From Gammaproteobacteria bacterium (GTDB taxonomy: Bacteria > Pseudomonadota > Gammaproteobacteria > Xanthomonadales > Wenzhouxiangellaceae): a DNA stretch of 64,000 bases. The DNA lies in contig JAJFKY010000016.1 in the NCBI GenBank assembly GCA_021772975.1, positions 62,001 to 126,000 on the forward strand, in the 5' to 3' direction. The position numbers were made by a program, and so were the translations under genes. How positions within the stretch are numbered: the first letter of the stretch is position 1; each line of letters begins with the position of its first letter. Below, one piece after another: positions 1 to 64,000 of this stretch. The notes beneath the pieces are model-generated. The model was not told where the DNA came from. It made no database searches and worked only from the letters and a program-made list of their open reading frames with translations.

Positions 1-345
1 CTGGATGACTCGATCCCGCTGACCACCTTCGAGTTTGACGAGTGGGGCGATCCTCGGGACCAACGTTACTATGATTACATGCTGGCTTATTCGCCCTACG
101 ACCAGGTCACAACACAGGACTATCCGCACCTGTACGTGACCACCGGACTGTGGGATCCGGCGGTGCAGTACTGGGAGCCCGCCAAATGGGTGGCCAGGCT
201 GCGAGCGCGCAAAACCGATGACAATCTGTTGTTATTGCGAACCGATATGCACGCCGGTCACCGCGGCGGGGCCGGCCGTTTTGAGCGACAGCGGGAAGTG
301 GCCAGGGAGTTCGCATTGATCCTGCATTTGCTGGATCAGGACTGA
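1..345 (+). CDS. ptrB: Oligopeptidase B (S9A prolyl oligopeptidase family), C-terminal part
   Basis: This is the last 114 codons of a serine oligopeptidase whose start lies outside the window. The frame is open from base 1 to TGA at 343-345. The visible part is the end of the alpha/beta-hydrolase domain. It has the family phrases [23 protein letters not shown] (probable catalytic Asp) and [14 protein letters not shown] (probable catalytic His). The catalytic Ser lies upstream of the window. In this family the enzyme cleaves short peptides after Arg or Lys. The match to oligopeptidase B rather than prolyl endopeptidase rests on the YWEPAKW and LLLLRTDM stretches. Confidence 0.9.
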
Positions 346-380
346 TCTACAGCATGAAAATCTTTGTTTAACAGCACGAA

Positions 381-389
381 TGTTATAAT
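381..389 (+). promoter_or_regulatory. Extended -10 promoter of the merC-like gene
   Basis: TGT followed by a perfect TATAAT (384-389) forms an extended -10 (TGnTATAAT), which can work without a good -35; none is visible. Transcription would begin about 395-399, at or just before ATG 399. The mRNA would then be leaderless, which fits the absence of a Shine-Dalgarno sequence. Confidence 0.5.
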
Positions 390-395
390 ATATCA
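381..395. promoter_or_regulatory. Zur-box-like palindrome
   Basis: The 15 bp TGTTATAATATATCA match the core of the proteobacterial Zur box (TGTTATAnTATAACA) at all but one base. Zur represses zinc-homeostasis genes when zinc is plentiful. The site lies immediately before the merC-like start codon and contains its -10 element, so a bound repressor would block RNA polymerase. The consensus is from general knowledge; binding is inferred. Confidence 0.6.
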
Positions 396-398
396 GTC

Positions 399-821
399 AT
401 GCAGCTGCAATCCCCTCAACCTCCCCTGGACACCGGCCGTTCCCGCTGGTTTGACCGGCTTGGCATCAGTTTATCGATAGCCTGCTGGATTCATTGTGCG
501 CTGTTGCCGGTGCTGGTAGTGGCTTCGCCTGCGCTGACCGGCCTGTTGCTGGATCACGGTAATTTTCATCTCTGGCTGCTGGGGCTGGTATTGCCGACAG
601 CGGTACTGGCTTTTGTCCTGGGCTGGTTCAGACATCGTGACCTGTCCACTCTGGTGATGGGCGGTTGTGGATTGCTGCTGATCGTGCTGGCATCGGTGCA
701 GGCGGCCTGGTTCGGGCATAGCCTGTTCAGCGAATCAATGGAAAAAGTCCTGACCTCACTGGGTGGTTTGCTGCTGGCCATGGGCCATTTCCGCAATTTG
801 CGTTTACCACGTCTGTCTTAA
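399..821 (+). CDS. MerC-domain membrane protein
   Basis: This 140-aa integral membrane protein has four predicted hydrophobic helices. The N-terminal helix carries the C29-x2-H32-C33 pattern in the context IACWIHCALLPVL, typical of the MerC family. Classical MerC is a mercuric-ion uptake protein in mer operons. No merR, merA, merT or merP is present here, so mercury resistance is unlikely. The Zur-box-like sequence overlapping its promoter suggests a role in zinc or other metal homeostasis instead; MerC-like genes have been noted in predicted Zur regulons. The gene stands alone between the oligopeptidase and the aminopeptidase. The start at 399 is the only one that keeps the N-terminal segment, and it lacks a ribosome binding site. 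Confidence 0.8.
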   Translation: MQLQSPQPPLDTGRSRWFDRLGISLSIACWIHCALLPVLVVASPALTGLLLDHGNFHLWLLGLVLPTAVLAFVLGWFRHRDLSTLVMGGCGLLLIVLASVQAAWFGHSLFSESMEKVLTSLGGLLLAMGHFRNLRLPRLS

Positions 822-961
822 AATACCCTCAGCTCACCAGCGGGCATAGCCGGTTGGATTGAGCGCTCTATCGATATATCACGGTCGGCTTGCTCATCAA
901 GAGGGCATGGCTTAAGTTATAGCGATTCAATGATGACGGGACTGATATGGCTGGAGGCACG

Positions 962-3742
962 ATGATTTTTGTTCGCTGGGTTTTGTTAGGTTCAGTAGCA
1001 GCTTTGCTGATGGCTTGCCAGGCTGATGAACAGCCGGTCACGGACTCCGATGGAGATGCGTCCGATGAGGTGGGCTCCGTTCAGCAGCAGAGCGTGTCCG
1101 CCGAGCCCGACGGTGAACAGGATATTCCGACCGGCCAACTGCCCCGGGATGTGCTGCCCGAGCGCTACAACCTGTTGCTCAGAATTGATCCTGCCAGCGA
1201 GTCTTTTTCCGGCACCACGCGGATTGATCTGAATTTCACCACCGCCAAGACGCATTTTTGGCTGCACGGCAATGGCCTGGAGGTACAACAGGCCAGCCTG
1301 TTGCCGACCGGCAGCGACGTGATTCAGCTGGATTACCAGCAGGTGCATGATTCCGGTGTGGCGCGTCTGTCTGCCGCGACTGAAATTCCCGCCGGTAAAG
1401 CCGTTCTGGAACTGGTCTATACAGCACCATTTAACCGCTCGCTGGAAGGCCTGTACCGGGTCGATAACGGTGGTGAAGCTTATGCCTTTACCCAGTTTGA
1501 AGCGACCTCGGCGCGCCTGGCCTTTCCGGGTTTCGACGATCCCTGGTTTAAAACACCGTTTGCGGTGACCATGGAGGTTAAAGCATCGGATGTTGCCATC
1601 GCCAATACGCCCGAGCTGTCATCCAGCATATTGGCGGATGACTGGAAGAGCGTCAGATTTGCTCCCAGCAAACCCTTGCCGACCTATCTGGTTGCTTTTG
1701 CGGTGGGGCCGTTTGATGTGGTGGAGTGGCCGGATTTACCCCCCACCGAGGTGCGCGGCAGAGCCTTGCCGCTAAGAGGCGTGGCGGTCCGCGGCAAAGG
1801 TGAACAATTAACCTATGCGCTGGAAAATACCCAGCCGATTCTGGAATCGCTGGAAGCTTACTTCGGCAGTCCTTATCCGTATGCCAAGCTGGATATTATC
1901 GCGGTACCGGATTTTTCCGCCGGTGCGATGGAAAATGCCGGTGCGATCACCTATCGCGAACAGTTGCTGCTGCTGGATGAGAACTCCACCGCGCGCACCC
2001 GGTTTGCCTATCAGTCAGTGCATGCGCACGAGCTGGCGCATCAATGGTTTGGCAATCTGGTGACGCCTGACTGGTGGGATGACATCTGGTTGAATGAGGC
2101 CTTTGCCACCTGGATGGCCGCGGTTGCCCTCGACCGGATTGATCCGGATGCGGGTTACCGCCGCACCCTGTTGGAGCGCTCGCTGGGTGCCATGAGTGTC
2201 GATAGCCTGATCAGTGCCCGGCAGATTCGCCAGCCGATCTTATCCAATCATGATATCGCCTCGGCTTTTGACAGCATTACTTACCGCAAAGGTGGTGGAG
2301 TGCTGGCCATGTTTGAGCGTTATCTGGGCCGGGATAACTTCCAGCAGGGTATCCAGAATTATCTGCGTAAACATAGCTGGGGCAACGCCAGTGCGGATGA
2401 CTTTATCGCATCAATCTCTGCGCAGTCTCCGCCCGGACAGGCCGATTCGACTGCTGCGGCATTCCTGTCGTTTTTGACTCAGCCGGGTTTACCACAGATC
2501 AAGGCCGAGATTGACTGCGAGGGCGGTGAGGAGAGTGAAATCAAGGTCAGCTTAAGCCAGAATCGCTATCTGCCATTGGGTTCTGATGGCGATCCCGATC
2601 AGCAGTGGCAAATTCCGGCGTGTGTACGCTACGGCATGCAGGATGGCGCTACCGGAACCCAATGCAGCCTGTTGAGCGAGCCGCGGGCCCAGGTCTATCT
2701 GGCGGTTGAGCAGTGCCCGCAGTGGATATTGCCCAACGCCGGCGGAGCAGGTTACTACCGGTTTACGCTGGATGCTGAGAACTGGAGCAGTTTATTGTCC
2801 GCCAGCAATGAACTCAGTGATATTGAAATGCTGTCAGTCAGCGATAGCTATCTGGCCGCCTATCATGCCGGCCAGCTTGATATGGATACGCTGTTTACAC
2901 AGTTGCCCGCGTTGCTGAATCATCCCAACCATGAGGTGGCCGCCAGCCCATTGGATGAACTGCAGGAAATTTATGAGGCCATCGCTGACAGCCGCAGCCA
3001 GGTGGCCATGCAGAAGTATCTGGCGCCGCTGTATCAGCAGCGTCTGGACCAACTGGGTGTGGATAGCCTGGATGACCGCAATGCCGCCAGTCTGCAGGAA
3101 AAACTGATCAGGCAACTGGCATTGGTATTACGGATGCCGAAAACGCGCAGCCAGGTTGGTCCGATAGGTATGGCCTACACCGGTACACCATCTCTGGAAG
3201 CAACCTTGAATGACGCTCAGGTTAACCTGAACCTGGTGGAAGTGGCGATGAGCACGGCGGTACGCGATCACGGCAAATTCTACTTTGATCATCTCACCAG
3301 TCTGGTGCTGGAATCGAATGATGCGATTTTCCGGCAACGGGCTTTATCAGCGCTCGGCAGTGTTGAAGACCCTGAGCTTGCGCTGGCCGCTCTGGAGTTA
3401 TCCCTCAGCCCGGATATCAGGGCCAACGAAGCCTATCTGCTAATGGCTCCGCAGATGAGTCAGCCGGCCACCCGGCAGCAGGCCTGGCAATGGCTGCAGC
3501 AGAATCTGGAAGCGGTGATCGAACGCATCCCCGCCTGGCGCAAGGGCCGCGTTTCGCAGTATGCCAGTGATTTTTGCAGTGCCGAGCAGCGCGCGGCGGT
3601 GGCAGCATTTTTCACCGATAAAGTGGAAGATTTACAGGGCGGTCCGCGTGCGCTGGCCAATACTCTGGAAGATATCCAGTTATGTGAGGCCCGTAAAAAG
3701 CATTATCAGCCGCAACTGAAAGCCTGGACGCGTGCGCAATAG
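962..3742 (+). CDS. M1 family metallo-aminopeptidase, predicted lipoprotein
   Basis: This is a zinc aminopeptidase of about 926 aa that would release N-terminal residues from peptides. It has the exopeptidase motif GAMENAG and the zinc site HELAHQW (about residues 356-360), followed by NEAFATW with the third zinc ligand Glu. Length and motifs fit family M1 (PepN/ERAP-like). The N-terminus is a lipoprotein signal ending in the lipobox LLMAC (Cys19), so the enzyme is probably anchored in the envelope, unlike cytosolic PepN. An in-frame ATG occurs at 947, but ATG 962 has GGAGG at 953-957 with ideal spacing and gives a compact signal peptide, so I chose it. The protein probably feeds on periplasmic or external peptides. 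The gene appears to be transcribed alone. Confidence 0.9.
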   Translation: MIFVRWVLLGSVAALLMACQADEQPVTDSDGDASDEVGSVQQQSVSAEPDGEQDIPTGQLPRDVLPERYNLLLRIDPASESFSGTTRIDLNFTTAKTHFWLHGNGLEVQQASLLPTGSDVIQLDYQQVHDSGVARLSAATEIPAGKAVLELVYTAPFNRSLEGLYRVDNGGEAYAFTQFEATSARLAFPGFDDPWFKTPFAVTMEVKASDVAIANTPELSSSILADDWKSVRFAPSKPLPTYLVAFAVGPFDVVEWPDLPPTEVRGRALPLRGVAVRGKGEQLTYALENTQPILESLEAYFGSPYPYAKLDIIAVPDFSAGAMENAGAITYREQLLLLDENSTARTRFAYQSVHAHELAHQWFGNLVTPDWWDDIWLNEAFATWMAAVALDRIDPDAGYRRTLLERSLGAMSVDSLISARQIRQPILSNHDIASAFDSITYRKGGGVLAMFERYLGRDNFQQGIQNYLRKHSWGNASADDFIASISAQSPPGQADSTAAAFLSFLTQPGLPQIKAEIDCEGGEESEIKVSLSQNRYLPLGSDGDPDQQWQIPACVRYGMQDGATGTQCSLLSEPRAQVYLAVEQCPQWILPNAGGAGYYRFTLDAENWSSLLSASNELSDIEMLSVSDSYLAAYHAGQLDMDTLFTQLPALLNHPNHEVAASPLDELQEIYEAIADSRSQVAMQKYLAPLYQQRLDQLGVDSLDDRNAASLQEKLIRQLALVLRMPKTRSQVGPIGMAYTGTPSLEATLNDAQVNLNLVEVAMSTAVRDHGKFYFDHLTSLVLESNDAIFRQRALSALGSVEDPELALAALELSLSPDIRANEAYLLMAPQMSQPATRQQAWQWLQQNLEAVIERIPAWRKGRVSQYASDFCSAEQRAAVAAFFTDKVEDLQGGPRALANTLEDIQLCEARKKHYQPQLKAWTRAQ

Positions 3743-3778
3743 CCGGCGCCCAGCATTAATCACAGTGGAGCCGAACCG

Positions 3779-4102
3779 ATGACCGGAAATGCTGCGGACA
3801 ACCCCCGTTTTGCCAGCTTTGCGGAGTTCTATCCGTATTATCTGAGCGAGCACCAGAATTTGATCTGCCGCCGTCTGCACTTTATCGGCAGCTGGCTGGT
3901 GCTGGCGATCATGCTGGCGGTTTTGATCAGCGGTAAGTTATGGCTGTTGCTGCTGTTGCCGGTGGCGGGTTACGGTTTTGCCTGGACCGGTCATTTTTTC
4001 TTTGAGCACAACAAGCCTGCCACCTTCAAATACCCGCTCTACAGTCTGCGCGGTGACTGGGTAATGTTCGCGGATATTCTGCGCGGTAAGATCAGCCTAT
4101 AA
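3779..4102 (+). CDS. DUF962 / Mpo1-like membrane protein
   Basis: This 107-aa protein has two central membrane helices and histidines near both ends (SEHQN, RRLHFIG, GHFFFEHNKP), the usual pattern of the DUF962 family. The yeast member Mpo1 is an iron-dependent dioxygenase in alpha-oxidation of 2-hydroxy fatty acids. Bacterial members are mostly uncharacterised, so enzyme activity is inferred from family only. The start has a plausible GGAG upstream (GTGGAGCCGAACCG). It lies 36 bp after the aminopeptidase and 18 bp before the DUF445 gene and may be co-transcribed with them. Confidence 0.75.
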   Translation: MTGNAADNPRFASFAEFYPYYLSEHQNLICRRLHFIGSWLVLAIMLAVLISGKLWLLLLLPVAGYGFAWTGHFFFEHNKPATFKYPLYSLRGDWVMFADILRGKISL

Positions 4103-4120
4103 AGCGTTGTCGATAACCTG

Positions 4121-5383
4121 TTGAAAACGCCCGCCCCGTTACTGCCCGAGTTCGCTGCCGAAGCCGCGGCCGAGCGGCGCCTGCGGCGGATGCGTATGGT
4201 GCCGTTGCTGTTGCTGATATTCATGGCGGTGTTGTTTATCACCGCCTTGAGTCTGCCCTATGCCTGGACACCCTGGCTGAAAGCGTTTGCCGAAGCGGCC
4301 ATGGTGGGTGCATTGGCGGATTGGTTTGCGGTGACTGCTTTGTTCCGGCATCCGCTCGGTATACCGATCCCGCATACCGCGATCGTACCGCACCGTAAGG
4401 ACGATATTGGCAAGAATCTGGCGAGTTTCGTGGCGCAGCATTTTCTGACTCGTGAAGTGCTGACCACGCACTGGCGGAAGCTGCAACCGGGCCATCGTCT
4501 GGCCAGCTGGCTGCAGCTTCCCGACACCCGTAAGGAGCTGGCGCGTTATACCCTGAACATGTTCAACTGGGGCATGCAGGCGGTCGGCGAAGCGCCGGTA
4601 CAGGCGTTTCTCAAAAGGTTATTTTCCGAATCGGTCACCGCCGAGCGCCTGGGCTTATGGGCGGGCCGCGGCTTAAGAACATTGATTGAGCAGGACCGTC
4701 ATCAACCGGTATTGACCGTATTACTGGAGTTTCTGGCCGGTGCACTCAGTCGCCAGCAGCACATGATCCGACAGCGCATTAAGCAAGGCAGCCCGTGGTG
4801 GATGCCGGGCTTTGTGGATGACACCATCGCCAAGCAAATGCTGGCCCGGGTAGAAACGTTATTGCTGATGATGGCGACCAACGAAAGGCACAGTTTGCGC
4901 CGAGCCTTTAATATTCAGCTCTATCGGCTGGCGCGTGAGCTGGAGCATGGCAAACATCACCAGGATCTGCTGCAGTGGTGGGAAGGCATGTCCAGCCAAC
5001 CGGTATTGCAGGATTATCTGGTGGCTATCTGGAACCGCCTGGGATTAGAGGTTGCCCAGCAGGCTGCTGCCGATGACAGTGCCTGGCAGCACGAAATTCA
5101 GGACTGGCTGGTGCATCTGGCCGACGCTCTGGCTGAGGATGAAGCCCTGCTGGCGCGCTTGGATCAGTGGTTCAGTGACGCAATGGTGGAAATCATCAGC
5201 GCCCATCGTGACGAAGTCAGTCAACTTATCAGCGACACCGTCGCCGCCTGGGATGCCCAGGAGACCTCACACCGCATTGAGCTGCAGATTGGACCTGATC
5301 TGCAATATATTCGGATTAACGGCACCCTGGTGGGTGGTCTGATCGGTTTGATTTTGCATGCGGTCGCGGTGTTTTTGTTTTGA
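4121..5383 (+). CDS. DUF445 family membrane protein (YjiN-like)
   Basis: This 420-aa protein has an N-terminal membrane helix (about residues 27-45), the conserved stretch MVGALADWFAVTALFRHPLG, and a C-terminal helix in the last 20 residues. These are the marks of DUF445, which includes E. coli YjiN (about the same length). The function of the family is unknown. The start is taken as TTG 4121; a later ATG would begin inside the conserved N-terminal basic stretch RRLRRMRM. No strong ribosome binding site is visible, so the start is uncertain. Confidence 0.8.
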   Translation: MKTPAPLLPEFAAEAAAERRLRRMRMVPLLLLIFMAVLFITALSLPYAWTPWLKAFAEAAMVGALADWFAVTALFRHPLGIPIPHTAIVPHRKDDIGKNLASFVAQHFLTREVLTTHWRKLQPGHRLASWLQLPDTRKELARYTLNMFNWGMQAVGEAPVQAFLKRLFSESVTAERLGLWAGRGLRTLIEQDRHQPVLTVLLEFLAGALSRQQHMIRQRIKQGSPWWMPGFVDDTIAKQMLARVETLLLMMATNERHSLRRAFNIQLYRLARELEHGKHHQDLLQWWEGMSSQPVLQDYLVAIWNRLGLEVAQQAAADDSAWQHEIQDWLVHLADALAEDEALLARLDQWFSDAMVEIISAHRDEVSQLISDTVAAWDAQETSHRIELQIGPDLQYIRINGTLVGGLIGLILHAVAVFLF

Positions 5384-5399
5384 CTGTTTGGTTATTTGA

Positions 5400-5978
5400 A
5401 TGAATGAAGATCAAACGAAAAATATCAAAGAAGCAATTCGCATCATTGGCGAGAGAATATTCAAGGCATCGGGTTTTTTATATGTGCTGAAAGGATTGCA
5501 GTCTGGCGCACAAGCTCGTCCTGAAACATTGGAAAACCATAAGCTTGCTCTTAATTACATATATATAGGGCTTTTTGATGCGCTATCTGCTGCTATAGGC
5601 ACCATCGTTGATAGCACTAAAAATACTTATTCAATACCCAGTCTGATCAACAAAATCCGCCGCTACAAAATAGAGGACAGAACCGTTAAGCGCGTCATCG
5701 ATAAGATTATTTTTGAACTGTCGAATGCTACAGATGATCCCTTATCCAAGCTTAAGCATTTGCGCCACGATTTGGTTGCGCATAATACTCCTGACGGGCA
5801 GAGCGAAGCATTTTATGCTGCAAATAAGCTTAATCTAGCTGAGGTTGAAGCAGAGCTGGCTAAACTAGAAAATATGCTGAATGAAATTTCGATCGCTTTG
5901 TTCAGCGAGGCTTGCGATTGGAGGTCGGGCGATAGAGAGCAATATTTTCGGGAGGCAGAGTCACTTCTGAACCGATAA
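5400..5978 (+). CDS. HEPN-domain protein, AbiU2-like (possible RNase/toxin)
   Basis: This 192-aa, all-helical protein contains LRHDLVAHN, with Arg122 and His128 forming the Rx(4-6)H motif of HEPN domains. The context (a long N-terminal helical part, then LKHLRHDLVAHNTP and a C-terminal helix pair) resembles AbiU2-type HEPN proteins. HEPN proteins of this kind are often RNases in toxin-antitoxin or phage-defence modules, but no antitoxin or partner gene is adjacent. The gene is clearly more AT-rich than its neighbours, with many AAA, ATA and AAT codons. It sits next to a repeat-rich stretch, which suggests acquisition by transfer. It starts 17 bp after the DUF445 stop with no clear ribosome binding site. 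Family placement is by motif only. Confidence 0.6.
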   Translation: MNEDQTKNIKEAIRIIGERIFKASGFLYVLKGLQSGAQARPETLENHKLALNYIYIGLFDALSAAIGTIVDSTKNTYSIPSLINKIRRYKIEDRTVKRVIDKIIFELSNATDDPLSKLKHLRHDLVAHNTPDGQSEAFYAANKLNLAEVEAELAKLENMLNEISIALFSEACDWRSGDREQYFREAESLLNR

Positions 5979-6025
5979 AGGGTATTGGGATGATGACGTC
6001 AGACGGGTAGTGATGTGGCTATGGC

Positions 6026-6085
6026 CGCCCGCAAGCGGGCTCTTACAATATTCACGACTTAGTTGTAAGAGCCCGCTTGCGGGCG
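6026..6085. repeat. REP-type extragenic palindrome
   Basis: Perfect 23-bp inverted arms (6026-6048 and 6063-6085) are separated by 14 bp. The arm core is GCCCGCTTGCGGGC followed by GTAAGAG or its complement. A second copy of the family lies at 29988-30041. This resembles the REP palindromes of many gammaproteobacteria, which are moved by RAYT-type transposases; none is encoded here. It could also end transcription of the HEPN gene. Confidence 0.8.
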
Positions 6086-6157
6086 ACCAAATTGAGTGAT
6101 AAACACTTGACTGCGGAATTACCAGCCCGCGATGCTTGCCTCCCTGATTTCGGAAGC

Positions 6158-6256
6158 GGGTAGGGTGTAATAAAAGCAGTGCATTACACCATCCAAAGCA
6201 AAGCCGTGATCTTCCGTGAATCCAGTTGCGGGTGGTGGGTTATAACCCACCCTACC
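6158..6256. repeat. Small palindromic repeat element, copy A
   Basis: The element is bounded by 9-bp inverted ends GGTAGGGTG (6159-6167) and CACCCTACC (6248-6256). It contains the perfect 18-bp palindrome GGTGGGTTATAACCCACC (6234-6251). Its first 80 bp are about 90% identical by eye to copy B, exactly 234 bp downstream. It resembles a MITE-like extragenic repeat. Confidence 0.65.
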
Positions 6257-6391
6257 TTAGCTTGAAGGTTTGTGGCTGCGGATGACCTAATTCACCAACT
6301 CCAGCGAATCCATTGAGCTGCACGAATAAGATGAAAAGATTCCTCGTCGCTGCGCTCGGTCGGAATGGCAACTACTTTGTTGATAACTATA

Positions 6392-6490
6392 GCGTAGGGA
6401 GTAATCAACGCAGTGCATAACACCATCCAAAACAAAGCCGTGATCTTGCATGAATCCAATTGCGGGTGGTGGCTATGATCCACCCCGTGC
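6392..6490. repeat. Small palindromic repeat element, copy B (decayed)
   Basis: This is a direct repeat of copy A without gaps over about 80 bp, sharing CACCATCCAAA and AAAGCCGTGATCTT. The terminal palindrome has decayed: the TTATAA centre and the outer CACCCTACC are lost. Confidence 0.65.
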
Positions 6491-6508
6491 TGGTTTGTGG
6501 GTTTTGGT

Positions 6509-6991
6509 CTACAGGTGGGTGGTAATCGCCTCTTCAATCTTCTCGCGCGTTACCGGTCCCAGAAAACGTTCCACGATTTCACCCTGGGGGTTGACCAGAA
6601 AAGTGGTGGGCAGTGCCATGGGCGGGCCGAGGGCTTCGGGCGGGTTATAGGTATCGGTGATCAAAATGGGATAAGTGGCCGGATAATCCTGCAAAAAATC
6701 CAGAAAACTCTGTGGCTCGGCATCTTCATAGGCCAGCCCCAGTACGGTCACATCGTCCCGTTCATCATGCAGGCTGGACAGGTCGGGGATTTCCTTGCGA
6801 CAGGGCGCACACCAGGTGGCCCAGTAGTTAACGACCACCCATTGGCTGCGGTAATCTGACAGATTGACACTGCTGCCATCCAACGCCGGTAAACTGAAAT
6901 CAATGGCGGCAACTGGATCGGCTGCGGTGTGGCTGTCGCCGGCGGAACAGGCGGAAGTCAGCAGTAACAGCAGGGGCAGTAGTGGTCGCAT
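6509..6991 (-). CDS. TlpA/ResA-like thioredoxin-fold lipoprotein
   Basis: This protein of about 160 aa has a lipoprotein signal ending LTSAC, an AhpC/TSA-Redoxin type thioredoxin domain, the active site WCAPC, and the cis-Pro loop LPTTFLV. It probably reduces disulfides in the periplasm or at a membrane surface. A nine-codon longer start exists at 7018, but ATG 6991 has AGGA seven bases upstream and places the signal peptide right at the start. It lies about 20 bp downstream of the YihY gene on the same strand and is probably co-transcribed. A similar set (TlpA-like, YihY, arsC, wrbA, DUF2069) is known from pseudomonads, so the neighbourhood is old. Confidence 0.85.
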   Translation of the reverse strand: MRPLLPLLLLLTSACSAGDSHTAADPVAAIDFSLPALDGSSVNLSDYRSQWVVVNYWATWCAPCRKEIPDLSSLHDERDDVTVLGLAYEDAEPQSFLDFLQDYPATYPILITDTYNPPEALGPPMALPTTFLVNPQGEIVERFLGPVTREKIEEAITTHL

Positions 6992-7010
6992 AGTGGTTCC
7001 TGTGGAAATG

Positions 7011-8282
7011 TCAGTCAAGCCTTTGGCTTAGATAGCTTTTAACCGGTTTGTTCAAGTTTTCACCGGCGGAGTCAGCCAGTTCAGCCAGTAACTGCCGCAG
7101 GTTATGATCCGTCGGTTGTTCATCCGGCAGTTGATCACGTTCTATCAGGGGCAGTATATAAGGTCCGGAGCAATATAGATCAGCCATGCTGAGTTCATTC
7201 AGGTCAGTCGCTAAGATCCAGTCGCTTGCTTCATTACGCGTGATCAGCTGGGCATCGTTCAGATATTGCAGCAGATGCTGTAACTGCACGTCGGACATGG
7301 CTGGTTCCAGCTCCAGCAACTGATCACTGCCCATCCCGTGACCATCTTTCTGGGCGATCCAAAAATGCCGCAGCAGCCGCAGCAGCAGAGCAAACTCCAT
7401 ACGCTGCTCCCAGTGCCACTCAGCCTTACGAAAATGAAAAGTGGTCATTGCAGCGGTAAAGGTAGCGCCCAGTAATGTGATGATCCAGGTAACGTATACC
7501 CAGACCAGAAAAATGGGGAAAGTCGCCAGTGCGCCATATAATCTGGTGTAGGTCGGGAAAGTGGTCACGTACCAGACAAAACAGGCCTTGGCGATTTCAA
7601 AACACACCGCCGCTAAAAAACCACCGGTAAACGCATGTCTGGCCCGCACCCGGCGGTTGGGGGCTACCAGGTACAGCAGTGAAAAACCCAGCACCGCGAC
7701 CAGAAAGGGCGCGATTCGCAGCAGTGCGTGACCGGCATCGTCAAATGCCAGCGCGGTAATATACGATGTCAGGGCCACACTGCCGCCGATCATTACCGGT
7801 CCCATGGTCAGTACCGCCCAATACATCATTATGCGGCTGGCGATACTGCGCGGCGCACGCACTTGCCAGATTCGGTTAAGCGACTGCTCGATGGTGTTCA
7901 TCAGCAACAGCGAGGTGATAATCAGAAAAAAAGCACCAGCGCCGGTCAGGGTAGATGAATTGCCGACAAACTGCTGGACATAAGTCTGTACGGTCTGACC
8001 GGCAGCGGGCACAAAATTGGCAAACACGAAGTCCTGTAACTGCTGGGCCAGATTATCGCCGATCGGCAGCCAGGTCAGCACGCCCAGTACCACCGCCAGC
8101 AGCGGTACCAGCGCCAGCAGACTGGTGAAGCACAGCGAGCCGGCCGCCTGAAAAGCGTCCGCGTCCTTTAGTTGCTGCCAGAGGTGCAGCCAAAAATCGC
8201 CCAGCAAGCGCCGATTTCGCCACCACCGCAAACTGGTGTCGGCTATACTGTCACGCTGTTCACTGTGTTGAGTACTACTCAA
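7011..8282 (-). CDS. YihY/BrkB family inner membrane protein
   Basis: This protein of about 423 aa has six membrane helices in its first 300 residues, the family segment ending in FHFRKAEWHW, and a soluble C-terminal domain resembling a winged-helix tail. Members were once called ribonuclease BN by mistake; their function is unknown and a transporter-like role has been suggested. An ATG exists at 8321, but TTG 8282 is preceded by a perfect AAGGAGGT (complement of 8288-8295) at ideal distance, so I take it as the start. With it, the gene no longer overlaps divergent arsC. Confidence 0.85.
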   Translation of the reverse strand: MSSTQHSEQRDSIADTSLRWWRNRRLLGDFWLHLWQQLKDADAFQAAGSLCFTSLLALVPLLAVVLGVLTWLPIGDNLAQQLQDFVFANFVPAAGQTVQTYVQQFVGNSSTLTGAGAFFLIITSLLLMNTIEQSLNRIWQVRAPRSIASRIMMYWAVLTMGPVMIGGSVALTSYITALAFDDAGHALLRIAPFLVAVLGFSLLYLVAPNRRVRARHAFTGGFLAAVCFEIAKACFVWYVTTFPTYTRLYGALATFPIFLVWVYVTWIITLLGATFTAAMTTFHFRKAEWHWEQRMEFALLLRLLRHFWIAQKDGHGMGSDQLLELEPAMSDVQLQHLLQYLNDAQLITRNEASDWILATDLNELSMADLYCSGPYILPLIERDQLPDEQPTDHNLRQLLAELADSAGENLNKPVKSYLSQRLD

Positions 8283-8285
8283 AAA

Positions 8286-8295
8286 CCACCTCCTT
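8286..8295 (-). promoter_or_regulatory. Strong ribosome binding site for the YihY gene
   Basis: The minus strand reads AAGGAGGTGG and ends four bases before TTG 8282. It decides the start of the YihY gene and lies directly against the ATG (8296) of the divergent arsC gene. Confidence 0.65.
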
Positions 8296-9247
<952 letters not shown>

Positions 9248-9248
<1 letters not shown>

Positions 9249-9574
9249 TGCGCTGGGCTTATCTGGGTCTGATCGCCTGGCAGCCGCTGTGGCACAGTGT
9301 ATTGGTGCAGCGAGGTTTGATCGGCTTGCTGTGGATGTTGCCATTGCTGGTGGTTTTCTGGCCGGTCTGGAAGCGCCGCCCGGCGGGCCGGGCAGTGGGT
9401 GGTTTCATGGTGCTGTTATATGTGATTGTCGGTGTCACCGAGTTATGGGCCAATCCAGCTGAACGCTGGATGGCAGCCATTCAGCTGAGCCTGTGCACCG
9501 CTTATCTGCTGCCCATTATCAGACACGGCTGGGAAGTGCGCCGGCGCTTGAAAAATCAGAACGCGACGGAGTAA
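9248..9574 (+). CDS. DUF2069 family membrane protein
   Basis: This 108-aa protein has about four hydrophobic helices and ends in a basic tail. The pattern W-P-x-WH near the N-terminus (LIAWQPLWHSVL) and the ELWANP loop are typical of DUF2069. Function is unknown. ATG 9248 overlaps the wrbA stop (TGATG), the best start; a longer frame from 9197 would run inside wrbA. The family is commonly found beside wrbA in gammaproteobacteria. Confidence 0.85.
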
Positions 9575-9585
9575 ACAGGTAAGCC

Positions 9586-10074
9586 ATGCAAGAATTACTG
9601 ATCATCACCACCGGTGGCACCATCGATAAAACCTATTTCGATGCCAAGAGCGACTATCAGGTCGGCGAGCCGGAAATCGGCCGGGTGCTGGAGACTTTTT
9701 CGGCGGCTTTCCGCTGGCAGGTTATCCCGCTGTTACGCAAGGACAGCCTGGAAATCACCGATGCCGACCGGCAGCTGATTCGCGCCACGATTGAAAGTCA
9801 TCACCAACAGTATGTACTGATCACCCACGGCACCGACACCATGGTGGAAACCGCGCATGCGATACAGGATTTGCCTGAGCGTACCATGGTATTGACCGGT
9901 GCGCTTAATCCGGCTCGGTTTGTGGGTTCGGACGCAGTGTTTAACATTGGTTGTGCGCTGGGCGCGGTGCAAAGCAAACCACCGGGTGTGTATATCGCCA
10001 TGAATGGCCGAATCTGGAATCCAGACGAAGTGCGCAAGAATCGCTCGCGGAATCGGTTTGAAGAAGTAGCATAG
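9586..10074 (+). CDS. Half-length asparaginase-domain protein
   Basis: This 162-aa protein matches only the N-terminal domain of L-asparaginases. It has both conserved threonine motifs, ITTGGTIDK near residue 9 and THGTDTMVET near residue 85, plus the VLTGALNPARF segment. Full asparaginases are about 330 aa. The C-terminal domain, which supplies part of the subunit interface, is absent, and the gene ends in a clean basic tail rather than a frameshift; no asparaginase-like C-terminus follows. Short stand-alone members occur in other gammaproteobacteria, so this is probably a real, separate family of unconfirmed activity. It starts 12 bp after the DUF2069 gene and likely shares its operon. Confidence 0.8.
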   Translation: MQELLIITTGGTIDKTYFDAKSDYQVGEPEIGRVLETFSAAFRWQVIPLLRKDSLEITDADRQLIRATIESHHQQYVLITHGTDTMVETAHAIQDLPERTMVLTGALNPARFVGSDAVFNIGCALGAVQSKPPGVYIAMNGRIWNPDEVRKNRSRNRFEEVA

Positions 10075-10139
10075 TTCTGAATGCGACTACCTGCATGCGG
10101 ATTGTTAAAACACCACATCACGACTAAAACTGAAGCAGC

Positions 10140-10166
10140 TCGGCTTAGGCTTCAGCCGTAAGCCGA
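10140..10166 (+). terminator. Hairpin downstream of the asparaginase-like gene
   Basis: TCGGCTTA (10140-10147) pairs with TAAGCCGA (10159-10166), and GGCT/AGCC extend the stem inside with one bulged G. It could end transcription of the arsC operon, but no U-run follows, so it may equally be an extragenic palindrome. Confidence 0.4.
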
Positions 10167-10292
10167 CAACAGTTAGGGCAGCAGTTGTGGCAAGAGCAAT
10201 TTAAGGCTGGAAGCAGCAGTTATCCGGCCAGCATCTATCACTGCGTTCGAGATGACAGCGAAAGACTCAGGTGGCGGTGAAGGGTTCGGATA

Positions 10293-10320
10293 ACAGTGGT
10301 CAAGGATTTGCCACCACTGT
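10293..10320. repeat. Inverted repeat near the 3' end of rnhB
   Basis: ACAGTGGT and ACCACTGT arms are 12 bp apart, 30 bp beyond the rnhB stop. It is a possible end point for the long minus-strand transcript, but there is no U-run on either strand. Confidence 0.3.
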
Positions 10321-10349
10321 CAGCTGATCAGGCTATCAATACTACTGAG

Positions 10350-10931
10350 CTACTCATCGGCCGGAAATGCCAGGCACGCCTGTGCCACCGGCGCATAGCT
10401 GCGCCGATGCGCCGGGCAGGGCCCCAGCCGGCTCAACACCTGCCGGTGGGCCAGGGTCGGATAGCCTTTGTGGCGATCAAACCCATAGCCGGGATAGCGC
10501 TGTTCCAAGCGAACCATCAAGCGATCACGATGCACTTTGGCCAGAATAGAAGCGGCGCTGATGGCGGGTTCGGTGGCATCGCCTTTGATAATGGCGCGGG
10601 CAGGAATGCCAAAATCGGGCGCCCGGTTGCCGTCCACCAGGATCAGATCCGGACGCAGCTTTAGCCGGGCCACCGCCCGCTGCATACCCAGCAGGCTGGC
10701 CTGCAGGATATTGATCTGATCAATTTTACCGGCGGTGATGGTTACGATCTGCCAGGCACGGGCGTGGCTGATAATGCTGTCGGCTAACTGCTCGCGCCGG
10801 CGGGCGCTGAGAATCTTCGAATCGGCCAGACCGGTCACAGTTTGCTGATCATCCAGCACAACCGCTGCCACCACCACCGGTCCGGCCAGCGCACCGCGTC
10901 CGGCCTCGTCAACACCTGCGTGCACGCTCAT
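10350..10931 (-). CDS. rnhB: Ribonuclease HII
   Basis: This 193-aa enzyme removes RNA from RNA-DNA hybrids, including single misincorporated ribonucleotides. The opening GVDEAGRGALAGPV holds the first catalytic Asp-Glu pair. ILVDGN and KVHRDRLM carry the other conserved acidic positions, and the GYGFDRHKGYPT segment is typical of type 2 RNase H. The start overlaps the lpxB stop by 4 bp, so it is the last gene of the lpxD-fabZ-lpxA-lpxB-rnhB run. The dnaE gene that often follows is absent. Confidence 0.95.
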   Translation of the reverse strand: MSVHAGVDEAGRGALAGPVVVAAVVLDDQQTVTGLADSKILSARRREQLADSIISHARAWQIVTITAGKIDQINILQASLLGMQRAVARLKLRPDLILVDGNRAPDFGIPARAIIKGDATEPAISAASILAKVHRDRLMVRLEQRYPGYGFDRHKGYPTLAHRQVLSRLGPCPAHRRSYAPVAQACLAFPADE

Positions 10932-12076
10932 AAAAAACCTGCCGCTACCTGTGCCGCCTGGCGTCCGGCATTGCGCCGCAGCGGCTTCGCCAGTCGGTCA
11001 AAATCCGCGCGCAGCGCGGACTGGTCGCTCTCCAGCAGGCACTGTAGTTCAGCGGCGAGTCGGTCCGGCTGGACCTGATCCTGCAGAATTTCCGGCACCA
11101 GGGCGCGTCCTGCCAGCAGATTGGGTAAAGACACATGCTCCGCCTTATACAGCTTGAATTGCTTCAGGATTTGCCAGCTCAGATTGTTCAGCCGATAGGC
11201 AACTACCATCGGGCAGCCACACAGCATCGCTTCCAGGGTGATCGTGCCGGAAGCCAGCAGCGCGGCGTCCGCCATCTGCAGGACAGCGTGCGCTTGTGTC
11301 AGTAGTACCAGTTCGGTGTCGGCAGCATACCGCCGGTGCCATTCCCGCAGTTGCAGACGATGTTCATCTTTGACCAGCGCACTGACAATGGTCACCGGTT
11401 GTTTAAGCAGCGGGATGGTTTGCAGAAACGCCGGCAGCAGCCGTTGTATTTCACTGTCCCGGCTGCCGGGCAGCAGTGCGATAACCGGCTGTCCGGCAGC
11501 AATGCCATGCTGTTCGCGCAGCTGTTGCCCGGCAGCCGGTTCAGGCTGCATCTGATCGGCGCTAGGATGACCGACGAAGGTGGCCGGCACCTGATGCCGG
11601 AGCAGAAAGTCGCGCTCAAAAGGCAATAGACACAGCACGTGCTGCACTGACCGGGCCAGGGTGTGCACGCGGTTCTGGCGCCAGGCCCAGATGGATGGGC
11701 AGACGTAGTGAATGACTGGAATTCCATGCTGCTTGAGTCTGGCTGCCAGGGGCAGATTAAAGTCGGGCGCATCAATGGTGATCACCAGCTGCGGCTGCCA
11801 TTCGAGCAGGCGCTGATAAAGCCGCCGGCGCAACCGCAACAGGCGCGGCAGATGACGTAGCACTTCCACCAGTCCGAACACCGCCAACTGGCTGTAATCC
11901 CACCAGCACTCGCAACCGGCCGCGCGCAGCTTCGGTCCGCCGATGCCGGCCACGCGCAGATCAGGATAACTGTGCTGAAGCTGTTGCAGCAGATCAGCGC
12001 CGAGCAGGTCGCCGGAGGCTTCACCGGCAATAATGGCTATCGACTTGCTCACCTCAGCAAAGCCAGCCTGGTTCAA
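10928..12076 (-). CDS. lpxB: Lipid-A-disaccharide synthase
   Basis: This 382-aa GT19 glycosyltransferase joins lipid X to UDP-2,3-diacylglucosamine to form the lipid A disaccharide at the inner membrane. The N-terminal IAGEASGDLLGADLL, the central CPSIWAWRQNRV and the C-terminal ASGTITLEAMLCGCPMVVAY are all diagnostic. Length matches the family. The start overlaps lpxA by 4 bp and the end overlaps rnhB by 4 bp, a coupled operon. Confidence 0.96.
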   Translation of the reverse strand: MNQAGFAEVSKSIAIIAGEASGDLLGADLLQQLQHSYPDLRVAGIGGPKLRAAGCECWWDYSQLAVFGLVEVLRHLPRLLRLRRRLYQRLLEWQPQLVITIDAPDFNLPLAARLKQHGIPVIHYVCPSIWAWRQNRVHTLARSVQHVLCLLPFERDFLLRHQVPATFVGHPSADQMQPEPAAGQQLREQHGIAAGQPVIALLPGSRDSEIQRLLPAFLQTIPLLKQPVTIVSALVKDEHRLQLREWHRRYAADTELVLLTQAHAVLQMADAALLASGTITLEAMLCGCPMVVAYRLNNLSWQILKQFKLYKAEHVSLPNLLAGRALVPEILQDQVQPDRLAAELQCLLESDQSALRADFDRLAKPLRRNAGRQAAQVAAGFL

Positions 12077-12843
12077 CGCAAATAGCTGCGCTGGGTCCGC
12101 GCCAGAAAGTCGAGTAAATCCTGAATCTGGTCATTACCGGGCGCCATCTTTTCCAGTTCCGCGCAGGTATCGTCCCAGGACAGTCCGGAACGGAACATCA
12201 ATTTATAGGCACGCCGCAGGCTGCGCATGGTATCCGGGGAGAAGCCGCGCCTTTTCAAACCTTCGCTGTTAATACCGCGTGCGCTGGCCTTCTCGCCGGC
12301 GACCAGTACATAGGGGGGCACGCTTTGATTGACCTGGCTGCCGAACGACAGAAAACTGTGCGCGCCGATGGTGCAGAATTGATGCACAATGGAAAAGCCC
12401 CCCAGAATAGCCCAGTCATCAACCGTGACATGCCCTGCCAGTGAGGCATTATTGGCAAAAATGGTGTGATGACCGACCTGGCAGTCATGCGCCAGATGCA
12501 CGTAGGCCATAATCCAGTTGTGATCGCCGATGCGGGTATTGCCACCGGCCTGGGCAGTGCCGCGATTGAAGGTGCAGAATTCGCGAATGGTGTTATGGTC
12601 ACCGATGATCAACTCGGTGTCTTCGCCCTGATATTTTATATCCTGGGGTTCATCGCCAAGCGAATTAAACTGAAAAATGCGATTGTTTTTGCCGATCCTG
12701 GTGCGTCCGGTCAGCACGCAGTGCGGGCCGATCCAGCTGCCGCTATCGATACTGACTTCAGGACCGATAACTGTATAAGGACCAACCTCTACATCGTCGG
12801 CTAGCTGCGCCTGGCTGTCGACCAGTGCAGTGGGGTGGATCAT
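12073..12843 (-). CDS. lpxA: UDP-N-acetylglucosamine O-acyltransferase
   Basis: This 256-aa left-handed beta-helix enzyme performs the first step of lipid A synthesis, adding a 3-hydroxyacyl chain from acyl-ACP to UDP-GlcNAc. Hexapeptide repeats run from residue 1 to about 185. The catalytic His lies in YVHLAHDCQVGHH, and the C-terminal helical domain (GLKRRGFS...) is present. It lies 25 bp after fabZ and overlaps lpxB. Confidence 0.96.
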   Translation of the reverse strand: MIHPTALVDSQAQLADDVEVGPYTVIGPEVSIDSGSWIGPHCVLTGRTRIGKNNRIFQFNSLGDEPQDIKYQGEDTELIIGDHNTIREFCTFNRGTAQAGGNTRIGDHNWIMAYVHLAHDCQVGHHTIFANNASLAGHVTVDDWAILGGFSIVHQFCTIGAHSFLSFGSQVNQSVPPYVLVAGEKASARGINSEGLKRRGFSPDTMRSLRRAYKLMFRSGLSWDDTCAELEKMAPGNDQIQDLLDFLARTQRSYLR

Positions 12844-12868
12844 GGGTTGCTCAGGTCCCTTGGTTGAT

Positions 12869-13348
12869 TCAGCGCACGCGCGCCGCGCACATCATTTCGG
12901 CGCTGGCCACCAGCTTGCCGGCGCAGCGCGCTTCAGCCCGGTAGATACCCATACCGCGGATAGTGCGGACCTGCAGCACATCCATCACCAGCTGGTCACC
13001 GGGGACTACGATCTGCAGAAACTTGGCCTTATCAACCTTGGCCAGATAAAACTGATGGCGCCCATGTCCGATATCGCTTTCCGCCAGCTGGGTCAGAATA
13101 CCTGCCGTCTGTGCCATCGCTTCGACAATCAGTACTCCCGGCATGACCGGATGGTTGGGGAAATGCCCCGGGAAAAAAGGCTCATTAATGGTGACATTCT
13201 TGAGTCCGCGGATACGTTTATCGGGTTGGGTACGGTAGCCGATGATCTTGTCCACCAGCATGAATGGAAAACGGTGCGGCATCAGCTCGTGGATCCGCTC
13301 GTGACCAAAACCGGAGTCCGGATCAAAGGTGAAATCTGTATCAGTCAT
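12869..13348 (-). CDS. fabZ: 3-hydroxyacyl-ACP dehydratase FabZ
   Basis: This 159-aa hot-dog fold dehydratase of fatty acid synthesis shows [13 protein letters not shown], then the active-site His in [15 protein letters not shown] and Glu in VEAMAQ. The N-terminus has about 15 extra acidic residues compared with E. coli FabZ. It overlaps lpxD by 8 bp. Its place among lpx genes links the supply of 3-hydroxyacyl-ACP to lipid A synthesis. Confidence 0.95.
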
Positions 13349-14360
13349 TTTTTTTCAGTTCCTTCAGCCTGCGCCATAGTTTATCCAATTGTCGCAGCCT
13401 TGCGATGTTTCGATGCCATATTTTTTGCGGCGCCGCGGGAATCGCGGAGCCGTAACTGCCGGGGGCCTGCAAAGAGTGCGTCACCATGCTCATGCCGGTC
13501 AGGGTGATTCGATCGCCAATCTGCAGATGCCCGCCGATGCCGCAGGCGCCACCGATCAGGCAATGCTCGCCGATACTGGTGCTGCCGGCGATGCCGGTGC
13601 AGGCGGCGATAGCCGTATGCGCGCCGATCTGAACATTGTGGGCAATCTGAATCTGATTATCCAGGCGCACATCCTCGGCCAGCACGGTGTCGCCGATGCT
13701 GCCACGATCAATGGTGGTGTTGGCGCCGATCTCGCAATCGTCACCGATCAACAGGCCGCCCAGCTGGGGCACTTTTTTCCAGTGATCCTGATTCCAGGCC
13801 AGACCAAAACCATCACTGCCCAGCACTGCGCCCGGATGCACCCTTACGCGCTTGCCAAGCCGGGTATTGGGACCGATCCAGACCCTCGCCATGATCACAC
13901 TGTCGCGTTCCACCTGACAGTCTGATTCCAGGATACAGCCTGGTCCGATCCGGACGTTGTCAGCCAGCCGGCAGCCAGGGCCGATCACGCTGTTGGCACC
14001 CACCGCCACGTTATTCCCCAGCGTGGCCTGGGCATCAATCACCGCACTGGGATGAATATCCGCCGGCGCCGGGTCCGGCACAAACCATTCAGCCAGCTGC
14101 GCATAACTGACATACGGCTGGGAACTGATCAGGCAATTGCCGGGGTAATCTGAGGCATCCCGCTCACTGAGAATCACAGCGCCGGCCCGGGTATCGGCCA
14201 ATTGTTTGCGGTAGGTCGGATTGGCCAGGAACGCTACCTGCTGACTGTCGGCGTCGCTGAGCGTAGCAATCCCACTGATACGGTGCTGGCCATCGCCATG
14301 CATCACCAGCTTCAGCCGCTCAGCGATCTGCTGCAGTGTCCAGGTGGATTGTGGGAGCAT
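13341..14360 (-). CDS. lpxD: UDP-3-O-acylglucosamine N-acyltransferase
   Basis: This 339-aa enzyme adds the second 3-hydroxyacyl chain in lipid A synthesis. It has the N-terminal uridine-binding domain (about residues 1-100), a long hexapeptide-repeat beta-helix with the catalytic His region QIAHNVQIGAHTAIAACTGI, and a C-terminal helix. Length matches E. coli LpxD (341 aa). It lies 9 bp after skp. Confidence 0.95.
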   Translation of the reverse strand: MLPQSTWTLQQIAERLKLVMHGDGQHRISGIATLSDADSQQVAFLANPTYRKQLADTRAGAVILSERDASDYPGNCLISSQPYVSYAQLAEWFVPDPAPADIHPSAVIDAQATLGNNVAVGANSVIGPGCRLADNVRIGPGCILESDCQVERDSVIMARVWIGPNTRLGKRVRVHPGAVLGSDGFGLAWNQDHWKKVPQLGGLLIGDDCEIGANTTIDRGSIGDTVLAEDVRLDNQIQIAHNVQIGAHTAIAACTGIAGSTSIGEHCLIGGACGIGGHLQIGDRITLTGMSMVTHSLQAPGSYGSAIPAAPQKIWHRNIARLRQLDKLWRRLKELKKND

Positions 14361-14369
14361 ACCGCGGGT

Positions 14370-14900
14370 TTAATCGCCGTCCGCGGCAGCTTGCTGTTGT
14401 AGATAGGCCAGCACTGCCAGGGTCAGATCAACGCTATCGTTGGCGTAAATAACCGGGCTGGAAATGATCAGATCATAATTGCGGCTGCGGGCGACCGAGG
14501 CCACCGCCTGATTGATATCATCTTCCAGTTCCTGGATCGCTTCGTTGCGGCGGAACAGAATCTGCTGGCGCAGGTCTTCACGGCGCCGGTTGATGGACAG
14601 TTCCAGATTGCGAATCCGATTTTCCAGCCTGGACCGGTCGGCGGCCGGCGATTGCAGTTGCTCGCGCAATTGCTGCAGACGCTCTTCATCAGTGGCGATA
14701 TTATCGTTCTGGGGTCGAAATTCGCGGTCTATGGATTCGCGGCTGAGAGTAATCTGGGGCGCATTGTCGAGCAATTGTTTCATATCGACATAACCGATTC
14801 TGGCAAGGCCGTTCTGGGCCTGAGCGGTAGCGGTCAGCAACAGCAGCCAGACCAGCAGGCGGGTCATCAGCCAGCACGTTGTTATGCCTGATGACATCAT
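14370..14900 (-). CDS. skp: OmpH/Skp family periplasmic chaperone
   Basis: This 176-aa protein has a signal peptide ending ATAQAQ, the start strand ARIGYVDMKQLL, and a long charged coiled-coil middle (about residues 60-130), as in Skp, which holds unfolded outer-membrane proteins on the way to BamA. The gene sits between bamA and lpxD as in E. coli. The start is uncertain: ATG 14900 gives an 11-residue extension, while ATG 14867 gives a standard signal peptide; neither has a good ribosome binding site. Confidence 0.88.
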   Translation of the reverse strand: MMSSGITTCWLMTRLLVWLLLLTATAQAQNGLARIGYVDMKQLLDNAPQITLSRESIDREFRPQNDNIATDEERLQQLREQLQSPAADRSRLENRIRNLELSINRRREDLRQQILFRRNEAIQELEDDINQAVASVARSRNYDLIISSPVIYANDSVDLTLAVLAYLQQQAAADGD

Positions 14901-14970
14901 GGCCGTTTGCCTGGGTAACCTCGGGATAAGTCGGTCATGGCCGCTGTCGGTATTCTGCCGCGCAGATTAC

Positions 14971-17466
14971 CTAAAATACTGTCCCGAACGAGAACTGCAA
15001 CGCTTCGGTGATATCACCGAACTCGTCTTTAACCGGAAAAGCGTAGCTGATCACCACCGGGCCGACCGGAGCCTGCCAGGTTAGTGACAAGCCTACCGAG
15101 CCACGTAGTTCGCTGGACTCATAACTTTTGATGTCTCGATAGACGTTGCCCACATCCATAAACAGGGCGATTTTGGAGCCGCCGCCGCCAAACGGTACCG
15201 GGACACCCAGCTCAATGCCGCCGGAGACCTTGAAGTCGCCACCAACAGCTCGACAGGTGGGGTCTTTGGGGCCCAGGGTGTTGTCATCATAACCACGGAT
15301 ATCGCGCACCCCGCCGGCAAAAAAGTGTTCATAAAATGGTAGCCCGGAATCCAGCGTGATAATGTCGTTGGGGTTGCAGAAATTACTGATCGGCTGAGTA
15401 GCCGCCAGCTCTTCCAGGGTTATTTCTTCTACCTGGCGAGTCTCGTCAAAGTTATCGAAGCTGTCCCCATAGCCGATGTTGCCGCGTATCGATAACACCG
15501 CGGCATCCCAGATAGGCCAGAATTTCGCATAGCGATAAAACAGCTTATAGAAGTCGCGTGTACTGCCCGGTCCGGTCACCTCGGCGGTAAAGTTCTGGCG
15601 CGAGCCGCGGGTCGGAAACAGGAAACTGTTGGAGGTATCACGGCTCCAGCCGACCAGCGCCTGGTAGGTGTTGATTTCACGTTCGGAGTCAGACAGTACG
15701 GTGTCGCCATTCTCGTCCAGTGAAGCCGCCAGTGGCCGGGTGGCGAACAGCAGCGCCTCACCGCAAATGCCGTTGTTATTGATATCCGCGATACAGTCGC
15801 CGTTCATATCAAACTGCTCGAGTACCGGCAGGCCGATATTGACATCAGTGGTGCTGTAGGAAAGCCCGCCGCTGATAAAATCCACTTCCGTCAGTGGAAA
15901 CCCGAAGTTCACGCCCCCGGACAGCTGGGTGGTGGAGAAAATCGAGATATTCGCGTCACCAGGATTAAATTCACTGTAATTGAATGAGAATCCGCGGCTG
16001 ACGCCGGAATCCAGCCAGTAGGGGTTGTTATAAGTGACACCCAGCTGGGTCAGAATATTACTGCGCGAGATCTGCAGGCCGACACTTTTGCCGCTGCCCA
16101 GAAAGTTATCCTGCTGCAGCGCAAGGGTGGCAATTAGACCCTGTACCTGAGAGAAACCCAGTCCCACGGAAAAGCTGCCGGAAGGGCGTTCAGTCACGCT
16201 GACCACCACATCAACCTGATCATCAGAACCGGGTACCTGCGGGGTTTCGATATTAACATCTTCAAAATAGCCCAGCCGCTGCAAGCGAATCCGCGACCGA
16301 TCCACCGCGGCCTGCGAGAACCAGGCGCCTTCAAACTGGCGCATTTCCCGGCGCAACACTTCATCGTTGGTTTTGGTGTTGCCCTGAAATGCGATGCGGC
16401 GGACGTACACCCGTTTGCCGGGTTCCACCACATAGGTCAGGCTGACAGTGCGATCTTCACGGTTGACGGTCGGGACCGGATTGATATTGGCGAAAGCGTA
16501 GCCGATATTGGAAAGCAGAGCGGTCATGTTGTCGATGCTGCGCTCCATCTGGCCGCGCGAGAAAATGGCGCCTGACTGCGTCAGCACCAGTCGCCGCAGC
16601 GTGGATTCATCGATGATCAGGTCACCGGTTAACTGCACGTCACTGAGGGTGTAAACATCACCTTCCCGGACATTGGCGGTGATAAATACCGCGCGCTTGT
16701 CGGGGCTGATGGAAACCTGGGTGGATTCAATACTGAAGTCCACGTAACCGCGGTCCTGATAAAATGAGCGCAGGGTTTCCAGGTCGCCACTGAGTTTTTC
16801 CTGGGAATACTGGTCGTCGTTGCGCAGCCAGGACAGCAGGTTGGTGGTGGTTGACTCAAACGCCTCACGCAATTCGTCATCATCGAAGACCGTGTTGCCG
16901 ACCACGTTAATGTGTTTGATTTTGGCGGTTTTGCCTTCGTTGATGTTGATCGTGATGCTGACCCGGTTACGCGACAGATTGGTCACCTGGGGATTGACGT
17001 CCACCGCATATTTGCCCTGGTTATAGTATTGCCGCACCAGTTCCTGCTGAACGCGGTCCAGATCGACCGGGTTAAAAGTTTCCCCTTCCGCCAGCCCGAT
17101 ACTGGCCAGCGCGGTTTCCAGGTCTTCGGTTTCAATCGCATCGTTGCCATTAAAGCGGAGACTGGAGATGGCAGGCCGTTCCTTAACGCTGATCACCAGA
17201 ATATTGCCTTCCCGGCCGAAATGAACATCCTGAAAAAATCCGCTGCGGAACAGTTCCCGGATCGAACGCCGGGTAAGCGATGCATTCAGCTGTTCGCCAG
17301 CTTCAAACGGCAGGAAAGTAAATACTGTACCTTCGGCGATACGCTGCAGACCAACAATGCGGATATCTTCCACCACAAAGGTATCCGCTAACTGCGCGCA
17401 GAGTGGATGGGTAACAGCCAGCATTACCAGCAAAACAAATGGCAGCAACAAACGGTTAACAGTCAT
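14971..17466 (-). CDS. bamA: Outer membrane protein assembly factor BamA
   Basis: This 831-aa protein is the core of the BAM complex that folds beta-barrels into the outer membrane. It has a signal peptide (cleavage near AQLADTF), five POTRA domains to about residue 420, and a 16-strand barrel ending in Phe (FSFGTVF). The barrel half has an unusual insertion encoded by about 15670-15820. It holds two acidic, Asn/Gly-rich loops, DMNGDCIADINNNG (with two Cys around it) and DENGDTVLSDSE. The second fits a 12-residue EF-hand-like calcium loop. The gene lies 31 bp after rseP. Confidence 0.95.
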   Translation of the reverse strand: MTVNRLLLPFVLLVMLAVTHPLCAQLADTFVVEDIRIVGLQRIAEGTVFTFLPFEAGEQLNASLTRRSIRELFRSGFFQDVHFGREGNILVISVKERPAISSLRFNGNDAIETEDLETALASIGLAEGETFNPVDLDRVQQELVRQYYNQGKYAVDVNPQVTNLSRNRVSITININEGKTAKIKHINVVGNTVFDDDELREAFESTTTNLLSWLRNDDQYSQEKLSGDLETLRSFYQDRGYVDFSIESTQVSISPDKRAVFITANVREGDVYTLSDVQLTGDLIIDESTLRRLVLTQSGAIFSRGQMERSIDNMTALLSNIGYAFANINPVPTVNREDRTVSLTYVVEPGKRVYVRRIAFQGNTKTNDEVLRREMRQFEGAWFSQAAVDRSRIRLQRLGYFEDVNIETPQVPGSDDQVDVVVSVTERPSGSFSVGLGFSQVQGLIATLALQQDNFLGSGKSVGLQISRSNILTQLGVTYNNPYWLDSGVSRGFSFNYSEFNPGDANISIFSTTQLSGGVNFGFPLTEVDFISGGLSYSTTDVNIGLPVLEQFDMNGDCIADINNNGICGEALLFATRPLAASLDENGDTVLSDSEREINTYQALVGWSRDTSNSFLFPTRGSRQNFTAEVTGPGSTRDFYKLFYRYAKFWPIWDAAVLSIRGNIGYGDSFDNFDETRQVEEITLEELAATQPISNFCNPNDIITLDSGLPFYEHFFAGGVRDIRGYDDNTLGPKDPTCRAVGGDFKVSGGIELGVPVPFGGGGSKIALFMDVGNVYRDIKSYESSELRGSVGLSLTWQAPVGPVVISYAFPVKDEFGDITEALQFSFGTVF

Positions 17467-17497
17467 TAATTATTTTCCAGTATAAGAATTCAGGCGC

Positions 17498-18904
17498 TCA
17501 GGACACCAGACGGGCGATGTCATTATAGAAAGCCAGGCCCATCAGGCAAACCAGCATGAGCATGCCGATGCCCTGGCCAGCCAGCTGGATTCTTTCAGAG
17601 ACCGGTTTTCCAGTCAGCCACTCTATAAGGTAATACAGCAAATGGCCACCATCCAGCATCGGAATCGGCAACAGGTTCAGGATCGCCAGCGATAGACTGA
17701 TCAGCGCCAGCAAGCGTAAAAAAGTAGACAAGCCAAGCTCGGCAGACCGTTTGGCCAGGCTGGCGATGGTGATCGGCCCGGATAAATTATCCAGTGAGGC
17801 CTTGCCGGTGACCATCCGGCCCAGCATGCCCATGGTAGCGGTCGTAAACTGCCACATCTCCCGGACTGATGCAGCCACGGCCGTGACAGGTCCATGCCGC
17901 CAGATAAAAGTGTTGCGTTGTTGTTCGGCCCGCAACTGCTCCACCTGAACGGCGTATTCCTGTTCGCTGAGTTCGACCGGCGCTATGCCGATGCGCGTCT
18001 GCTGTCGGCCATTGGCATCCGTGATGCTGATCGGGGTCAGAGTCAGGCTGCGGGTTTCAGCGCCGCGTTGGTAGGTTAACCGCAATGGTTGGCCGGGTTC
18101 GGCCTGGACATTGAGTGCCCGGACAATATCGGTCCAGTTACTGACCGCTTGCTGACCGACCTGGATAATCCGGTCGCCGCTTTGCAGGCCGGCCTGAGCA
18201 GCGGGCAGCTCGGGGCTGACTTCGCCCAGTTCGTTGCGGTAGGTAAAAATCGGTTGCCAGGGATTCAAGCCGACCTGCGACAGCAGACGCTGCTCATCTA
18301 TCGGCTCATTCAGGTCGGCAAAATTTAACGACCGGCGCTGTGTTTCACCTATGTCATTGGTCACTGCAATGCTTACGCTGCCGCCATCCAGTGCGGGTCC
18401 GATCATTGCCAGCATTACGTGGGTCCAGTTTTCCACCGACCGGTCATTGATCGCGACGATTTGCTCGCCTTGCTCGAAGCCGGCTGCCGCCGCCAGGCTG
18501 GTAGGATTGCTCAGAATGGTTTTCGGCTCCTCTACACCGACCAGAAACATCACCCAGAAGGCAAACACGGCGAGGATCAGATTGAAGATCGGGCCGGCCG
18601 CTACAATGGCGGTACGCGCCGCCAGTGATTTGCGATTAAAGGCTTGATCCAGTTCGTTGCGGGCAACCGGGGCCTCCCGCTCATCCAGCATTTTGACGTA
18701 GCCGCCCAGGGGAATCGCAGCCAGCACGTATTCGGTGCCATCCGGGCCGCGCCGCAGCAACAGCGGCTTGCCGAAACCCACTGAGAAACGCAATACTTTG
18801 ACGCCCATGCGCCGGGCGACCCAGAAATGGCCATATTCATGGAAGGTGACCAGTATCCCCAGGACCAGAATGAGCCACCAGGCGTGTGTTAGAAAATTAA
18901 TCAT
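17498..18904 (-). CDS. rseP: RIP metalloprotease RseP
   Basis: This 468-aa inner-membrane site-2 protease would cut anti-sigma factor RseA in the envelope stress response. The zinc site HEYGH is at residues 22-26 in the first helix, two PDZ domains follow in the periplasmic part, and LDGGHLLYY near the C-terminus supplies the third ligand. Length is close to the E. coli protein (450 aa). dxr would be expected upstream next to cdsA but is absent; instead 176 bp of AT-richer DNA may hold a promoter for rseP-bamA. Confidence 0.95.
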   Translation of the reverse strand: MINFLTHAWWLILVLGILVTFHEYGHFWVARRMGVKVLRFSVGFGKPLLLRRGPDGTEYVLAAIPLGGYVKMLDEREAPVARNELDQAFNRKSLAARTAIVAAGPIFNLILAVFAFWVMFLVGVEEPKTILSNPTSLAAAAGFEQGEQIVAINDRSVENWTHVMLAMIGPALDGGSVSIAVTNDIGETQRRSLNFADLNEPIDEQRLLSQVGLNPWQPIFTYRNELGEVSPELPAAQAGLQSGDRIIQVGQQAVSNWTDIVRALNVQAEPGQPLRLTYQRGAETRSLTLTPISITDANGRQQTRIGIAPVELSEQEYAVQVEQLRAEQQRNTFIWRHGPVTAVAASVREMWQFTTATMGMLGRMVTGKASLDNLSGPITIASLAKRSAELGLSTFLRLLALISLSLAILNLLPIPMLDGGHLLYYLIEWLTGKPVSERIQLAGQGIGMLMLVCLMGLAFYNDIARLVS

Positions 18905-19080
18905 GGATTATGCAGTACCAGTTTCGATGCCGGTCGGTTATCAGGTGTTTGCCAATGCTTAAGTTTGGTATTTGATATTTGCATTGCTAGCACGGATGCC
19001 GACACTTTACCTATCGTAATGTTAATGTCCTATTAGTTAATGTCATCGCTCAACTACCTTGCGGTCTTATCCAGTGGTCT
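18905..19080. other. Gap where dxr is normally found
   Basis: Only 176 bp separate rseP and cdsA. No piece of 1-deoxy-xylulose-5-phosphate reductoisomerase can be read in any frame. The stretch is AT-rich on the rseP side and may act as its promoter region, but I see no clear -35/-10 pair. Confidence 0.6.
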
Positions 19081-19908
19081 TCAGACCAGCCCGAGATAGT
19101 GTACAAAGACCGCAAAAAACGGCGCTGACGCCAGCAGGCTGTCGAGACGGTCCAGCAGGCCACCGTGGCCCGGCAGCAGTTGACTGCTGTCCTTGCGCCC
19201 GGCATGTCTTTTCAACAGGCTGGCGAGCAGATCGCCGCCGACCGAGATAAGGATTAACACCGCTGAGACCAGCAGGATAATGATTGGTGCGGTGGCTGGC
19301 ATAAATGGCGTGGTGCGGGCCAGATATAACCAGATCAGCATGGCCAGCAAGCCACCTGCCATGCCGCCTATCAGCCCGGCGATCGTCTTACCCGGACTGA
19401 TTGCAGGCGCCAGTTTGGGGCCACCGATCGCTTTGCCGGTGAAATAGGCAAATACATCCGCTGACCAGATCAGGGTAAAAAACGCCAGCACCAGCCATGC
19501 GCTGGCCTGCTGCAGCCTTGTCAGTACCAGCAGGGCCGGCAATATGTACAGTAATGCCAACATGATTTTGAGCACCCGCGCCGGCCCTTGTAAGGCGGTG
19601 GCAAAACCTGGCCGGGTCAGCCACAGCAGCGCCGGTAACCAGGCTATACAGGCTAGCTGAATGCACCACCACTGCAGGGCGGGCGGACTCAGCAGCGCGC
19701 CGGTCAGTAATAACGCAACCGGCCCCAGTGCCAGCCACCAGGTGCCGGGGTGCGCGAAACTCACACCTGCCAGGCGTAATAATTCCCAGGCCGTGACCAA
19801 CAGCACCAGTAAAACAAGCACTTGCCAGCCCAGTGGCGGCAGCAGAAATAAACAGGCCAGCAGTGGTAAACCACCACTCACGGCCAGAATGATTCGGGTT
19901 TTAAGCAC
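19081..19908 (-). CDS. cdsA: Phosphatidate cytidylyltransferase
   Basis: This protein of about 275 aa has eight or so membrane helices and makes CDP-diacylglycerol from phosphatidic acid and CTP. The C-terminal signature is present in KRHAGRKDSSQLLPGHGGLLDRLDSLL. The frame is open further upstream, but GTG 19908 with AGGT six bases before it gives LKTRII, the usual CdsA start, and overlaps the uppS stop by 8 bp. The product is used by pssA, encoded at 26406. Confidence 0.93.
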   Translation of the reverse strand: MLKTRIILAVSGGLPLLACLFLLPPLGWQVLVLLVLLVTAWELLRLAGVSFAHPGTWWLALGPVALLLTGALLSPPALQWWCIQLACIAWLPALLWLTRPGFATALQGPARVLKIMLALLYILPALLVLTRLQQASAWLVLAFFTLIWSADVFAYFTGKAIGGPKLAPAISPGKTIAGLIGGMAGGLLAMLIWLYLARTTPFMPATAPIIILLVSAVLILISVGGDLLASLLKRHAGRKDSSQLLPGHGGLLDRLDSLLASAPFFAVFVHYLGLV

Positions 19909-20629
19909 TGGCAACCTGGATGCTGGCAGCAACCTGTTCATTGACCGTCCCAAAGCGCCGCTCACGCCGCGCAAACTCCTGCACGGCCGCGGTGATATCC
20001 GTGCTGTCAAAGTCGGGCCACAGCGTAGCGCTGAAAATCAGCTCGGCATAAGCCAGTTGCCATAATAGAAAATTGCTCATGCGCTGCTCACCGCCGGTGC
20101 GTATCAGCAGGTCAGGCAGCGGCTGGTCACTCAGACATAAATGCTGTTGCAGTAACTGCGGTGTTATCGGCTGCGGGTGGTGGCGCAATTGCTCCACCGC
20201 CTGGCAGATGTCCCACTGGCCGCCATAATCGAGTGCCACGTTAAAGTTCAGCGCCTGATTGGCAGCGGTCAGTTGCTCGGCATTACTGAGTAATTTGCAC
20301 AAACTGCCGCTGAACTGATCACGGCGGCCAATGAAGCGCACCCGCACATTATTCTTATGTAACTCCGGAATATGCTTCTGCAGGCCTTTTTTAAGCAGGT
20401 CCATCAGCTTGTTGACTTCGCCAGCTGGACGCTGCCAGTTCTCGCTGCTGAATGCGAACACGGTAAGGTATTGAATATGCTGCTGGTGAACAGCTTCGAT
20501 GGTGCGCCGCAGAGCCTTCTGTCCGGCCTGATGACCTGCGGTCCGGGGCAATCCGCGGCGGGCTGCCCAACGGCCATTGCCATCCATAATGATCGCGATA
20601 TGTTGTGGTTTTATCGCTGAACTGGCCAT
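19901..20629 (-). CDS. uppS: Undecaprenyl diphosphate synthase
   Basis: This 242-aa cis-prenyltransferase makes the C55 lipid carrier for peptidoglycan and O-antigen. IIMDGNGRWAARRGLPR has the catalytic Asp and the diphosphate-binding Arg. FAFSSENWQRP and LLIRTGGEQRMSNFLLWQLAYAEL are the other conserved regions. It lies between frr and cdsA, as is usual. Confidence 0.96.
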   Translation of the reverse strand: MASSAIKPQHIAIIMDGNGRWAARRGLPRTAGHQAGQKALRRTIEAVHQQHIQYLTVFAFSSENWQRPAGEVNKLMDLLKKGLQKHIPELHKNNVRVRFIGRRDQFSGSLCKLLSNAEQLTAANQALNFNVALDYGGQWDICQAVEQLRHHPQPITPQLLQQHLCLSDQPLPDLLIRTGGEQRMSNFLLWQLAYAELIFSATLWPDFDSTDITAAVQEFARRERRFGTVNEQVAASIQVASA

Positions 20630-20665
20630 AGCGCAGAATGTTGGATCGGTTGATTTAAGACGGGC

Positions 20666-21223
20666 TTAAATCTCCATCAGTTCCTGTTCTTTAACCTTGA
20701 CGGTTTCGTCAACCACATTGATGTGTTTATCGGTCAGTTCCTGGATATGCTGCTCGGCACGATGTGCATCATCTTCGGTAATGTCTTTGTCCTTGAGCAG
20801 CTCTTTGCTGGTCTGGATAGCGTCGCGGCGAATGTTGCGGATGGCTATCTTGGCATTTTCACCCTCTGCATTGACTACCTTGGTGAGGTCGCGACGCCGC
20901 TCTTCGGTCAGTGGGGGCAGCGGTACCCGGATGGTAACGCCGGCGGTGACAGGGTTTAAGCCCAGGTCCGATGTCAGAATGGCCTTTTCGATGGCCTGCA
21001 CCATGCTTTTATCAAATGGGGTGACCCCCAGGGTGCGGGCGTCTTCAACGCTCAGATTAGCCGCCTGATTCAGCGGCACTTCACTGCCATAGTAATCCAA
21101 CGTGATGTGTTCCAGCAGGCTGGGATGAGCCCGGCCGGTGCGGATTTTGGATAATTCGTGGCGCAAGGACTCCAGTGATTTGTCCATCCGGACATTGGCG
21201 TCTTTATAAATATCATTCAACAT
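20666..21223 (-). CDS. frr: Ribosome recycling factor
   Basis: This 185-aa protein splits post-termination ribosomes together with EF-G. The family features are the N-terminal three-helix bundle start ([26 protein letters not shown]) and [17 protein letters not shown]. Length is exactly that of E. coli RRF. It is in the usual pyrH-frr-uppS order. Confidence 0.97.
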
Positions 21224-21310
21224 GGCTTAACCTGCGTCTTTCGTTGCCCGGCATTTTAGCAGACGTCAGCGCCCGGACGGGATGGTGGGCTAAAGCGGCT
21301 GCCGGAGTGT

Positions 21311-22039
21311 TCAATTACTGACCAGTGTGCCGATATTGTCGCCGCTGACGAGCCGTACCAATGCTTCTGGTTTGAACATATTAAAAATACGGATGGGCAT
21401 GGACTGATCACGGCACAGCACTACGGCATTGGTGTCCATAACTTCCAGCTTGCGGGCGATCACCTCGTCGTAGGTGATGTGGTCAAAACGAGTGGCATCG
21501 GGGCTGGTGACCGGGTCACCGGTGTAGATGCCATCCACTTTGGTGGCTTTGATCATCAGATCAGCGCCGATCTCGATGGCGCGCAGGCTGGCGGCCGAAT
21601 CGGTGGTGAAAAACGGGTTACCGATGCCGGCGGCAAAAATCACCACCCGTTTTTTCTCCAGGTGGCGGACCGCGCGTCGGCGAATATAGTCCTCACAAAC
21701 GTCACGCACCGACACGGCCGACATCACCCGGGTGGTTACGCCACAACTCTCCAGTGCATCCTGAAGTGCCAGGCTGTTAATGACTGTAGCCAGCATGCCC
21801 ATGTGGTCGCCGGTAATACGATCGATCCCGGACGCTGCCAGTCCCGCTCCGCGAAAAATATTACCACCGCCAATAACAATGCCGACTTCAACGCCAGCCT
21901 CGTGCACGGCCTTGATTTCGGCTGCCAGACGCTGAATAACATTAGGATCGATACCGTAGTCCTCGTCGCCCAGCAGCGCTTCGCCGCTGAGCTTGACCAG
22001 GATGCGTTGATAGGCCGGTGCGATGGACATGGCAGTCAA
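21311..22039 (-). CDS. pyrH: UMP kinase
   Basis: This 242-aa hexameric kinase phosphorylates UMP to UDP. It has the amino-acid-kinase fold with [18 protein letters not shown] at the start, [10 protein letters not shown], and the C-terminal [17 protein letters not shown]. It lies 12 bp after tsf in the translation cluster. Confidence 0.97.
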
Positions 22040-22051
22040 GGGCGTAAAGGC

Positions 22052-22927
22052 TTAATTGCCTTTGACCTGCTGCATCACTTCAGCAGCAAAGTCGCTCGCT
22101 TCTTTTTCGATGCCTTCACCGACTGCCAGCCGCACAAAACTTTTCACCTGGGCGTCTTTCTGCTGCAGCAGTTTGCCCACGGAAATATCGTTATCTTTGA
22201 CAAACGGCTGGCCATTCAGAGTGATTTCTTCCAGGTGTTTACGCAGCCGGCCGCTGACCATTTTTTCAACGATTTCAGGCGGCTTGCCGGAATCGGCGAC
22301 CTGGGCGCTCAGAATGTCTTTTTCCTTGGCAATAATCTCGGCTGGAACATCATCGGCGCTGATATAGGCAGGTGCGAATGCGGCGGTATGCATGGCGATG
22401 TCGTAAGCCAGTTCCTCATCGCCACCTTGCAGAGCGACAATGACGCCGATTCGTCCGCCATGAATGTAGGCATTGACGGTTTTACCGGTTTTGGACTGGC
22501 GCGCCATACGCCGGACCTGAACGTTTTCGCCGATCCGGGCGATCAATGCCTGACGGGCTTGTTCAACGCTTTGCTCAGCATCGATGGGTTGCGCCAGCAG
22601 CTTATCGACGCTGTCATCATCCGTCCCCAGCGCCGCTTGCGCGACCTGGTCACAAAAGCTCTTGAAGGATTCATCCTTGGCGACAAAGTCGGTTTCGCTG
22701 TTAACTTCGACCAACACGATTTCAGCGTCATTATCAGCCTTTGCGATCAGTCCCTCGGCGGCTACCCGGCCGGCTTTCTTGTCAGCTTTGGCCAGCCCGG
22801 ATTTGCGCAGGTGCTCGTTAGCAGCTTCCAGATCGCCATCGGTTTCCACCAACGCCTTTTTGCACTCCATCATGCCGGCGCCGGTGCGTTCTCGCAATTC
22901 TTTGACCAGTTGCGCGGTAATTGCCAT
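22052..22927 (-). CDS. tsf: Elongation factor Ts
   Basis: This 291-aa protein is the guanine-nucleotide exchange factor for EF-Tu. The N-terminal UBA-like domain (LVKELRERTGAGMMECKKAL) and the TDFVAKDESF motif that contacts EF-Tu are intact. It sits 71 bp downstream of rpsB. Confidence 0.97.
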   Translation of the reverse strand: MAITAQLVKELRERTGAGMMECKKALVETDGDLEAANEHLRKSGLAKADKKAGRVAAEGLIAKADNDAEIVLVEVNSETDFVAKDESFKSFCDQVAQAALGTDDDSVDKLLAQPIDAEQSVEQARQALIARIGENVQVRRMARQSKTGKTVNAYIHGGRIGVIVALQGGDEELAYDIAMHTAAFAPAYISADDVPAEIIAKEKDILSAQVADSGKPPEIVEKMVSGRLRKHLEEITLNGQPFVKDNDISVGKLLQQKDAQVKSFVRLAVGEGIEKEASDFAAEVMQQVKGN

Positions 22928-22998
22928 GCTATAAATTCCTCGTAAATATTCCTGATTAACCTGCCAGTCCGGTCATTGAGACCGGACTGCGTTGTCGC

Positions 22999-24099
22999 TT
23001 ATTCTTCTTCGCTGCCGCTGTCCGCGGACTTGTCCTTAGCTTCTGGGTCAGTAGCTTCTGGATCAGTCTCGTCGGCGGCTTTAGCGGCCACCTTTTTGAC
23101 CGTTTTCTTTTTGGCGGTCTTTTTGGCCGTCGCTTTTTTGCTGACCGGTGCTTTGCTTGCTACCGGTTCGTCGGCGGTCGCAGCCGAATCAGCCTGCCCG
23201 GTTTCGGCCGGTTGTTCGTCCGCGCTGGCGCTGCTTGCCTCTGGAGCTTTTTCAGCATCAGCGCTGGCGGCGGCTTTCTTGGTGGTTTTCTTGGTAACTT
23301 TCTTGGTGCCCTTGTCGGCATCCCGTTTGCCTTTGGCCTTTTTGCCGGCGCCTTCAATCGGGTTACCGTCTTCATCCAGTTCGATGAATTCTTCTTCACC
23401 TGACATCGACTGGGGCGCGGAGGCACGGCCTTCAAGAATGGCTTCGGCCACTGCGCCGGCGTACATTTCAATGGATCGAATGGCGTCATCATTGCCGGGG
23501 ATCACGTAGTCGATACCGTCGGGTGAGTGGTTGGTATCAATCACCGCGACAATGGGAATGCCCAGTGTATGAGCTTCTTTGATGGCAATGCTTTCATAGC
23601 CGACATCGACCACAAACAGCGCATCAGGCACGCCGCGCATGTCTTTGATGCCACCCAGGCTGCGTTCCAGCTTGGCCTGCTCACGCTGCAGTTGCAGAAC
23701 TTCTTTTTTGACCAGTTTGTCGAAACTGCCGTCTTCCGCCATGGCTTCCAGTTGCTTCAACCGTTTGATGGACTGTTTGACGGTCCGGAAATTGGTCAGC
23801 ATACCGCCCAGCCAGCGATGCGATACGTAGGGGCAACCGGCCTTGGTGGCCTGCTCGGCAATAGCGTCCGAAGCGGCGCGTTTGGTGCCGACAAACATGA
23901 TGGTGCCACGACGCGCTGCCAGACCACTGAGATAGTTGAGCGCGTCCTGCATCAAGGGCAGGGTCTTTTCCAGGTTGATAATATGGATTTTGCCCCTGGC
24001 GCCGAAGATATACGGAGCCATCTTGGGGTTCCAGAAACGGGTTTGGTGACCAAAGTGCACGCCTGCTTCCAGCATCTGGCGCATGGTAATGTTAGGCAT
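22999..24099 (-). CDS. rpsB: 30S ribosomal protein S2 with a long C-terminal extension
   Basis: Residues 1 to about 245 are a normal S2 (start [18 protein letters not shown]; core [10 protein letters not shown] and [10 protein letters not shown]). E. coli S2 has 241 aa. Here about 115 more residues follow: first Lys/Ala-rich ([13 protein letters not shown]), then a Glu/Ala/Ser-rich stretch, then again [16 protein letters not shown], and finally an acidic tail ending SGSEEE. The extension has low complexity, should be disordered, and recalls the histone-like gene at 43658. It is encoded without frameshift. A promoter and a leader of about 140 nt lie upstream. Confidence 0.95.
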
Positions 24100-24245
24100 A
24101 ATGCCAACTCCTGATTGTCATTGATCAGAGCCGGGCGACAAATGAGGCCGCAGACTGATCGGGGTTAAACCTCCACATTTCCCGACCAACAACCAGTGTT
24201 CAAGACCGCTGGCACCCAGTTAATCGTGACGAAATGTGTGTGTAT

Positions 24246-24274
24246 TTGATAAATCCGTGCATGCGGACATGCAA
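24246..24274 (-). promoter_or_regulatory. rpsB: Probable rpsB promoter
   Basis: On the minus strand TTGCAT (24269-24274) is followed after 17 bp by TATCAA (24246-24251). Four bases of each hexamer match consensus. Transcription would start near 24239, giving a leader of about 140 nt, long enough for the S2 autoregulation known in E. coli. I could not identify that RNA motif by eye. Confidence 0.4.
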
Positions 24275-24364
24275 CGATTACCGATTATTTGTCTGTCTGA
24301 CGCTTGGATTGCGCCGGACAAATCCCTACTATTATTCCACCGGATGAGTTATTAGACAAGCCCC

Positions 24365-25294
24365 ATGCTGAAACAAGATACGCAGCCACCAGCCAGTCCA
24401 GATGAAATGGTCCATATCGCGGCTTTTTACCGTTTCGTGCCGCTCGAGCAGGTGGCGGAGTTGCGCGCGCGGCTGCAGGCGGAATGTGAACGGCTGGAGT
24501 TGCGTGGCACCATCCTGCTGGCTGCGGAAGGTATTAATTCAACCATCTGCGGAAGCCTGTCCGGCATCCGGCAGCTATTTGCCTGGCTGGACCGCTATCC
24601 GGCTCTGGCGGGACTTAAGTATCGGCACAGTCAGTCCGCCCGGATGCCGTTCAAGCGCATGAAAGTGCGAATCAGGCCGGAGATTGTCAGTTTTGGCCAG
24701 CCCGGACTGCAGCCCGCTGAGCACACCGGCCAGCATATCCCGCCACAGCAGTGGGATGAGCTGTTGAGCCGTGCGGATGTGCGTGTACTGGATACCCGCA
24801 ACCATTACGAAGTGGACCTGGGTACTTTCCGGGGAGCGGAAAACCCGGACACCGGTCACTTTCGCGCATTTGCCGATTACGTGGAGCAGGCGCTTGATCC
24901 GGATCGCGATGAACATGTTGCCATGTTCTGCACCGGTGGTATCCGCTGTGAGAAAGCCAGCGCCTGGATGCTGGCCCAGGGTTTCAAGAATGTCTATCAA
25001 CTGGATGGCGGCATCCTGAATTATCTGGAACAGATTCCGGAACAGCAAAGCAGCTGGCAGGGCGAGTGCTTTGTATTCGATGACCGGGTGACCCTGGACC
25101 ATCAGCTTAATCCGACTGACCGGCCGGTTTGTACTGCCTGCAGAATGCCGCTGAGTGCGGGCGATATGGCTTCTCCACAGTATGAAAAACATATCAGCTG
25201 TCCGCATTGTCATGCTCAGTTGACGCCGGAGCGCGAACAACGTTTTCGCGAACGGGCCAGGCAATATGCATTACGGGCGGCGCGTGGTTATTAG
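24365..25294 (+). CDS. trhO: tRNA uridine(34) hydroxylase TrhO (rhodanese family)
   Basis: This 309-aa enzyme (formerly YceA) uses molecular oxygen to make 5-hydroxyuridine at position 34 of tRNAs. It has an N-terminal ferredoxin-like UPF0176 domain (AAEGINSTICGS), a rhodanese domain with active-site Cys in FCTGGIRCEKA, and a C-terminal zinc-type CxxC pair region (CTACRMPL, CPHCHAQL). It is divergent from rpsB and stands alone. Confidence 0.93.
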   Translation: MLKQDTQPPASPDEMVHIAAFYRFVPLEQVAELRARLQAECERLELRGTILLAAEGINSTICGSLSGIRQLFAWLDRYPALAGLKYRHSQSARMPFKRMKVRIRPEIVSFGQPGLQPAEHTGQHIPPQQWDELLSRADVRVLDTRNHYEVDLGTFRGAENPDTGHFRAFADYVEQALDPDRDEHVAMFCTGGIRCEKASAWMLAQGFKNVYQLDGGILNYLEQIPEQQSSWQGECFVFDDRVTLDHQLNPTDRPVCTACRMPLSAGDMASPQYEKHISCPHCHAQLTPEREQRFRERARQYALRAARGY

Positions 25295-25408
25295 TTTTCA
25301 GCAGGGCTATTCAGGCGGTGTTATTCAGGCCGGGCTTGATGATCACTGTCCGGCTGTATTGAGGAAACTGGCTGCAGTTGCCGCAGGCGGCAATCAGCTG
25401 GAATATGT

Positions 25409-25909
25409 CTAGTCCGCCGAGGTCAGGTTTTTAGCCATAACCAGGGCGTCTTCTCGCTCGTCCAGGCCGGCCGGATTGTCAGGCGGCCGACAGCGATAAT
25501 AATCCGGACGTCTGCCGATCACTGAAAAACCATCGGCCTGATACATCCGGATGGCTGGCCAGTTGCTTGGCCGGACTTCCAGAAACAGGCTTTCGGCGCC
25601 ACCTTCCCGCGCCAGTTGCAGGCAGTGGTGCAGCAGGCGTCGTCCACACCCTCGTCCCTGCCAGGCCGGCCGGATACAGATATTCATCAAGTGCGCCTCA
25701 CCTGCGGCAATGCTGAGCACGCCATGACCGATTACATCGTCGTCAACCTCCAGCACCCGGCAGGGGTAACCGACTCGCAGGCAGTCGGAGAAAATGCTGC
25801 GCGTCCATGGGAATTCATAGGCCAGGCGCTCATTGGCGAAAACGGCATCCAGATCGTAGGGCTGCATCGGTCTGATCAGCGCCTGCTGGCGTTTGACTAC
25901 GGCGACCAT
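25409..25909 (-). CDS. rimI: Ribosomal protein alanine N-acetyltransferase
   Basis: This 166-aa GNAT acetyltransferase has the acetyl-CoA loop RPAWQGRGCGRRLL, the Glu in LFLEVRPSN and the C-terminal YQADGFSVIGRRPDYY that mark RimI, which acetylates the N-terminus of S18. It overlaps the preceding holD-like gene by 13 bp, the same pairing as holD-rimI in E. coli, which supports both assignments. Confidence 0.9.
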   Translation of the reverse strand: MVAVVKRQQALIRPMQPYDLDAVFANERLAYEFPWTRSIFSDCLRVGYPCRVLEVDDDVIGHGVLSIAAGEAHLMNICIRPAWQGRGCGRRLLHHCLQLAREGGAESLFLEVRPSNWPAIRMYQADGFSVIGRRPDYYRCRPPDNPAGLDEREDALVMAKNLTSAD

Positions 25910-26388
25910 AACGCTTGCTGCAGGTCATGCCATATCGCTTGTTTAGCGCTGGCCTGGTTATGCCATTCATCCAGCCCGGGCAGATTGAAGCAGCGCTGGC
26001 CTCCAGCGCGTAACTCGGTCAGTTGCGGTTCGCTCAAACCAATGCCCAGTACGGCAGTGTCCGGAGTCAGGCCAGTGGGTTGACGGTCAACGAATCTGGC
26101 TGCTGGGCGGCCGGGGAGCGCGCGGGCACACAGTGCCTGCAAATCCTGGATCAGCAATGGTGAATGTTGCTGATCAGCGGGTTCAGCCAACCAGATCAAC
26201 CACTGTTGAATAGCATTGCTGCCGGCCAGCGGCAATCCGGCAGCGGGATCAGCCTGGTCGGTTATGTCGTGGTCGGGCGCGCGACTGTCGGAAGCCGTTT
26301 GATCAGCCGCTTTGGCTGGCCGGCCACGGCTTTGCCAGAGGGTAACCCCCATGGCGTGCAGATACTGCTGTCGACGTGAATCTGACAT
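25897..26388 (-). CDS. holD: Probable DNA polymerase III psi subunit (HolD-like)
   Basis: This 163-aa protein has weak similarity by eye to HolD. The N-terminal RRQQYLHAMGVTLW corresponds to the psi segment that binds chi, and the C-terminal ASAKQAIWHDLQQAL corresponds to the end of psi. The middle is longer and unrelated in detail. Psi links the clamp loader to chi, encoded here at 32890 (holC). The main support is the conserved position before rimI. It would otherwise be called hypothetical. Confidence 0.6.
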   Translation of the reverse strand: MSDSRRQQYLHAMGVTLWQSRGRPAKAADQTASDSRAPDHDITDQADPAAGLPLAGSNAIQQWLIWLAEPADQQHSPLLIQDLQALCARALPGRPAARFVDRQPTGLTPDTAVLGIGLSEPQLTELRAGGQRCFNLPGLDEWHNQASAKQAIWHDLQQALWSP

Positions 26389-26405
26389 GCCTGATCCCTG
26401 ACCTG

Positions 26406-27203
26406 TCAGTCCTGTCTGTCCACCTGAGCCCGGCGCTGGCGGCGCTGCTGGCGGCCACGCAGGGTGATCACAATACCGGATATGACATACAGCGCGCCCG
26501 AGAGCATCAGCACCAGTGGTGGGTTCAGCGCCAGCAGCACAAACAACAACAACAGAATAAAAGCCCAGCCCTGGGGGCGCTGTTCGGCATCCGGCAGTGA
26601 TTTAAAGCTGTAGTAGCGCAGCCGGCTGAACATCAAAACACCCAGTACGATGGTGATCAGCGCCATCAGCCATGCCAATGACTGCGGGGACAACCCCTGC
26701 TGCACACAAAACCAGACCGTGGCAACCAGCGTACCGGCCGCTGCCGGGCTGGCCAGGCCCTGAAAATAACGATTATCAATCCGTTTGGCCTGGGCATTGA
26801 AACGCGCCAGCCGCATGGCCGCGCAGGCTGTGAAGATAAACGCTGCCAGCCAGCCTACTTTACCCGCCGCCGGACCGATATCGCGTAAAAAGTGCAGCGA
26901 CCAGCTGTACATCAGCACGGCTGGCGCGACGCCAAAACTGATCAGGTCGGACATCGAGTCGTAATACAGCCCAAACTCGCTCTGGCTGTTGGTTGCCCGT
27001 GCGACCCGGCCGTCGATGCCATCCAGCACGCCGGCCACCAGTACCGCAATCGCGGCGGCGACATAACGTTCACCGACGGCTGCGATAATGCTGTAGAAGC
27101 CGGCGAACAGTGCGGCAGTGGTCAGCGCGTTCGGTAACAGATAGATACCGCGTTTGCGAAGGGTGCTGCGCGACTTCTCAGATGAATTATTGTTTGTGCT
27201 CAT
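26406..27203 (-). CDS. pssA: CDP-diacylglycerol-serine O-phosphatidyltransferase
   Basis: This 265-aa integral membrane enzyme makes phosphatidylserine, the precursor of phosphatidylethanolamine. The CDP-alcohol phosphotransferase motif DG-x2-AR-x8-G-x3-D-x3-D is complete in DGIDGRVARATNSQSEFGL followed by YYDSMSD. Six or more helices follow the basic N-terminus. This is the Bacillus-type membrane PssA, not the E. coli phospholipase-D-type enzyme. It uses CDP-diacylglycerol from CdsA. Confidence 0.93.
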   Translation of the reverse strand: MSTNNNSSEKSRSTLRKRGIYLLPNALTTAALFAGFYSIIAAVGERYVAAAIAVLVAGVLDGIDGRVARATNSQSEFGLYYDSMSDLISFGVAPAVLMYSWSLHFLRDIGPAAGKVGWLAAFIFTACAAMRLARFNAQAKRIDNRYFQGLASPAAAGTLVATVWFCVQQGLSPQSLAWLMALITIVLGVLMFSRLRYYSFKSLPDAEQRPQGWAFILLLLFVLLALNPPLVLMLSGALYVISGIVITLRGRQQRRQRRAQVDRQD

Positions 27204-27322
27204 AAGATGTTATTCTACATACAAATCTTAGATGCTGTTCAGCAGGAAACCAGCGCTGACTACATCCAGGGGGTTCCGGATCTTTCAGTAACAACGGACG
27301 TGACTTACACAGGATAGAAGCC

Positions 27323-27817
27323 ATGCTATCAAGACCGCTAAAAAATGATGGAAACCATCCCCTTGTGCAATCCATAGGAGTCTCATTCCTTGCTGTTTGC
27401 CTATTATTCAGCCTGCCTGTTGCGTTGCTCTCGGCTACCGAAGTATACAGCTGGATTGATGATAATGGCGTGCAGCACTTTGCCGGTCAACCACCCGCGC
27501 ATGATAACTACCAGCGTATGACGCTGCGTGACCGCGGTGGCAGAACCGTCACCCGCCCAGCTCAGCCGCGTCCGGCCGAGCAGAACGTGACCCAGCAGGA
27601 AACGGTCATCACCACTCCGGACCGCACGGTTACCGTGATCGATCCCGAGGTGATCGCCGCCAATTGCAATCGTGCCCGCAACAATATCGATCTGGTCAAC
27701 TCCCGGCGCCGCATCGTGCTGACCGGCGAAGATGGCGAACCCCGTCGGCTGGATGACAATGAGCGTTTGGCGCTGATTTCAGAATCGCAGGCGTATATTG
27801 ACGAGAATTGCGGGTAG
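27323..27817 (+). CDS. DUF4124 domain protein, secreted or membrane-anchored
   Basis: This 164-aa protein has an N-terminal hydrophobic segment (about residues 19-38), then the short DUF4124 domain (EVYSWIDDNGVQHFAGQPP), in which Tyr-x-Trp and Asp-x-x-Gly are typical. A Thr/Val/Pro-rich linker and a helical C-terminal part with two Cys (ANCNRARNN and DENCG) follow. The function of the family is unknown and the location is probably periplasmic. It is a single gene with an apparent start at ATG 27323; the repeat element at 27821 begins only 3 bp past its stop. Confidence 0.8.
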   Translation: MLSRPLKNDGNHPLVQSIGVSFLAVCLLFSLPVALLSATEVYSWIDDNGVQHFAGQPPAHDNYQRMTLRDRGGRTVTRPAQPRPAEQNVTQQETVITTPDRTVTVIDPEVIAANCNRARNNIDLVNSRRRIVLTGEDGEPRRLDDNERLALISESQAYIDENCG

Positions 27818-27914
27818 TTTTTTTGCAGAGAGGTTCTCTGCGCTCCAATCCGTCATTGAATGCAGAGAAGAATCTCCGACCTGCACGCTGGGTCAACACG
27901 CATGGTGCGACTCC

Positions 27915-27940
27915 GTCATTCTGAACGTAGTGAAGAATCT
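27915..27940 (+). repeat. CATTCTGAACG-type repeat, copy 1
   Basis: It reads GTCATTCTGAACGTAGTGA and on to AGAATCT, differing from copy 2 (28045-28070) at one base. This family of short repeats is common in intergenic DNA of many proteobacteria. Confidence 0.7.
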
Positions 27941-28044
27941 TTTGGATTGAACTGATGGGTAGCGATGGGGGGATCCTTCGCTGGCGCTCAGGATGACAGG
28001 GTTGATTGGGGTTTGGTGGATGATTGGGCGAACCAGATTGGTTT

Positions 28045-28070
28045 GTCATTCTGAACGCAGTGAAGAATCT
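28045..28070 (+). repeat. CATTCTGAACG-type repeat, copy 2
   Basis: Nearly identical direct copy of 27915-27940, 130 bp away; an inverted diverged copy lies between them at 27971-27999. Confidence 0.7.
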
Positions 28071-28242
28071 CCGCACGCTATCTGTGCCATCCAGCGCAGG
28101 AAGGTTTCGTTGCTCACGCACTGCGCGGCGAAACCCCGCAGGTGCGGCTCGAAGAGCCGCCAAACCCAGAGTGTAGAGAACCTCTCTGCAAAACACTCCC
28201 CAGGAACGTTACACTAACCAGCTTTGCAACCGAACAGACACT

Positions 28243-29961
28243 ATGAAAGCCACCCAAATGCACCTGGTTACGCGCCGTGAGGTTCCGGCGGACGCGGAGA
28301 TTCCCAGTCATCAGTTAATGCTGCGCACCGGTATGGTCCGGAAGCATGGCGCGGGTATTTACACCTGGGCGCCGTTAGGCCTGCGGGTGCTGCGCAAGGT
28401 CGAAAAGGTGGTGCGTGAGGAAATGAATCGGATCGGCGCATTGGAAATGCTGATGCCGGCGATACAACCGGCGGAATTATGGGAAGAAAGTGGCCGCTGG
28501 GCTGATTTTGGTCCATTGCTGCTGAAAATAACCGATAACAATCAGCGCGAATATTGTTTTGGCCCCACCCATGAAGAAGTGATCACCGATTTCGCCCGCA
28601 ATGAAATCAAAAGCTTCAAACAATTGCCGGTCTGCTTTTATCAGATTCAAACCAAATTCCGGGATGAAATCCGACCGCGTTTCGGTGTCATGCGGGCACG
28701 CGAGTTTTTGATGAAGGATGCTTACTCTTTTCACATCGATGCGGACAGTCTGGCGGATACCTATCAGGATATGTATCGAGCTTACACCGCGGTGTTCACC
28801 CGCCTGGGTTTGAAATTCCGTGCGGTGGCGGCCGATTCCGGCGCTATCGGTGGCAGTGGCTCGCACGAGTTTCATGTATTGGCCGAGGCCGGTGAGGATC
28901 TGCTGGCGGTTTCAAATGGCAGCGAATATGCCGCCAATGTTGAATTGGCTGAAGCGGTTTGCCATGCGGATCGGCCGGCACCGCAGCAGAGCATGCAAAT
29001 TCGTGACACACCTGACATCAAAACCATTGATGCGCTGTGCCAGGCTTTTGATGTGCCCGCCGAGCAAACCATCAAAACTTTGATCGTGCATGCCAGCGAT
29101 TCAATAGACAGTGATCTGGTTGCTCTGATTGTGCGTGGCGATCATCAATTAAATGAGGTTAAAGCCAGTAATCTGCCACAGGTGGCTGCACCATTAATGT
29201 TTGCCAATGAGACCACCATCAGCCAAGCTGTCGGCGCTGGGCCAGGCTCACTGGGGCCGGTTGGTTTGGCCATTCCGATGGTGGTTGATCGCAGTGCGGC
29301 CGTGCTGGCTGATTTTGTTGCCGGTGCTAACCAGGACGATAAGCATTATTTTGGAATCAACTGGGAGCGCGATGTGGCCTTGCCGGAAGTGGCGGACTTG
29401 CGCAATGTTCAGGCCGGTGATGCCAGTCCGGATGGCCGCGGTGAGCTGGAGCTGATTCGCGGAATCGAAGTCGGGCATATTTTTCAACTGGGCTGCAAGT
29501 ATAGTGAATCAATGCATGCGGTGGTGATGGACGCCGAAGGCAAATCACAGGCCATGGCGATGGGTTGTTATGGGATCGGGGTATCACGCATCGTGGCCGC
29601 CGCGATCGAACAGAATCACGATGACAAAGGGATTATCTGGCCGCAGGCGCTGGCGCCCTGGCCACTGGCTATTTTGCCCATGAATCAGCATAAATCACCG
29701 CGGGTGGCACAGGCGGCCGAGCAGTTGTATCAGCAATTAATTGCGCGTGGCGTTGACGTATTATGGGATGATCGCGCGATTCGTCCGGGTGTCATGTTCA
29801 GTGATATGGAGCTGATCGGTATACCGCACCAGATCGTGATCGGTGAGCGCAGCCTGGATAACGATGAAGTCGAATACCGGCCACGCAATGGTGAACAGGC
29901 GCAATTGCCCTTGGCGGGACTGGCGGATTATCTGGTGGGTTTGCTGGTGGCCGACGGTTGA
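28243..29961 (+). CDS. proS: Prolyl-tRNA synthetase
   Basis: This 572-aa class II synthetase is exactly the E. coli length. Motif 1 to motif 2 are present ([40 protein letters not shown]). The editing insertion of the bacterial type lies at about residues 225-405 and removes mischarged Ala-tRNA. The anticodon-binding domain is C-terminal ([21 protein letters not shown]). It is a single gene bounded by repeat DNA on both sides. Confidence 0.97.
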
Positions 29962-29987
29962 TTGATCTGAATGATGTGTAGCGAATC

Positions 29988-30041
29988 GTAAGAGCCCGCT
30001 TGCGGGCGATACATAACTGTCGCCCGCAAGCGGGCTCCTAC
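29988..30041. repeat. REP-type extragenic palindrome, second copy
   Basis: Arms 29988-30009 and 30020-30041 are 22 bp, differ at one pair, and share the core GCCCGCTTGCGGGC with the copy at 6026-6085. It lies between the converging proS and valS genes, where it could stop transcription from both sides. Confidence 0.8.
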
Positions 30042-30099
30042 AATTACAAGTCGGCGATGGTATTTACTGGCGCAGATGAAGCAATACTAACAAGTCACT

Positions 30100-32883
30100 T
30101 TAATCGCTACGCATGGATTTTAATTGCGTCAACTGTTCTGCGATGCTGTCGATCTCTGCTTCAATATCACTTAATTTCCCACGCTCTTTCTCGACCACGG
30201 CAGGCGGTGCATTATTAACAAATTTTTCGTTGCTCAGCTTGCCGCGCAGCTGTTGCTGTAATTGTTGAGCTTTGTCCCGTTGTTTTTCCAGCCGGGCAAT
30301 TTCCGCGCTGACATCAATCAATCCGGCCAGTGGAATAAATAATTGCAACTGACCGGCGCGGGCAGTGGCGCACTGTTCGTCGGTTTCGGGCTTGTTCAGC
30401 CACTGCACTGATTCTATCCGCGCCAGTTTTTGCAGCCACGGCAGATAGGCATCAATCAGTTGCTCATGCTGGGCGCGTTGCTCGCTCCAGACTTTCAGCG
30501 GCAGGGGTTTGCCCGGCGCCAGGTTTAATTCCGTACGCGTAGCGCGGACCGCCTGGATCATACTTTTTAACCAGTCGATTTCCTGCTCGGCGGTCGGGTA
30601 ACTATCGCCCGGCTCAGGAAATGAACGCTGCAGTATGCTCGCTTCGGTCAGTTGCAATGGCTGTTTCAGGCGCTGCCAGATTTCTTCGGTAATAAATGGA
30701 ATAACCGGATGCAATAACAACAATAATTGCTCCAGCACTTCCGCCAGCGTATGGCGCGTGCGGGCTTGAATGTCGGCATCCGCCTGTTCGGACAGATTGG
30801 ATTTGGACAGCTCCAGGTACCAGTCACAGAACTCATTCCAGGTGAAGTCGTATAAAGTCTGGGTGGCCAGATCAAAGCGGTATTGATCGAAGTGACGGCG
30901 GACTTCGGTGACCGTCTGTGCCAGGCGGGACCGGATCCAGTGATTGATCTGATCGGACGGCGAGTTACCGGACAGTGGCGCAGCCTGCCGATCAATGCCG
31001 TCGCTAAGGTTCAACAACGCAAACCGCGCCGCATTCCACAATTTATTACAAAAATTACGATAACCCTGGATACGGTTCATATCGATGCTCATATCCCGGC
31101 CCTGGGTGGCCAGCGAGCCAAAGGTAAACCGCAACGCATCGGTGCCGTAGCCGGGAATGCCGTCAGGGAATTCCTGCCGGGTGGCTTTTTCAATCGCCGG
31201 GCGCATATGCGGTTGCATCAGTTTGGCGGTGCGTTTTTCCAGCAGTGCATCCAGCGTTATGCCATCAATTAAATCCAGTGGGTCGAGTACATTGCCCTTG
31301 GATTTGGACATCTTCTGGCCCTGACCATCGCGGATCAGACCATGAATATAGACATCACGAAACGGTACTTTGCCGGTAAATTTCAAACCCAGCATGATCA
31401 TGCGGGCCACCCAGAAGAAGATGATGTCAAAGCCGGTAACCAATACGCTGGTAGGATAAAAGCTGTCCAGGCGTTCGGTCTGTTGCGGCCAGCCGAGGGT
31501 GGAAAAAGGCCACAGCGCGGAGGAGAACCAGGTATCCAGTACGTCTTCATCCTGGCTTAACGGCAATTCGTCAGGCAGTTGATTTTTACGCCGCGCGTCG
31601 GCTTCGTCGTGACCGACGTAAATGTTGCCATCCTCGTCATACCAGGCCGGGATGCGGTGCCCCCACCACAGCTGACGGCTGATGCACCAATCCTGAATAT
31701 TCTCCATCCAGTTAAAATAGGTGGTCTGCCAGTTATCCGGAACGAAACGGATATCGCCGTTGCGCACCGCCTGTATGGCGGGTTTGGCCAGGGGTTCAAT
31801 TTTCACGAACCACTGATCGGTCAGATACGGTTCCAGGATGGCGCCGGAGCGATCGCCGCGCGGCACAGCCATGGCGTGCTGGTCAGTTTGCAGCAGCAAT
31901 CCGGCTGCTTCCAGATCAGCCACTACCTGTTGGCGTGCCACCATCCGGTCCAGGCCACGGTATTGTTCGGGTACGGCATCATTCAGCGTGGCATCGGCGT
32001 TCAGGATATTAATGACAGCCAGATGATTGCGCTGACCGACATCCCAGTCATTAAAGTCGTGGGCGGGTGTGATTTTGACGCAGCCGGAACCAAACTCCGG
32101 ATCAACATACTCATCAGCCACCACCGGTATGCGCCGGTTGGTCAAAGGCAGTTCCAGCTCCAGCCCGACCAGATCCTGATAACGCTCATCTTCAGGATGC
32201 ACTGCGACCGCGGTGTCGCCCAGCATGGTTTCCGGCCGGGTAGTAGCCACCACCACATGCCCCTTGCCGTCACAACGGGGATAGCGGATGTGCCACAGAT
32301 GACCCTGCTCATCGCTGTTGATAACTTCCAGATCACTGAGCGCGGTATGCAATACCGGGTCCCAGTTAACCAGCCGCTGACCACGGTAAATCAAACCTTC
32401 CTGGTGCAGTTGCACGAACACATCATTAACCGCTTTGGATAAACCTTCATCCATGGTAAAGCGCTCGCTGTTCCAGTCGACCGCGGTACCCAGGCGTTGC
32501 ATCTGCTGACGGATGTTGCCGCCTGATTCGGCTTTCCAGTCCCATACCGCCTGGGTAAACGCCTCACGGCCAATATCGTGGCGGCTTTTGCCCTGCGCGG
32601 ATAATTGCCGTTCCACCACCATCTGGGTGGCGATACCGGCGTGATCGGTGCCGCATTGCCATAAGGTGGGCTGGCCCTGCATTTTGTGATAGCGGGTCAG
32701 CAGATCCATGATGGTGTCCTGAAAGGCGTGACCGATATGCAGATTGCCGGTGACATTGGGTGGCGGCAGCATGATGCAATAAGACGGTTTGTCAGCTGTC
32801 ATGTCAGGTGCGAACAGATCATGCTGCTGCCAGTAGCGATACCATTTTTGTTCAATGGCCTGGGGATCGTAAGTCTTGTCCAT
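30100..32883 (-). CDS. valS: Valyl-tRNA synthetase
   Basis: This 927-aa class I synthetase has HIGH in [14 protein letters not shown] and KMSKS in [14 protein letters not shown]. The CP1 editing domain and the C-terminal coiled coil that binds tRNA (residues about 860-927) are present. It lies 6 bp downstream of holC, the conserved pepA-holC-valS order. Confidence 0.97.
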
Positions 32884-32889
32884 GCTGGT

Positions 32890-33333
32890 TTAGCTCAGTT
32901 CGTGAGTATGTAATTCGGCGGTGAGTTGGCGATAGGCATGGTAGCGGCGGCGGGCGCACGCCCGCGCGGCTTCGGTATTGCTGACCACATCCAGAACGCG
33001 TGCGAAGCGCTTGCAGTTGTCAGCCACGGTATCCAATTCGCGCAATTCCACCAGGATTGAATCGGACTCCGGATTGTCCGGCTGCTCAACAATGATGACC
33101 GGCGCCCTTACTGTTGTCTGAGTGGACATCGATTGCGCGGGCATTATCTGATGAGCGATAAGCCGGTTTTCCGGAATGCTCCATAATAATTGGTCCACGG
33201 TTTGTGCGCGTTGCTGATCCGCGCAAGCAATCTGGATGGCATGGTGCGCGGGCCAGGCTTTGCCCACCAGCCGGCACACCAGCTCATTGGCATCACCCGC
33301 GCCGTCCCGCAACAAATACATATCCACCCGCAT
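32890..33333 (-). CDS. holC: DNA polymerase III chi subunit
   Basis: This 147-aa subunit joins the clamp loader to single-strand binding protein. The N-terminal strand VDMYLL, AWPAHHAIQIACADQQRAQTVDQLLW and the C-terminal half with RFARVLDVV and RRRYHAYRQ fit HolC. A GTG at 33348 is possible, but ATG 33333 with GGGG about nine bases upstream is preferred. It lies between pepA and valS, its usual place. Confidence 0.9.
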   Translation of the reverse strand: MRVDMYLLRDGAGDANELVCRLVGKAWPAHHAIQIACADQQRAQTVDQLLWSIPENRLIAHQIMPAQSMSTQTTVRAPVIIVEQPDNPESDSILVELRELDTVADNCKRFARVLDVVSNTEAARACARRRYHAYRQLTAELHTHELS

Positions 33334-33369
33334 GTTTACTTGCCCCACCAGTTCTGACTGATCAGCCGA

Positions 33370-34851
33370 TTATGCGCTGCTGCGATCCGTCAGCCATTGG
33401 GTCAGCAGACGTACCGGGCGGCCGGTCGAGCCGTTGTTTTTGCCCCATTCCCAGGCTGCTCCGGCAATATCCAGATGCGCCCAGCGCTGATCCTCGACAA
33501 AACGGGATAAAAAACAGCCCGCGGTGATACTGCCGGCCGGCATGCCGCCGATGTTCTTCATATCGGCAAACTTGGTATCCAGCTGTTGCTGATAGTCATC
33601 CCACAATGGCAACCGCCAGGCGCGGTCATGGGTTAACTGGCCGGCGCTGAATAATTCCTCGGCCAACTCGTCGTGTTTGCTCATGATCGCGGCGGCATGG
33701 TGTCCCAGCGCCACCACACAGGCGCCGGTCAATGTGGCTACATCGACAATCGCGGCCGGCTTCAGTCGCGCAGACCAGGTCAAGGCGTCACACAGCACCA
33801 TGCGGCCCTCCGCGTCGGTGTTGAGCACTTCCACGGTTTTACCGGACATGGTGGTGATCACGTCACCCGGGCGGTAGGCGTTGCCGTCCGGCATGTTTTC
33901 AGCGGCTGCGACCACGCAGGCAATATTCAACGGCAACTGCAGGCGCGCGGCCGCTTCAAACGCGCCCAGCACGGTCGCGGCACCACACATGTCGTACTTC
34001 ATTTGCTCCATGTTGGGACCGGGCTTGATGCTGATCCCGCCGGTATCGAATGTAATGCCTTTACCGACCAATACATAAGGAGCGGCATCACCGGCTCCGC
34101 GGTACTGCAATGCGATCAGGCGCGGCGGATTGGCGCTGCCTTTACCGACCGCCAGTAATGCCTGCATGCCCAGTTCCGCCATCGCCTCAGGGTCCAGAAT
34201 TTCCACGCTGACATCGGCCAGATCGTCCGCCAACCGCCGGGCATGATCGGCCAGATCAATGGGCGTGCACAGATTGGGCGGCGCATCACCCAGATGACGT
34301 GCGCTCTGTACGCCGGCGGCAATGGCTGCTGCCTGCGACAATACCCGGGCGTCGGCGTCACTGATAAAGGCCACCGCGTCGCTCGGCTGGCTGGCGTCTT
34401 TGGCGGGTTGTTTGGTGCGGGTATAGCGATAATCAGCATGGTCAATGTCGAGTGCGGCGGTCAGCAGGGTCCATTCGGCATCACGCTCACTTACCGTCAG
34501 TTCCGGTAATGCGCAGACGGCCGTGGTGGCCCGGCTGGCGCGCAGGGCATGTCCCGCTGCCGTGCAGGCTTTGCGATAGTTGCCGGCATCAAATTTATCG
34601 GCCTGGTCACAGCCGACCAGCAACAGTCGTGGGCTGCTGATGCCGGCGGGTTGGTGTAACCAGGTTATTTTACCGGCACCGGTATTGATATCCTGACTGC
34701 TCAGCAATTGACTCAACTGGCCATCGGTGGCTGAGTCCAGCTGCCGGAAGGATGGGCTTTGCGCTGATTCATCAGAGGTTTTGAACACACCGAGGATAAT
34801 GCAGTCTTGTTTGGCATGCGCCAGTTGATCCGAAAATAATTTGAAATCCAT
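33370..34851 (-). CDS. pepA: Cytosol (leucyl) aminopeptidase
   Basis: This 493-aa M17 enzyme shows VGKGITFDTGGISIKPGPNM and the signature NTDAEGRMVL, which together hold the two-metal site. The N-terminal macro-like domain is present. PepA releases N-terminal residues and in E. coli also binds DNA in XerCD recombination and carAB control. The gene is divergent from lptF across 139 bp. Confidence 0.96.
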   Translation of the reverse strand: MDFKLFSDQLAHAKQDCIILGVFKTSDESAQSPSFRQLDSATDGQLSQLLSSQDINTGAGKITWLHQPAGISSPRLLLVGCDQADKFDAGNYRKACTAAGHALRASRATTAVCALPELTVSERDAEWTLLTAALDIDHADYRYTRTKQPAKDASQPSDAVAFISDADARVLSQAAAIAAGVQSARHLGDAPPNLCTPIDLADHARRLADDLADVSVEILDPEAMAELGMQALLAVGKGSANPPRLIALQYRGAGDAAPYVLVGKGITFDTGGISIKPGPNMEQMKYDMCGAATVLGAFEAAARLQLPLNIACVVAAAENMPDGNAYRPGDVITTMSGKTVEVLNTDAEGRMVLCDALTWSARLKPAAIVDVATLTGACVVALGHHAAAIMSKHDELAEELFSAGQLTHDRAWRLPLWDDYQQQLDTKFADMKNIGGMPAGSITAGCFLSRFVEDQRWAHLDIAGAAWEWGKNNGSTGRPVRLLTQWLTDRSSA

Positions 34852-34990
34852 AGCTACCTCTGAGTCGTGCTGTATCGTGACGATAACCGTCTGCCGGGAG
34901 GCAGGGGCGCGTCATATTTAATGATGGTTGAAAAACTTTTCATTGTAGCGCTGCGGAAACTGATTACAATCGATTACTATTCCCCGCACC

Positions 34991-36079
34991 ATGATCACTA
35001 ACTCCAGGCCTATCCGGACACGATTGCTGAGCCGCTACCTGCTGCGTCTGTGGACTGGCTATGGCTTGTCGGTGACCGGCATTTTTGTGCTGGTGCTGAT
35101 CGTCTTATACGGTGCCGATGTGCTTGAGGATATCGCCGGCGGGCAGATTCCGGTATCCATGCTCGGTTGGCAGCTGTTGCTGTATCTGCCGGAGGCCATC
35201 CGTACAGTTGCTCCGCTGGGCGTGATGCTGGGTGTGATGCTGGCGTTGGGGCAACTGCATCAGGATGGCGAACTGACCATGTTGACCGCGGCCGGTATGA
35301 CACCACGCGCCCGGCTGCGCACCGGACTGCTGTTTGCTGTCATGGCAGCGGTACTCATCTTTATTATCAGTGCCTGGCTGCTACCCGCCGCCAAACGCTT
35401 TGAGCAAGTGCTGTTTCAACAGGCCGCCCGCTCGGCGGAGTTCTGGGGAATTCAAGCGGGGCAATTTACCGGCCTGCCGGAAGATCAGGGCGTAATCTAT
35501 GTGGCCAGCATGGATCGGCAGGGGGTTGCCAGTGATATCTTCGTCAATTGGCGCCAGCAGCAGGAGCAGGAACAAATCCTGACTTCCGCCGCCGGACAGT
35601 TCCGGCTGGAAGGCAGCTCAGGTGAGCGGTCGGTCACCATGCAGCATGGCCGGCGCACCGCACTGGCGGCCAATGGCAGCAGCCAGGTGCTGGATTTTTC
35701 CAGCGCTCAGATCAGGCTGCCGGCGCCGGCCAGTGCCAATCGCGCGGCGCAGCCGGGCGCGTGGTCATGGCGACGGCTGTTATCCAGCAATACTCTGACC
35801 GCCGCCGCCGAGTTGCACTGGCGGCTGGCGCATGCGCTGGCCTGTATCATCCTGACCAGCATCGCTTTATCACTGGCGCGTTACCAACCCCGCCGCCCGG
35901 CCACCATGCGGGTGCTGCTGGCGATTCTGATCTATGTGATTTACATCAATCTGCTCAATCTATCGCAGGTCTGGATAATTAATGGCCGCTTATCACCGGT
36001 GCTGGGTCTATGGTGGGTACATGCCCTGGCCCTGGCCCTGGCTTTGATACTGTCGCGGCAACGCCGGTTGCTGGCGTGA
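34991..36079 (+). CDS. lptF: LPS export ABC transporter permease LptF
   Basis: This 362-aa YjgP/YjgQ-family permease has three N-terminal and three C-terminal helices around a periplasmic beta-jellyroll domain. With LptG and the LptB ATPase (not in this window) it pulls LPS out of the inner membrane. A weak promoter TTGTAG (34943) with TACAAT (34965-34970) lies upstream. Its stop overlaps the lptG start. Confidence 0.93.
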   Translation: MITNSRPIRTRLLSRYLLRLWTGYGLSVTGIFVLVLIVLYGADVLEDIAGGQIPVSMLGWQLLLYLPEAIRTVAPLGVMLGVMLALGQLHQDGELTMLTAAGMTPRARLRTGLLFAVMAAVLIFIISAWLLPAAKRFEQVLFQQAARSAEFWGIQAGQFTGLPEDQGVIYVASMDRQGVASDIFVNWRQQQEQEQILTSAAGQFRLEGSSGERSVTMQHGRRTALAANGSSQVLDFSSAQIRLPAPASANRAAQPGAWSWRRLLSSNTLTAAAELHWRLAHALACIILTSIALSLARYQPRRPATMRVLLAILIYVIYINLLNLSQVWIINGRLSPVLGLWWVHALALALALILSRQRRLLA

Positions 36080-37167
36080 ATCCTTACCGAGCCGTCAGCG
36101 GTCTGCTGGATCGTTATCTGCTGAGCCAGTTGTGGCGCAGCATGTTGATGGTCTGGCTGATTCTGACCTTGCTGTATACCGCGTTGCAGTTGATTGGTCA
36201 GTTGCGTGATATGGCGGGTGATTATCATCTGCTGGATACGTTGTGGTACAGCTTGTTAACCACGCCCGGGCGTGCTTACCGGTTATTTCCTTTTGCTGCC
36301 CTGGCGGGGGTGTTGATCTGTATCGGACGGCTGGCGGCGCAGGAAGAATTGATAGTGATGCGGATGGCTGGCTGCTCGCGGTTACGCATGCTGCGGCCGG
36401 TGCTGCTGGCGGTATCGCTGCTGTTGCTGATAGCCATGGCACTGGGCGAGTGGTCGGGTGGTGATCTGATGTCGAAGGCCAGAAACTTTCGGATTGGCAA
36501 AATTACCGGCCAGGTCAGTCTGGCGGATCCCAGTGGCCTGTGGTTGCGGGATGGCGACAGCATGGTGCATGTACTACGCCCGCTGATGATCGGCCAGCAG
36601 GCCACTGACTTTTATGAATTCCGGATTTTTGCGGCTGATCAGGGACGCTTATGTGAATGGCTGGATGCCCGTCACGCGGTGCATATGGACGGATACTGGC
36701 TGTTGGACGAGGTAACCGTGCTGAATGTGTGCGCACAACCGCCAACCCGCCAGTACCATGCCCAGTGGCGATGGCCTTCGGCGGTGGAAACCTCACTGCT
36801 GTCAACCGCCGCCTTGCGACCCAGTATCCTGGCAACCCGTGATCTGCTCGCCTATGTGGATTACCTGAACAATAATGGTCTGGACAGTTACCGTTACCGC
36901 AATGCTTTCTACCGGCGGTTGTTTTATGCGCCGGTGGCGCTGCTGCTGGTATGGCTGGCGTTGCCACTGGTGATGGGGCCGGTACGGCAATTATCGCGTG
37001 GCCGCCGGCTGGTGCTGGGGTTTTCAGTGGGGCTGGGTATGTACATGCTGCAACAGCTGTGTGAGAGCGTCGCGGCAGTCTATCGCTGGCATCCGGTCAC
37101 TGGCGCACTGGTGCCAATTCTGCTCGGCCTGGGGCTGGGCATGTGGTTATATCGCAGAACCATCTGA
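36076..37167 (+). CDS. lptG: LPS export ABC transporter permease LptG
   Basis: This 363-aa partner of LptF has the same 3+3 helix layout, with LDRYLLSQLWRSMLMVWLIL at the start and family-typical GRLAAQEELIVMRMAG. The start is GTG 36076, overlapping the lptF TGA (GTGA); longer readings from 36010 would run inside lptF. The gene pair follows divergent pepA-holC-valS, a conserved arrangement. Confidence 0.93.
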   Translation: MNPYRAVSGLLDRYLLSQLWRSMLMVWLILTLLYTALQLIGQLRDMAGDYHLLDTLWYSLLTTPGRAYRLFPFAALAGVLICIGRLAAQEELIVMRMAGCSRLRMLRPVLLAVSLLLLIAMALGEWSGGDLMSKARNFRIGKITGQVSLADPSGLWLRDGDSMVHVLRPLMIGQQATDFYEFRIFAADQGRLCEWLDARHAVHMDGYWLLDEVTVLNVCAQPPTRQYHAQWRWPSAVETSLLSTAALRPSILATRDLLAYVDYLNNNGLDSYRYRNAFYRRLFYAPVALLLVWLALPLVMGPVRQLSRGRRLVLGFSVGLGMYMLQQLCESVAAVYRWHPVTGALVPILLGLGLGMWLYRRTI

Positions 37168-37246
37168 TCGTAACAGTCAGCAGAACCGGTATTCGACGGG
37201 CAGGCGGCGGTAGCTGCTTAGCGTAGCGAGTGATTGAATCAGTGAG

Positions 37247-37672
37247 TCACCTGGGGCGATGTTCCAGCCAGGTGCCGCTGAGCCGATCATGCCAGGTAAG
37301 CCGGGCTGGATGCCAGAGGCTGCTCCAGAACCCCGCCCCGGCAACGGCCAATGACAACCAGGCGCCAACGTATCTGAGCAGGGTGGTGCGCCAGCTGATC
37401 GCAGGCTGAGAAGTGTTCAGCCAGACCTGCCAGGCGCGCATCCCCAGTGTCTGACGACCGAATCGCCAGCAGTAGGCAAAATACAGCCAGTGGGCCGCCA
37501 GCAGCAGTAATTGAAAAGCAATGGTATTACCGGCCACCGGCTGACCGCCCCGTAACGCCACCACCGCCAGCGTCAAGATCATCAAAATCGCCGCAATGGC
37601 GACCAGATCATAAATCATGCACCCGATCCGGCGGAGCAATTTACAAGGTGTTACGTTTGGCTTGTCAGACAT
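37247..37672 (-). CDS. RDD family membrane protein
   Basis: This 141-aa protein has about three helices and the family residues RRIGCMIYDL (Arg...Asp), GRQTLGMRAWQVWL and WHDRLSGTWL. RDD proteins are small membrane proteins of mostly unknown role, some linked to ion or osmolyte transport. It converges on lptG and is commonly found near lptFG in pseudomonads. Confidence 0.88.
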   Translation of the reverse strand: MSDKPNVTPCKLLRRIGCMIYDLVAIAAILMILTLAVVALRGGQPVAGNTIAFQLLLLAAHWLYFAYCWRFGRQTLGMRAWQVWLNTSQPAISWRTTLLRYVGAWLSLAVAGAGFWSSLWHPARLTWHDRLSGTWLEHRPR

Positions 37673-37890
37673 TCACTCAGATTCTTTTTTTGTATCGTTA
37701 ATATGATAGCAATGTCACACAACTTTCATTTTTTTCACGTGCAGGCTATGCTTAGTACTCAGAGAGGCTGGTCGTTGAATTGGAGTCGTGGTGTGCGATA
37801 TCGAGTTAACGGCCAGTATTTTTTTCTCCGGCCGTTGGTTTTGGCGTTCGGGTGGGACAAACAAACTTTAAGAAGCAAACAGGTTTAATT

Positions 37891-38655
37891 ATGCGGAATA
37901 TACTAGTTAACACAGCGATACTTCTGGTGCTCGGGGGCATCTGCCTGGCGAATACTGTGTCTGCGCAGGTACTGCAATCCACGATCGGTGCGCAGAACAA
38001 TATCAACTCTGCAGAAGCAGCCTCCCAGGATCGTATTGACAACGTGGCGGATGAAACCGAAAACATCCTCAATCAGTTTCGCCAAGTGGTCAGTGAGACC
38101 GAAAGCCTAAAAATCTACAACGCCCAATTGCAGCGGCTGGTGACCAATCAGCGCACTGAATTGACATCGATCAATACTCAGCTGTCTCAATTAGAGTCAA
38201 CTGATCGCGCGATTACGCCGCTGATGATTGACATGGTCGATACGCTTGAGCAGATTGTTGAGCGCGACGTGCCATTCCTGCTGGAGGAACGCCGCCGTCG
38301 GGTAGCTGATATGCGCATCCTGCTGGATGACCCCAATGTTACCGTGTCAGAAAAATTCCGCAGAATACTGGAAGTCTATCAAGGTGAAATAGATTATGGC
38401 CGCACCACGTTTGCCTACGACGGCAATCTGCCGGACAACACCAAAGTCACCTTCCTGCGACTGGGCCGGACATTGCTGTTATACCAATCACTGGATGGCG
38501 AAAAGACCGGCTGGTGGAATCCACAGAGCCGCCAGTTCGACACGCTGGGTTCAGAATACCGGCTGTCGGTTAAAGATGGCATCGCCATCGCGCAAAACCG
38601 ACGTGCCCCCGACCTCGTTAATCTGCCGGTTCCCGCACCGACTCCAGCACGCTAA
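37891..38655 (+). CDS. DUF3450 periplasmic coiled-coil protein of a TonB system
   Basis: This protein of about 254 aa has a signal peptide (cleavage after TVSAQ), a long coiled coil (about residues 45-130), and the DUF3450 core FLLEERRRRVADMR and GRTLLLYQSLDGEKTGWWNP. The start is ATG 37891, with AGGT seven bases upstream; the frame is open for 13 more codons. It opens an operon with the same order as the Vibrio TonB2 cluster (DUF3450, TtpC, ExbB, ExbD, TonB, TPR). No Fur box was recognised in the 218 bp upstream, which are AT-rich and hold no gene. Confidence 0.9.
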   Translation: MRNILVNTAILLVLGGICLANTVSAQVLQSTIGAQNNINSAEAASQDRIDNVADETENILNQFRQVVSETESLKIYNAQLQRLVTNQRTELTSINTQLSQLESTDRAITPLMIDMVDTLEQIVERDVPFLLEERRRRVADMRILLDDPNVTVSEKFRRILEVYQGEIDYGRTTFAYDGNLPDNTKVTFLRLGRTLLLYQSLDGEKTGWWNPQSRQFDTLGSEYRLSVKDGIAIAQNRRAPDLVNLPVPAPTPAR

Positions 38656-38670
38656 CTGTAGGACATAATC

Positions 38671-40020
38671 ATGAAAAAACTATTAATCATAATGGCATCA
38701 TTGATGGTTTCTGTCGGCCTGCAGGCGCAACAAAACCCATTGCAACAACTGGCTGAAGAAGTGCAGCGCGCGGCGCAGCAGCAAGGTCAGATCAATCGCG
38801 AGCGTGAAGCTCAATTTGTCCGGGAGCGCAACCGGCAGCGCGAGTTGCTGCAGCAGGCACGTAACGAGTTGGCGGAACAGCGCCGCATCAGCGATCAGCT
38901 GCAGACAGAGTTTGACGCCAATGAACAGCAGCTCAGTGAACTGGAAACAGTGCTGGATGAACGTCTGGGTAATCTTGGTGAACTGTTCGGTGTGGTTCGT
39001 CAGGTAGCCGGTGATCTGCAAAGCAAATTTGACGATTCACTGGTTTCCGCGCAACTGCCCGGACGTGGTGATTTCATGGCCGATCTGGCCCAGCGTCGGG
39101 AACTGCCGACCGGATCGGAGTTGAACCGATTTTTTTCTGAGATGGTGACCGAAATTGCCGAGCAGGGCAAAGTGGTTAGCTTTAATACCACGATCCGTGA
39201 CGCCGATGGTCAGGAAGAGCCCGGTCAGGAAGTCGTACGAATAGGCGTATTTAATGCAATATCCGACGGCCGTTTTCTGCAGTGGGATATTGGTCGGGGC
39301 GAATTGCAGTCGATTGCCCGGCAACCGGCGGGCCGTTACCAGGGCATGGCCAGGGATCTGCAAAACGCCGCGCCCGGCGAGGTGGAGACCATGGCGGTTG
39401 ATTTCACCCGTGGCGCCATCCTGTCTCAAGTGGTACAGGCACCCAATCTGATGGAACGCATCCGGCAGGGTAAACAGGTCGGTTATGTGATTATCGGCAT
39501 CGGTATTATCGGCCTGCTGTTTTCACTCTGGAAAGGCATCAGTCTGTTCCTGAAAGGCAATGCGATCAAACGCCAGCTCAAGCGTGATGAGCCGGACAAA
39601 GGCAATGCGCTGGGACGCGTGATGGCGGTCTATACCGAAAATCGTGATGCCGATATCGAAACTCTGGAATTGAAACTGGATGAAGCCATTTTGCGGGAAA
39701 CCGCACCGTTGGAGTCCGGACTCAGCTTCATCAAGGTACTGTACGTTATCGCGCCATTGCTGGGTCTGCTGGGTACCGTCGTGGGTATGATCGAAACCTT
39801 CCAGCAGATTACGCTGTTCGGTACCGGTGATCCGCGTATGATGGCCGGTGGTATTTCCGCTGCCTTGATTACTACTACCCAGGGTCTGATTGTGGCGATT
39901 CCGCTGACCATCCTGCACAGTCTGTTGCAAAGCCGTTCACGCTCATTGATCCAGATTCTGGAAGAGCAGGCGGCGGGTATTATTTCGCGGCTGGCCGAGA
40001 AATATCATGGTCGCGCTTAG
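38671..40020 (+). CDS. TtpC-like long ExbB/TolQ family protein
   Basis: This 449-aa protein has a signal peptide (1-20), a periplasmic coiled coil (about 25-100), a further periplasmic domain to about 265, one helix at 269-290 and a MotA/TolQ/ExbB domain with helices at about 352-373 and 393-418 (APLLGLLGTVVGMIETF). It corresponds to TtpC, the extra protein required by TonB2 systems in Vibrio. It lies 15 bp after the DUF3450 gene and overlaps exbB by 14 bp. Confidence 0.9.
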   Translation: MKKLLIIMASLMVSVGLQAQQNPLQQLAEEVQRAAQQQGQINREREAQFVRERNRQRELLQQARNELAEQRRISDQLQTEFDANEQQLSELETVLDERLGNLGELFGVVRQVAGDLQSKFDDSLVSAQLPGRGDFMADLAQRRELPTGSELNRFFSEMVTEIAEQGKVVSFNTTIRDADGQEEPGQEVVRIGVFNAISDGRFLQWDIGRGELQSIARQPAGRYQGMARDLQNAAPGEVETMAVDFTRGAILSQVVQAPNLMERIRQGKQVGYVIIGIGIIGLLFSLWKGISLFLKGNAIKRQLKRDEPDKGNALGRVMAVYTENRDADIETLELKLDEAILRETAPLESGLSFIKVLYVIAPLLGLLGTVVGMIETFQQITLFGTGDPRMMAGGISAALITTTQGLIVAIPLTILHSLLQSRSRSLIQILEEQAAGIISRLAEKYHGRA

Positions 40021-40531
40021 CGGTTTTTTCGACACAATCCGCGGGTTTATCGAACTCGGCGGCGATGTACTGTGGGCGATCATGCTGGTGCTGTTCATGA
40101 TGTGGTTCTGCATCCTGGAGCGCTACTGGTATATGTACCGGGTGCATCCCGCCCGTCGTCGCCAGATCGTAGAAGACTGGGAAAGTCGTGCTGACACGAC
40201 TTCCTGGTACGCCAAGCGGGTACGCGATGAGATGATTTCGATCGGCACCCAGGCACTGACACGTAATATGCAGACCATCAAGACCTTGATTGCGATCTGC
40301 CCGTTGCTGGGTCTGCTGGGTACCGTCACCGGAATGGTCGGTGTGTTTGACGTCATGGCATTTGCCGGCACCGGCAATGCCCGTGCCATGGCGGCGGGTG
40401 TGTCGAAGGCAACGGTGCCTACCTTTGCCGGGATGGTGGCTGCGCTGACTGGCCTGTTCTTCAGTACGCATCTGGAACACCATGCTGATGTGGAGTCCCA
40501 GCGCCTCGAAGACACGATGCACCACCATTAA
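40007..40531 (+). CDS. exbB: ExbB proton channel subunit
   Basis: This 174-aa MotA/TolQ/ExbB protein has three helices; the pore segment CPLLGLLGTVTGMVGVFDVM and the third helix region ATVPTFAGMVAALTGLFF are conserved. With ExbD it uses the proton gradient to energise TonB. This is the short ExbB2 form. The start at 40007 overlaps the end of the TtpC gene. Confidence 0.92.
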   Translation: MVALSGFFDTIRGFIELGGDVLWAIMLVLFMMWFCILERYWYMYRVHPARRRQIVEDWESRADTTSWYAKRVRDEMISIGTQALTRNMQTIKTLIAICPLLGLLGTVTGMVGVFDVMAFAGTGNARAMAAGVSKATVPTFAGMVAALTGLFFSTHLEHHADVESQRLEDTMHHH

Positions 40532-40550
40532 AGTCCAGGAGCAATAAGCG

Positions 40551-40958
40551 ATGGCCAGAAGACACGCCCAGAAAGACGAAGCTGAAATTAACATCACGCC
40601 GATGCTCGACATTGTATTTATCATGTTGATTTTCTTCATCGTGACCACCTCGTTTATCAAGGAAACCGGTGCGGATATCACCAAGCCCGAAGCGATTAGT
40701 TCGGAGCCAAAACCACGCGGAAACATCCTGGTTGGGTTGCGGTCGAATGGAGAGGCATGGATGAACGGTGGACCTATCGAATTACGTCAGGTGCGCACAT
40801 TTGTAGAGCGTGCGCTGGCTGAAAATCCGGAAGGTAAGGTCGTTTTAATAGCAGATAAGGGAGCACGAACTGGTGATTTAGTGCAAGTGATGGATCAGAT
40901 CAAGCTGGCTGGAGTAAGTGATATTTCCATCTCAGCCGATCCGCCATCCGGGAGTTAA
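40551..40958 (+). CDS. exbD: ExbD energy-transduction subunit
   Basis: This 135-aa protein has a single N-terminal helix in which Asp20 (INITPMLDIVFIMLIFF) is the equivalent of the proton-carrying Asp25 of E. coli ExbD, followed by a periplasmic ExbD/TolR domain. It is the third component of the TonB motor and lies 19 bp after exbB. Confidence 0.93.
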   Translation: MARRHAQKDEAEINITPMLDIVFIMLIFFIVTTSFIKETGADITKPEAISSEPKPRGNILVGLRSNGEAWMNGGPIELRQVRTFVERALAENPEGKVVLIADKGARTGDLVQVMDQIKLAGVSDISISADPPSGS

Positions 40959-40963
40959 AGATT

Positions 40964-41602
40964 ATGAATACAGGTTTTCGTTACATTGGCGCTGCGGTAC
41001 TGGCCGTGGTGGTCACCCTGACGGCATTTTTCCTGATGTACAAGTTGATCTCCAGCGATGGTGTACGCGGTGACAGTGGTGATAAGCCGCCCAGCATACG
41101 CTTCGCGGACGTTAATATTCCCGATACCATTACGCAAAAAGTGCGTAAGAAACCACCACCGCCGCCACCACCCAAAGAACCGCCACCACCGCCAAAGATG
41201 CAGATAAGCCAGCCTGAACAAGTGGTTCAGAACATACCCCAGTTGGATATTCCGTCTCTGGATGTTCCGTTTGGCACCACCGGTGGCCCGTTTCTGGGTG
41301 GCTTTGCCAAGGTTGACCGCACTGAGGAAGGTGACATTATTCCACTGGTTAGAATCCAGCCGCAATATCCGCGTGAAGCTGCCATTCGCCGTCTCGAGGG
41401 CTGGGTGAAAGTTGAGTTCACGATCACGGCTGCCGGCACGGTAAGCAGTCCGCGGGTGGTTGAATCTGAACCGTCGCGGGTGTTCGATCGTGAAGCAATC
41501 CGTGCGATTCTGAAGTGGAAATTCAAACCCAGAGTGGTTGATGGCGTAGCGGTTGATCGGCGTGCCACTCAGGTCATCGATTTCAAACTTGAGCAGGTGT
41601 AG
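40964..41602 (+). CDS. tonB: TonB protein, first of two
   Basis: This 212-aa protein has an N-terminal anchor helix, a proline-rich spacer (PPPPPPPKEPPPPPK near residue 65), and a C-terminal TonB domain starting VRIQPQYPREAAIRRLEGWV. The short length fits the TonB2 type. It energises outer-membrane receptors. It starts 5 bp after exbD. Confidence 0.93.
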   Translation: MNTGFRYIGAAVLAVVVTLTAFFLMYKLISSDGVRGDSGDKPPSIRFADVNIPDTITQKVRKKPPPPPPPKEPPPPPKMQISQPEQVVQNIPQLDIPSLDVPFGTTGGPFLGGFAKVDRTEEGDIIPLVRIQPQYPREAAIRRLEGWVKVEFTITAAGTVSSPRVVESEPSRVFDREAIRAILKWKFKPRVVDGVAVDRRATQVIDFKLEQV

Positions 41603-41680
41603 TAGATTGCAGCGGTAATTTTACGGAGGCTGAAGCGTTAATTATGGCAGGGCGGGGAGATACGCGATTGGAGAAACGTT

Positions 41681-42307
41681 ATGCTTAAGCTGTCCCGTTA
41701 TTTGACCATATCGGCGTTTGCCCTGGCCATCACCCTGGGTTGCTTTTACACCATGCAGCAGTTTATGGGAGAAGGCAGTTATACCCCGGTTCCGCCGAGT
41801 TTACCGATCTTCAAGTTTGTGGATGTCAGTATTCCCGAGCAGGAAATACCACCCAGACCCGTACTCCCGGAACAACAACCCAAGCCCCAATTGCCCAGGC
41901 CGGATACCAGCATTGCGATCAGTGTGCCGGATTTGAATCTTGATCTGCAGATTACCGACATACCAACTATGTCGGGCCCACCCACCATACTGATTGCAAC
42001 GACGGGTGAACAACCTGCCGTCACCGGGCAGACCAGTGAATTAGCCGTCACGGTACCGATTGCGCCACATTATCCGGTGGATGCGGCTATCGCCGGCATC
42101 GAAGGCTGGGTTGAAGTCAGATTTACCGTGACCGCGAGCGGCGGCGTAACGGATGTACGGGTGATGGACAGTCATCCGGCGGGAGTTTTTGATGACGCGG
42201 CCAAAGCTGCCGTGCGCAAATGGCAATTTCAACCACGCCGGATAAATGGTCTTCCAACCCAGGGTCAGGCAACCCAGATAATCGAATTTAATCTTGCCAG
42301 TGACTGA
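41681..42307 (+). CDS. TonB protein, second of two
   Basis: This 208-aa protein is a paralogue of the preceding TonB. It has the same anchor (YLTISAFALAITLGCFYTM), SIPEQEIPPRP aligned with NIPDTITQKVRKK, and the C-terminal domain IAPHYPVDAAIAGIEGWVEV to QIIEFNL. The spacer has no poly-proline run and only scattered PxP, and the middle differs strongly, so the copies have diverged in function or age. It lies 78 bp after the first copy. Confidence 0.88.
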   Translation: MLKLSRYLTISAFALAITLGCFYTMQQFMGEGSYTPVPPSLPIFKFVDVSIPEQEIPPRPVLPEQQPKPQLPRPDTSIAISVPDLNLDLQITDIPTMSGPPTILIATTGEQPAVTGQTSELAVTVPIAPHYPVDAAIAGIEGWVEVRFTVTASGGVTDVRVMDSHPAGVFDDAAKAAVRKWQFQPRRINGLPTQGQATQIIEFNLASD

Positions 42308-42354
42308 GCAGTTTAATGCTTGAGTTTACTGATACAACACAGGAGTTATCAGCT

Positions 42355-43611
42355 ATGAGACATCGCACGATCAGCCATTCAGGCATAATGGTTTTATCAC
42401 TGTTGGTGATGCTGGCGCCGGCCCTGGCGCAAAACCAATGTGGCGCCGAGCGTGACGTGAAAGCGTCGGCTTTAAGCGAAGCCACCTATAAGCAGTTGTC
42501 GGATATCTACGAAGATATCGGTGAGGAAAAATACGCTGACGCACAGCAGGGCCTGGAGCGCATGCTCGGCCGTTCCAAAGACGGCGGCTATGAGCAGGCG
42601 ATTATCCTGCAGGCGCTGGGGCATACCGCGGCCTCCAGAGAAGACTACGACAAGGCGTTGGAGTATTTTCAGCGCTCGGTTGATATTAATGCGTTACCCA
42701 ACCGCCAACACTATCAGATGATCTATTCGATCGCCCAGTTGCTGATCGCCAGAGAACGTTACCGTGAAGGCCTGGAAAAACTGGAGCAGTGGTTCTGTGT
42801 CACGCCACCCGCAGATATCACCGCCACTGCCTATGTGCTGAAAGCCAGTGCCAATGTTGAACTGGAAAATTATCAGGCGGCTCTGGGTGCTATTGATAAA
42901 GCGATTGAGCTGTCAGATGAGCCTAAAGAAAACTGGTATCAGATGCGACTGGGCATCAATTTTGAAATGGATGATTTGCCGGCTGCCGCCCGCACGCTGG
43001 AAATAATGATTAATCTATGGCCGGAAAATGAATCTTACTGGAAACAGTTGTCGTCGGTTTATCTGAATATCAAAGAGGAAAACAAGGCCTTGTCAGTCAT
43101 GGCTTTGGCGTATCGTCGTAATATGCTGGATACCGCTCAGGAAATTCAACAGTTATCCAGCCTTTATCAGTTCCGTGATGTGCCCTATGAGGCGGCTCAG
43201 GTGCTGGAGAAAGGTATTAATGACGGTATTGTTGAGTCCAATAAAAAATTCTGGGAACAGACCGCCAACGCCTGGTATCAGGCGCGTGAACTGGAAAAGG
43301 CTCTGAACGCTTATGAAAAAGCCGGTCAATATTCAGATGACGGCAGTATTGATCTGCGCCGGGCATTTATTCTGGTGGATCGTCAGGAGTGGGACTCAGC
43401 TATTGAAGCTTTGCAGCGCGCCATTGAAAAAGGTGGTTTGAGTGATAATGAAGTTGGTAACGCGCATTTGCTGATCGGTATGTCGCATATGAATCTGGAG
43501 CGTTTTAATGCCGCGGATGTTGCTTTTGACAACGCTTTGCGTTTTGATCGCAGCCGAGGTCCCGCGCGACAATGGAAGGAGCAGGTGCAGCAACGTCGCG
43601 AAGCAGGATAA
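42355..43611 (+). CDS. TPR protein of the TonB2-type operon
   Basis: This protein of about 418 aa has a signal peptide ending APALAQ and at least six to eight tetratricopeptide-like helix pairs (for example ILQALGHTAASREDYDKALEYF and WYQARELEKALNAYEKAG). The start is ATG 42355, preceded by AGGAG; the frame is open 13 codons further. The Vibrio TonB2 cluster ends with a similar TPR gene. Such periplasmic TPR proteins are thought to help assemble the TonB machine. The 46 bp after it lead to the lysine-rich gene. Confidence 0.88.
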   Translation: MRHRTISHSGIMVLSLLVMLAPALAQNQCGAERDVKASALSEATYKQLSDIYEDIGEEKYADAQQGLERMLGRSKDGGYEQAIILQALGHTAASREDYDKALEYFQRSVDINALPNRQHYQMIYSIAQLLIARERYREGLEKLEQWFCVTPPADITATAYVLKASANVELENYQAALGAIDKAIELSDEPKENWYQMRLGINFEMDDLPAAARTLEIMINLWPENESYWKQLSSVYLNIKEENKALSVMALAYRRNMLDTAQEIQQLSSLYQFRDVPYEAAQVLEKGINDGIVESNKKFWEQTANAWYQARELEKALNAYEKAGQYSDDGSIDLRRAFILVDRQEWDSAIEALQRAIEKGGLSDNEVGNAHLLIGMSHMNLERFNAADVAFDNALRFDRSRGPARQWKEQVQQRREAG

Positions 43612-43657
43612 ATTATAGTATTATCCAGGTCACTGTAGTGATGTTGAGACTGTTTTA

Positions 43658-44503
43658 ATGAACAATAACGAAGTTTTGATAACTGAAGAACAGGCAACTG
43701 GTGAAGCCGCTGCCGAGCAAACGTCCAGCGCGGCCGCTGTCACCGGTGCAGGTGAGCCCAGTCAATCGGCTAGCAAAAAAGTGACCAAGAAAAAAGCGGC
43801 TAAGAAAAAAGCCAGCAAGAAAAAAGTCGCTAAAAAGAAAGCAGCAAGCAAAAAGACTGGCAAGAAAGCCACCGATAAAAAAGTCAGCAAGAAAAAAGCC
43901 ACTAAGAAAAAGGCCAGTAAGAAAAAAGCGGCCAGCAAGAAAGTGAGCAAGAAGAAAGTCACCAAGAAAGTCGGCAAAAAAGGCCGGCCCAAGAAAGCTG
44001 GTAAGAAAGGTCGGCCCAAAAAAGCTGGTAAGAAAGGTCGGCCCAAGAAAGCCGGCAAAAAAGGTCGGCCTAAAAAAGCCGGCAGCAAGGCCGGCAAAAA
44101 AGTCGGTAAAAAAGGTCGGCCCAAGAAAGCCGGCAGCAAGGTCGCCAAAAAAGTCGGCAAGAAAGGCCGGCCCAAAAAAGCCGCCGGTAAAGTAGCCAAG
44201 AAAGTTGGTAAAAAAGGCCGGCCTAAAAAAGCTGGCAAAAAAGGTCGGCCCAAGAAAGCCGCTAAGAAAAGCAGCAATAAAAGGTCGTCCGGTGACTTAA
44301 GCAGTGTGCAGGAGCACAGTGCGGCGATTGCACAGCATTTGCAGGCCGCGGTAGACGAGATTGTGACGGTGATTGCGCATGAACTACGCAGCCGCACAGA
44401 GGATATCGTCAGCCGTGCTAATGAATTGCAGTCTGATGCTCAACAGAAGCTTTCGGATGTCGAGTCGGCAGCGCGACGGACATTGCGAGCGCTGCGCGGC
44501 TGA
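43658..44503 (+). CDS. Histone-H1-like lysine-rich protein with eight AT-hook (GRP) motifs
   Basis: This 281-aa protein has three parts. Residues 1-39 are acidic to neutral. Residues 40-210 are Lys/Ala repeats: first KKxTKKKA-type units (40-106), then KKGRPKKAG units. GRP cores are at residues 109, 118, 127, 136, 153, 170, 187 and 196, each between lysines, as in AT-hooks that bind the minor groove of AT-rich DNA. Residues 211-281 form a helical, mixed-charge tail. The basic part resembles AlgP of Pseudomonas and eukaryotic H1 tails. It probably binds DNA, or another polyanion, and may compact the chromosome or regulate genes. The coding DNA has 27-bp tandem units from about 43970. An intrinsic terminator lies 55 bp after the stop. 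Confidence 0.85.
   Translation: MNNNEVLITEEQATGEAAAEQTSSAAAVTGAGEPSQSASKKVTKKKAAKKKASKKKVAKKKAASKKTGKKATDKKVSKKKATKKKASKKKAASKKVSKKKVTKKVGKKGRPKKAGKKGRPKKAGKKGRPKKAGKKGRPKKAGSKAGKKVGKKGRPKKAGSKVAKKVGKKGRPKKAAGKVAKKVGKKGRPKKAGKKGRPKKAAKKSSNKRSSGDLSSVQEHSAAIAQHLQAAVDEIVTVIAHELRSRTEDIVSRANELQSDAQQKLSDVESAARRTLRALRG
43970..44270 (+). repeat. Tandem 27-bp units encoding KKGRPKKAG
   Basis: At least four adjacent units, and four more spaced by short GKV-type inserts, encode the nine-residue AT-hook repeat. Synonymous differences (GGC/GGT, AAA/AAG, CCC/CCT) show that they are not all recent copies. Number variation by slippage is likely among strains. Confidence 0.75.
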
Positions 44504-44554
44504 CGCCAGTGCGACCGGCTGATGGCATCCATGCCTGAGGCAGGTTCCGAAACC

Positions 44555-45463
44555 ATGACCGGTAGCGACTCGCTACCGGTTTTTTTATGTCATATTCAAG
44601 CCTTCCTGGATGCTTTGTGGTCCGAGCGTGGCCTGGCCGATAATACCCTGGAAAGTTACCGTCAGGATTTGACCGCGTTCGCGGAATTTCTGTCCTCACA
44701 GGATAAAGACATAACCGCTGTCGATCGCTCTGAATTACAGTTGTATCTGAACTTTCTGTATGTCAATGGAATGAGCACAGCCACCGTTGCCCGGCGAATT
44801 TCATGTCTGCGGCAGTTTTTTCGCTGGTCGGTGCAGAACGGCTCTTTGTCACAGGACCCTACCGCACTGTTGCTGTCGCCACGACACAGCCGGTCGTTGC
44901 CTAAAGCGCTTGGTGAAGAAGATATTGAGGCCTTGCTGGCGGTGGATACCGAGCAGCGGCTGGGATTGCGTGATAAGGCGATGCTGGAACTGTTATATGC
45001 GACAGGCCTGCGGGTCAGCGAGCTGGTGCAGATCAAACAGGCGGACGTGAGCATGCGTCAGGGCGTGGCCAGAGTACTAGGCAAGGGCAATAAAGAACGC
45101 CTGGTGCCGATCGGTGAGCGTGCCCTGGACGCATTGCAGGCTTATTTACAACAGCAACGCGGTCAGCTGGCCAATCATCCGGCCGAGCCGGCTTTATTTC
45201 TGACTGAACGGGGCAAGCCGATGACCCGTCAGGCGTTTTGGTATCTGATCAAGCGGCATGCTCGTCGAGCTGGAATTACGCAGCCATTATCGCCGCACAG
45301 TCTGAGGCACTGTTTTGCTACTCATCTGCTTGATCATGGCGCTGATCTGCGGGTAGTCCAGTTGTTGCTTGGTCACAGCGACTTATCCACCACCCAGATC
45401 TACACGCATATCGCTCGCGATCGTCTGCAGTCACTGCACGCTGCCCATCACCCCCGAGGTTAG
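44555..45463 (+). CDS. xerD: Site-specific tyrosine recombinase XerD
   Basis: This recombinase of about 302 aa resolves chromosome dimers at dif with XerC. It has a SAM-like core-binding domain and a catalytic domain with Arg in ATGLRVSEL, Lys in GKGNKERLVP, HSLRH, LLGHSD and Tyr in TTQIYTH. The ending HAAHHPRG matches E. coli XerD, and dsbC follows as in E. coli. The start is uncertain: ATG 44522 and 44531 are in frame, but 44555 gives an N-terminus nearest to known XerD. A terminator hairpin lies directly after that ATG. Confidence 0.92.
   Translation: MTGSDSLPVFLCHIQAFLDALWSERGLADNTLESYRQDLTAFAEFLSSQDKDITAVDRSELQLYLNFLYVNGMSTATVARRISCLRQFFRWSVQNGSLSQDPTALLLSPRHSRSLPKALGEEDIEALLAVDTEQRLGLRDKAMLELLYATGLRVSELVQIKQADVSMRQGVARVLGKGNKERLVPIGERALDALQAYLQQQRGQLANHPAEPALFLTERGKPMTRQAFWYLIKRHARRAGITQPLSPHSLRHCFATHLLDHGADLRVVQLLLGHSDLSTTQIYTHIARDRLQSLHAAHHPRG
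44558..44586 (+). terminator. Intrinsic terminator overlapping the start of xerD
   Basis: A 9-bp perfect stem, ACCGGTAGC (44558-44566) and GCTACCGGT (44572-44580), with a 5-base loop, is followed by a run of seven T (44580-44586). It should end the transcript of the AT-hook gene. It is also coding sequence for xerD codons 2 onward. Confidence 0.8.
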
Positions 45464-45554
45464 CCGCCAGCGGGAAGGCATATTCGGGCTATGCCTGGCG
45501 AACTTTTTTACGGTATGCTGTCCAATTGCGCACACAATTTCTATGGAGTGGATC

Positions 45555-46295
45555 ATGTCCGATCGAAAGTATAGTTCCTCGCTCCTGATAGTACTGTTGC
45601 TGATGATAATGGCATCGGTCAGTCAGGCTCAGGACTATCCGGAAGTCAGTCAGGCAATTCAAAAGCTGGTGCCTAATGCACAGCAGATTGCCATTGCCGA
45701 AACCCCTGTGCCCGGCATCCTGGAAGTTCAGGTTGACTCGGATATCATTTATTTAAGCCAGGATGGAAGTTATCTGCTTCAGGGCCGGTTGTTTGATATC
45801 GATAAGCGGCTGGATCTGACTGAAAATGCCCGGGCCAGTATTCGCCGTGGCCTGCTGCAGGAAGTATCTGATTCTGAACAGATTATCTTCGGGTCGGCCA
45901 ATCCGGTGCATGATGTGATTATTTTTACCGACATCGATTGTGGTTATTGCCGCAAACTGCATGAGCAGATTGATCAGTACAACGAACTGGGTATCGCCGT
46001 TCACTACATGATGTATCCACGTGCCGGAATCGGTTCACCTTCTTATGATAAAGCCGTCGCGGTATGGTGCTCAGCTGATCAAAAAACAGCTCTGACCAGT
46101 GCCAAGCAGGGTGACGATCCGGTCAAAAGAAATTGTGATAATCCGGTCGAAAGCCAGTATCAGCTTGGCCAGAAAATTGGCATGACCGGTACACCTGCGA
46201 TTGTGACCAAAGATGGCACCCTGATACCGGGTTATGTTCCGCCCGGTGCACTGCGCGAACGGTTAGACAACATGGCGGCCCTGACAGCCAACTAA
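45555..46295 (+). CDS. dsbC: Thiol:disulfide isomerase DsbC
   Basis: This 246-aa periplasmic protein has a signal peptide (ASVSQAQ), an N-terminal dimerisation domain and a thioredoxin domain with active site CGYC (TDIDCGYCRKLH) and cis-Pro in GTPAIV. DsbC corrects wrong disulfides. A second Cys pair (VWCSADQ and RNCDNPV) is also as in DsbC. ATG 45555 has GGAG six bases upstream and is preferred over ATG 45543. It follows xerD as in E. coli; recJ is not next. Confidence 0.93.
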   Translation: MSDRKYSSSLLIVLLLMIMASVSQAQDYPEVSQAIQKLVPNAQQIAIAETPVPGILEVQVDSDIIYLSQDGSYLLQGRLFDIDKRLDLTENARASIRRGLLQEVSDSEQIIFGSANPVHDVIIFTDIDCGYCRKLHEQIDQYNELGIAVHYMMYPRAGIGSPSYDKAVAVWCSADQKTALTSAKQGDDPVKRNCDNPVESQYQLGQKIGMTGTPAIVTKDGTLIPGYVPPGALRERLDNMAALTAN

Positions 46296-46321
46296 CGACT
46301 GGTATTACCTCTGCGTAACAC

Positions 46322-46338
46322 GCGCTGCAAGGCAGCGC
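46322..46338 (+). terminator. GC-rich hairpin after dsbC
   Basis: GCGCTGC and GCAGCGC pair around the loop AAG, 27 bp past the dsbC stop. There is no U-run, so it is only a possible terminator or mRNA 3' end. Confidence 0.35.
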
Positions 46339-46491
46339 TGTGATGCCGCCGGTGGGTCTGGTATGGATATGCCGCAAACGGCAATTCGCGCACCGTCCGA
46401 TCTGCTGGCGAGGTCATTGGATTCACTACAGCAGTAACAACATTCGCTGGTTATAATGGCCTGTTTAGCATAGACAGGACAACAAGCCGGC

Positions 46492-49400
46492 GTGATGAAT
46501 GTAACCAGCGACAGCAGGGCGATGACGGCAGGGCGTGTCATTACATTAGCGGGCGGCGAAGCCTTGCAGCGCTTCCAGGCCGAGCGCCTGGAAAGACATA
46601 TCCAGGCGGCCTGTGGTCAGGCTATCACGGGTATCAGTGCTGATCTGATCTACGCTGTGCAACTGCGTGCAGAACAAGCACTGCAAGCGTCCCGTTTAAC
46701 CGCACTGGCGAGTCTGCTGGGCGCGCAAAGCAACAGTTCTGAGTCCTTTTCCGGCCAGCAGTCCATGCTGATAGCGATGCCACGTGCCGGCACCATTTCA
46801 CCCTGGTCGAGCAAAGCCACCGATATTGTCTGGCGCTGTGGTTTTGCCGAGCTCAACCGGGTCGAGTTGTGTATCGCCTATCGGTTGCCGGAAACCCTGC
46901 CGGTAAGCGCCAGAGCCTGTCTGTATGATCCGATGCTGCAGCAGCTGGTCGATGATGTGCAGGCTATCCCGAAGCTGTTTGCCCCCCAGCAACAGCGTGA
47001 CCTGCAGCGTTTCAGCGGCGATCTGAAACAGGCCCTGAGACGCGCCAATGATGAGCTCTCGCTGGCCTTGTCGGCGGACGAGCTGGCCTATCTGGAAGCT
47101 GGCTATGAGCAGCTGGGAAGGGCGCCGAGTGATGCTGAGTTGATGATGTTTGCACAGGCTAACTCTGAACATTGCCGGCATAAAATATTTAATGCTGAGT
47201 GGCATATTGATGACGAGGCCCAGCCGCTCAGTCTGTTTGACATGATCCGCAACACCCACGCCCTGCATTCCGAGGGTGTGTTAAGCGCCTATCATGATAA
47301 TGCCGCGGTGGTGTCCGGCGCCGTCAGCCAGATGCTGCAGGTGACCAACCGGCAGACCGTTTACCATCAGGTCGAAGCGACCTCCAATTTTCAGATCAAG
47401 GTTGAGACGCACAATCACCCCACCGCGATCTCGCCCTTTCCCGGCGCGGCCACCGGTTCCGGTGGTGAAATCCGGGATGAGGCTGCTACCGGACGTGGGG
47501 CAATGCCGAAGGCTGGACTGACCGGTTTCAGCGTATCCGAACTGCAACTTCCGGAATATCCGCGCCCCTGGGAGACCGGTCTGGATACCCCCGCCAGGAT
47601 GGCCAGCGCTTTACAGATCATGCTGCAGGGCCCGATCGGTGCGGCTGCTTTCAACAATGAATTCGGGCGTCCCGCGCTGGGCGGCTATTTCCGTACTTTC
47701 ACGCAGCGCAATGAGGTTCACGGTGAGGATCATGCTGATCAGCACTGGTGGGGTTATCACAAGCCCATCATGATCGCCGGGGGGCTGGGGCATATCCGTT
47801 CAGAGCAGGTTGATAAGTTGCCCTTGCCCGCGGGCGCCAGCGTCATTGTGCTGGGTGGGCCGGCGATGTTAATCGGTCTGGGGGGCGGGGCGGCCTCTTC
47901 GGTACACAGCGGCGCCAGTGACGCTGGTTTTGATTATGCCTCAGTCCAGCGTGGCAACCCGGAGATGCAGCGTCGCTGTCAGGAAGTGATTAACCGCTGC
48001 TGGGCATTGGGCGGGGACAATCCGATTCTGGCTATTCATGATGTCGGGGCCGGTGGGTTGAGCAATGCCATTCCGGAACTGTTGCATGACTGCGGTCGTG
48101 GCGGGGAAATTGATTTGCGCTCGGTGCCCTGCGCGGACCCGGCACTATCGCCGATGGAAATCTGGTGCAATGAAGCGCAGGAACGCTATGTGATCGGCAT
48201 TGCCGCCGAGTCGGTAGCGCAGTTTGCCGGTATTTGTGAACGTGAACGCTGCCCGTATGCAGTGGTGGGCAAGGCCACCGAAGCTTTACAACTGGTGGTT
48301 AACGACAGCGCCACTGACAGCGCTGTGATTGATATGCCGATGCCGATGCTATTGGGCAAACTGCCGGCCATGCAGCGCCGGATTGCAGGCCTTGCGCCGG
48401 CGCAGCAGAATAGCCGGCCAGTTGAAAGTACTGAGCTGGACGGAATGGATTTGCGCGAATCCCTGCAGCGGGTGCTGCGCCTGCCGTGCGTGGCCAGTAA
48501 GCAGTTTTTGATCACTATTGGTGATCGCAGTGTGGGTGGTCTGTCGTGCCGCGATCAGATGGTCGGTCCCTGGCAGGTGCCGGTGGCTGATCATGCCGTG
48601 ATGCTGGATGACTTCAGCGGTTATACCGGTCAGGCGATGAGCATGGGCGAGCGCAGCCCGTTGGCCATTCGTGACGCGGCGGCATCCGCACGTATGGCAG
48701 TGGCGGAGGCGGTTACCAATCTGGCAGGTGCGCCGCTGGGTGAATTAAAGCAGATCAAGTTATCCGCCAACTGGATGGCCGCGGCCGGTCAGTCTGGTCA
48801 GGATGCCGCGTTGTATGCCGCGGTGCAGTCCGTGGGTATGGAGTTATGTCCGGCCCTGGGGCTGGCGATTCCGGTGGGCAAGGACTCGCTTTCCATGCAT
48901 GCCCACTGGCCGGCCGCGGCTGATACTCAGTCTGAACATCGTATGCAGGCGCCGTTATCGCTGATCGTGACTGCGTTTGCACCGGTCCACGATGCGCGCC
49001 TGGCCGTCACGCCGCAACTGGTGCGGAATCCGGATACCCAGCTGGTGCTGATCGATCTGGCTAATGGCCAGCAGCGGCTGGGCGTTTCTGCGCTGGCGCA
49101 GGTGTGGTCAGTGGATGGCGGGCAAGTGCCTGATGTCGAGCAGCCGGAACGCTTGCGCGACGGATTCAATATCTTACAGCGGGCGATCAGCGAAGGCCGT
49201 TTGCTGGCCTGCCATGACCGCAGTGACGGCGGGTTGCTCACCAGTATTCTGGAAATGGCCTTTGCCGGGCATGCCGGCGTGTGCATCAATATTCCGCCAG
49301 CCGCGGCTGCGCTGGCCTGGCTGTTCAACGAAGAGCTGGGTGTGGTGGTGCAGGTCAACAGCGTCCAGCAGCAGTGGCTGTCGCAGCAGTTTGCCGCTGC

Positions 49401-50436
49401 CGGCATGCCGGACTGTATACAGGTGATTGGTCAGCCACGCAGTGATGGTCAGTTGCTGCTGGAGCAGCACGGGCAACCGCTGTTGCAGGAGCCCGTCTGG
49501 GCATTACAGCAGATCTGGTCGGAAACCAGTTATGTGTTGCAGCGTCTGCGCGACAATCCTGACTGTGCGGCAGAGGAATATCAGCGCCTGGAGCAGTGGC
49601 GAGATGCAGGCCTCAAGCCCCGCCTGACGTTCACCCCGGCCAGCGCACCCATGCTCAATACCGGTGCCGCGCCGCGGATCGCGATTCTGCGTGAGCAGGG
49701 AGTCAACAGCCAGGTCGAAATGGCGGCGGCGTTTATGCAGGCCGGCTTTGTGGCCACGGATGTGCATATGAGCGATCTGGAGCGGAACCCGGACGGCCTG
49801 AGTGAGTTTCAGGGACTGGTCGCCTGTGGCGGCTTTTCCTATGGAGATGTGCTGGGCGCCGGGCGTGGCTGGGCACGCTCGATTCTGTTCAACCCGGCAC
49901 TGCGGGATGCATTTGCGGGCTTCTTTGCCGATACCGGCCGCTTCGCGCTGGGCGTCTGCAATGGCTGTCAGATGCTCTCGGAACTGCGCGAGCTGATCCC
50001 CGGGACAGAGCATTGGCCGGTCTTCAGTCACAATCGCTCGGGCCAGTATGAAAGCCGTTTGAGCCTGGTTGAGGTGGTTGAATCACCGTCCCTGCTATTG
50101 ACCGGCATGGCGGGCTCACGCATCCCTATCGCAACTGCCCACGGCGAGGGCCGGGCCTGCTTCAGCGATGCCGGGCAGCAGCAGGCGGCCCGGGTGGCGC
50201 TGCGCTATATTGAAAGCGACGGCGAACACGCCGAGCTTTACCCGGCCAATCCGAATGGCTCGCCGCAGGGTATTTGCGGTCTCAGTAACAGCGACGGCAG
50301 GATAACGATTACCATGCCGCATCCGGAACGGCTGCTGCGAGCAGTGAATTTTTCCTGGTCACCGCCGGAATGGGGCACGGTGTCACCGTGGATGCAAATG
50401 TTTCATAATGCACGTTATTGGTGTGCGCAGAACTAA
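46492..50436 (+). CDS. purL: Phosphoribosylformylglycinamidine synthase, single-chain
   Basis: This 1314-aa enzyme of purine synthesis converts FGAR to FGAM with glutamine and ATP. It has an N-terminal PurS-like domain, two AIR-synthase-type halves ([23 protein letters not shown] region, [14 protein letters not shown]) and a C-terminal glutaminase with the nucleophile in GVCNGCQ and the His/Glu in PHPER. Length is near E. coli PurL (1295 aa). GTG 46492 and ATG 46495 are both possible starts. TATAAT at 46452-46457 may be its -10. No clear PurR operator was seen. Confidence 0.96.
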
Positions 50437-50451
50437 GCTGAATACAGGTAT

Positions 50452-51120
50452 ATGACGGATAACCAGCATAAACAGGCAGATACAGACCCGGACAACAACG
50501 GCGGTGACGCTCGCAGCAAAGGCAATGGTCAGGTCAAAGAGCTCTTCATACTGGCGGCCTTATGGTTGCCGCTGGGCTTTTTTCTGTGGTTTTATTTCGG
50601 TTCACTGCTGGTCCGACCGACCGCCTGGTTATCCGGCTGGTTATTATCGGTGGCGTTGCCGAATGCCATTGAAGGCATTAATCAGGTGCGTTTCAACTTT
50701 GAAATCGAAACCCTGATACCCCACGAGCGGCTGGTGCAGGGGCGCGTGGCGCTGTTGACGTTTGATGTTAACCCGATGATCTACGCTTACGGCGTGCCGT
50801 TGTTTTTTGGTCTGGTGATGGCGACGCCGCCGTTAACAGCGCTGCAGCGGGCGGTACAGATATTGATAGGTTATGCGGTGCTGGTGCTGGTCCAGGTATG
50901 GGGCGTATTCTGGGAGGTGCTGAAAGATCTGGCTTTGAACTTTGGGGCATTGGGCGCGCAGGCGATTGCCGAAACCGGCCTGTCACCCACGCTGATTGCG
51001 TTGTGCTACCAGTTGGGTTATCTGATTTTCCCCGCGGTGGTGCCGCTGGTGATCTGGATTTTATTGAACCGGTCATTTTTACAGACCATCGCGATGCCGG
51101 ATCTGACCCGACGCGGTTAG
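50452..51120 (+). CDS. Membrane protein resembling the exosortase-H-associated family
   Basis: This 222-aa protein has a hydrophilic start (about 27 residues) and four or more helices. The arrangement LWLPLGFFLWFYFGSLLVRP in helix 1, FDVNPMIYAYGVPLFFGLVMA, VQVWGVFWEVLKDL and ALCYQLGYLIFPAVVPLVIW, LLNRSFL recalls proteins that accompany exosortase H, a membrane enzyme that processes proteins with a C-terminal sorting signal. No exosortase gene is in the window. The gene lies 15 bp after purL and 78 bp before gspE. The family assignment is from memory of its pattern and is moderate. Confidence 0.5.
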   Translation: MTDNQHKQADTDPDNNGGDARSKGNGQVKELFILAALWLPLGFFLWFYFGSLLVRPTAWLSGWLLSVALPNAIEGINQVRFNFEIETLIPHERLVQGRVALLTFDVNPMIYAYGVPLFFGLVMATPPLTALQRAVQILIGYAVLVLVQVWGVFWEVLKDLALNFGALGAQAIAETGLSPTLIALCYQLGYLIFPAVVPLVIWILLNRSFLQTIAMPDLTRRG

Positions 51121-51161
51121 CCTCAGCCAGCGTTGCGGGTGAACTAACCGGCTAGCGCATT

Positions 51162-51191
51162 TTCAGACAGTGCAGGGATTAAATCTATAAT
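51162..51191 (+). promoter_or_regulatory. Possible promoter of the type II secretion operon
   Basis: TTCAGA (51162-51167), an 18-bp spacer and a perfect TATAAT (51186-51191) lie directly before gspE. The -10 ends only 7 bases before ATG 51199, so a transcript from here would be leaderless, or translation would begin further downstream. Confidence 0.5.
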
Positions 51192-51198
51192 AGCAGTC

Positions 51199-53010
51199 AT
51201 GACAGAAGCGACCACTGAAAGCACCACTGGAACAGTAGCTGACGAGCAGCCGCTGGACACCGGTGAGTCTACCAATATTGAGGTAATGGCTGACGCCGGA
51301 GCAGGCGCTGCGCATGCCGGGTTATCGGTATCCGGAGAGCAGGCGCTGTGTGAAGACCTGCTGCAGCATCAGCGTCTGCGCGAAACCGACCTGCACAAAG
51401 CGCAGCAATACCAGAGCCAGCATGGCGGACAGCTGATCACGCTGCTGGTGCGGCTGGGACTGGTGTCGGAGCGCGATGTTGCTGAAGCGCAGGCACGCAT
51501 GCTGAATTTGCCGTTGTTGTCGAGCAAGGAATACCCCGAAGACGCGCCGGCTATTGAAAGTGTTTCAATGCGTTATATGAAACACAGTCAGGTGGTGCCG
51601 GTGAAGCTGACGGAGTCGGAGTTGCATGTCGCCATGGCCAACCCGCAGGATGAGTTTGCGCTGAAGTCGCTGTCGATGGCCACCGGACTGCAGATTGTGC
51701 CGAGTGTCGGTGTGGCTTCGGAAATAGATGATGTGATCGAACGCTACTTTGGCGGCGGCAAATCACAGATGGATCAGTTACGTGATTCGCTGGGCAGCGA
51801 AGGCGTGGACGATGACGATGTCGAACATCTGCGTGATCTGGCCTCGGAAGCCCCGGTCATCCGGCTGGTTAACCTGATTATGCAGCGCGCGGTCGAATCG
51901 CGGGCCTCGGATATTCACATTGAGCCCTTCGAAAACCGTTTGAAGGTGCGTTACCGGGTTGACGGGGTCCTGCAGGAAGTCGAATCTCCACCGGCCAGTT
52001 CGACCGCGGCGGTGATCAGCCGCATAAAAATCATGGCCAAGCTGAACATTGCCGAGCGCCGTCTGCCGCAGGACGGGCGCATTATGCACCGGGTGCAGGG
52101 TAAGGAGCTGGATTTGCGTGTCTCCACCGTGCCCACCTCACACGGTGAAAGCGTGGTGATGCGTATTCTCGACCGGGAAAGCGTGGTGCTGGATTTCGCC
52201 AGTCTGGGCTTTGATGAAACAACCCAGACACGGTTTGAAAAAGTACTCGCCATGCCGCACGGCATCGTGCTGGTGACCGGGCCGACCGGGTCAGGTAAAA
52301 CCACCACTTTATATACTGCGCTGTCACTGCTCAATACCAGTGAGCGCAAGATTATTACCGTTGAGGACCCGGTCGAATATCAGATCGAAGGCATCAACCA
52401 GATTCAGGCCAAGTCTTCTATCGGATTGAATTTTGCCAGCGCCCTGCGTGCGATCGTGCGGCAGGATCCGGATGTGATCATGATTGGCGAAATGCGTGAT
52501 CTGGAAACCGCCAAAATTGCCATCCAGTCGGCATTAACCGGGCATCTGGTGTTATCTACCATTCATACTAATTCAGCCGCCGGGGGCATTACCCGGATGC
52601 TTGATATGGGGGTGGAAGATTATCTGCTGACCTCCACCGTCAACGGCATTCTGGCCCAGCGGCTGGTGCGTCGCCTGGATAAGAGTATCCGTGAACCTTA
52701 CCAGGCGATGCCGGAGCTGATTGCTGAGATCGGGCTGGATAAAATTACCGATGACAAGCAGGTAACCCTGTATCATCCCGGCAGCAGCGAAGATTGCCCG
52801 ACCGGATTCAAGGGACGGGTCAGCATCATGGAGTTGCTGGAAGTGACCGAGCCGGTGCGGCGTCTGGTGATGAAGCACGCGGATGAGGCTGATATCAATC
52901 GACAGGCCATCAGTGAAGGCATGCGCACCATGTATGACGATGGCCTGCTGAAATGCCTGCAGGGCGATACCACTATCGAAGAAGTGCTGCGGGTATCTCA
53001 GGACGCTTAG
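51199..53010 (+). CDS. gspE: Type II secretion ATPase GspE
   Basis: This 603-aa cytoplasmic ATPase powers pseudopilus assembly. Residues 1-45 are a Thr/Glu-rich head, then a GspE N-domain binds GspL. The ATPase core has Walker A GPTGSGKTTT near residue 361, the Asp box IVRQDPDVIMIGEMRD and the His box TGHLVLSTIHTN. The zinc-binding four-Cys module found in many GspE proteins is missing; only one Cys remains there (SSEDCPTGFKGR). The operon order E-F-G-H-I-J-K-L-M-N-D is that of Xanthomonas xps. ATG 51199 lacks a ribosome binding site. Confidence 0.93.
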   Translation: MTEATTESTTGTVADEQPLDTGESTNIEVMADAGAGAAHAGLSVSGEQALCEDLLQHQRLRETDLHKAQQYQSQHGGQLITLLVRLGLVSERDVAEAQARMLNLPLLSSKEYPEDAPAIESVSMRYMKHSQVVPVKLTESELHVAMANPQDEFALKSLSMATGLQIVPSVGVASEIDDVIERYFGGGKSQMDQLRDSLGSEGVDDDDVEHLRDLASEAPVIRLVNLIMQRAVESRASDIHIEPFENRLKVRYRVDGVLQEVESPPASSTAAVISRIKIMAKLNIAERRLPQDGRIMHRVQGKELDLRVSTVPTSHGESVVMRILDRESVVLDFASLGFDETTQTRFEKVLAMPHGIVLVTGPTGSGKTTTLYTALSLLNTSERKIITVEDPVEYQIEGINQIQAKSSIGLNFASALRAIVRQDPDVIMIGEMRDLETAKIAIQSALTGHLVLSTIHTNSAAGGITRMLDMGVEDYLLTSTVNGILAQRLVRRLDKSIREPYQAMPELIAEIGLDKITDDKQVTLYHPGSSEDCPTGFKGRVSIMELLEVTEPVRRLVMKHADEADINRQAISEGMRTMYDDGLLKCLQGDTTIEEVLRVSQDA

Positions 53011-53014
53011 CCGA

Positions 53015-54226
53015 ATGGCCCTGTATCAATATAAGGCGGTAGCGCCTAGCGGTGAGACCGTTCGTGGTGAAATGGAAGCGGCCAGTGCCGATGACGTGGC
53101 GCGCTCGCTGCAGGAAGCGGGCAATATCCCTCTGCACGCAGCGCTGGCGGATGGCGGCGGCTTAAACCTGCGCCGGTTAATCAATTCATCCTCCAAGCCC
53201 AACCAACGGGAAGTGGGCCAGTTTACCCAGCAAATGGCGATTCTGCTGCAGGCCGGCTTGCCGCTGGATCGTTCGCTGCAGGTGCTGATTGATCTGTCTG
53301 ACAGTGACCGCACCCATCGCATGGCGGAAAAAATTCGTGATCATGTGCGTGAGGGCGGCACCTTGTCGGATGCACTGGAAGCTCAGCATGGGGTGTTCAG
53401 CCGCCTGTATATCAACATGGTCCGGGCTGGCGAGCTGGGCGGTACCCTGGAAGAAACCCTGGCACGTCTATCAGACTACCTGGAGCGCTCCAAGGATCTG
53501 CGTGACAGCATTGGTTCGGCGATGGTGTATCCGATTATGTTGACCATTCTGGCGGCGGCCTCGCTGATTCTGCTGCTGACCTATGTGATACCGCAATTTA
53601 CCCCCATCTTCGAAGATATGGGGGCGGAGTTGCCGACACTGACCAAAATAGTGCTGGGACTGGGCTCCGCGTTGCAGAATTACTGGTGGCTGATGGCGTT
53701 GACGGTGTTCGGCATCGTTATGTATTTTCGCGGACAGTTCGCCAATCCGGATTCGCGCCTGGTGTGGGATCGGCGGATTATTAAAATGCGCTGGATTGGC
53801 GATCTGGTCGCGAAAATTGAAACCGCGCGCCTGGCGCGGACTACCGGCACACTGTTGATCAATGGCGTACCCTTATTGGGAGCCTTATCGATTGCCCGTA
53901 ACGTGGTCGGTAATACGGTGATGCAGCAAGTCGTTGCGGAGTCCGCCAAGCAGGTAAAAACAGGTCACAGTCTGGCCCGGACTCTGGCTCAGGGTGAGTA
54001 CTTTCCACGTCTGGCGCTGCAAATGGTCAGTGTGGGGGAGGAGACCGGGCAATTGGATCAAATGCTGCTGAAAGTAGCCGATACGTTTGACCGTGAAGTG
54101 AGAACTACCATCGACCGGCTGATGTCCCTGTTTGTACCGGTGATGACGCTGGTGCTGGCAGTCATGATCGGGTTGATTGTAATGTCGGTGCTGTTGGCAA
54201 TTCTGGGAATTAATGAACTGGTATAG
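53015..54226 (+). CDS. gspF: Type II secretion platform protein GspF
   Basis: This 403-aa inner-membrane protein has two T2SSF domains. Conserved segments are FTQQMAILLQAGLPLDRSLQ and the matching LARTTGTLLINGVPLLGAL, each followed by helices. It forms the assembly platform with GspL and GspM and is acted on by GspE. It starts 4 bp after gspE. Confidence 0.95.
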   Translation: MALYQYKAVAPSGETVRGEMEAASADDVARSLQEAGNIPLHAALADGGGLNLRRLINSSSKPNQREVGQFTQQMAILLQAGLPLDRSLQVLIDLSDSDRTHRMAEKIRDHVREGGTLSDALEAQHGVFSRLYINMVRAGELGGTLEETLARLSDYLERSKDLRDSIGSAMVYPIMLTILAAASLILLLTYVIPQFTPIFEDMGAELPTLTKIVLGLGSALQNYWWLMALTVFGIVMYFRGQFANPDSRLVWDRRIIKMRWIGDLVAKIETARLARTTGTLLINGVPLLGALSIARNVVGNTVMQQVVAESAKQVKTGHSLARTLAQGEYFPRLALQMVSVGEETGQLDQMLLKVADTFDREVRTTIDRLMSLFVPVMTLVLAVMIGLIVMSVLLAILGINELV

Positions 54227-54235
54227 GTAAAAATT

Positions 54236-54676
54236 ATGAAGATGACGCAACAATATCTAGCACTGCGTCCACGTCAGCTTGGCGGGGCGGGTTTCAGTCT
54301 GATCGAACTGCTGGTGGTACTGGTCATACTGGGGTTGATCGCTGGTCTGGTGGTGCCCAATATCATCGGCCGCACCGAAGTGGCCAAGGCCAAAGCCGCC
54401 AAGGCGGCAGTGGTGTCGCTGTCCGGCGCCATTGATGGTTATTACCTGGATGTCGGCCAGCCGCCCGATGATCTGCAGGACCTGGTGAACGAACCCAACA
54501 ATGCCCCCAACTGGCGCGGCCCGTATGCCAAAAAGAGCCTGATAACCGACCCCTGGGGCAATGAATACGAGTACCGTTATCCCGGCGAGCATGGTGAATA
54601 TGACATTATTTCTTATGGTGCTGATCGCTCGCCTGGCGGGGATGGCAAAAATGCTGATATCAACAGCTGGGATTAG
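54236..54676 (+). CDS. gspG: Major pseudopilin GspG
   Basis: This 146-aa protein has a prepilin peptidase site at GGAG/FSLIELL with the conserved Glu5, a hydrophobic N-helix, and a C-terminal domain with the GspG pattern NWRGPYAKKSLITDPWGNEY and YGADRSPGGDGKNADI, which binds calcium in known structures. It is the main subunit of the pseudopilus. It lies 9 bp after gspF. Confidence 0.95.
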   Translation: MKMTQQYLALRPRQLGGAGFSLIELLVVLVILGLIAGLVVPNIIGRTEVAKAKAAKAAVVSLSGAIDGYYLDVGQPPDDLQDLVNEPNNAPNWRGPYAKKSLITDPWGNEYEYRYPGEHGEYDIISYGADRSPGGDGKNADINSWD

Positions 54677-54719
54677 TCCCGCCTGAGCGCCACAGCCTGC
54701 GCACTTAAGCCCGATCATC

Positions 54720-55193
54720 ATGCTTACTTTTATTCACCGGTCCAGTCAGCGCCCCCAGCGGGGTTTCAGCCTCATTGAGGTGATGGTGGTGGTCACGCTG
54801 ATCGGGCTGATGCTGGGCATGGTGGCCTTTTCGCTGGGGCGTGGCGTCAGCAGTGCCGAGATTCGCAATTCCAGCAAAAAAGTGGCCGCCAACCTGCGTT
54901 ATACCCGCAGTCTGGCCATGCGCAGCCGGGCTCAGCAGTCCTTTGTGGTTGATCTGGAAGCGCGTACCTGGCAGGCCGGCAACCGGCCACCCGAAGCTTT
55001 CCCGAAAGAAGTGGACATTACGATCGATACCGCACGCAGCGAGCTGACTGGCGAAAATGCAGCCGGGATCAGGTTCTTCCCCGATGGTTCTTCCACCGGT
55101 GGCCGGGTGACGCTGACCGCCGACCAGCGCGAATGGCAGGTCGGGGTAGAATGGCTGACCGGTGAAATTACCCGTGCGGAGTTGCTGGAATGA
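54720..55193 (+). CDS. gspH: Minor pseudopilin GspH
   Basis: This 157-aa protein has the prepilin site RG/FSLIEVMVVVTLIGL and a GspH-type C-terminal domain (VAANLRYTRSLAMRS, IRFFPDGSSTGGRV). It joins the pseudopilus shaft to the tip. It overlaps gspI by 4 bp. Confidence 0.92.
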   Translation: MLTFIHRSSQRPQRGFSLIEVMVVVTLIGLMLGMVAFSLGRGVSSAEIRNSSKKVAANLRYTRSLAMRSRAQQSFVVDLEARTWQAGNRPPEAFPKEVDITIDTARSELTGENAAGIRFFPDGSSTGGRVTLTADQREWQVGVEWLTGEITRAELLE

Positions 55194-55651
55194 CAATGCC
55201 CGCTGGTTATCCGCAGCGCCCGGGCAGGCTTTCCGGCCGCCAGCAGGGCTTTACTCTGCTGGAAATTCTGGCGGCGTTTTTAGTTTTTACGCTGTCATTT
55301 GCGGTGGTGATGCAGGTGGTGAGTTCCAGTCTGCGCAATACCCGTTTATCCAACAACTTAACCCAGGCGGCCTTGCTGGCCCAGTCCAAACTCGATCTGC
55401 TCGGTATTGACGCACCGGTAGAGGAAGGTTCTGATTCCGGTGAATTCGATGAGAAATACAGCTGGGAGATGCAGATCGGTCTGTATGATCCGGCGGAGGG
55501 CCGGGCCTTGAATGATGAGCTTATTCCGGTCGATCTGTATCAGGTAGATCTGACGGTCTATTGGCAGCAGGCGCAGGAACAGCAGTCCACCGTTTTTACC
55601 ACCCTGTATGCCCAGGACCGAAACTTCCAGAGCCGCGCCTTCGATGGATAG
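55190..55651 (+). CDS. gspI: Minor pseudopilin GspI
   Basis: This 153-aa protein has the prepilin site QQG/FTLLEILAAFLVFTLSF, then the GspI features ALLAQSKLDLLG and YSWEMQI. It is the tip core with J and K. ATG 55190 overlaps gspH, and its end overlaps the start of gspJ. Confidence 0.9.
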   Translation: MTMPAGYPQRPGRLSGRQQGFTLLEILAAFLVFTLSFAVVMQVVSSSLRNTRLSNNLTQAALLAQSKLDLLGIDAPVEEGSDSGEFDEKYSWEMQIGLYDPAEGRALNDELIPVDLYQVDLTVYWQQAQEQQSTVFTTLYAQDRNFQSRAFDG

Positions 55652-56369
55652 AGTCAGCGGCATCCGGGCGGTTCGCAACGCAGGCTTCACTTTGATTGAA
55701 GTATTACTGGCGATCACGCTGCTGGGGATTATCATGAGTCTGGCCTACGCCGGCCTGCGTTCGGTAATCCGGGCCACCGACAGTGCCGATAACCTGATTC
55801 AACAGCAGACGCATCTGCGCAGCACCCAGCAGTTTTTGCATCGCCAACTGGCTCGTTCTCTGCCATTGAACTATCTGGTTGATGACAACGATCAGTTTTA
55901 TGTCTTTGAAGGTGAACGCGACCGGATGCAGTTTGTAGCGCCCATGCCGGGTTATCTCGGCGCGGGCGGGCCACAGGTGCAGGAACTCACTCTGGAACGT
56001 ACCAATGAAGGCTATGACCTGATGTTTCGGCATGTGCCGTTACTGGCCTATGCGGATGGGGTGTTGCGTGACAGCAAACCGTTCACGCTGCTGCGTGGTC
56101 TGGAGGATGGTGAATTTCAATATAAAAGTCTGGACCGTGAAGGTCAGTTGTCTGATTGGGAAAACGAATGGGAAGCACCGGAGGAAATTCCGGTTGCGAT
56201 CATGCTGGATTTGCAATTCGATGAGGAAGCCCTGGTCAGCTGGCCACTGCTGACGGTGAGTATGCGTATCGATGGCACGGCCGGCCGCCTGCGCCGCAGC
56301 CGGCGCGATGCGGAGCCGGCCGGAGAACTGGGCCGTGCTTTCAGTGATGATGCCGACGCGGTGGAATGA
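55644..56369 (+). CDS. gspJ: Minor pseudopilin GspJ
   Basis: This protein of about 241 aa has the prepilin site NAG/FTLIEVLLAITLLGII and a GspJ domain (QQFLHRQLARSLPL, LQFDEEALVSWPLLTVSMRI). ATG 55644 lies inside the gspI stop region, the natural coupled start; the frame is open 12 codons further upstream within gspI. It overlaps gspK by 4 bp. Confidence 0.9.
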   Translation: MDRVSGIRAVRNAGFTLIEVLLAITLLGIIMSLAYAGLRSVIRATDSADNLIQQQTHLRSTQQFLHRQLARSLPLNYLVDDNDQFYVFEGERDRMQFVAPMPGYLGAGGPQVQELTLERTNEGYDLMFRHVPLLAYADGVLRDSKPFTLLRGLEDGEFQYKSLDREGQLSDWENEWEAPEEIPVAIMLDLQFDEEALVSWPLLTVSMRIDGTAGRLRRSRRDAEPAGELGRAFSDDADAVE

Positions 56370-57271
56370 ACACTAACGCTCCCCGGCAATTTTCAGCCCA
56401 GCAGGGCGTAGCCCTGTTGATCGTGCTGTGGGTGCTGGTGCTGATGAGCATAGTGTCCGGGACACTGGCTTTGCTGGCCCGGGCCGAAAACCTGGAAGCA
56501 CGGACATTATTTGATGACAGCCGGGCGCGGATGGGTTCGCTGGCCGGAATTCAGCGGGCAGTTTACGAGATGCGTAATCCGGACCTGGAAACCAAATGGA
56601 TTCCGGATGGCAGGCCCTATACGTTTACCCTGGGCGATGCGGAAGTTGAGGTGTCGCTGACGGATGAAACCGGCAAACTGGATTTAAACAGCTCGCCCGA
56701 GGGGGCCAAACTTAACCTGCTGGTGGGGCACGGGATGGATCCGGTAGCAGCCCAGGCGCTGGTGGATGCCATTGAAGACTGGCGTGATCCTGATGATCTG
56801 GTTCGTCCGGCAGGTGCCGAAGAAGGCGAGTATGCCTCCGCCGGATTGTCCTGGGCACCGCCCAATGCGGCTTTTGCCACGGTGGAAGAGTTGCAACAGG
56901 TACTGGGGATGCCCTATGAGGTGTATGTGCAGATTGAGCCGGCGCTGACGGTGTTTTCCGGGCGCGGTGAAATTAATGCGGCCTTTGCACCCGCGGAGGC
57001 GCTGCTGGCGCTGCCTGACATTGATCCGGTCAGCGCACAGGATATCATTGCCCAGCGTCAGCAGTTTGATAGTACCAATCTTCAGCCGATCGACCTGCCC
57101 AACGGCAACGTAGCCATTGCGCAGGGCGGCGGCCTGACCTTTACGGTGCGCTCCAAAGCCACATTGAACAATGGTGCCTGGACGCAGGTCGAAGGCACGT
57201 TCCGGCTGGGGACTGACCTGCTGGGCAGGCCCTATCGGATTGTACGCTGGCAGGAAGGCGTATCAGAATAA
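56366..57271 (+). CDS. gspK: Minor pseudopilin GspK
   Basis: This 301-aa protein is the largest pseudopilin and tip cap. The prepilin site is QQG/VALLIVLWVLVLMS, without the usual Glu5, as is normal for GspK. The inserted helical domain has DETGKLDLNSSP, LVDAIEDWRDPDD and PEALLALPDID-type segments. It overlaps gspJ by 4 bp; 94 bp follow before gspL. Confidence 0.92.
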   Translation: MNTNAPRQFSAQQGVALLIVLWVLVLMSIVSGTLALLARAENLEARTLFDDSRARMGSLAGIQRAVYEMRNPDLETKWIPDGRPYTFTLGDAEVEVSLTDETGKLDLNSSPEGAKLNLLVGHGMDPVAAQALVDAIEDWRDPDDLVRPAGAEEGEYASAGLSWAPPNAAFATVEELQQVLGMPYEVYVQIEPALTVFSGRGEINAAFAPAEALLALPDIDPVSAQDIIAQRQQFDSTNLQPIDLPNGNVAIAQGGGLTFTVRSKATLNNGAWTQVEGTFRLGTDLLGRPYRIVRWQEGVSE

Positions 57272-57365
57272 TGATGAATCAAGCGCCACGCTTATTTTTT
57301 GCGGCCAGGACTGAAGTGGATAATGCTCAGCCAGCCGAACCACGAATAATTGGGATATTGAAACA

Positions 57366-58694
57366 GTGATTGCGCAATTAGACAACGCCATCGTGATGCT
57401 GAAAGCCCGCTACCACGCCACCGGTATACCCCGGTTTATGGAGTGGTGGAAGGGCGAGTTGGCACCGTTGATACCGGTGCGGATCAAGCAGCTGTTTGCG
57501 GTGCCGCATGAGCAGCTGTTGATTAGTGCGGCTGAGGGAAATATTTATTTGTGGCAGGCCAGTGATGCCGATATCAGATTATTGGATACGCTCGAATCGA
57601 GCCATGACGACGAGCAGCTGCGGGCCCGCGTTGTTGCCTGTCTGGACGAATTCAAAGAGGGTACGCCGGCCGCGGTCTACTGCATGCCGGCTGATGCGGT
57701 ATTGGCCAAGCCCATCCGGATGCCGCTCGCGGCGGAGGCCAATCTGCGCCAGGCGGTGGCTTTCGAGGTCGACCGGCAAACGCCGTTCAATACCCAGGAC
57801 GTCTATTTTGACCTGCAGATCATTGAACGCGAACCACCTTTTCTGAACGTTGAGATGGTGCTGGCGCAACGCGCCAGAGTAGATGGCTATATCGAGCAGA
57901 TGGAAAATCTGGGGTTGCGGCTGCAGGGTATTGATGTGGATATATCCACTGCCGCGGCCGCTCAGCGGCCTCAGCCTAAAGGCATCAATCTAATGAGCCG
58001 CGAGCGACGGGTGCACAAGGCCAATAAACGGGTGCGCTTAAACTGGGCTTTGGCCGGCATAGTATTGCTGCTGCTGGCGGTCGTGATGACGGAATCGCTG
58101 TATTTGAGAGGGCAGACCATTGAGTTGCTGCAGGCTGAGCGTGATGCCATGCGCAGCGAGGCACTGGCGGTCAGCCGCTTACGCCAGCGCCTGGATGAGG
58201 CGCTTTCAGCAGCCAATTTCTTAGCCGAAAAGCGCGCCGATACACCCTTAACACTGAAGGTGCTGGCCGACGTCACCAACCGGATACCGCCGGACACCTG
58301 GGTGCAGCGTTTTCAGATTCATGACAAAGAGCTGCAACTGCAGGGGTTGTCAGAAGGAGCGCAAAAACTGGTTGAGTCGCTGAATGGTTCGAATGGTCTG
58401 TCGGATACTTTTTTCAAAGGCGCAATCTCCAGCGATCAGCGTCTGAATAAGGAACGTTTTACTTCTGCCTCTACCATCAAACCGGGCGCTGAACTTGAGC
58501 CGGCGCCGCTGTCAGAAGGCGACAGCGAGCTGTCTGAGGAGGAAGATTCCGCTATCCAGAATCCGGATGTTGTTGAATCCGCGCAGTCTGATGTGGATAC
58601 TAGCGGCCCGGTGGAGCCACAGCCAGATGAGTTGCTGGAGCCAGAACCCGAACCCGATAGTGAAGTGCCGCTGAATCAGTCAGGAGCGCAATAA
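57366..58694 (+). CDS. gspL: Type II secretion protein GspL (XpsL-type, PilN-like)
   Basis: This 442-aa protein has a cytoplasmic actin-like half that docks GspE (conserved RMPLAAEANLRQAVAFEVDRQTPF read in two parts), one membrane helix at about residues 225-245 and a periplasmic PilN-like part. The last 80 residues are an acidic Glu/Pro/Ser-rich tail. The start is GTG 57366. It is shorter in the cytoplasmic part and more PilM/PilN-like than E. coli GspL, as in Xanthomonas. Confidence 0.85.
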   Translation: MIAQLDNAIVMLKARYHATGIPRFMEWWKGELAPLIPVRIKQLFAVPHEQLLISAAEGNIYLWQASDADIRLLDTLESSHDDEQLRARVVACLDEFKEGTPAAVYCMPADAVLAKPIRMPLAAEANLRQAVAFEVDRQTPFNTQDVYFDLQIIEREPPFLNVEMVLAQRARVDGYIEQMENLGLRLQGIDVDISTAAAAQRPQPKGINLMSRERRVHKANKRVRLNWALAGIVLLLLAVVMTESLYLRGQTIELLQAERDAMRSEALAVSRLRQRLDEALSAANFLAEKRADTPLTLKVLADVTNRIPPDTWVQRFQIHDKELQLQGLSEGAQKLVESLNGSNGLSDTFFKGAISSDQRLNKERFTSASTIKPGAELEPAPLSEGDSELSEEEDSAIQNPDVVESAQSDVDTSGPVEPQPDELLEPEPEPDSEVPLNQSGAQ

Positions 58695-59311
58695 TGCAGT
58701 TATTACCCGATCGCGATCAAGGCAAGACGCTGGCCATTGGCCTGGCGGTGCTGGCGCTGGTGATGGTGTATCTGATCGGCTTTCACTGGTTTGTGGTCAA
58801 GCATATGGATTATTCCGACCAGATCAGCGCCTTGCGTGAAGATGTCGCCCGTTTTAAAGCCGCTACCAGCCAGCGTGAGCTGATCGAGCAGCGCTTGTCG
58901 GATGTCAATGACCAGGGTCAGAACGATACCTATTTTCTGGCCGGTCAGAATTTTGATGCGGCCGCGGCGGTATTAACCCAGCGTTTGAAACAAATTATCG
59001 CCACCCAGGCGGATCACGAACAGGATTGCCAGGTGATCAGTAACCAGAACGTGCGCGCACGCGAAGCCGAGCGTTTCGAAAAAGTTTTGGTAAAGGTGCG
59101 CATGCGGTGTAATCTGGGCGATTTGGTCAAGGTTTTGCATGAGCTCGAAGGCACGCTTCCATTGGTCTTTATCGATGGCATGAACATCTATCAGCGTTAC
59201 GTGAATGCGCCGGGGCGCACCACCCGCAATCAGAATATTGCGGTGTTGGATATTCGTTTCGACATGTATGGCTACCTGTCTACCGCTAATGATCCGGAGC
59301 GCCAGGTGTGA
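58694..59311 (+). CDS. gspM: Type II secretion protein GspM (PilO-like)
   Basis: This 205-aa protein has one N-terminal helix (about residues 14-34), a coiled-coil stretch and a ferredoxin-like domain (VLVKVRMRCNLGDLVKVLHELE). It pairs with GspL in the inner-membrane platform. It overlaps gspL by one base and the next gene by 4 bases. Confidence 0.85.
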   Translation: MQLLPDRDQGKTLAIGLAVLALVMVYLIGFHWFVVKHMDYSDQISALREDVARFKAATSQRELIEQRLSDVNDQGQNDTYFLAGQNFDAAAAVLTQRLKQIIATQADHEQDCQVISNQNVRAREAERFEKVLVKVRMRCNLGDLVKVLHELEGTLPLVFIDGMNIYQRYVNAPGRTTRNQNIAVLDIRFDMYGYLSTANDPERQV

Positions 59312-60048
59312 GTCAGGATGTGTTCGTCAAAGGTTCATTCTGGAGCGGCCTGACCGGATTGCTGGCAGGCGGTTGTGTGTTCCTGGCGGTGGTACTGCTG
59401 TTGCAGACGCTGCTGTTGGGGCAGCCGGGTGAAGTGACGGTTGAGGAGCGGCCGCTGCCGGAGGTTGACAGTGATCTGCGGCAGGTAGTGCTCAATGATG
59501 AGAATTTAGAGTCGTATGCTTCGATTCTGGAGCGCCCGTTATTTTTTCCTGATCGCGAGTTGCCGGAAATTGCCGGTGAAGAAAGCCTGGAGGAGGACGG
59601 TCCTGCTGAATCTCAGGTGACTGAGCTGGATGCCCGCCTGACCGGCGTCATCATTACTCCGGACCGGCGTATGGCGATGGTGACCGATGGCAAGACCAGT
59701 AAAACCACGGTGATGCGCGAAGGCATGTCGCTGGAAGGTGACCAGGCCGCCTGGCAACTGTCGGAAATCAGCGAGCGCAGCGTCAGTTTTGCGGCTGGCG
59801 AGATGACCGCCGAACTGGAACTTAAAGTCAATACCCGTGGTCTGCAGGCACCCGCGGTCAGTGCAACTGCAAGCAACCGTGCGATCCGCAATGCGGCGCT
59901 CAATAATAATTCAGCCACGCAGAACAACGCCGCCAGTCCGGCTGTGAATTCCGCCGCCGAAGTCCGCCGGCGGATCGCGGAGCGACGAGCTAAATTACGT
60001 GCTGCGCGTGAGCAGCAGGCACAAAACCAGGCACAAGAAGAAAACTGA
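59308..60048 (+). CDS. gspN: Type II secretion protein N/C (XpsN-like connector)
   Basis: This 246-aa protein has one helix (about residues 14-36), then a homology-region-like domain (LESYASILERPLFFPDREL; LTGVIITPDRRMAMV) and an Ala/Asn-rich then Arg/Glu-rich tail. It takes the place of GspC, linking the inner-membrane platform to the secretin, but has no PDZ domain. Its place between gspM and gspD matches xpsN. The start is GTG 59308, overlapping gspM. Confidence 0.82.
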   Translation: MSQDVFVKGSFWSGLTGLLAGGCVFLAVVLLLQTLLLGQPGEVTVEERPLPEVDSDLRQVVLNDENLESYASILERPLFFPDRELPEIAGEESLEEDGPAESQVTELDARLTGVIITPDRRMAMVTDGKTSKTTVMREGMSLEGDQAAWQLSEISERSVSFAAGEMTAELELKVNTRGLQAPAVSATASNRAIRNAALNNNSATQNNAASPAVNSAAEVRRRIAERRAKLRAAREQQAQNQAQEEN

Positions 60049-62333
60049 TGGGATATCCTCTCGCCGCAGGTCGGAGTAAAATTTTGAAGTTCAGATTGAG
60101 CATTACATTACTGACATGCCTGTTGTTATTGGCATGTGCCACTGACGGCGGGAGGCCCGACAGCACTGACGCGAGCTCGGCGCAATCGCGGCTGGTCAAG
60201 GATCTGGATGACTCGTCGGCAACCGCCGAGTCGCACCTGGTGTTCGGCGATGAAAGCGACAGCGACGATGCTGAAGAGCAGCCGCGTACTGAAAGATTCC
60301 CCGGTACCGGAGAGTTTATCAATGAAGACGCGGCGCGTCGTCGCCTGATGCCGGCGCTGGACGCCGACGGTGAGATTACCCTGAATTTTGAAGCTCTGCC
60401 GGTTCAGGAGGTGGTGCAGGCCATGCTGGGCGATTTGCTGGGGGAAAATTACGTGATCGGCCCCGGGGTATCCGGGGAAGTGACTTTTTCGACCGCCAAA
60501 CCCATCGGCCGGGATCAGATTCTGCCGATTCTGGAAATGGTACTGCGCTGGAACAATGCGGCGGTGGTTTATAAGGATGGCCGGTATAACGTGCTGCCGG
60601 TCAGCAATGCGGTGCGCGGCAACCTGTCGCCGCGGCTGGGTTCCGCGGCTTCGGTACGCGGATATGAAGTGCTGGTGGTGCCGCTGGACTATGTTGCGCC
60701 ACTGCAGATGCAGACCATTCTGGAACCCTATGTTCAGGAAGGCGCGATCATCAGCGCGGATAACGCCCGCAGTCTGATCGTGCTGGCGGGTACTCGTGAG
60801 GAACTGAGCAACTACCTGCGCACCATTGAAATCTTCGATGTTGACTGGCTGAAAGGCATGTCGGTGGCGGTGTTCAATCTGGAAAGAGTGGAAGTGGGCG
60901 AGGTGGTGCCTGAACTGGAAAGCATATTCGGTGGCGAAGGCGAATCGCCGCTGGCGGGATTGTTCCGGTTTGTTCCGATCGAGCGCCTGAATTCAGTGCT
61001 GGTGATTACGCCCCAGCCTGAATATCTGGAACAGGCTGAGCAGTGGATTACCCGTCTGGACCGGGGTTCCGCCAGTTCAGCGGCCAACCGCCTGTATGTC
61101 TATCGGGTGGAAAACCTGGAAGCCGGGGTGCTGGCTGATTATCTGCTGGATATTTTTGGCGGCAGCCGCAGCACCGGGCGGAATGACTCGGATGATGGGA
61201 GGCTGACCGCCGGATCCATCGGACCCGGCCTGCAGTCGGTCAGTCTGACTACGCTGAATGAAAACAATGAGCCCGATAATCAGCCGCAACCCAGACAGCG
61301 CGACACCGGCGGCGGATCGCAGGATGGTGTGACGCTGGGGGATACTGATAACGTCCGTATCACCGCGGTCGAGGAGACCAACTCTCTGCTGGTGCAGGCC
61401 TCGCCGCAGCAATATGATTCTATTCTGGCGGCGATCAAGCGCCTGGATACCGAACCCCTGCAGGTGCTGATAGAGGCGCATGTAGTGCAGGTATCGCTGA
61501 GTGAAGACCTGCAGTATGGGGTTAATTACTTCCTGTCCAACTTTACTCCCAGTACGGGCACTGACAGTGGTGCTGGTGGTACCGGCCTTGGCAATGCCAT
61601 TGTATCGCCGGATGGGGGCATTTCGAATGCGGGTGTTTTTGACGGCAGCAACACGATATTTTCTTTCACCAACCCGGTCGGTGATTTTTTTCAAACCGTC
61701 ATTTCAGCACTGGAATCGGTATCGGAAACGCGCACCATTTCTTCGCCCACCCTGCTGGTTCGCAACAACACCGAAGCCTCTATTAATGTGGGTCAGCAAT
61801 TGGCTATCGCGAACACGGTCTTTGCCGGCATCGGGGTTGGCGCGGGTACCACCGCTAATACCCAGTTTGTCCAGACCGGCACCACGCTGACCGTAACCCC
61901 AAGGGTTAACCCGGGTGGTCTGGTCTATATGCAGTTATCGCAGGAAGTCAGCAGCCCGATTGCCGGTTCAACCGGCCCCAACGGCAATCCCAATATCAGC
62001 ACCAACATTCTGACCACTGATGTGGCCGTGCAGTCCGGGCAGAGCATTATCCTGGGCGGTCTGATCAGCGAGAGCTATCTGGAAACGGAAGGCGGGATTC
62101 CATTCCTGCGCCGCATACCGCTGCTGGGTAAAGTTTTCAGCACCACCGAATACGATGTTGACCGCAATGAGATTATTGTGATTATCAAGCCAACGGTGGT
62201 CGAGGCGATTGACAGATTGCAGGAAGTCTCCAACGAGTTGCGCAAGAGCTTTCAGGGGCTGCAGCCGTTTCGTAAGGCGCCGGAATTGCCGAATGAAAAA
62301 ATTCCATCCGAATTTCCCGAAATAGGTGATTAG
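60048..62333 (+). CDS. gspD: Type II secretion secretin GspD, predicted lipoprotein
   Basis: This outer-membrane channel of up to 761 aa has a signal with lipobox LLLAC, an N0 domain, three N-domains (VPLDYVAPLQMQTILEPYVQ and others, with a Gly/Gln-rich insert near residue 400) and the secretin domain (VSETRTISSPTLLVRNNTEA, LGGLISESYLETEGGIPFLR). Two starts are possible. ATG 60048 overlaps the previous stop. TTG 60084 has GGAG at 60073-60076 and gives a cleaner lipoprotein signal. The lipid anchor would let it reach the outer membrane without a separate GspS pilotin. Confidence 0.93.
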   Translation: MGYPLAAGRSKILKFRLSITLLTCLLLLACATDGGRPDSTDASSAQSRLVKDLDDSSATAESHLVFGDESDSDDAEEQPRTERFPGTGEFINEDAARRRLMPALDADGEITLNFEALPVQEVVQAMLGDLLGENYVIGPGVSGEVTFSTAKPIGRDQILPILEMVLRWNNAAVVYKDGRYNVLPVSNAVRGNLSPRLGSAASVRGYEVLVVPLDYVAPLQMQTILEPYVQEGAIISADNARSLIVLAGTREELSNYLRTIEIFDVDWLKGMSVAVFNLERVEVGEVVPELESIFGGEGESPLAGLFRFVPIERLNSVLVITPQPEYLEQAEQWITRLDRGSASSAANRLYVYRVENLEAGVLADYLLDIFGGSRSTGRNDSDDGRLTAGSIGPGLQSVSLTTLNENNEPDNQPQPRQRDTGGGSQDGVTLGDTDNVRITAVEETNSLLVQASPQQYDSILAAIKRLDTEPLQVLIEAHVVQVSLSEDLQYGVNYFLSNFTPSTGTDSGAGGTGLGNAIVSPDGGISNAGVFDGSNTIFSFTNPVGDFFQTVISALESVSETRTISSPTLLVRNNTEASINVGQQLAIANTVFAGIGVGAGTTANTQFVQTGTTLTVTPRVNPGGLVYMQLSQEVSSPIAGSTGPNGNPNISTNILTTDVAVQSGQSIILGGLISESYLETEGGIPFLRRIPLLGKVFSTTEYDVDRNEIIVIIKPTVVEAIDRLQEVSNELRKSFQGLQPFRKAPELPNEKIPSEFPEIGD

Positions 62334-62334
62334 A

Positions 62335-62757
62335 ATGACAAAGAAGCTGGTGCTGCGCACCGTTGTTTGGGTATTGTTGACCGTTGTGTTAGCGGCCTGT
62401 GGCAATATCAAGCCGTCGCTGACGATGGCGGAGATCATTGCCCAGCGCGCTCAGGCGCGTGTTGATGCAATGATCAGTGGTGATTACGCCGCTGCTTATC
62501 AGTATTACACACCGGGTTACCGCTCCAGTGTTGACCAGGCCGACTTTATAGTCCGCTTCAAGGTCAGTCGGGTCAAATGGACCGCTGGCCGCTTTGTAGA
62601 TACCAACTGTGAGGATAAAGTCTGTAATGTCCGGATGGATATCGACTATTACATCGACGAGCCGCTGCGCGGAGTTTCCGAGTTCCGTGGCACCCGGCGT
62701 ATCGAGGAACTCTGGATTGAGGTCGATGAGCAGTGGTATTATGTGGACGAGTCCTGA
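62335..62757 (+). CDS. Small lipoprotein, NTF2-like, end of the secretion operon
   Basis: This 140-aa protein has a lipoprotein signal ending VLAAC and a domain whose start (AEIIAQRAQARVDAMISGDYAAAYQYYTPGYR, read in parts) resembles the cone-shaped NTF2/SnoaL fold. Two Cys in a short loop (NCEDKVCN) could form a disulfide. ATG 62335 lies one base after the gspD stop, with AGGTGA upstream, so it belongs to the operon. It may assist the secretin, but no known pilotin was recognised. Function unknown. Confidence 0.65.
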   Translation: MTKKLVLRTVVWVLLTVVLAACGNIKPSLTMAEIIAQRAQARVDAMISGDYAAAYQYYTPGYRSSVDQADFIVRFKVSRVKWTAGRFVDTNCEDKVCNVRMDIDYYIDEPLRGVSEFRGTRRIEELWIEVDEQWYYVDES

Positions 62758-62920
62758 GCAATCAGTTGGCTGAACGCTGATGGCAACTGGTTTTGAGTGT
62801 GCTTCAGGATGATTGCGTTTCGCAAATAATTAAAGTAACATTAACACTGTGATCAGCTGCGCTTTGCCGATTAAGGCCCCTGTGGCCCGCAGGGAGAGTA
62901 GCGATTGCAGGATAATTTCC

Positions 62921-62933
62921 TCTAGATTCTAGA
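62921..62933. promoter_or_regulatory. 13-bp palindrome in the leader of the last gene
   Basis: TCTAGATTCTAGA is two TCTAGA units around one T. It lies directly before the ribosome binding site TTAGGAG (62936-62942) of the secreted-protein gene. It could form a small hairpin or bind a regulator. No known site matches. Confidence 0.4.
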
Positions 62934-62951
62934 ACTTAGGAGTGATTTTTA

Positions 62952-64000
62952 ATGAATAAGAAAAGTTTAACAACTGCAGTGCTTGCTGGCCTGACCGGCA
63001 TCGCAGGCATTGTCAGTGTATCCAACGCGGTACATGTTAATCCGGACGGCACAGGACAGGTTCTGCTGTATCCTTACTACACCACCCGTGATGACAATGA
63101 CACTTTGATTTCTGTTGTTAACACAACCGAAGACGTGAAAGCGGTCAAAGTTCGTTTCATCGAAGGTGAAAACAGTCAGGAAGTGCTCGACTTTAACCTG
63201 TACCTGTCTCCATTTGACGTGTGGACCGCCACTATCTCTGATAGCGCTGCTACCGGAAATCCTGGCTTCTCAACCAACGACAATTCATGTCTGGTACCTA
63301 ATATCACCAGCTTTGAGTTCCTGACCACCCTGTTCGCAGGCGACGATCGCACCGGTGTTGACCGTGCTCGTGAAGGTTATGTGGAACTGATTGAAATGGG
63401 TGTTCTGGTTGGTCCGGAAGCTGCTTTCGCCGTACATGGCGCCGGTGGTGTTCCAGCTAACTGCCCAGGTCTGTCCAACGCATTTGTTGGCGGTGGCGTT
63501 TTCGCTATTGATCCAACCACCAACACCGCGCCACCTTCAGGTGGTCTGTTCGGTGGCGGTCTGGTAATCAACGTACCTGGCGCACGCGCTTTCGGTTATG
63601 ACGCAGTTGCACTGGAAAACTTCTTTGTACCTGTTGATAACGGTGATGGCACCTTTACCCCAGCGGTATCGCTGCACTCAAATCCAGGTGATTTGAACCC
63701 ATCGCTGAATAACGTATTCCCAGCTACCAGTAACGTAGTACTGGCTACCGGCACCGATCCTGTCGTTGTATCTGACGATTGGAGTGCTACCGGTGTTCCT
63801 GTACTGGCTGTTACCTCTGTATTCATGACCGATCAGGTAATGAATCAGTATGCTGCTGAAGCAGTTATCGGTGGTCACACTGAGTGGGTAGTTACCTTCC
63901 CAACCAAACGTTTCCACGTTGATGGTGTATCAGTACCTCCTTTCAACAGCACCTGGAATGGCAACACTGCTTGTGAAGAAGTAACGTTGGAATTCTGGAA
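62952..64000 (+). CDS. Secreted protein of unknown function, 5' part
   Basis: This frame is open to the window end (349 codons). It starts at ATG 62952 with TTAGGAG upstream. The signal peptide is MNKKSLTTAV followed by a hydrophobic core and cleavage near SVSNA/VHVNPDG. The mature start GTGQVLLYPYYTTRDDNDTL and VVNTTEDVKAVKVRFIEG belongs to a family of exported proteins I have seen only as hypothetical. Later parts are Gly/Val/Thr-rich (AFVGGGVF, LFGGGLVINVPGARAF) and suggest beta structure. Codons are strongly biased to GGT, GCT, GTT, AAC, TTC and ATC, unlike the neighbouring gsp genes, a mark of very high expression. It may be a surface protein or a type II substrate; that is inference from position. 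Confidence 0.75.
   Translation, partial: MNKKSLTTAVLAGLTGIAGIVSVSNAVHVNPDGTGQVLLYPYYTTRDDNDTLISVVNTTEDVKAVKVRFIEGENSQEVLDFNLYLSPFDVWTATISDSAATGNPGFSTNDNSCLVPNITSFEFLTTLFAGDDRTGVDRAREGYVELIEMGVLVGPEAAFAVHGAGGVPANCPGLSNAFVGGGVFAIDPTTNTAPPSGGLFGGGLVINVPGARAFGYDAVALENFFVPVDNGDGTFTPAVSLHSNPGDLNPSLNNVFPATSNVVLATGTDPVVVSDDWSATGVPVLAVTSVFMTDQVMNQYAAEAVIGGHTEWVVTFPTKRFHVDGVSVPPFNSTWNGNTACEEVTLEFW

Follow-up and report, generated by a model that had tools for sequence, protein, structure and literature searches.

In Pseudomonas, AlgP and PhaF each combine a helical module with a long, lysine-rich, DNA-binding repeat domain of H1-like composition, as described in the excerpts of PMC9239181 and PMC3574117. 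Their repeats are of the KPAA type, and the helical module is N-terminal. Lysine-rich pentamers that vary in number make up the Hc2/BpH1-type proteins of Chlamydia, Bordetella, and Burkholderia, and the excerpt of their source mentions no GRP hooks (PMC2848022). Such AT-hooks are defined by a GRP core with basic flanking residues, and several of them occur in the HMGA proteins, which bind the minor groove (PMC11354804, in excerpt). Also of the HMGA type, CarD from Myxococcus xanthus has four RGRP hooks, set in a basic, disordered segment that adjoins an acidic one, and carries an RNA-polymerase-binding domain; its excerpted description adds that HMGA-like and H1-like basic domains are interchangeable in the laboratory and that diminished activity is kept with neither (PMC8156234). 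A protein from a filamentous prophage of Cupriavidus taiwanensis is likewise named for an AT-hook, near its N-terminus; it has an RGR motif, and the excerpt of its source describes neither an array nor H1-like repeats (PMC10011098).

The window that we analyzed, a stretch of 64,000 nucleotides, contains a forward-strand open reading frame (43658–44503, ATG start) encoding a protein of 281 residues, with 97 Lys and Arg residues against 18 Asp and Glu residues. An earlier note had read it as a lysine-rich, H1-like protein in which a KKA-type block is followed by eight GRP cores and a conserved helical tail, and this layout is borne out by the sequence of the open reading frame (Table 1). Like AlgP and PhaF, the protein joins lysine-rich repeats to a helical module, but its repeats are of the KKKA type and KKGRPKK, and the helix is C-terminal. 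As in CarD, the hooks lie in a basic, disordered segment with an acidic one next to it; the hook-bearing proteins described here differ from CarD in having 8–10 KGRP hooks and a helical tail. The several GRP cores with basic flanks also recall HMGA, although HMGA is eukaryotic and has canonical RGRP cores, whereas the window protein is bacterial and has KGRP. Fission-yeast Orc4 carries nine hooks; we know of no H1-like pentamers in either HMGA or Orc4. Identity with AlgP was rejected, as KPAA-type repeats were not encountered, and a search for KPAA-KPAA in 15 genomes gave matches in 4, all of them in other lysine-rich or unrelated proteins.

Table 1. Features of the H1-like gene and its surroundings, in window positions.
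Feature	Position	Strand	Description
TPR-repeat protein gene, upstream neighbor	42316..43611	+	preceded by two genes with TonB C-terminal domains
N-terminal head	43658..43774	+	residues 1–39; six Glu, zero Lys/Arg, Ala/Ser-rich; predicted disordered
H1-like lysine block	43775..43975	+	residues 40–106; KKKA/KKKV pentamers, period of about 15 bases
AT-hook-like array	43976..44257	+	residues 107–200; eight copies of KKGRPKK, all identical, at intervals of 27 or 51 bases
Linker	44258..44293	+	residues 201–212; basic, Ser-rich (from the sequence)
C-terminal tail	44294..44500	+	residues 213–281; predicted long amphipathic helix with 11-residue periodicity; relatives were found through the tail
xerD, downstream neighbor	44555..45463	+	TIGR02225, 375.7 bits against a cut-off of 329.6
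Intrinsic-terminator-like hairpin	44557..44581	+	strong; stem of 11 pairs followed by a run of T; located past the H1-like gene and ahead of the main part of xerD

In a full-length model predicted from the single sequence, the head has pLDDT values of 46–49, residues 42–67 in the lysine block form a weaker helix, the hook region is a low-confidence coil, and residues 214–280 are helical. Acidic or polar heads are also displayed by the orthologues that reach a start codon. The lysine pentamers are encoded by a tandem repeat with a 15-base period (43775–43969), and such pentamer repeats are a hallmark of H1-like proteins of the Hc2/BpH1 type. The window protein does not reach the HC2 and H1-like profiles; we regard it as working like Hc2, not as a member of that group.

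Around the gene, the neighborhood continues downstream of xerD with dsbC-like and purL genes. The first in-frame start of xerD is at 44522 and a further in-frame ATG at 44555, and with either one the terminator-like hairpin falls within the 5′ end of xerD. This hairpin may terminate transcription of the H1-like gene, or it may attenuate xerD; when a conserved terminator 3′ of the gene was sought, a hairpin was present at 8 of the 37 relative loci, and among the 30 of these that lie at xerD it was present at 5.

We searched 43 genomes of the family with a profile built from six tails, and it matched 31. A tail or a lysine-rich open reading frame lies directly upstream of xerD in 34 of the 43; these are 30 of the 31 profile matches plus four genomes missed by the profile (G003, G005, G009, and G013), and in three of them (G066, G028, and G017) the tail alone is visible before the contig ends. 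Other families of the order contributed 27 xerD loci as a control, and none of these has a lysine-rich open reading frame (at least 18 Lys in 60 residues) in the DNA covered; they are the non-family loci among 30 listed of 71 xerD matches, and two of them have fewer than 300 bases upstream. Given 34 of 43 family genomes against none of 27 control loci, we take the gene to be family-specific and fixed in its location within the sample examined. Two genomes, G019 and G035, keep the xerD locus without the lysine-rich gene, so that the gene is dispensable in some lineages. In the other seven, the xerD locus was not recovered; G023, which is among them, carries a paralogue alone, at another site.

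Both G035 (L127) and G019 (L132) are small genomes of genus g6, of 1.7 and 1.8 Mb, with a different gene upstream of xerD; the tail profile finds nothing elsewhere in either, and the absence is possibly a loss accompanying genome reduction. In many draft assemblies, contigs end within the lysine repeats (G006:C27, G002:C36, G027:C94, G021:C180, G064:C7, and others), and public annotation of this family is therefore probably poor.

Among the 34 xerD-linked genomes, the hook array is present in four only, two of genus g1, to which the window genome belongs, and two of genus g4. KKGRPKK is absent from the locus in the other 30, which have KKKAS-like repeats wherever repeats are visible; in 14 of them a contig end truncates the gene, and 11 of these 14 breaks fall within the repeats. 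In g1, a lysine block is retained before the hooks, and in g4 the hooks form nearly the whole array. The claim that so many GRP cores in one protein are unusual agrees with a search for the KKGRPKK pattern in 369 genomes of the class, a sample that does not include the second g1 genome or the two g4 genomes. KKGRPKK was found in three of the 369, and the window genome alone has more than one (eight); the other two have one copy each, in a long enzyme open reading frame that by eye resembles fatty-acid oxidation. When contigs of 84,980 species were scanned with the whole protein, the matches listed contained at least one relative, from the second g1 genome. In the open-access literature that we searched, we found no bacterial protein with a comparable hook array and no xerD-linked lysine-rich protein.

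A four-gene tree of 25 genomes, which is unrooted and has missing data, splits g1 and g4 from the rest with support of 96.5/99. This fits a single origin of the hook array, which probably arose once. In a tree of xerD only, the grouping of g1 and g4 has a modest support of 90/73, and the outgroups are not cleanly separated from the family. Judged from these sequences, the lysine repeats seem to have been replaced or extended by hooks in a lineage-specific manner, within an xerD-linked orthologous family. The G+C content of the locus permits no conclusion: it is 0.467–0.582 in hook-bearing genomes and 0.60–0.66 in most of g6, and it is 0.451 in G003, which has no hooks; that of the window is 0.56.

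Two further arrangements were observed in the family. In G003 (L124, genus g3), the tail of the orthologue is shorter and diverged, and the lysine repeats end in KKGRRGRKK, possibly a half-way state toward a hook. In four g6 genomes (L071, L073, L074, and L075), paralogues located away from xerD have one hook close to the N-terminus (RRGRPPG in three, PRGRPPG in one), followed by lysine repeats and a related tail. We read these paralogues as a second, independent joining of a hook with H1-like repeats. A g6 paralogue without a hook, L079, exceeds the Pfam cut-off for HC2 (45.2 against 40) and stays below those of NCBIfam.

In the window protein, the GRP cores lie at residues 109, 118, 127, 136, 153, 170, 187, and 196, with spacings of 9, 9, 9, 17, 17, 17, and 9 residues between units. 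All eight are inside KKGRPKK, confirming the count of lysine-flanked cores in the earlier note; in 20,000 shuffles of residues 34–210, the mean number of GRP was 0.05 and the maximum 2. Their designation as true AT-hooks holds in part: basic residues flank the core in 8 of 8 cases, as the definition of the AT-hook demands, but the core is KGRP, and the term is too strong. Lys precedes Gly in all 36 GRP cores of the four hook-bearing genomes, and the canonical RGRP core is absent. HMGA and CarD carry an Arg ahead of the core; in its absence, each hook may bind more weakly. No match to the Pfam AT_hook model was reported for the window protein (E ≤ 1); this says little, since the same model also missed two of the RRGRPPG paralogues (E ≤ 0.1).

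The number of units, a comparison that had been proposed as a check, is 8 in the window genome, 10 in the second g1 genome, and 9 in each g4 genome, and the units of one gene are mostly distinct at the DNA level (7 of 8, 7 of 10, 9 of 9, and 8 of 9 distinct sequences). When units within one gene were compared, the seven hook codons gave a pN of 0 in all four genomes, with pS values of 0.44, 0.43, 0.66, and 0.70, whereas the two linker codons that follow each hook gave a pN of 0.11–0.29, so that amino acids do vary there. Collecting the units by the exact peptide biases pN toward 0; as a check on this bias, all GRP of the four proteins fall within KKGRPKK units, and heptapeptides with one or two differences from KKGRPKK were found in none of them. 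Because all 36 GRP cores occur in one heptapeptide although synonymous sites differ, the KKGRPKK peptide appears to be under selection.

This pattern bears on two explanations in which the hooks as such would be unimportant. The array could be a product of repeat slippage in which only charge matters, and the variable number of units (8, 10, 9, and 9) and the widely varying length of the lysine repeats in orthologues would agree with this. The exclusively synonymous differences between hook codons, next to linker codons that change residues, and the retention of the array in two genera separated by long branches nevertheless make us consider it exceedingly improbable. Alternatively, lysine repeats and hooks could be general polyanion binders in a protein that binds RNA or the ribosome. 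The composition of the protein, and nothing else, speaks for this, but the exact constraint on GRP and its flanking lysines exceeds what net charge would need, and the neighboring gene encodes a DNA recombinase, which is weak context; we regard RNA or ribosome binding as very unlikely.

Genus g5 includes two sister species whose repeats and tail are in different frames (L122 of G005, about 2762–3640; L123 of G009, about 2758–3790). The repeat frame stops just past A AAA AAA AAG, and the tail follows in the −1 frame; neither gene has a longer run of A than the nine in this sequence. AAG accounts for 106 of 114 and 130 of 133 lysine codons in the repeat frame, and over 32 tail codons there are 14 synonymous differences and 3 residue changes. 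These features suggest programmed frameshifting or transcriptional slippage, which would yield tail-less and tail-bearing forms. Against this, G011 carries a run of nine A as well, at a different codon phase, in a gene that is in frame; the gene of G013 is in frame too, and an assembly error could also account for the frame change. In G022 (L130, the same gene as L057), a g6 genome in a single contig, a one-base shift near 1000–1030 lies inside the KKKAS repeats and puts the tail in another frame; the gene is either broken or switching, or the shift is a sequencing error.

The conservation attributed to the tail is seen in its identity of 74% to the tail of the second g1 genome and of 66% and 57% to those of the two g4 genomes. 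Structure prediction, which the earlier note had proposed for this part of the protein, gave one continuous helix in both models; aligned with one relative in two rows, the tail folds as a single helix over residues 3–76 of 77, with a pLDDT of 91.9 and a pTM of 0.59. In ten full tails, hydrophobicity peaks at 98–99 degrees, corresponding to a period of 3.64–3.67 residues, and the heptad signal is weak; the short tail of G003 peaks at 99.5 degrees, and there the heptad angle is not weak, giving a range of 3.62–3.67 over all 11 tails analyzed. The hydrophobic moment of the window tail was matched or exceeded by 4 of 5000 shuffles. Hendecad coiled coils show such an 11-residue pattern, and so do surface-binding helices. 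The predicted helix with its 11/3 periodicity is compatible with either oligomerization or surface binding.

Foldseek found zero matches to the predicted structure in the PDB. Profile searches with the tail gave weak matches, all to helical proteins (Apolipoprotein, DUF948, and SNARE helices), which we did not take as homology. In 299 genomes of the order, the tail profile had 11 weak matches in other families (E-values from 2.8e-4 to 0.007), of which 10 fall within open frames of at least 423 residues; we took these as chance helix matches and not as relatives.

Apolipoproteins carry surface-binding helices of the 11-residue type, and the tail could be such a helix, with the protein anchoring the nucleoid to the surface of a membrane or granule. 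The period of 3.64–3.67 with its weak heptad signal would suit this function, although hendecad helices can form coiled coils as well. The Apolipoprotein profile match has an E-value of 0.002 and 18 bits against a cut-off of 90, and PhaF, in the excerpt of its source, couples an amphipathic PHA-binding helix to a basic DNA-binding domain (PMC3574117). PhaC_N, however, has no match in the window genome, with a positive control in Caulobacter vibrioides, and no phasin profile was reported; the protein is therefore probably not a PHA phasin, and identity with PhaF was rejected. All in all, tethering to a surface seems quite improbable to us.

We consider it reasonably likely, on balance, that the gene encodes a multivalent, H1-like, nucleoid-associated architectural protein, with hooks and lysines on DNA and the helix joining copies. 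The disordered basic middle would run along DNA: at spaced A/T tracts the eight KGRP hooks would insert into the minor groove, and the lysine block would contribute unspecific contacts. The C-terminal helix would join copies into dimers or higher oligomers, and because it does so, one assembly would offer at least 16 hooks and could bridge or condense DNA; the acidic head would temper binding. This proposal builds on the observed anatomy, the orthology at xerD, and the constraint on the hooks, as well as on a predicted helix, and to these it adds DNA binding, an A/T bias, oligomerization, bridging, and a role for the head. Supporting it, the hook array occupies the same gene and locus as the lysine-repeat arrays of other genera, basic residues far outnumber acidic ones, and the g6 paralogues show hooks and H1-like repeats joined a second time. 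DNA binding is reported for the basic domains of AlgP (PMC9239181), PhaF (PMC3574117), and CarD (PMC8156234) in the respective excerpts, and by analogy we would expect it for the window protein.

The polybasic chain may also bind RNA and polyphosphate. Carried further, the protein could be an AlgP-like organizer of polyphosphate granules, whose basic array binds polyphosphate and DNA and whose helix joins copies, so that granules are spaced on the nucleoid. AlgP of P. aeruginosa, the closest analogue that has been studied, with its predicted helical domain and long lysine-rich H1-like domain, localizes to polyphosphate granules, whose even spacing depends on it, according to the excerpt of PMC9239181, and the window genome encodes Ppk. 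The order of the modules is reversed, however, with the helix last here and first in AlgP, a partner that has no minor groove gives little reason to expect selection on GRP hooks, and the KPAA-KPAA pattern is unmatched in the window genome. A role in granule organization is thus rather unlikely in our view.

For the nucleoid-associated architectural protein that we favor, the complement of silencers in the genome is of interest. The H-NS domain (PF00816) had no match in the window genome, whereas the positive control in E. coli was matched; the genome search with MvaT_DBD was silent, as were its controls, and is uninformative. In the profile search of the window protein itself, Histone_HNS and MvaT_DBD were not reported. 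The silencers H-NS, MvaT, and Lsr2 have folded DNA-binding domains with one short motif each, and the window protein would share with them the principle of an oligomer combined with an A/T minor-groove reader. One could go further and propose that the replacement or extension of H1-type pentamers by HMGA-type hooks in the ancestor of g1 and g4 made an unspecific DNA condenser into a bridging protein that reads A/T and acts as a xenogeneic silencer in a genome lacking H-NS; we present this as a speculation that is unlikely to be correct.

What the present analysis adds to the first reading of the gene is its setting in an xerD-linked family of H1-like proteins whose lysine repeats gave way to hook-like repeats, or were lengthened by them, in what was probably a single event. 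An exchange similar to the one made between the HMGA-like and H1-like domains of CarD in the laboratory seems to have taken place naturally here, in one gene with a fixed neighborhood and a related tail. The window protein is a candidate A/T-reading nucleoid protein in a genome without a detected H-NS domain, and orthologues with lysine repeats and with hooks provide a ready-made comparison for what hooks add to a polylysine chromatin protein.
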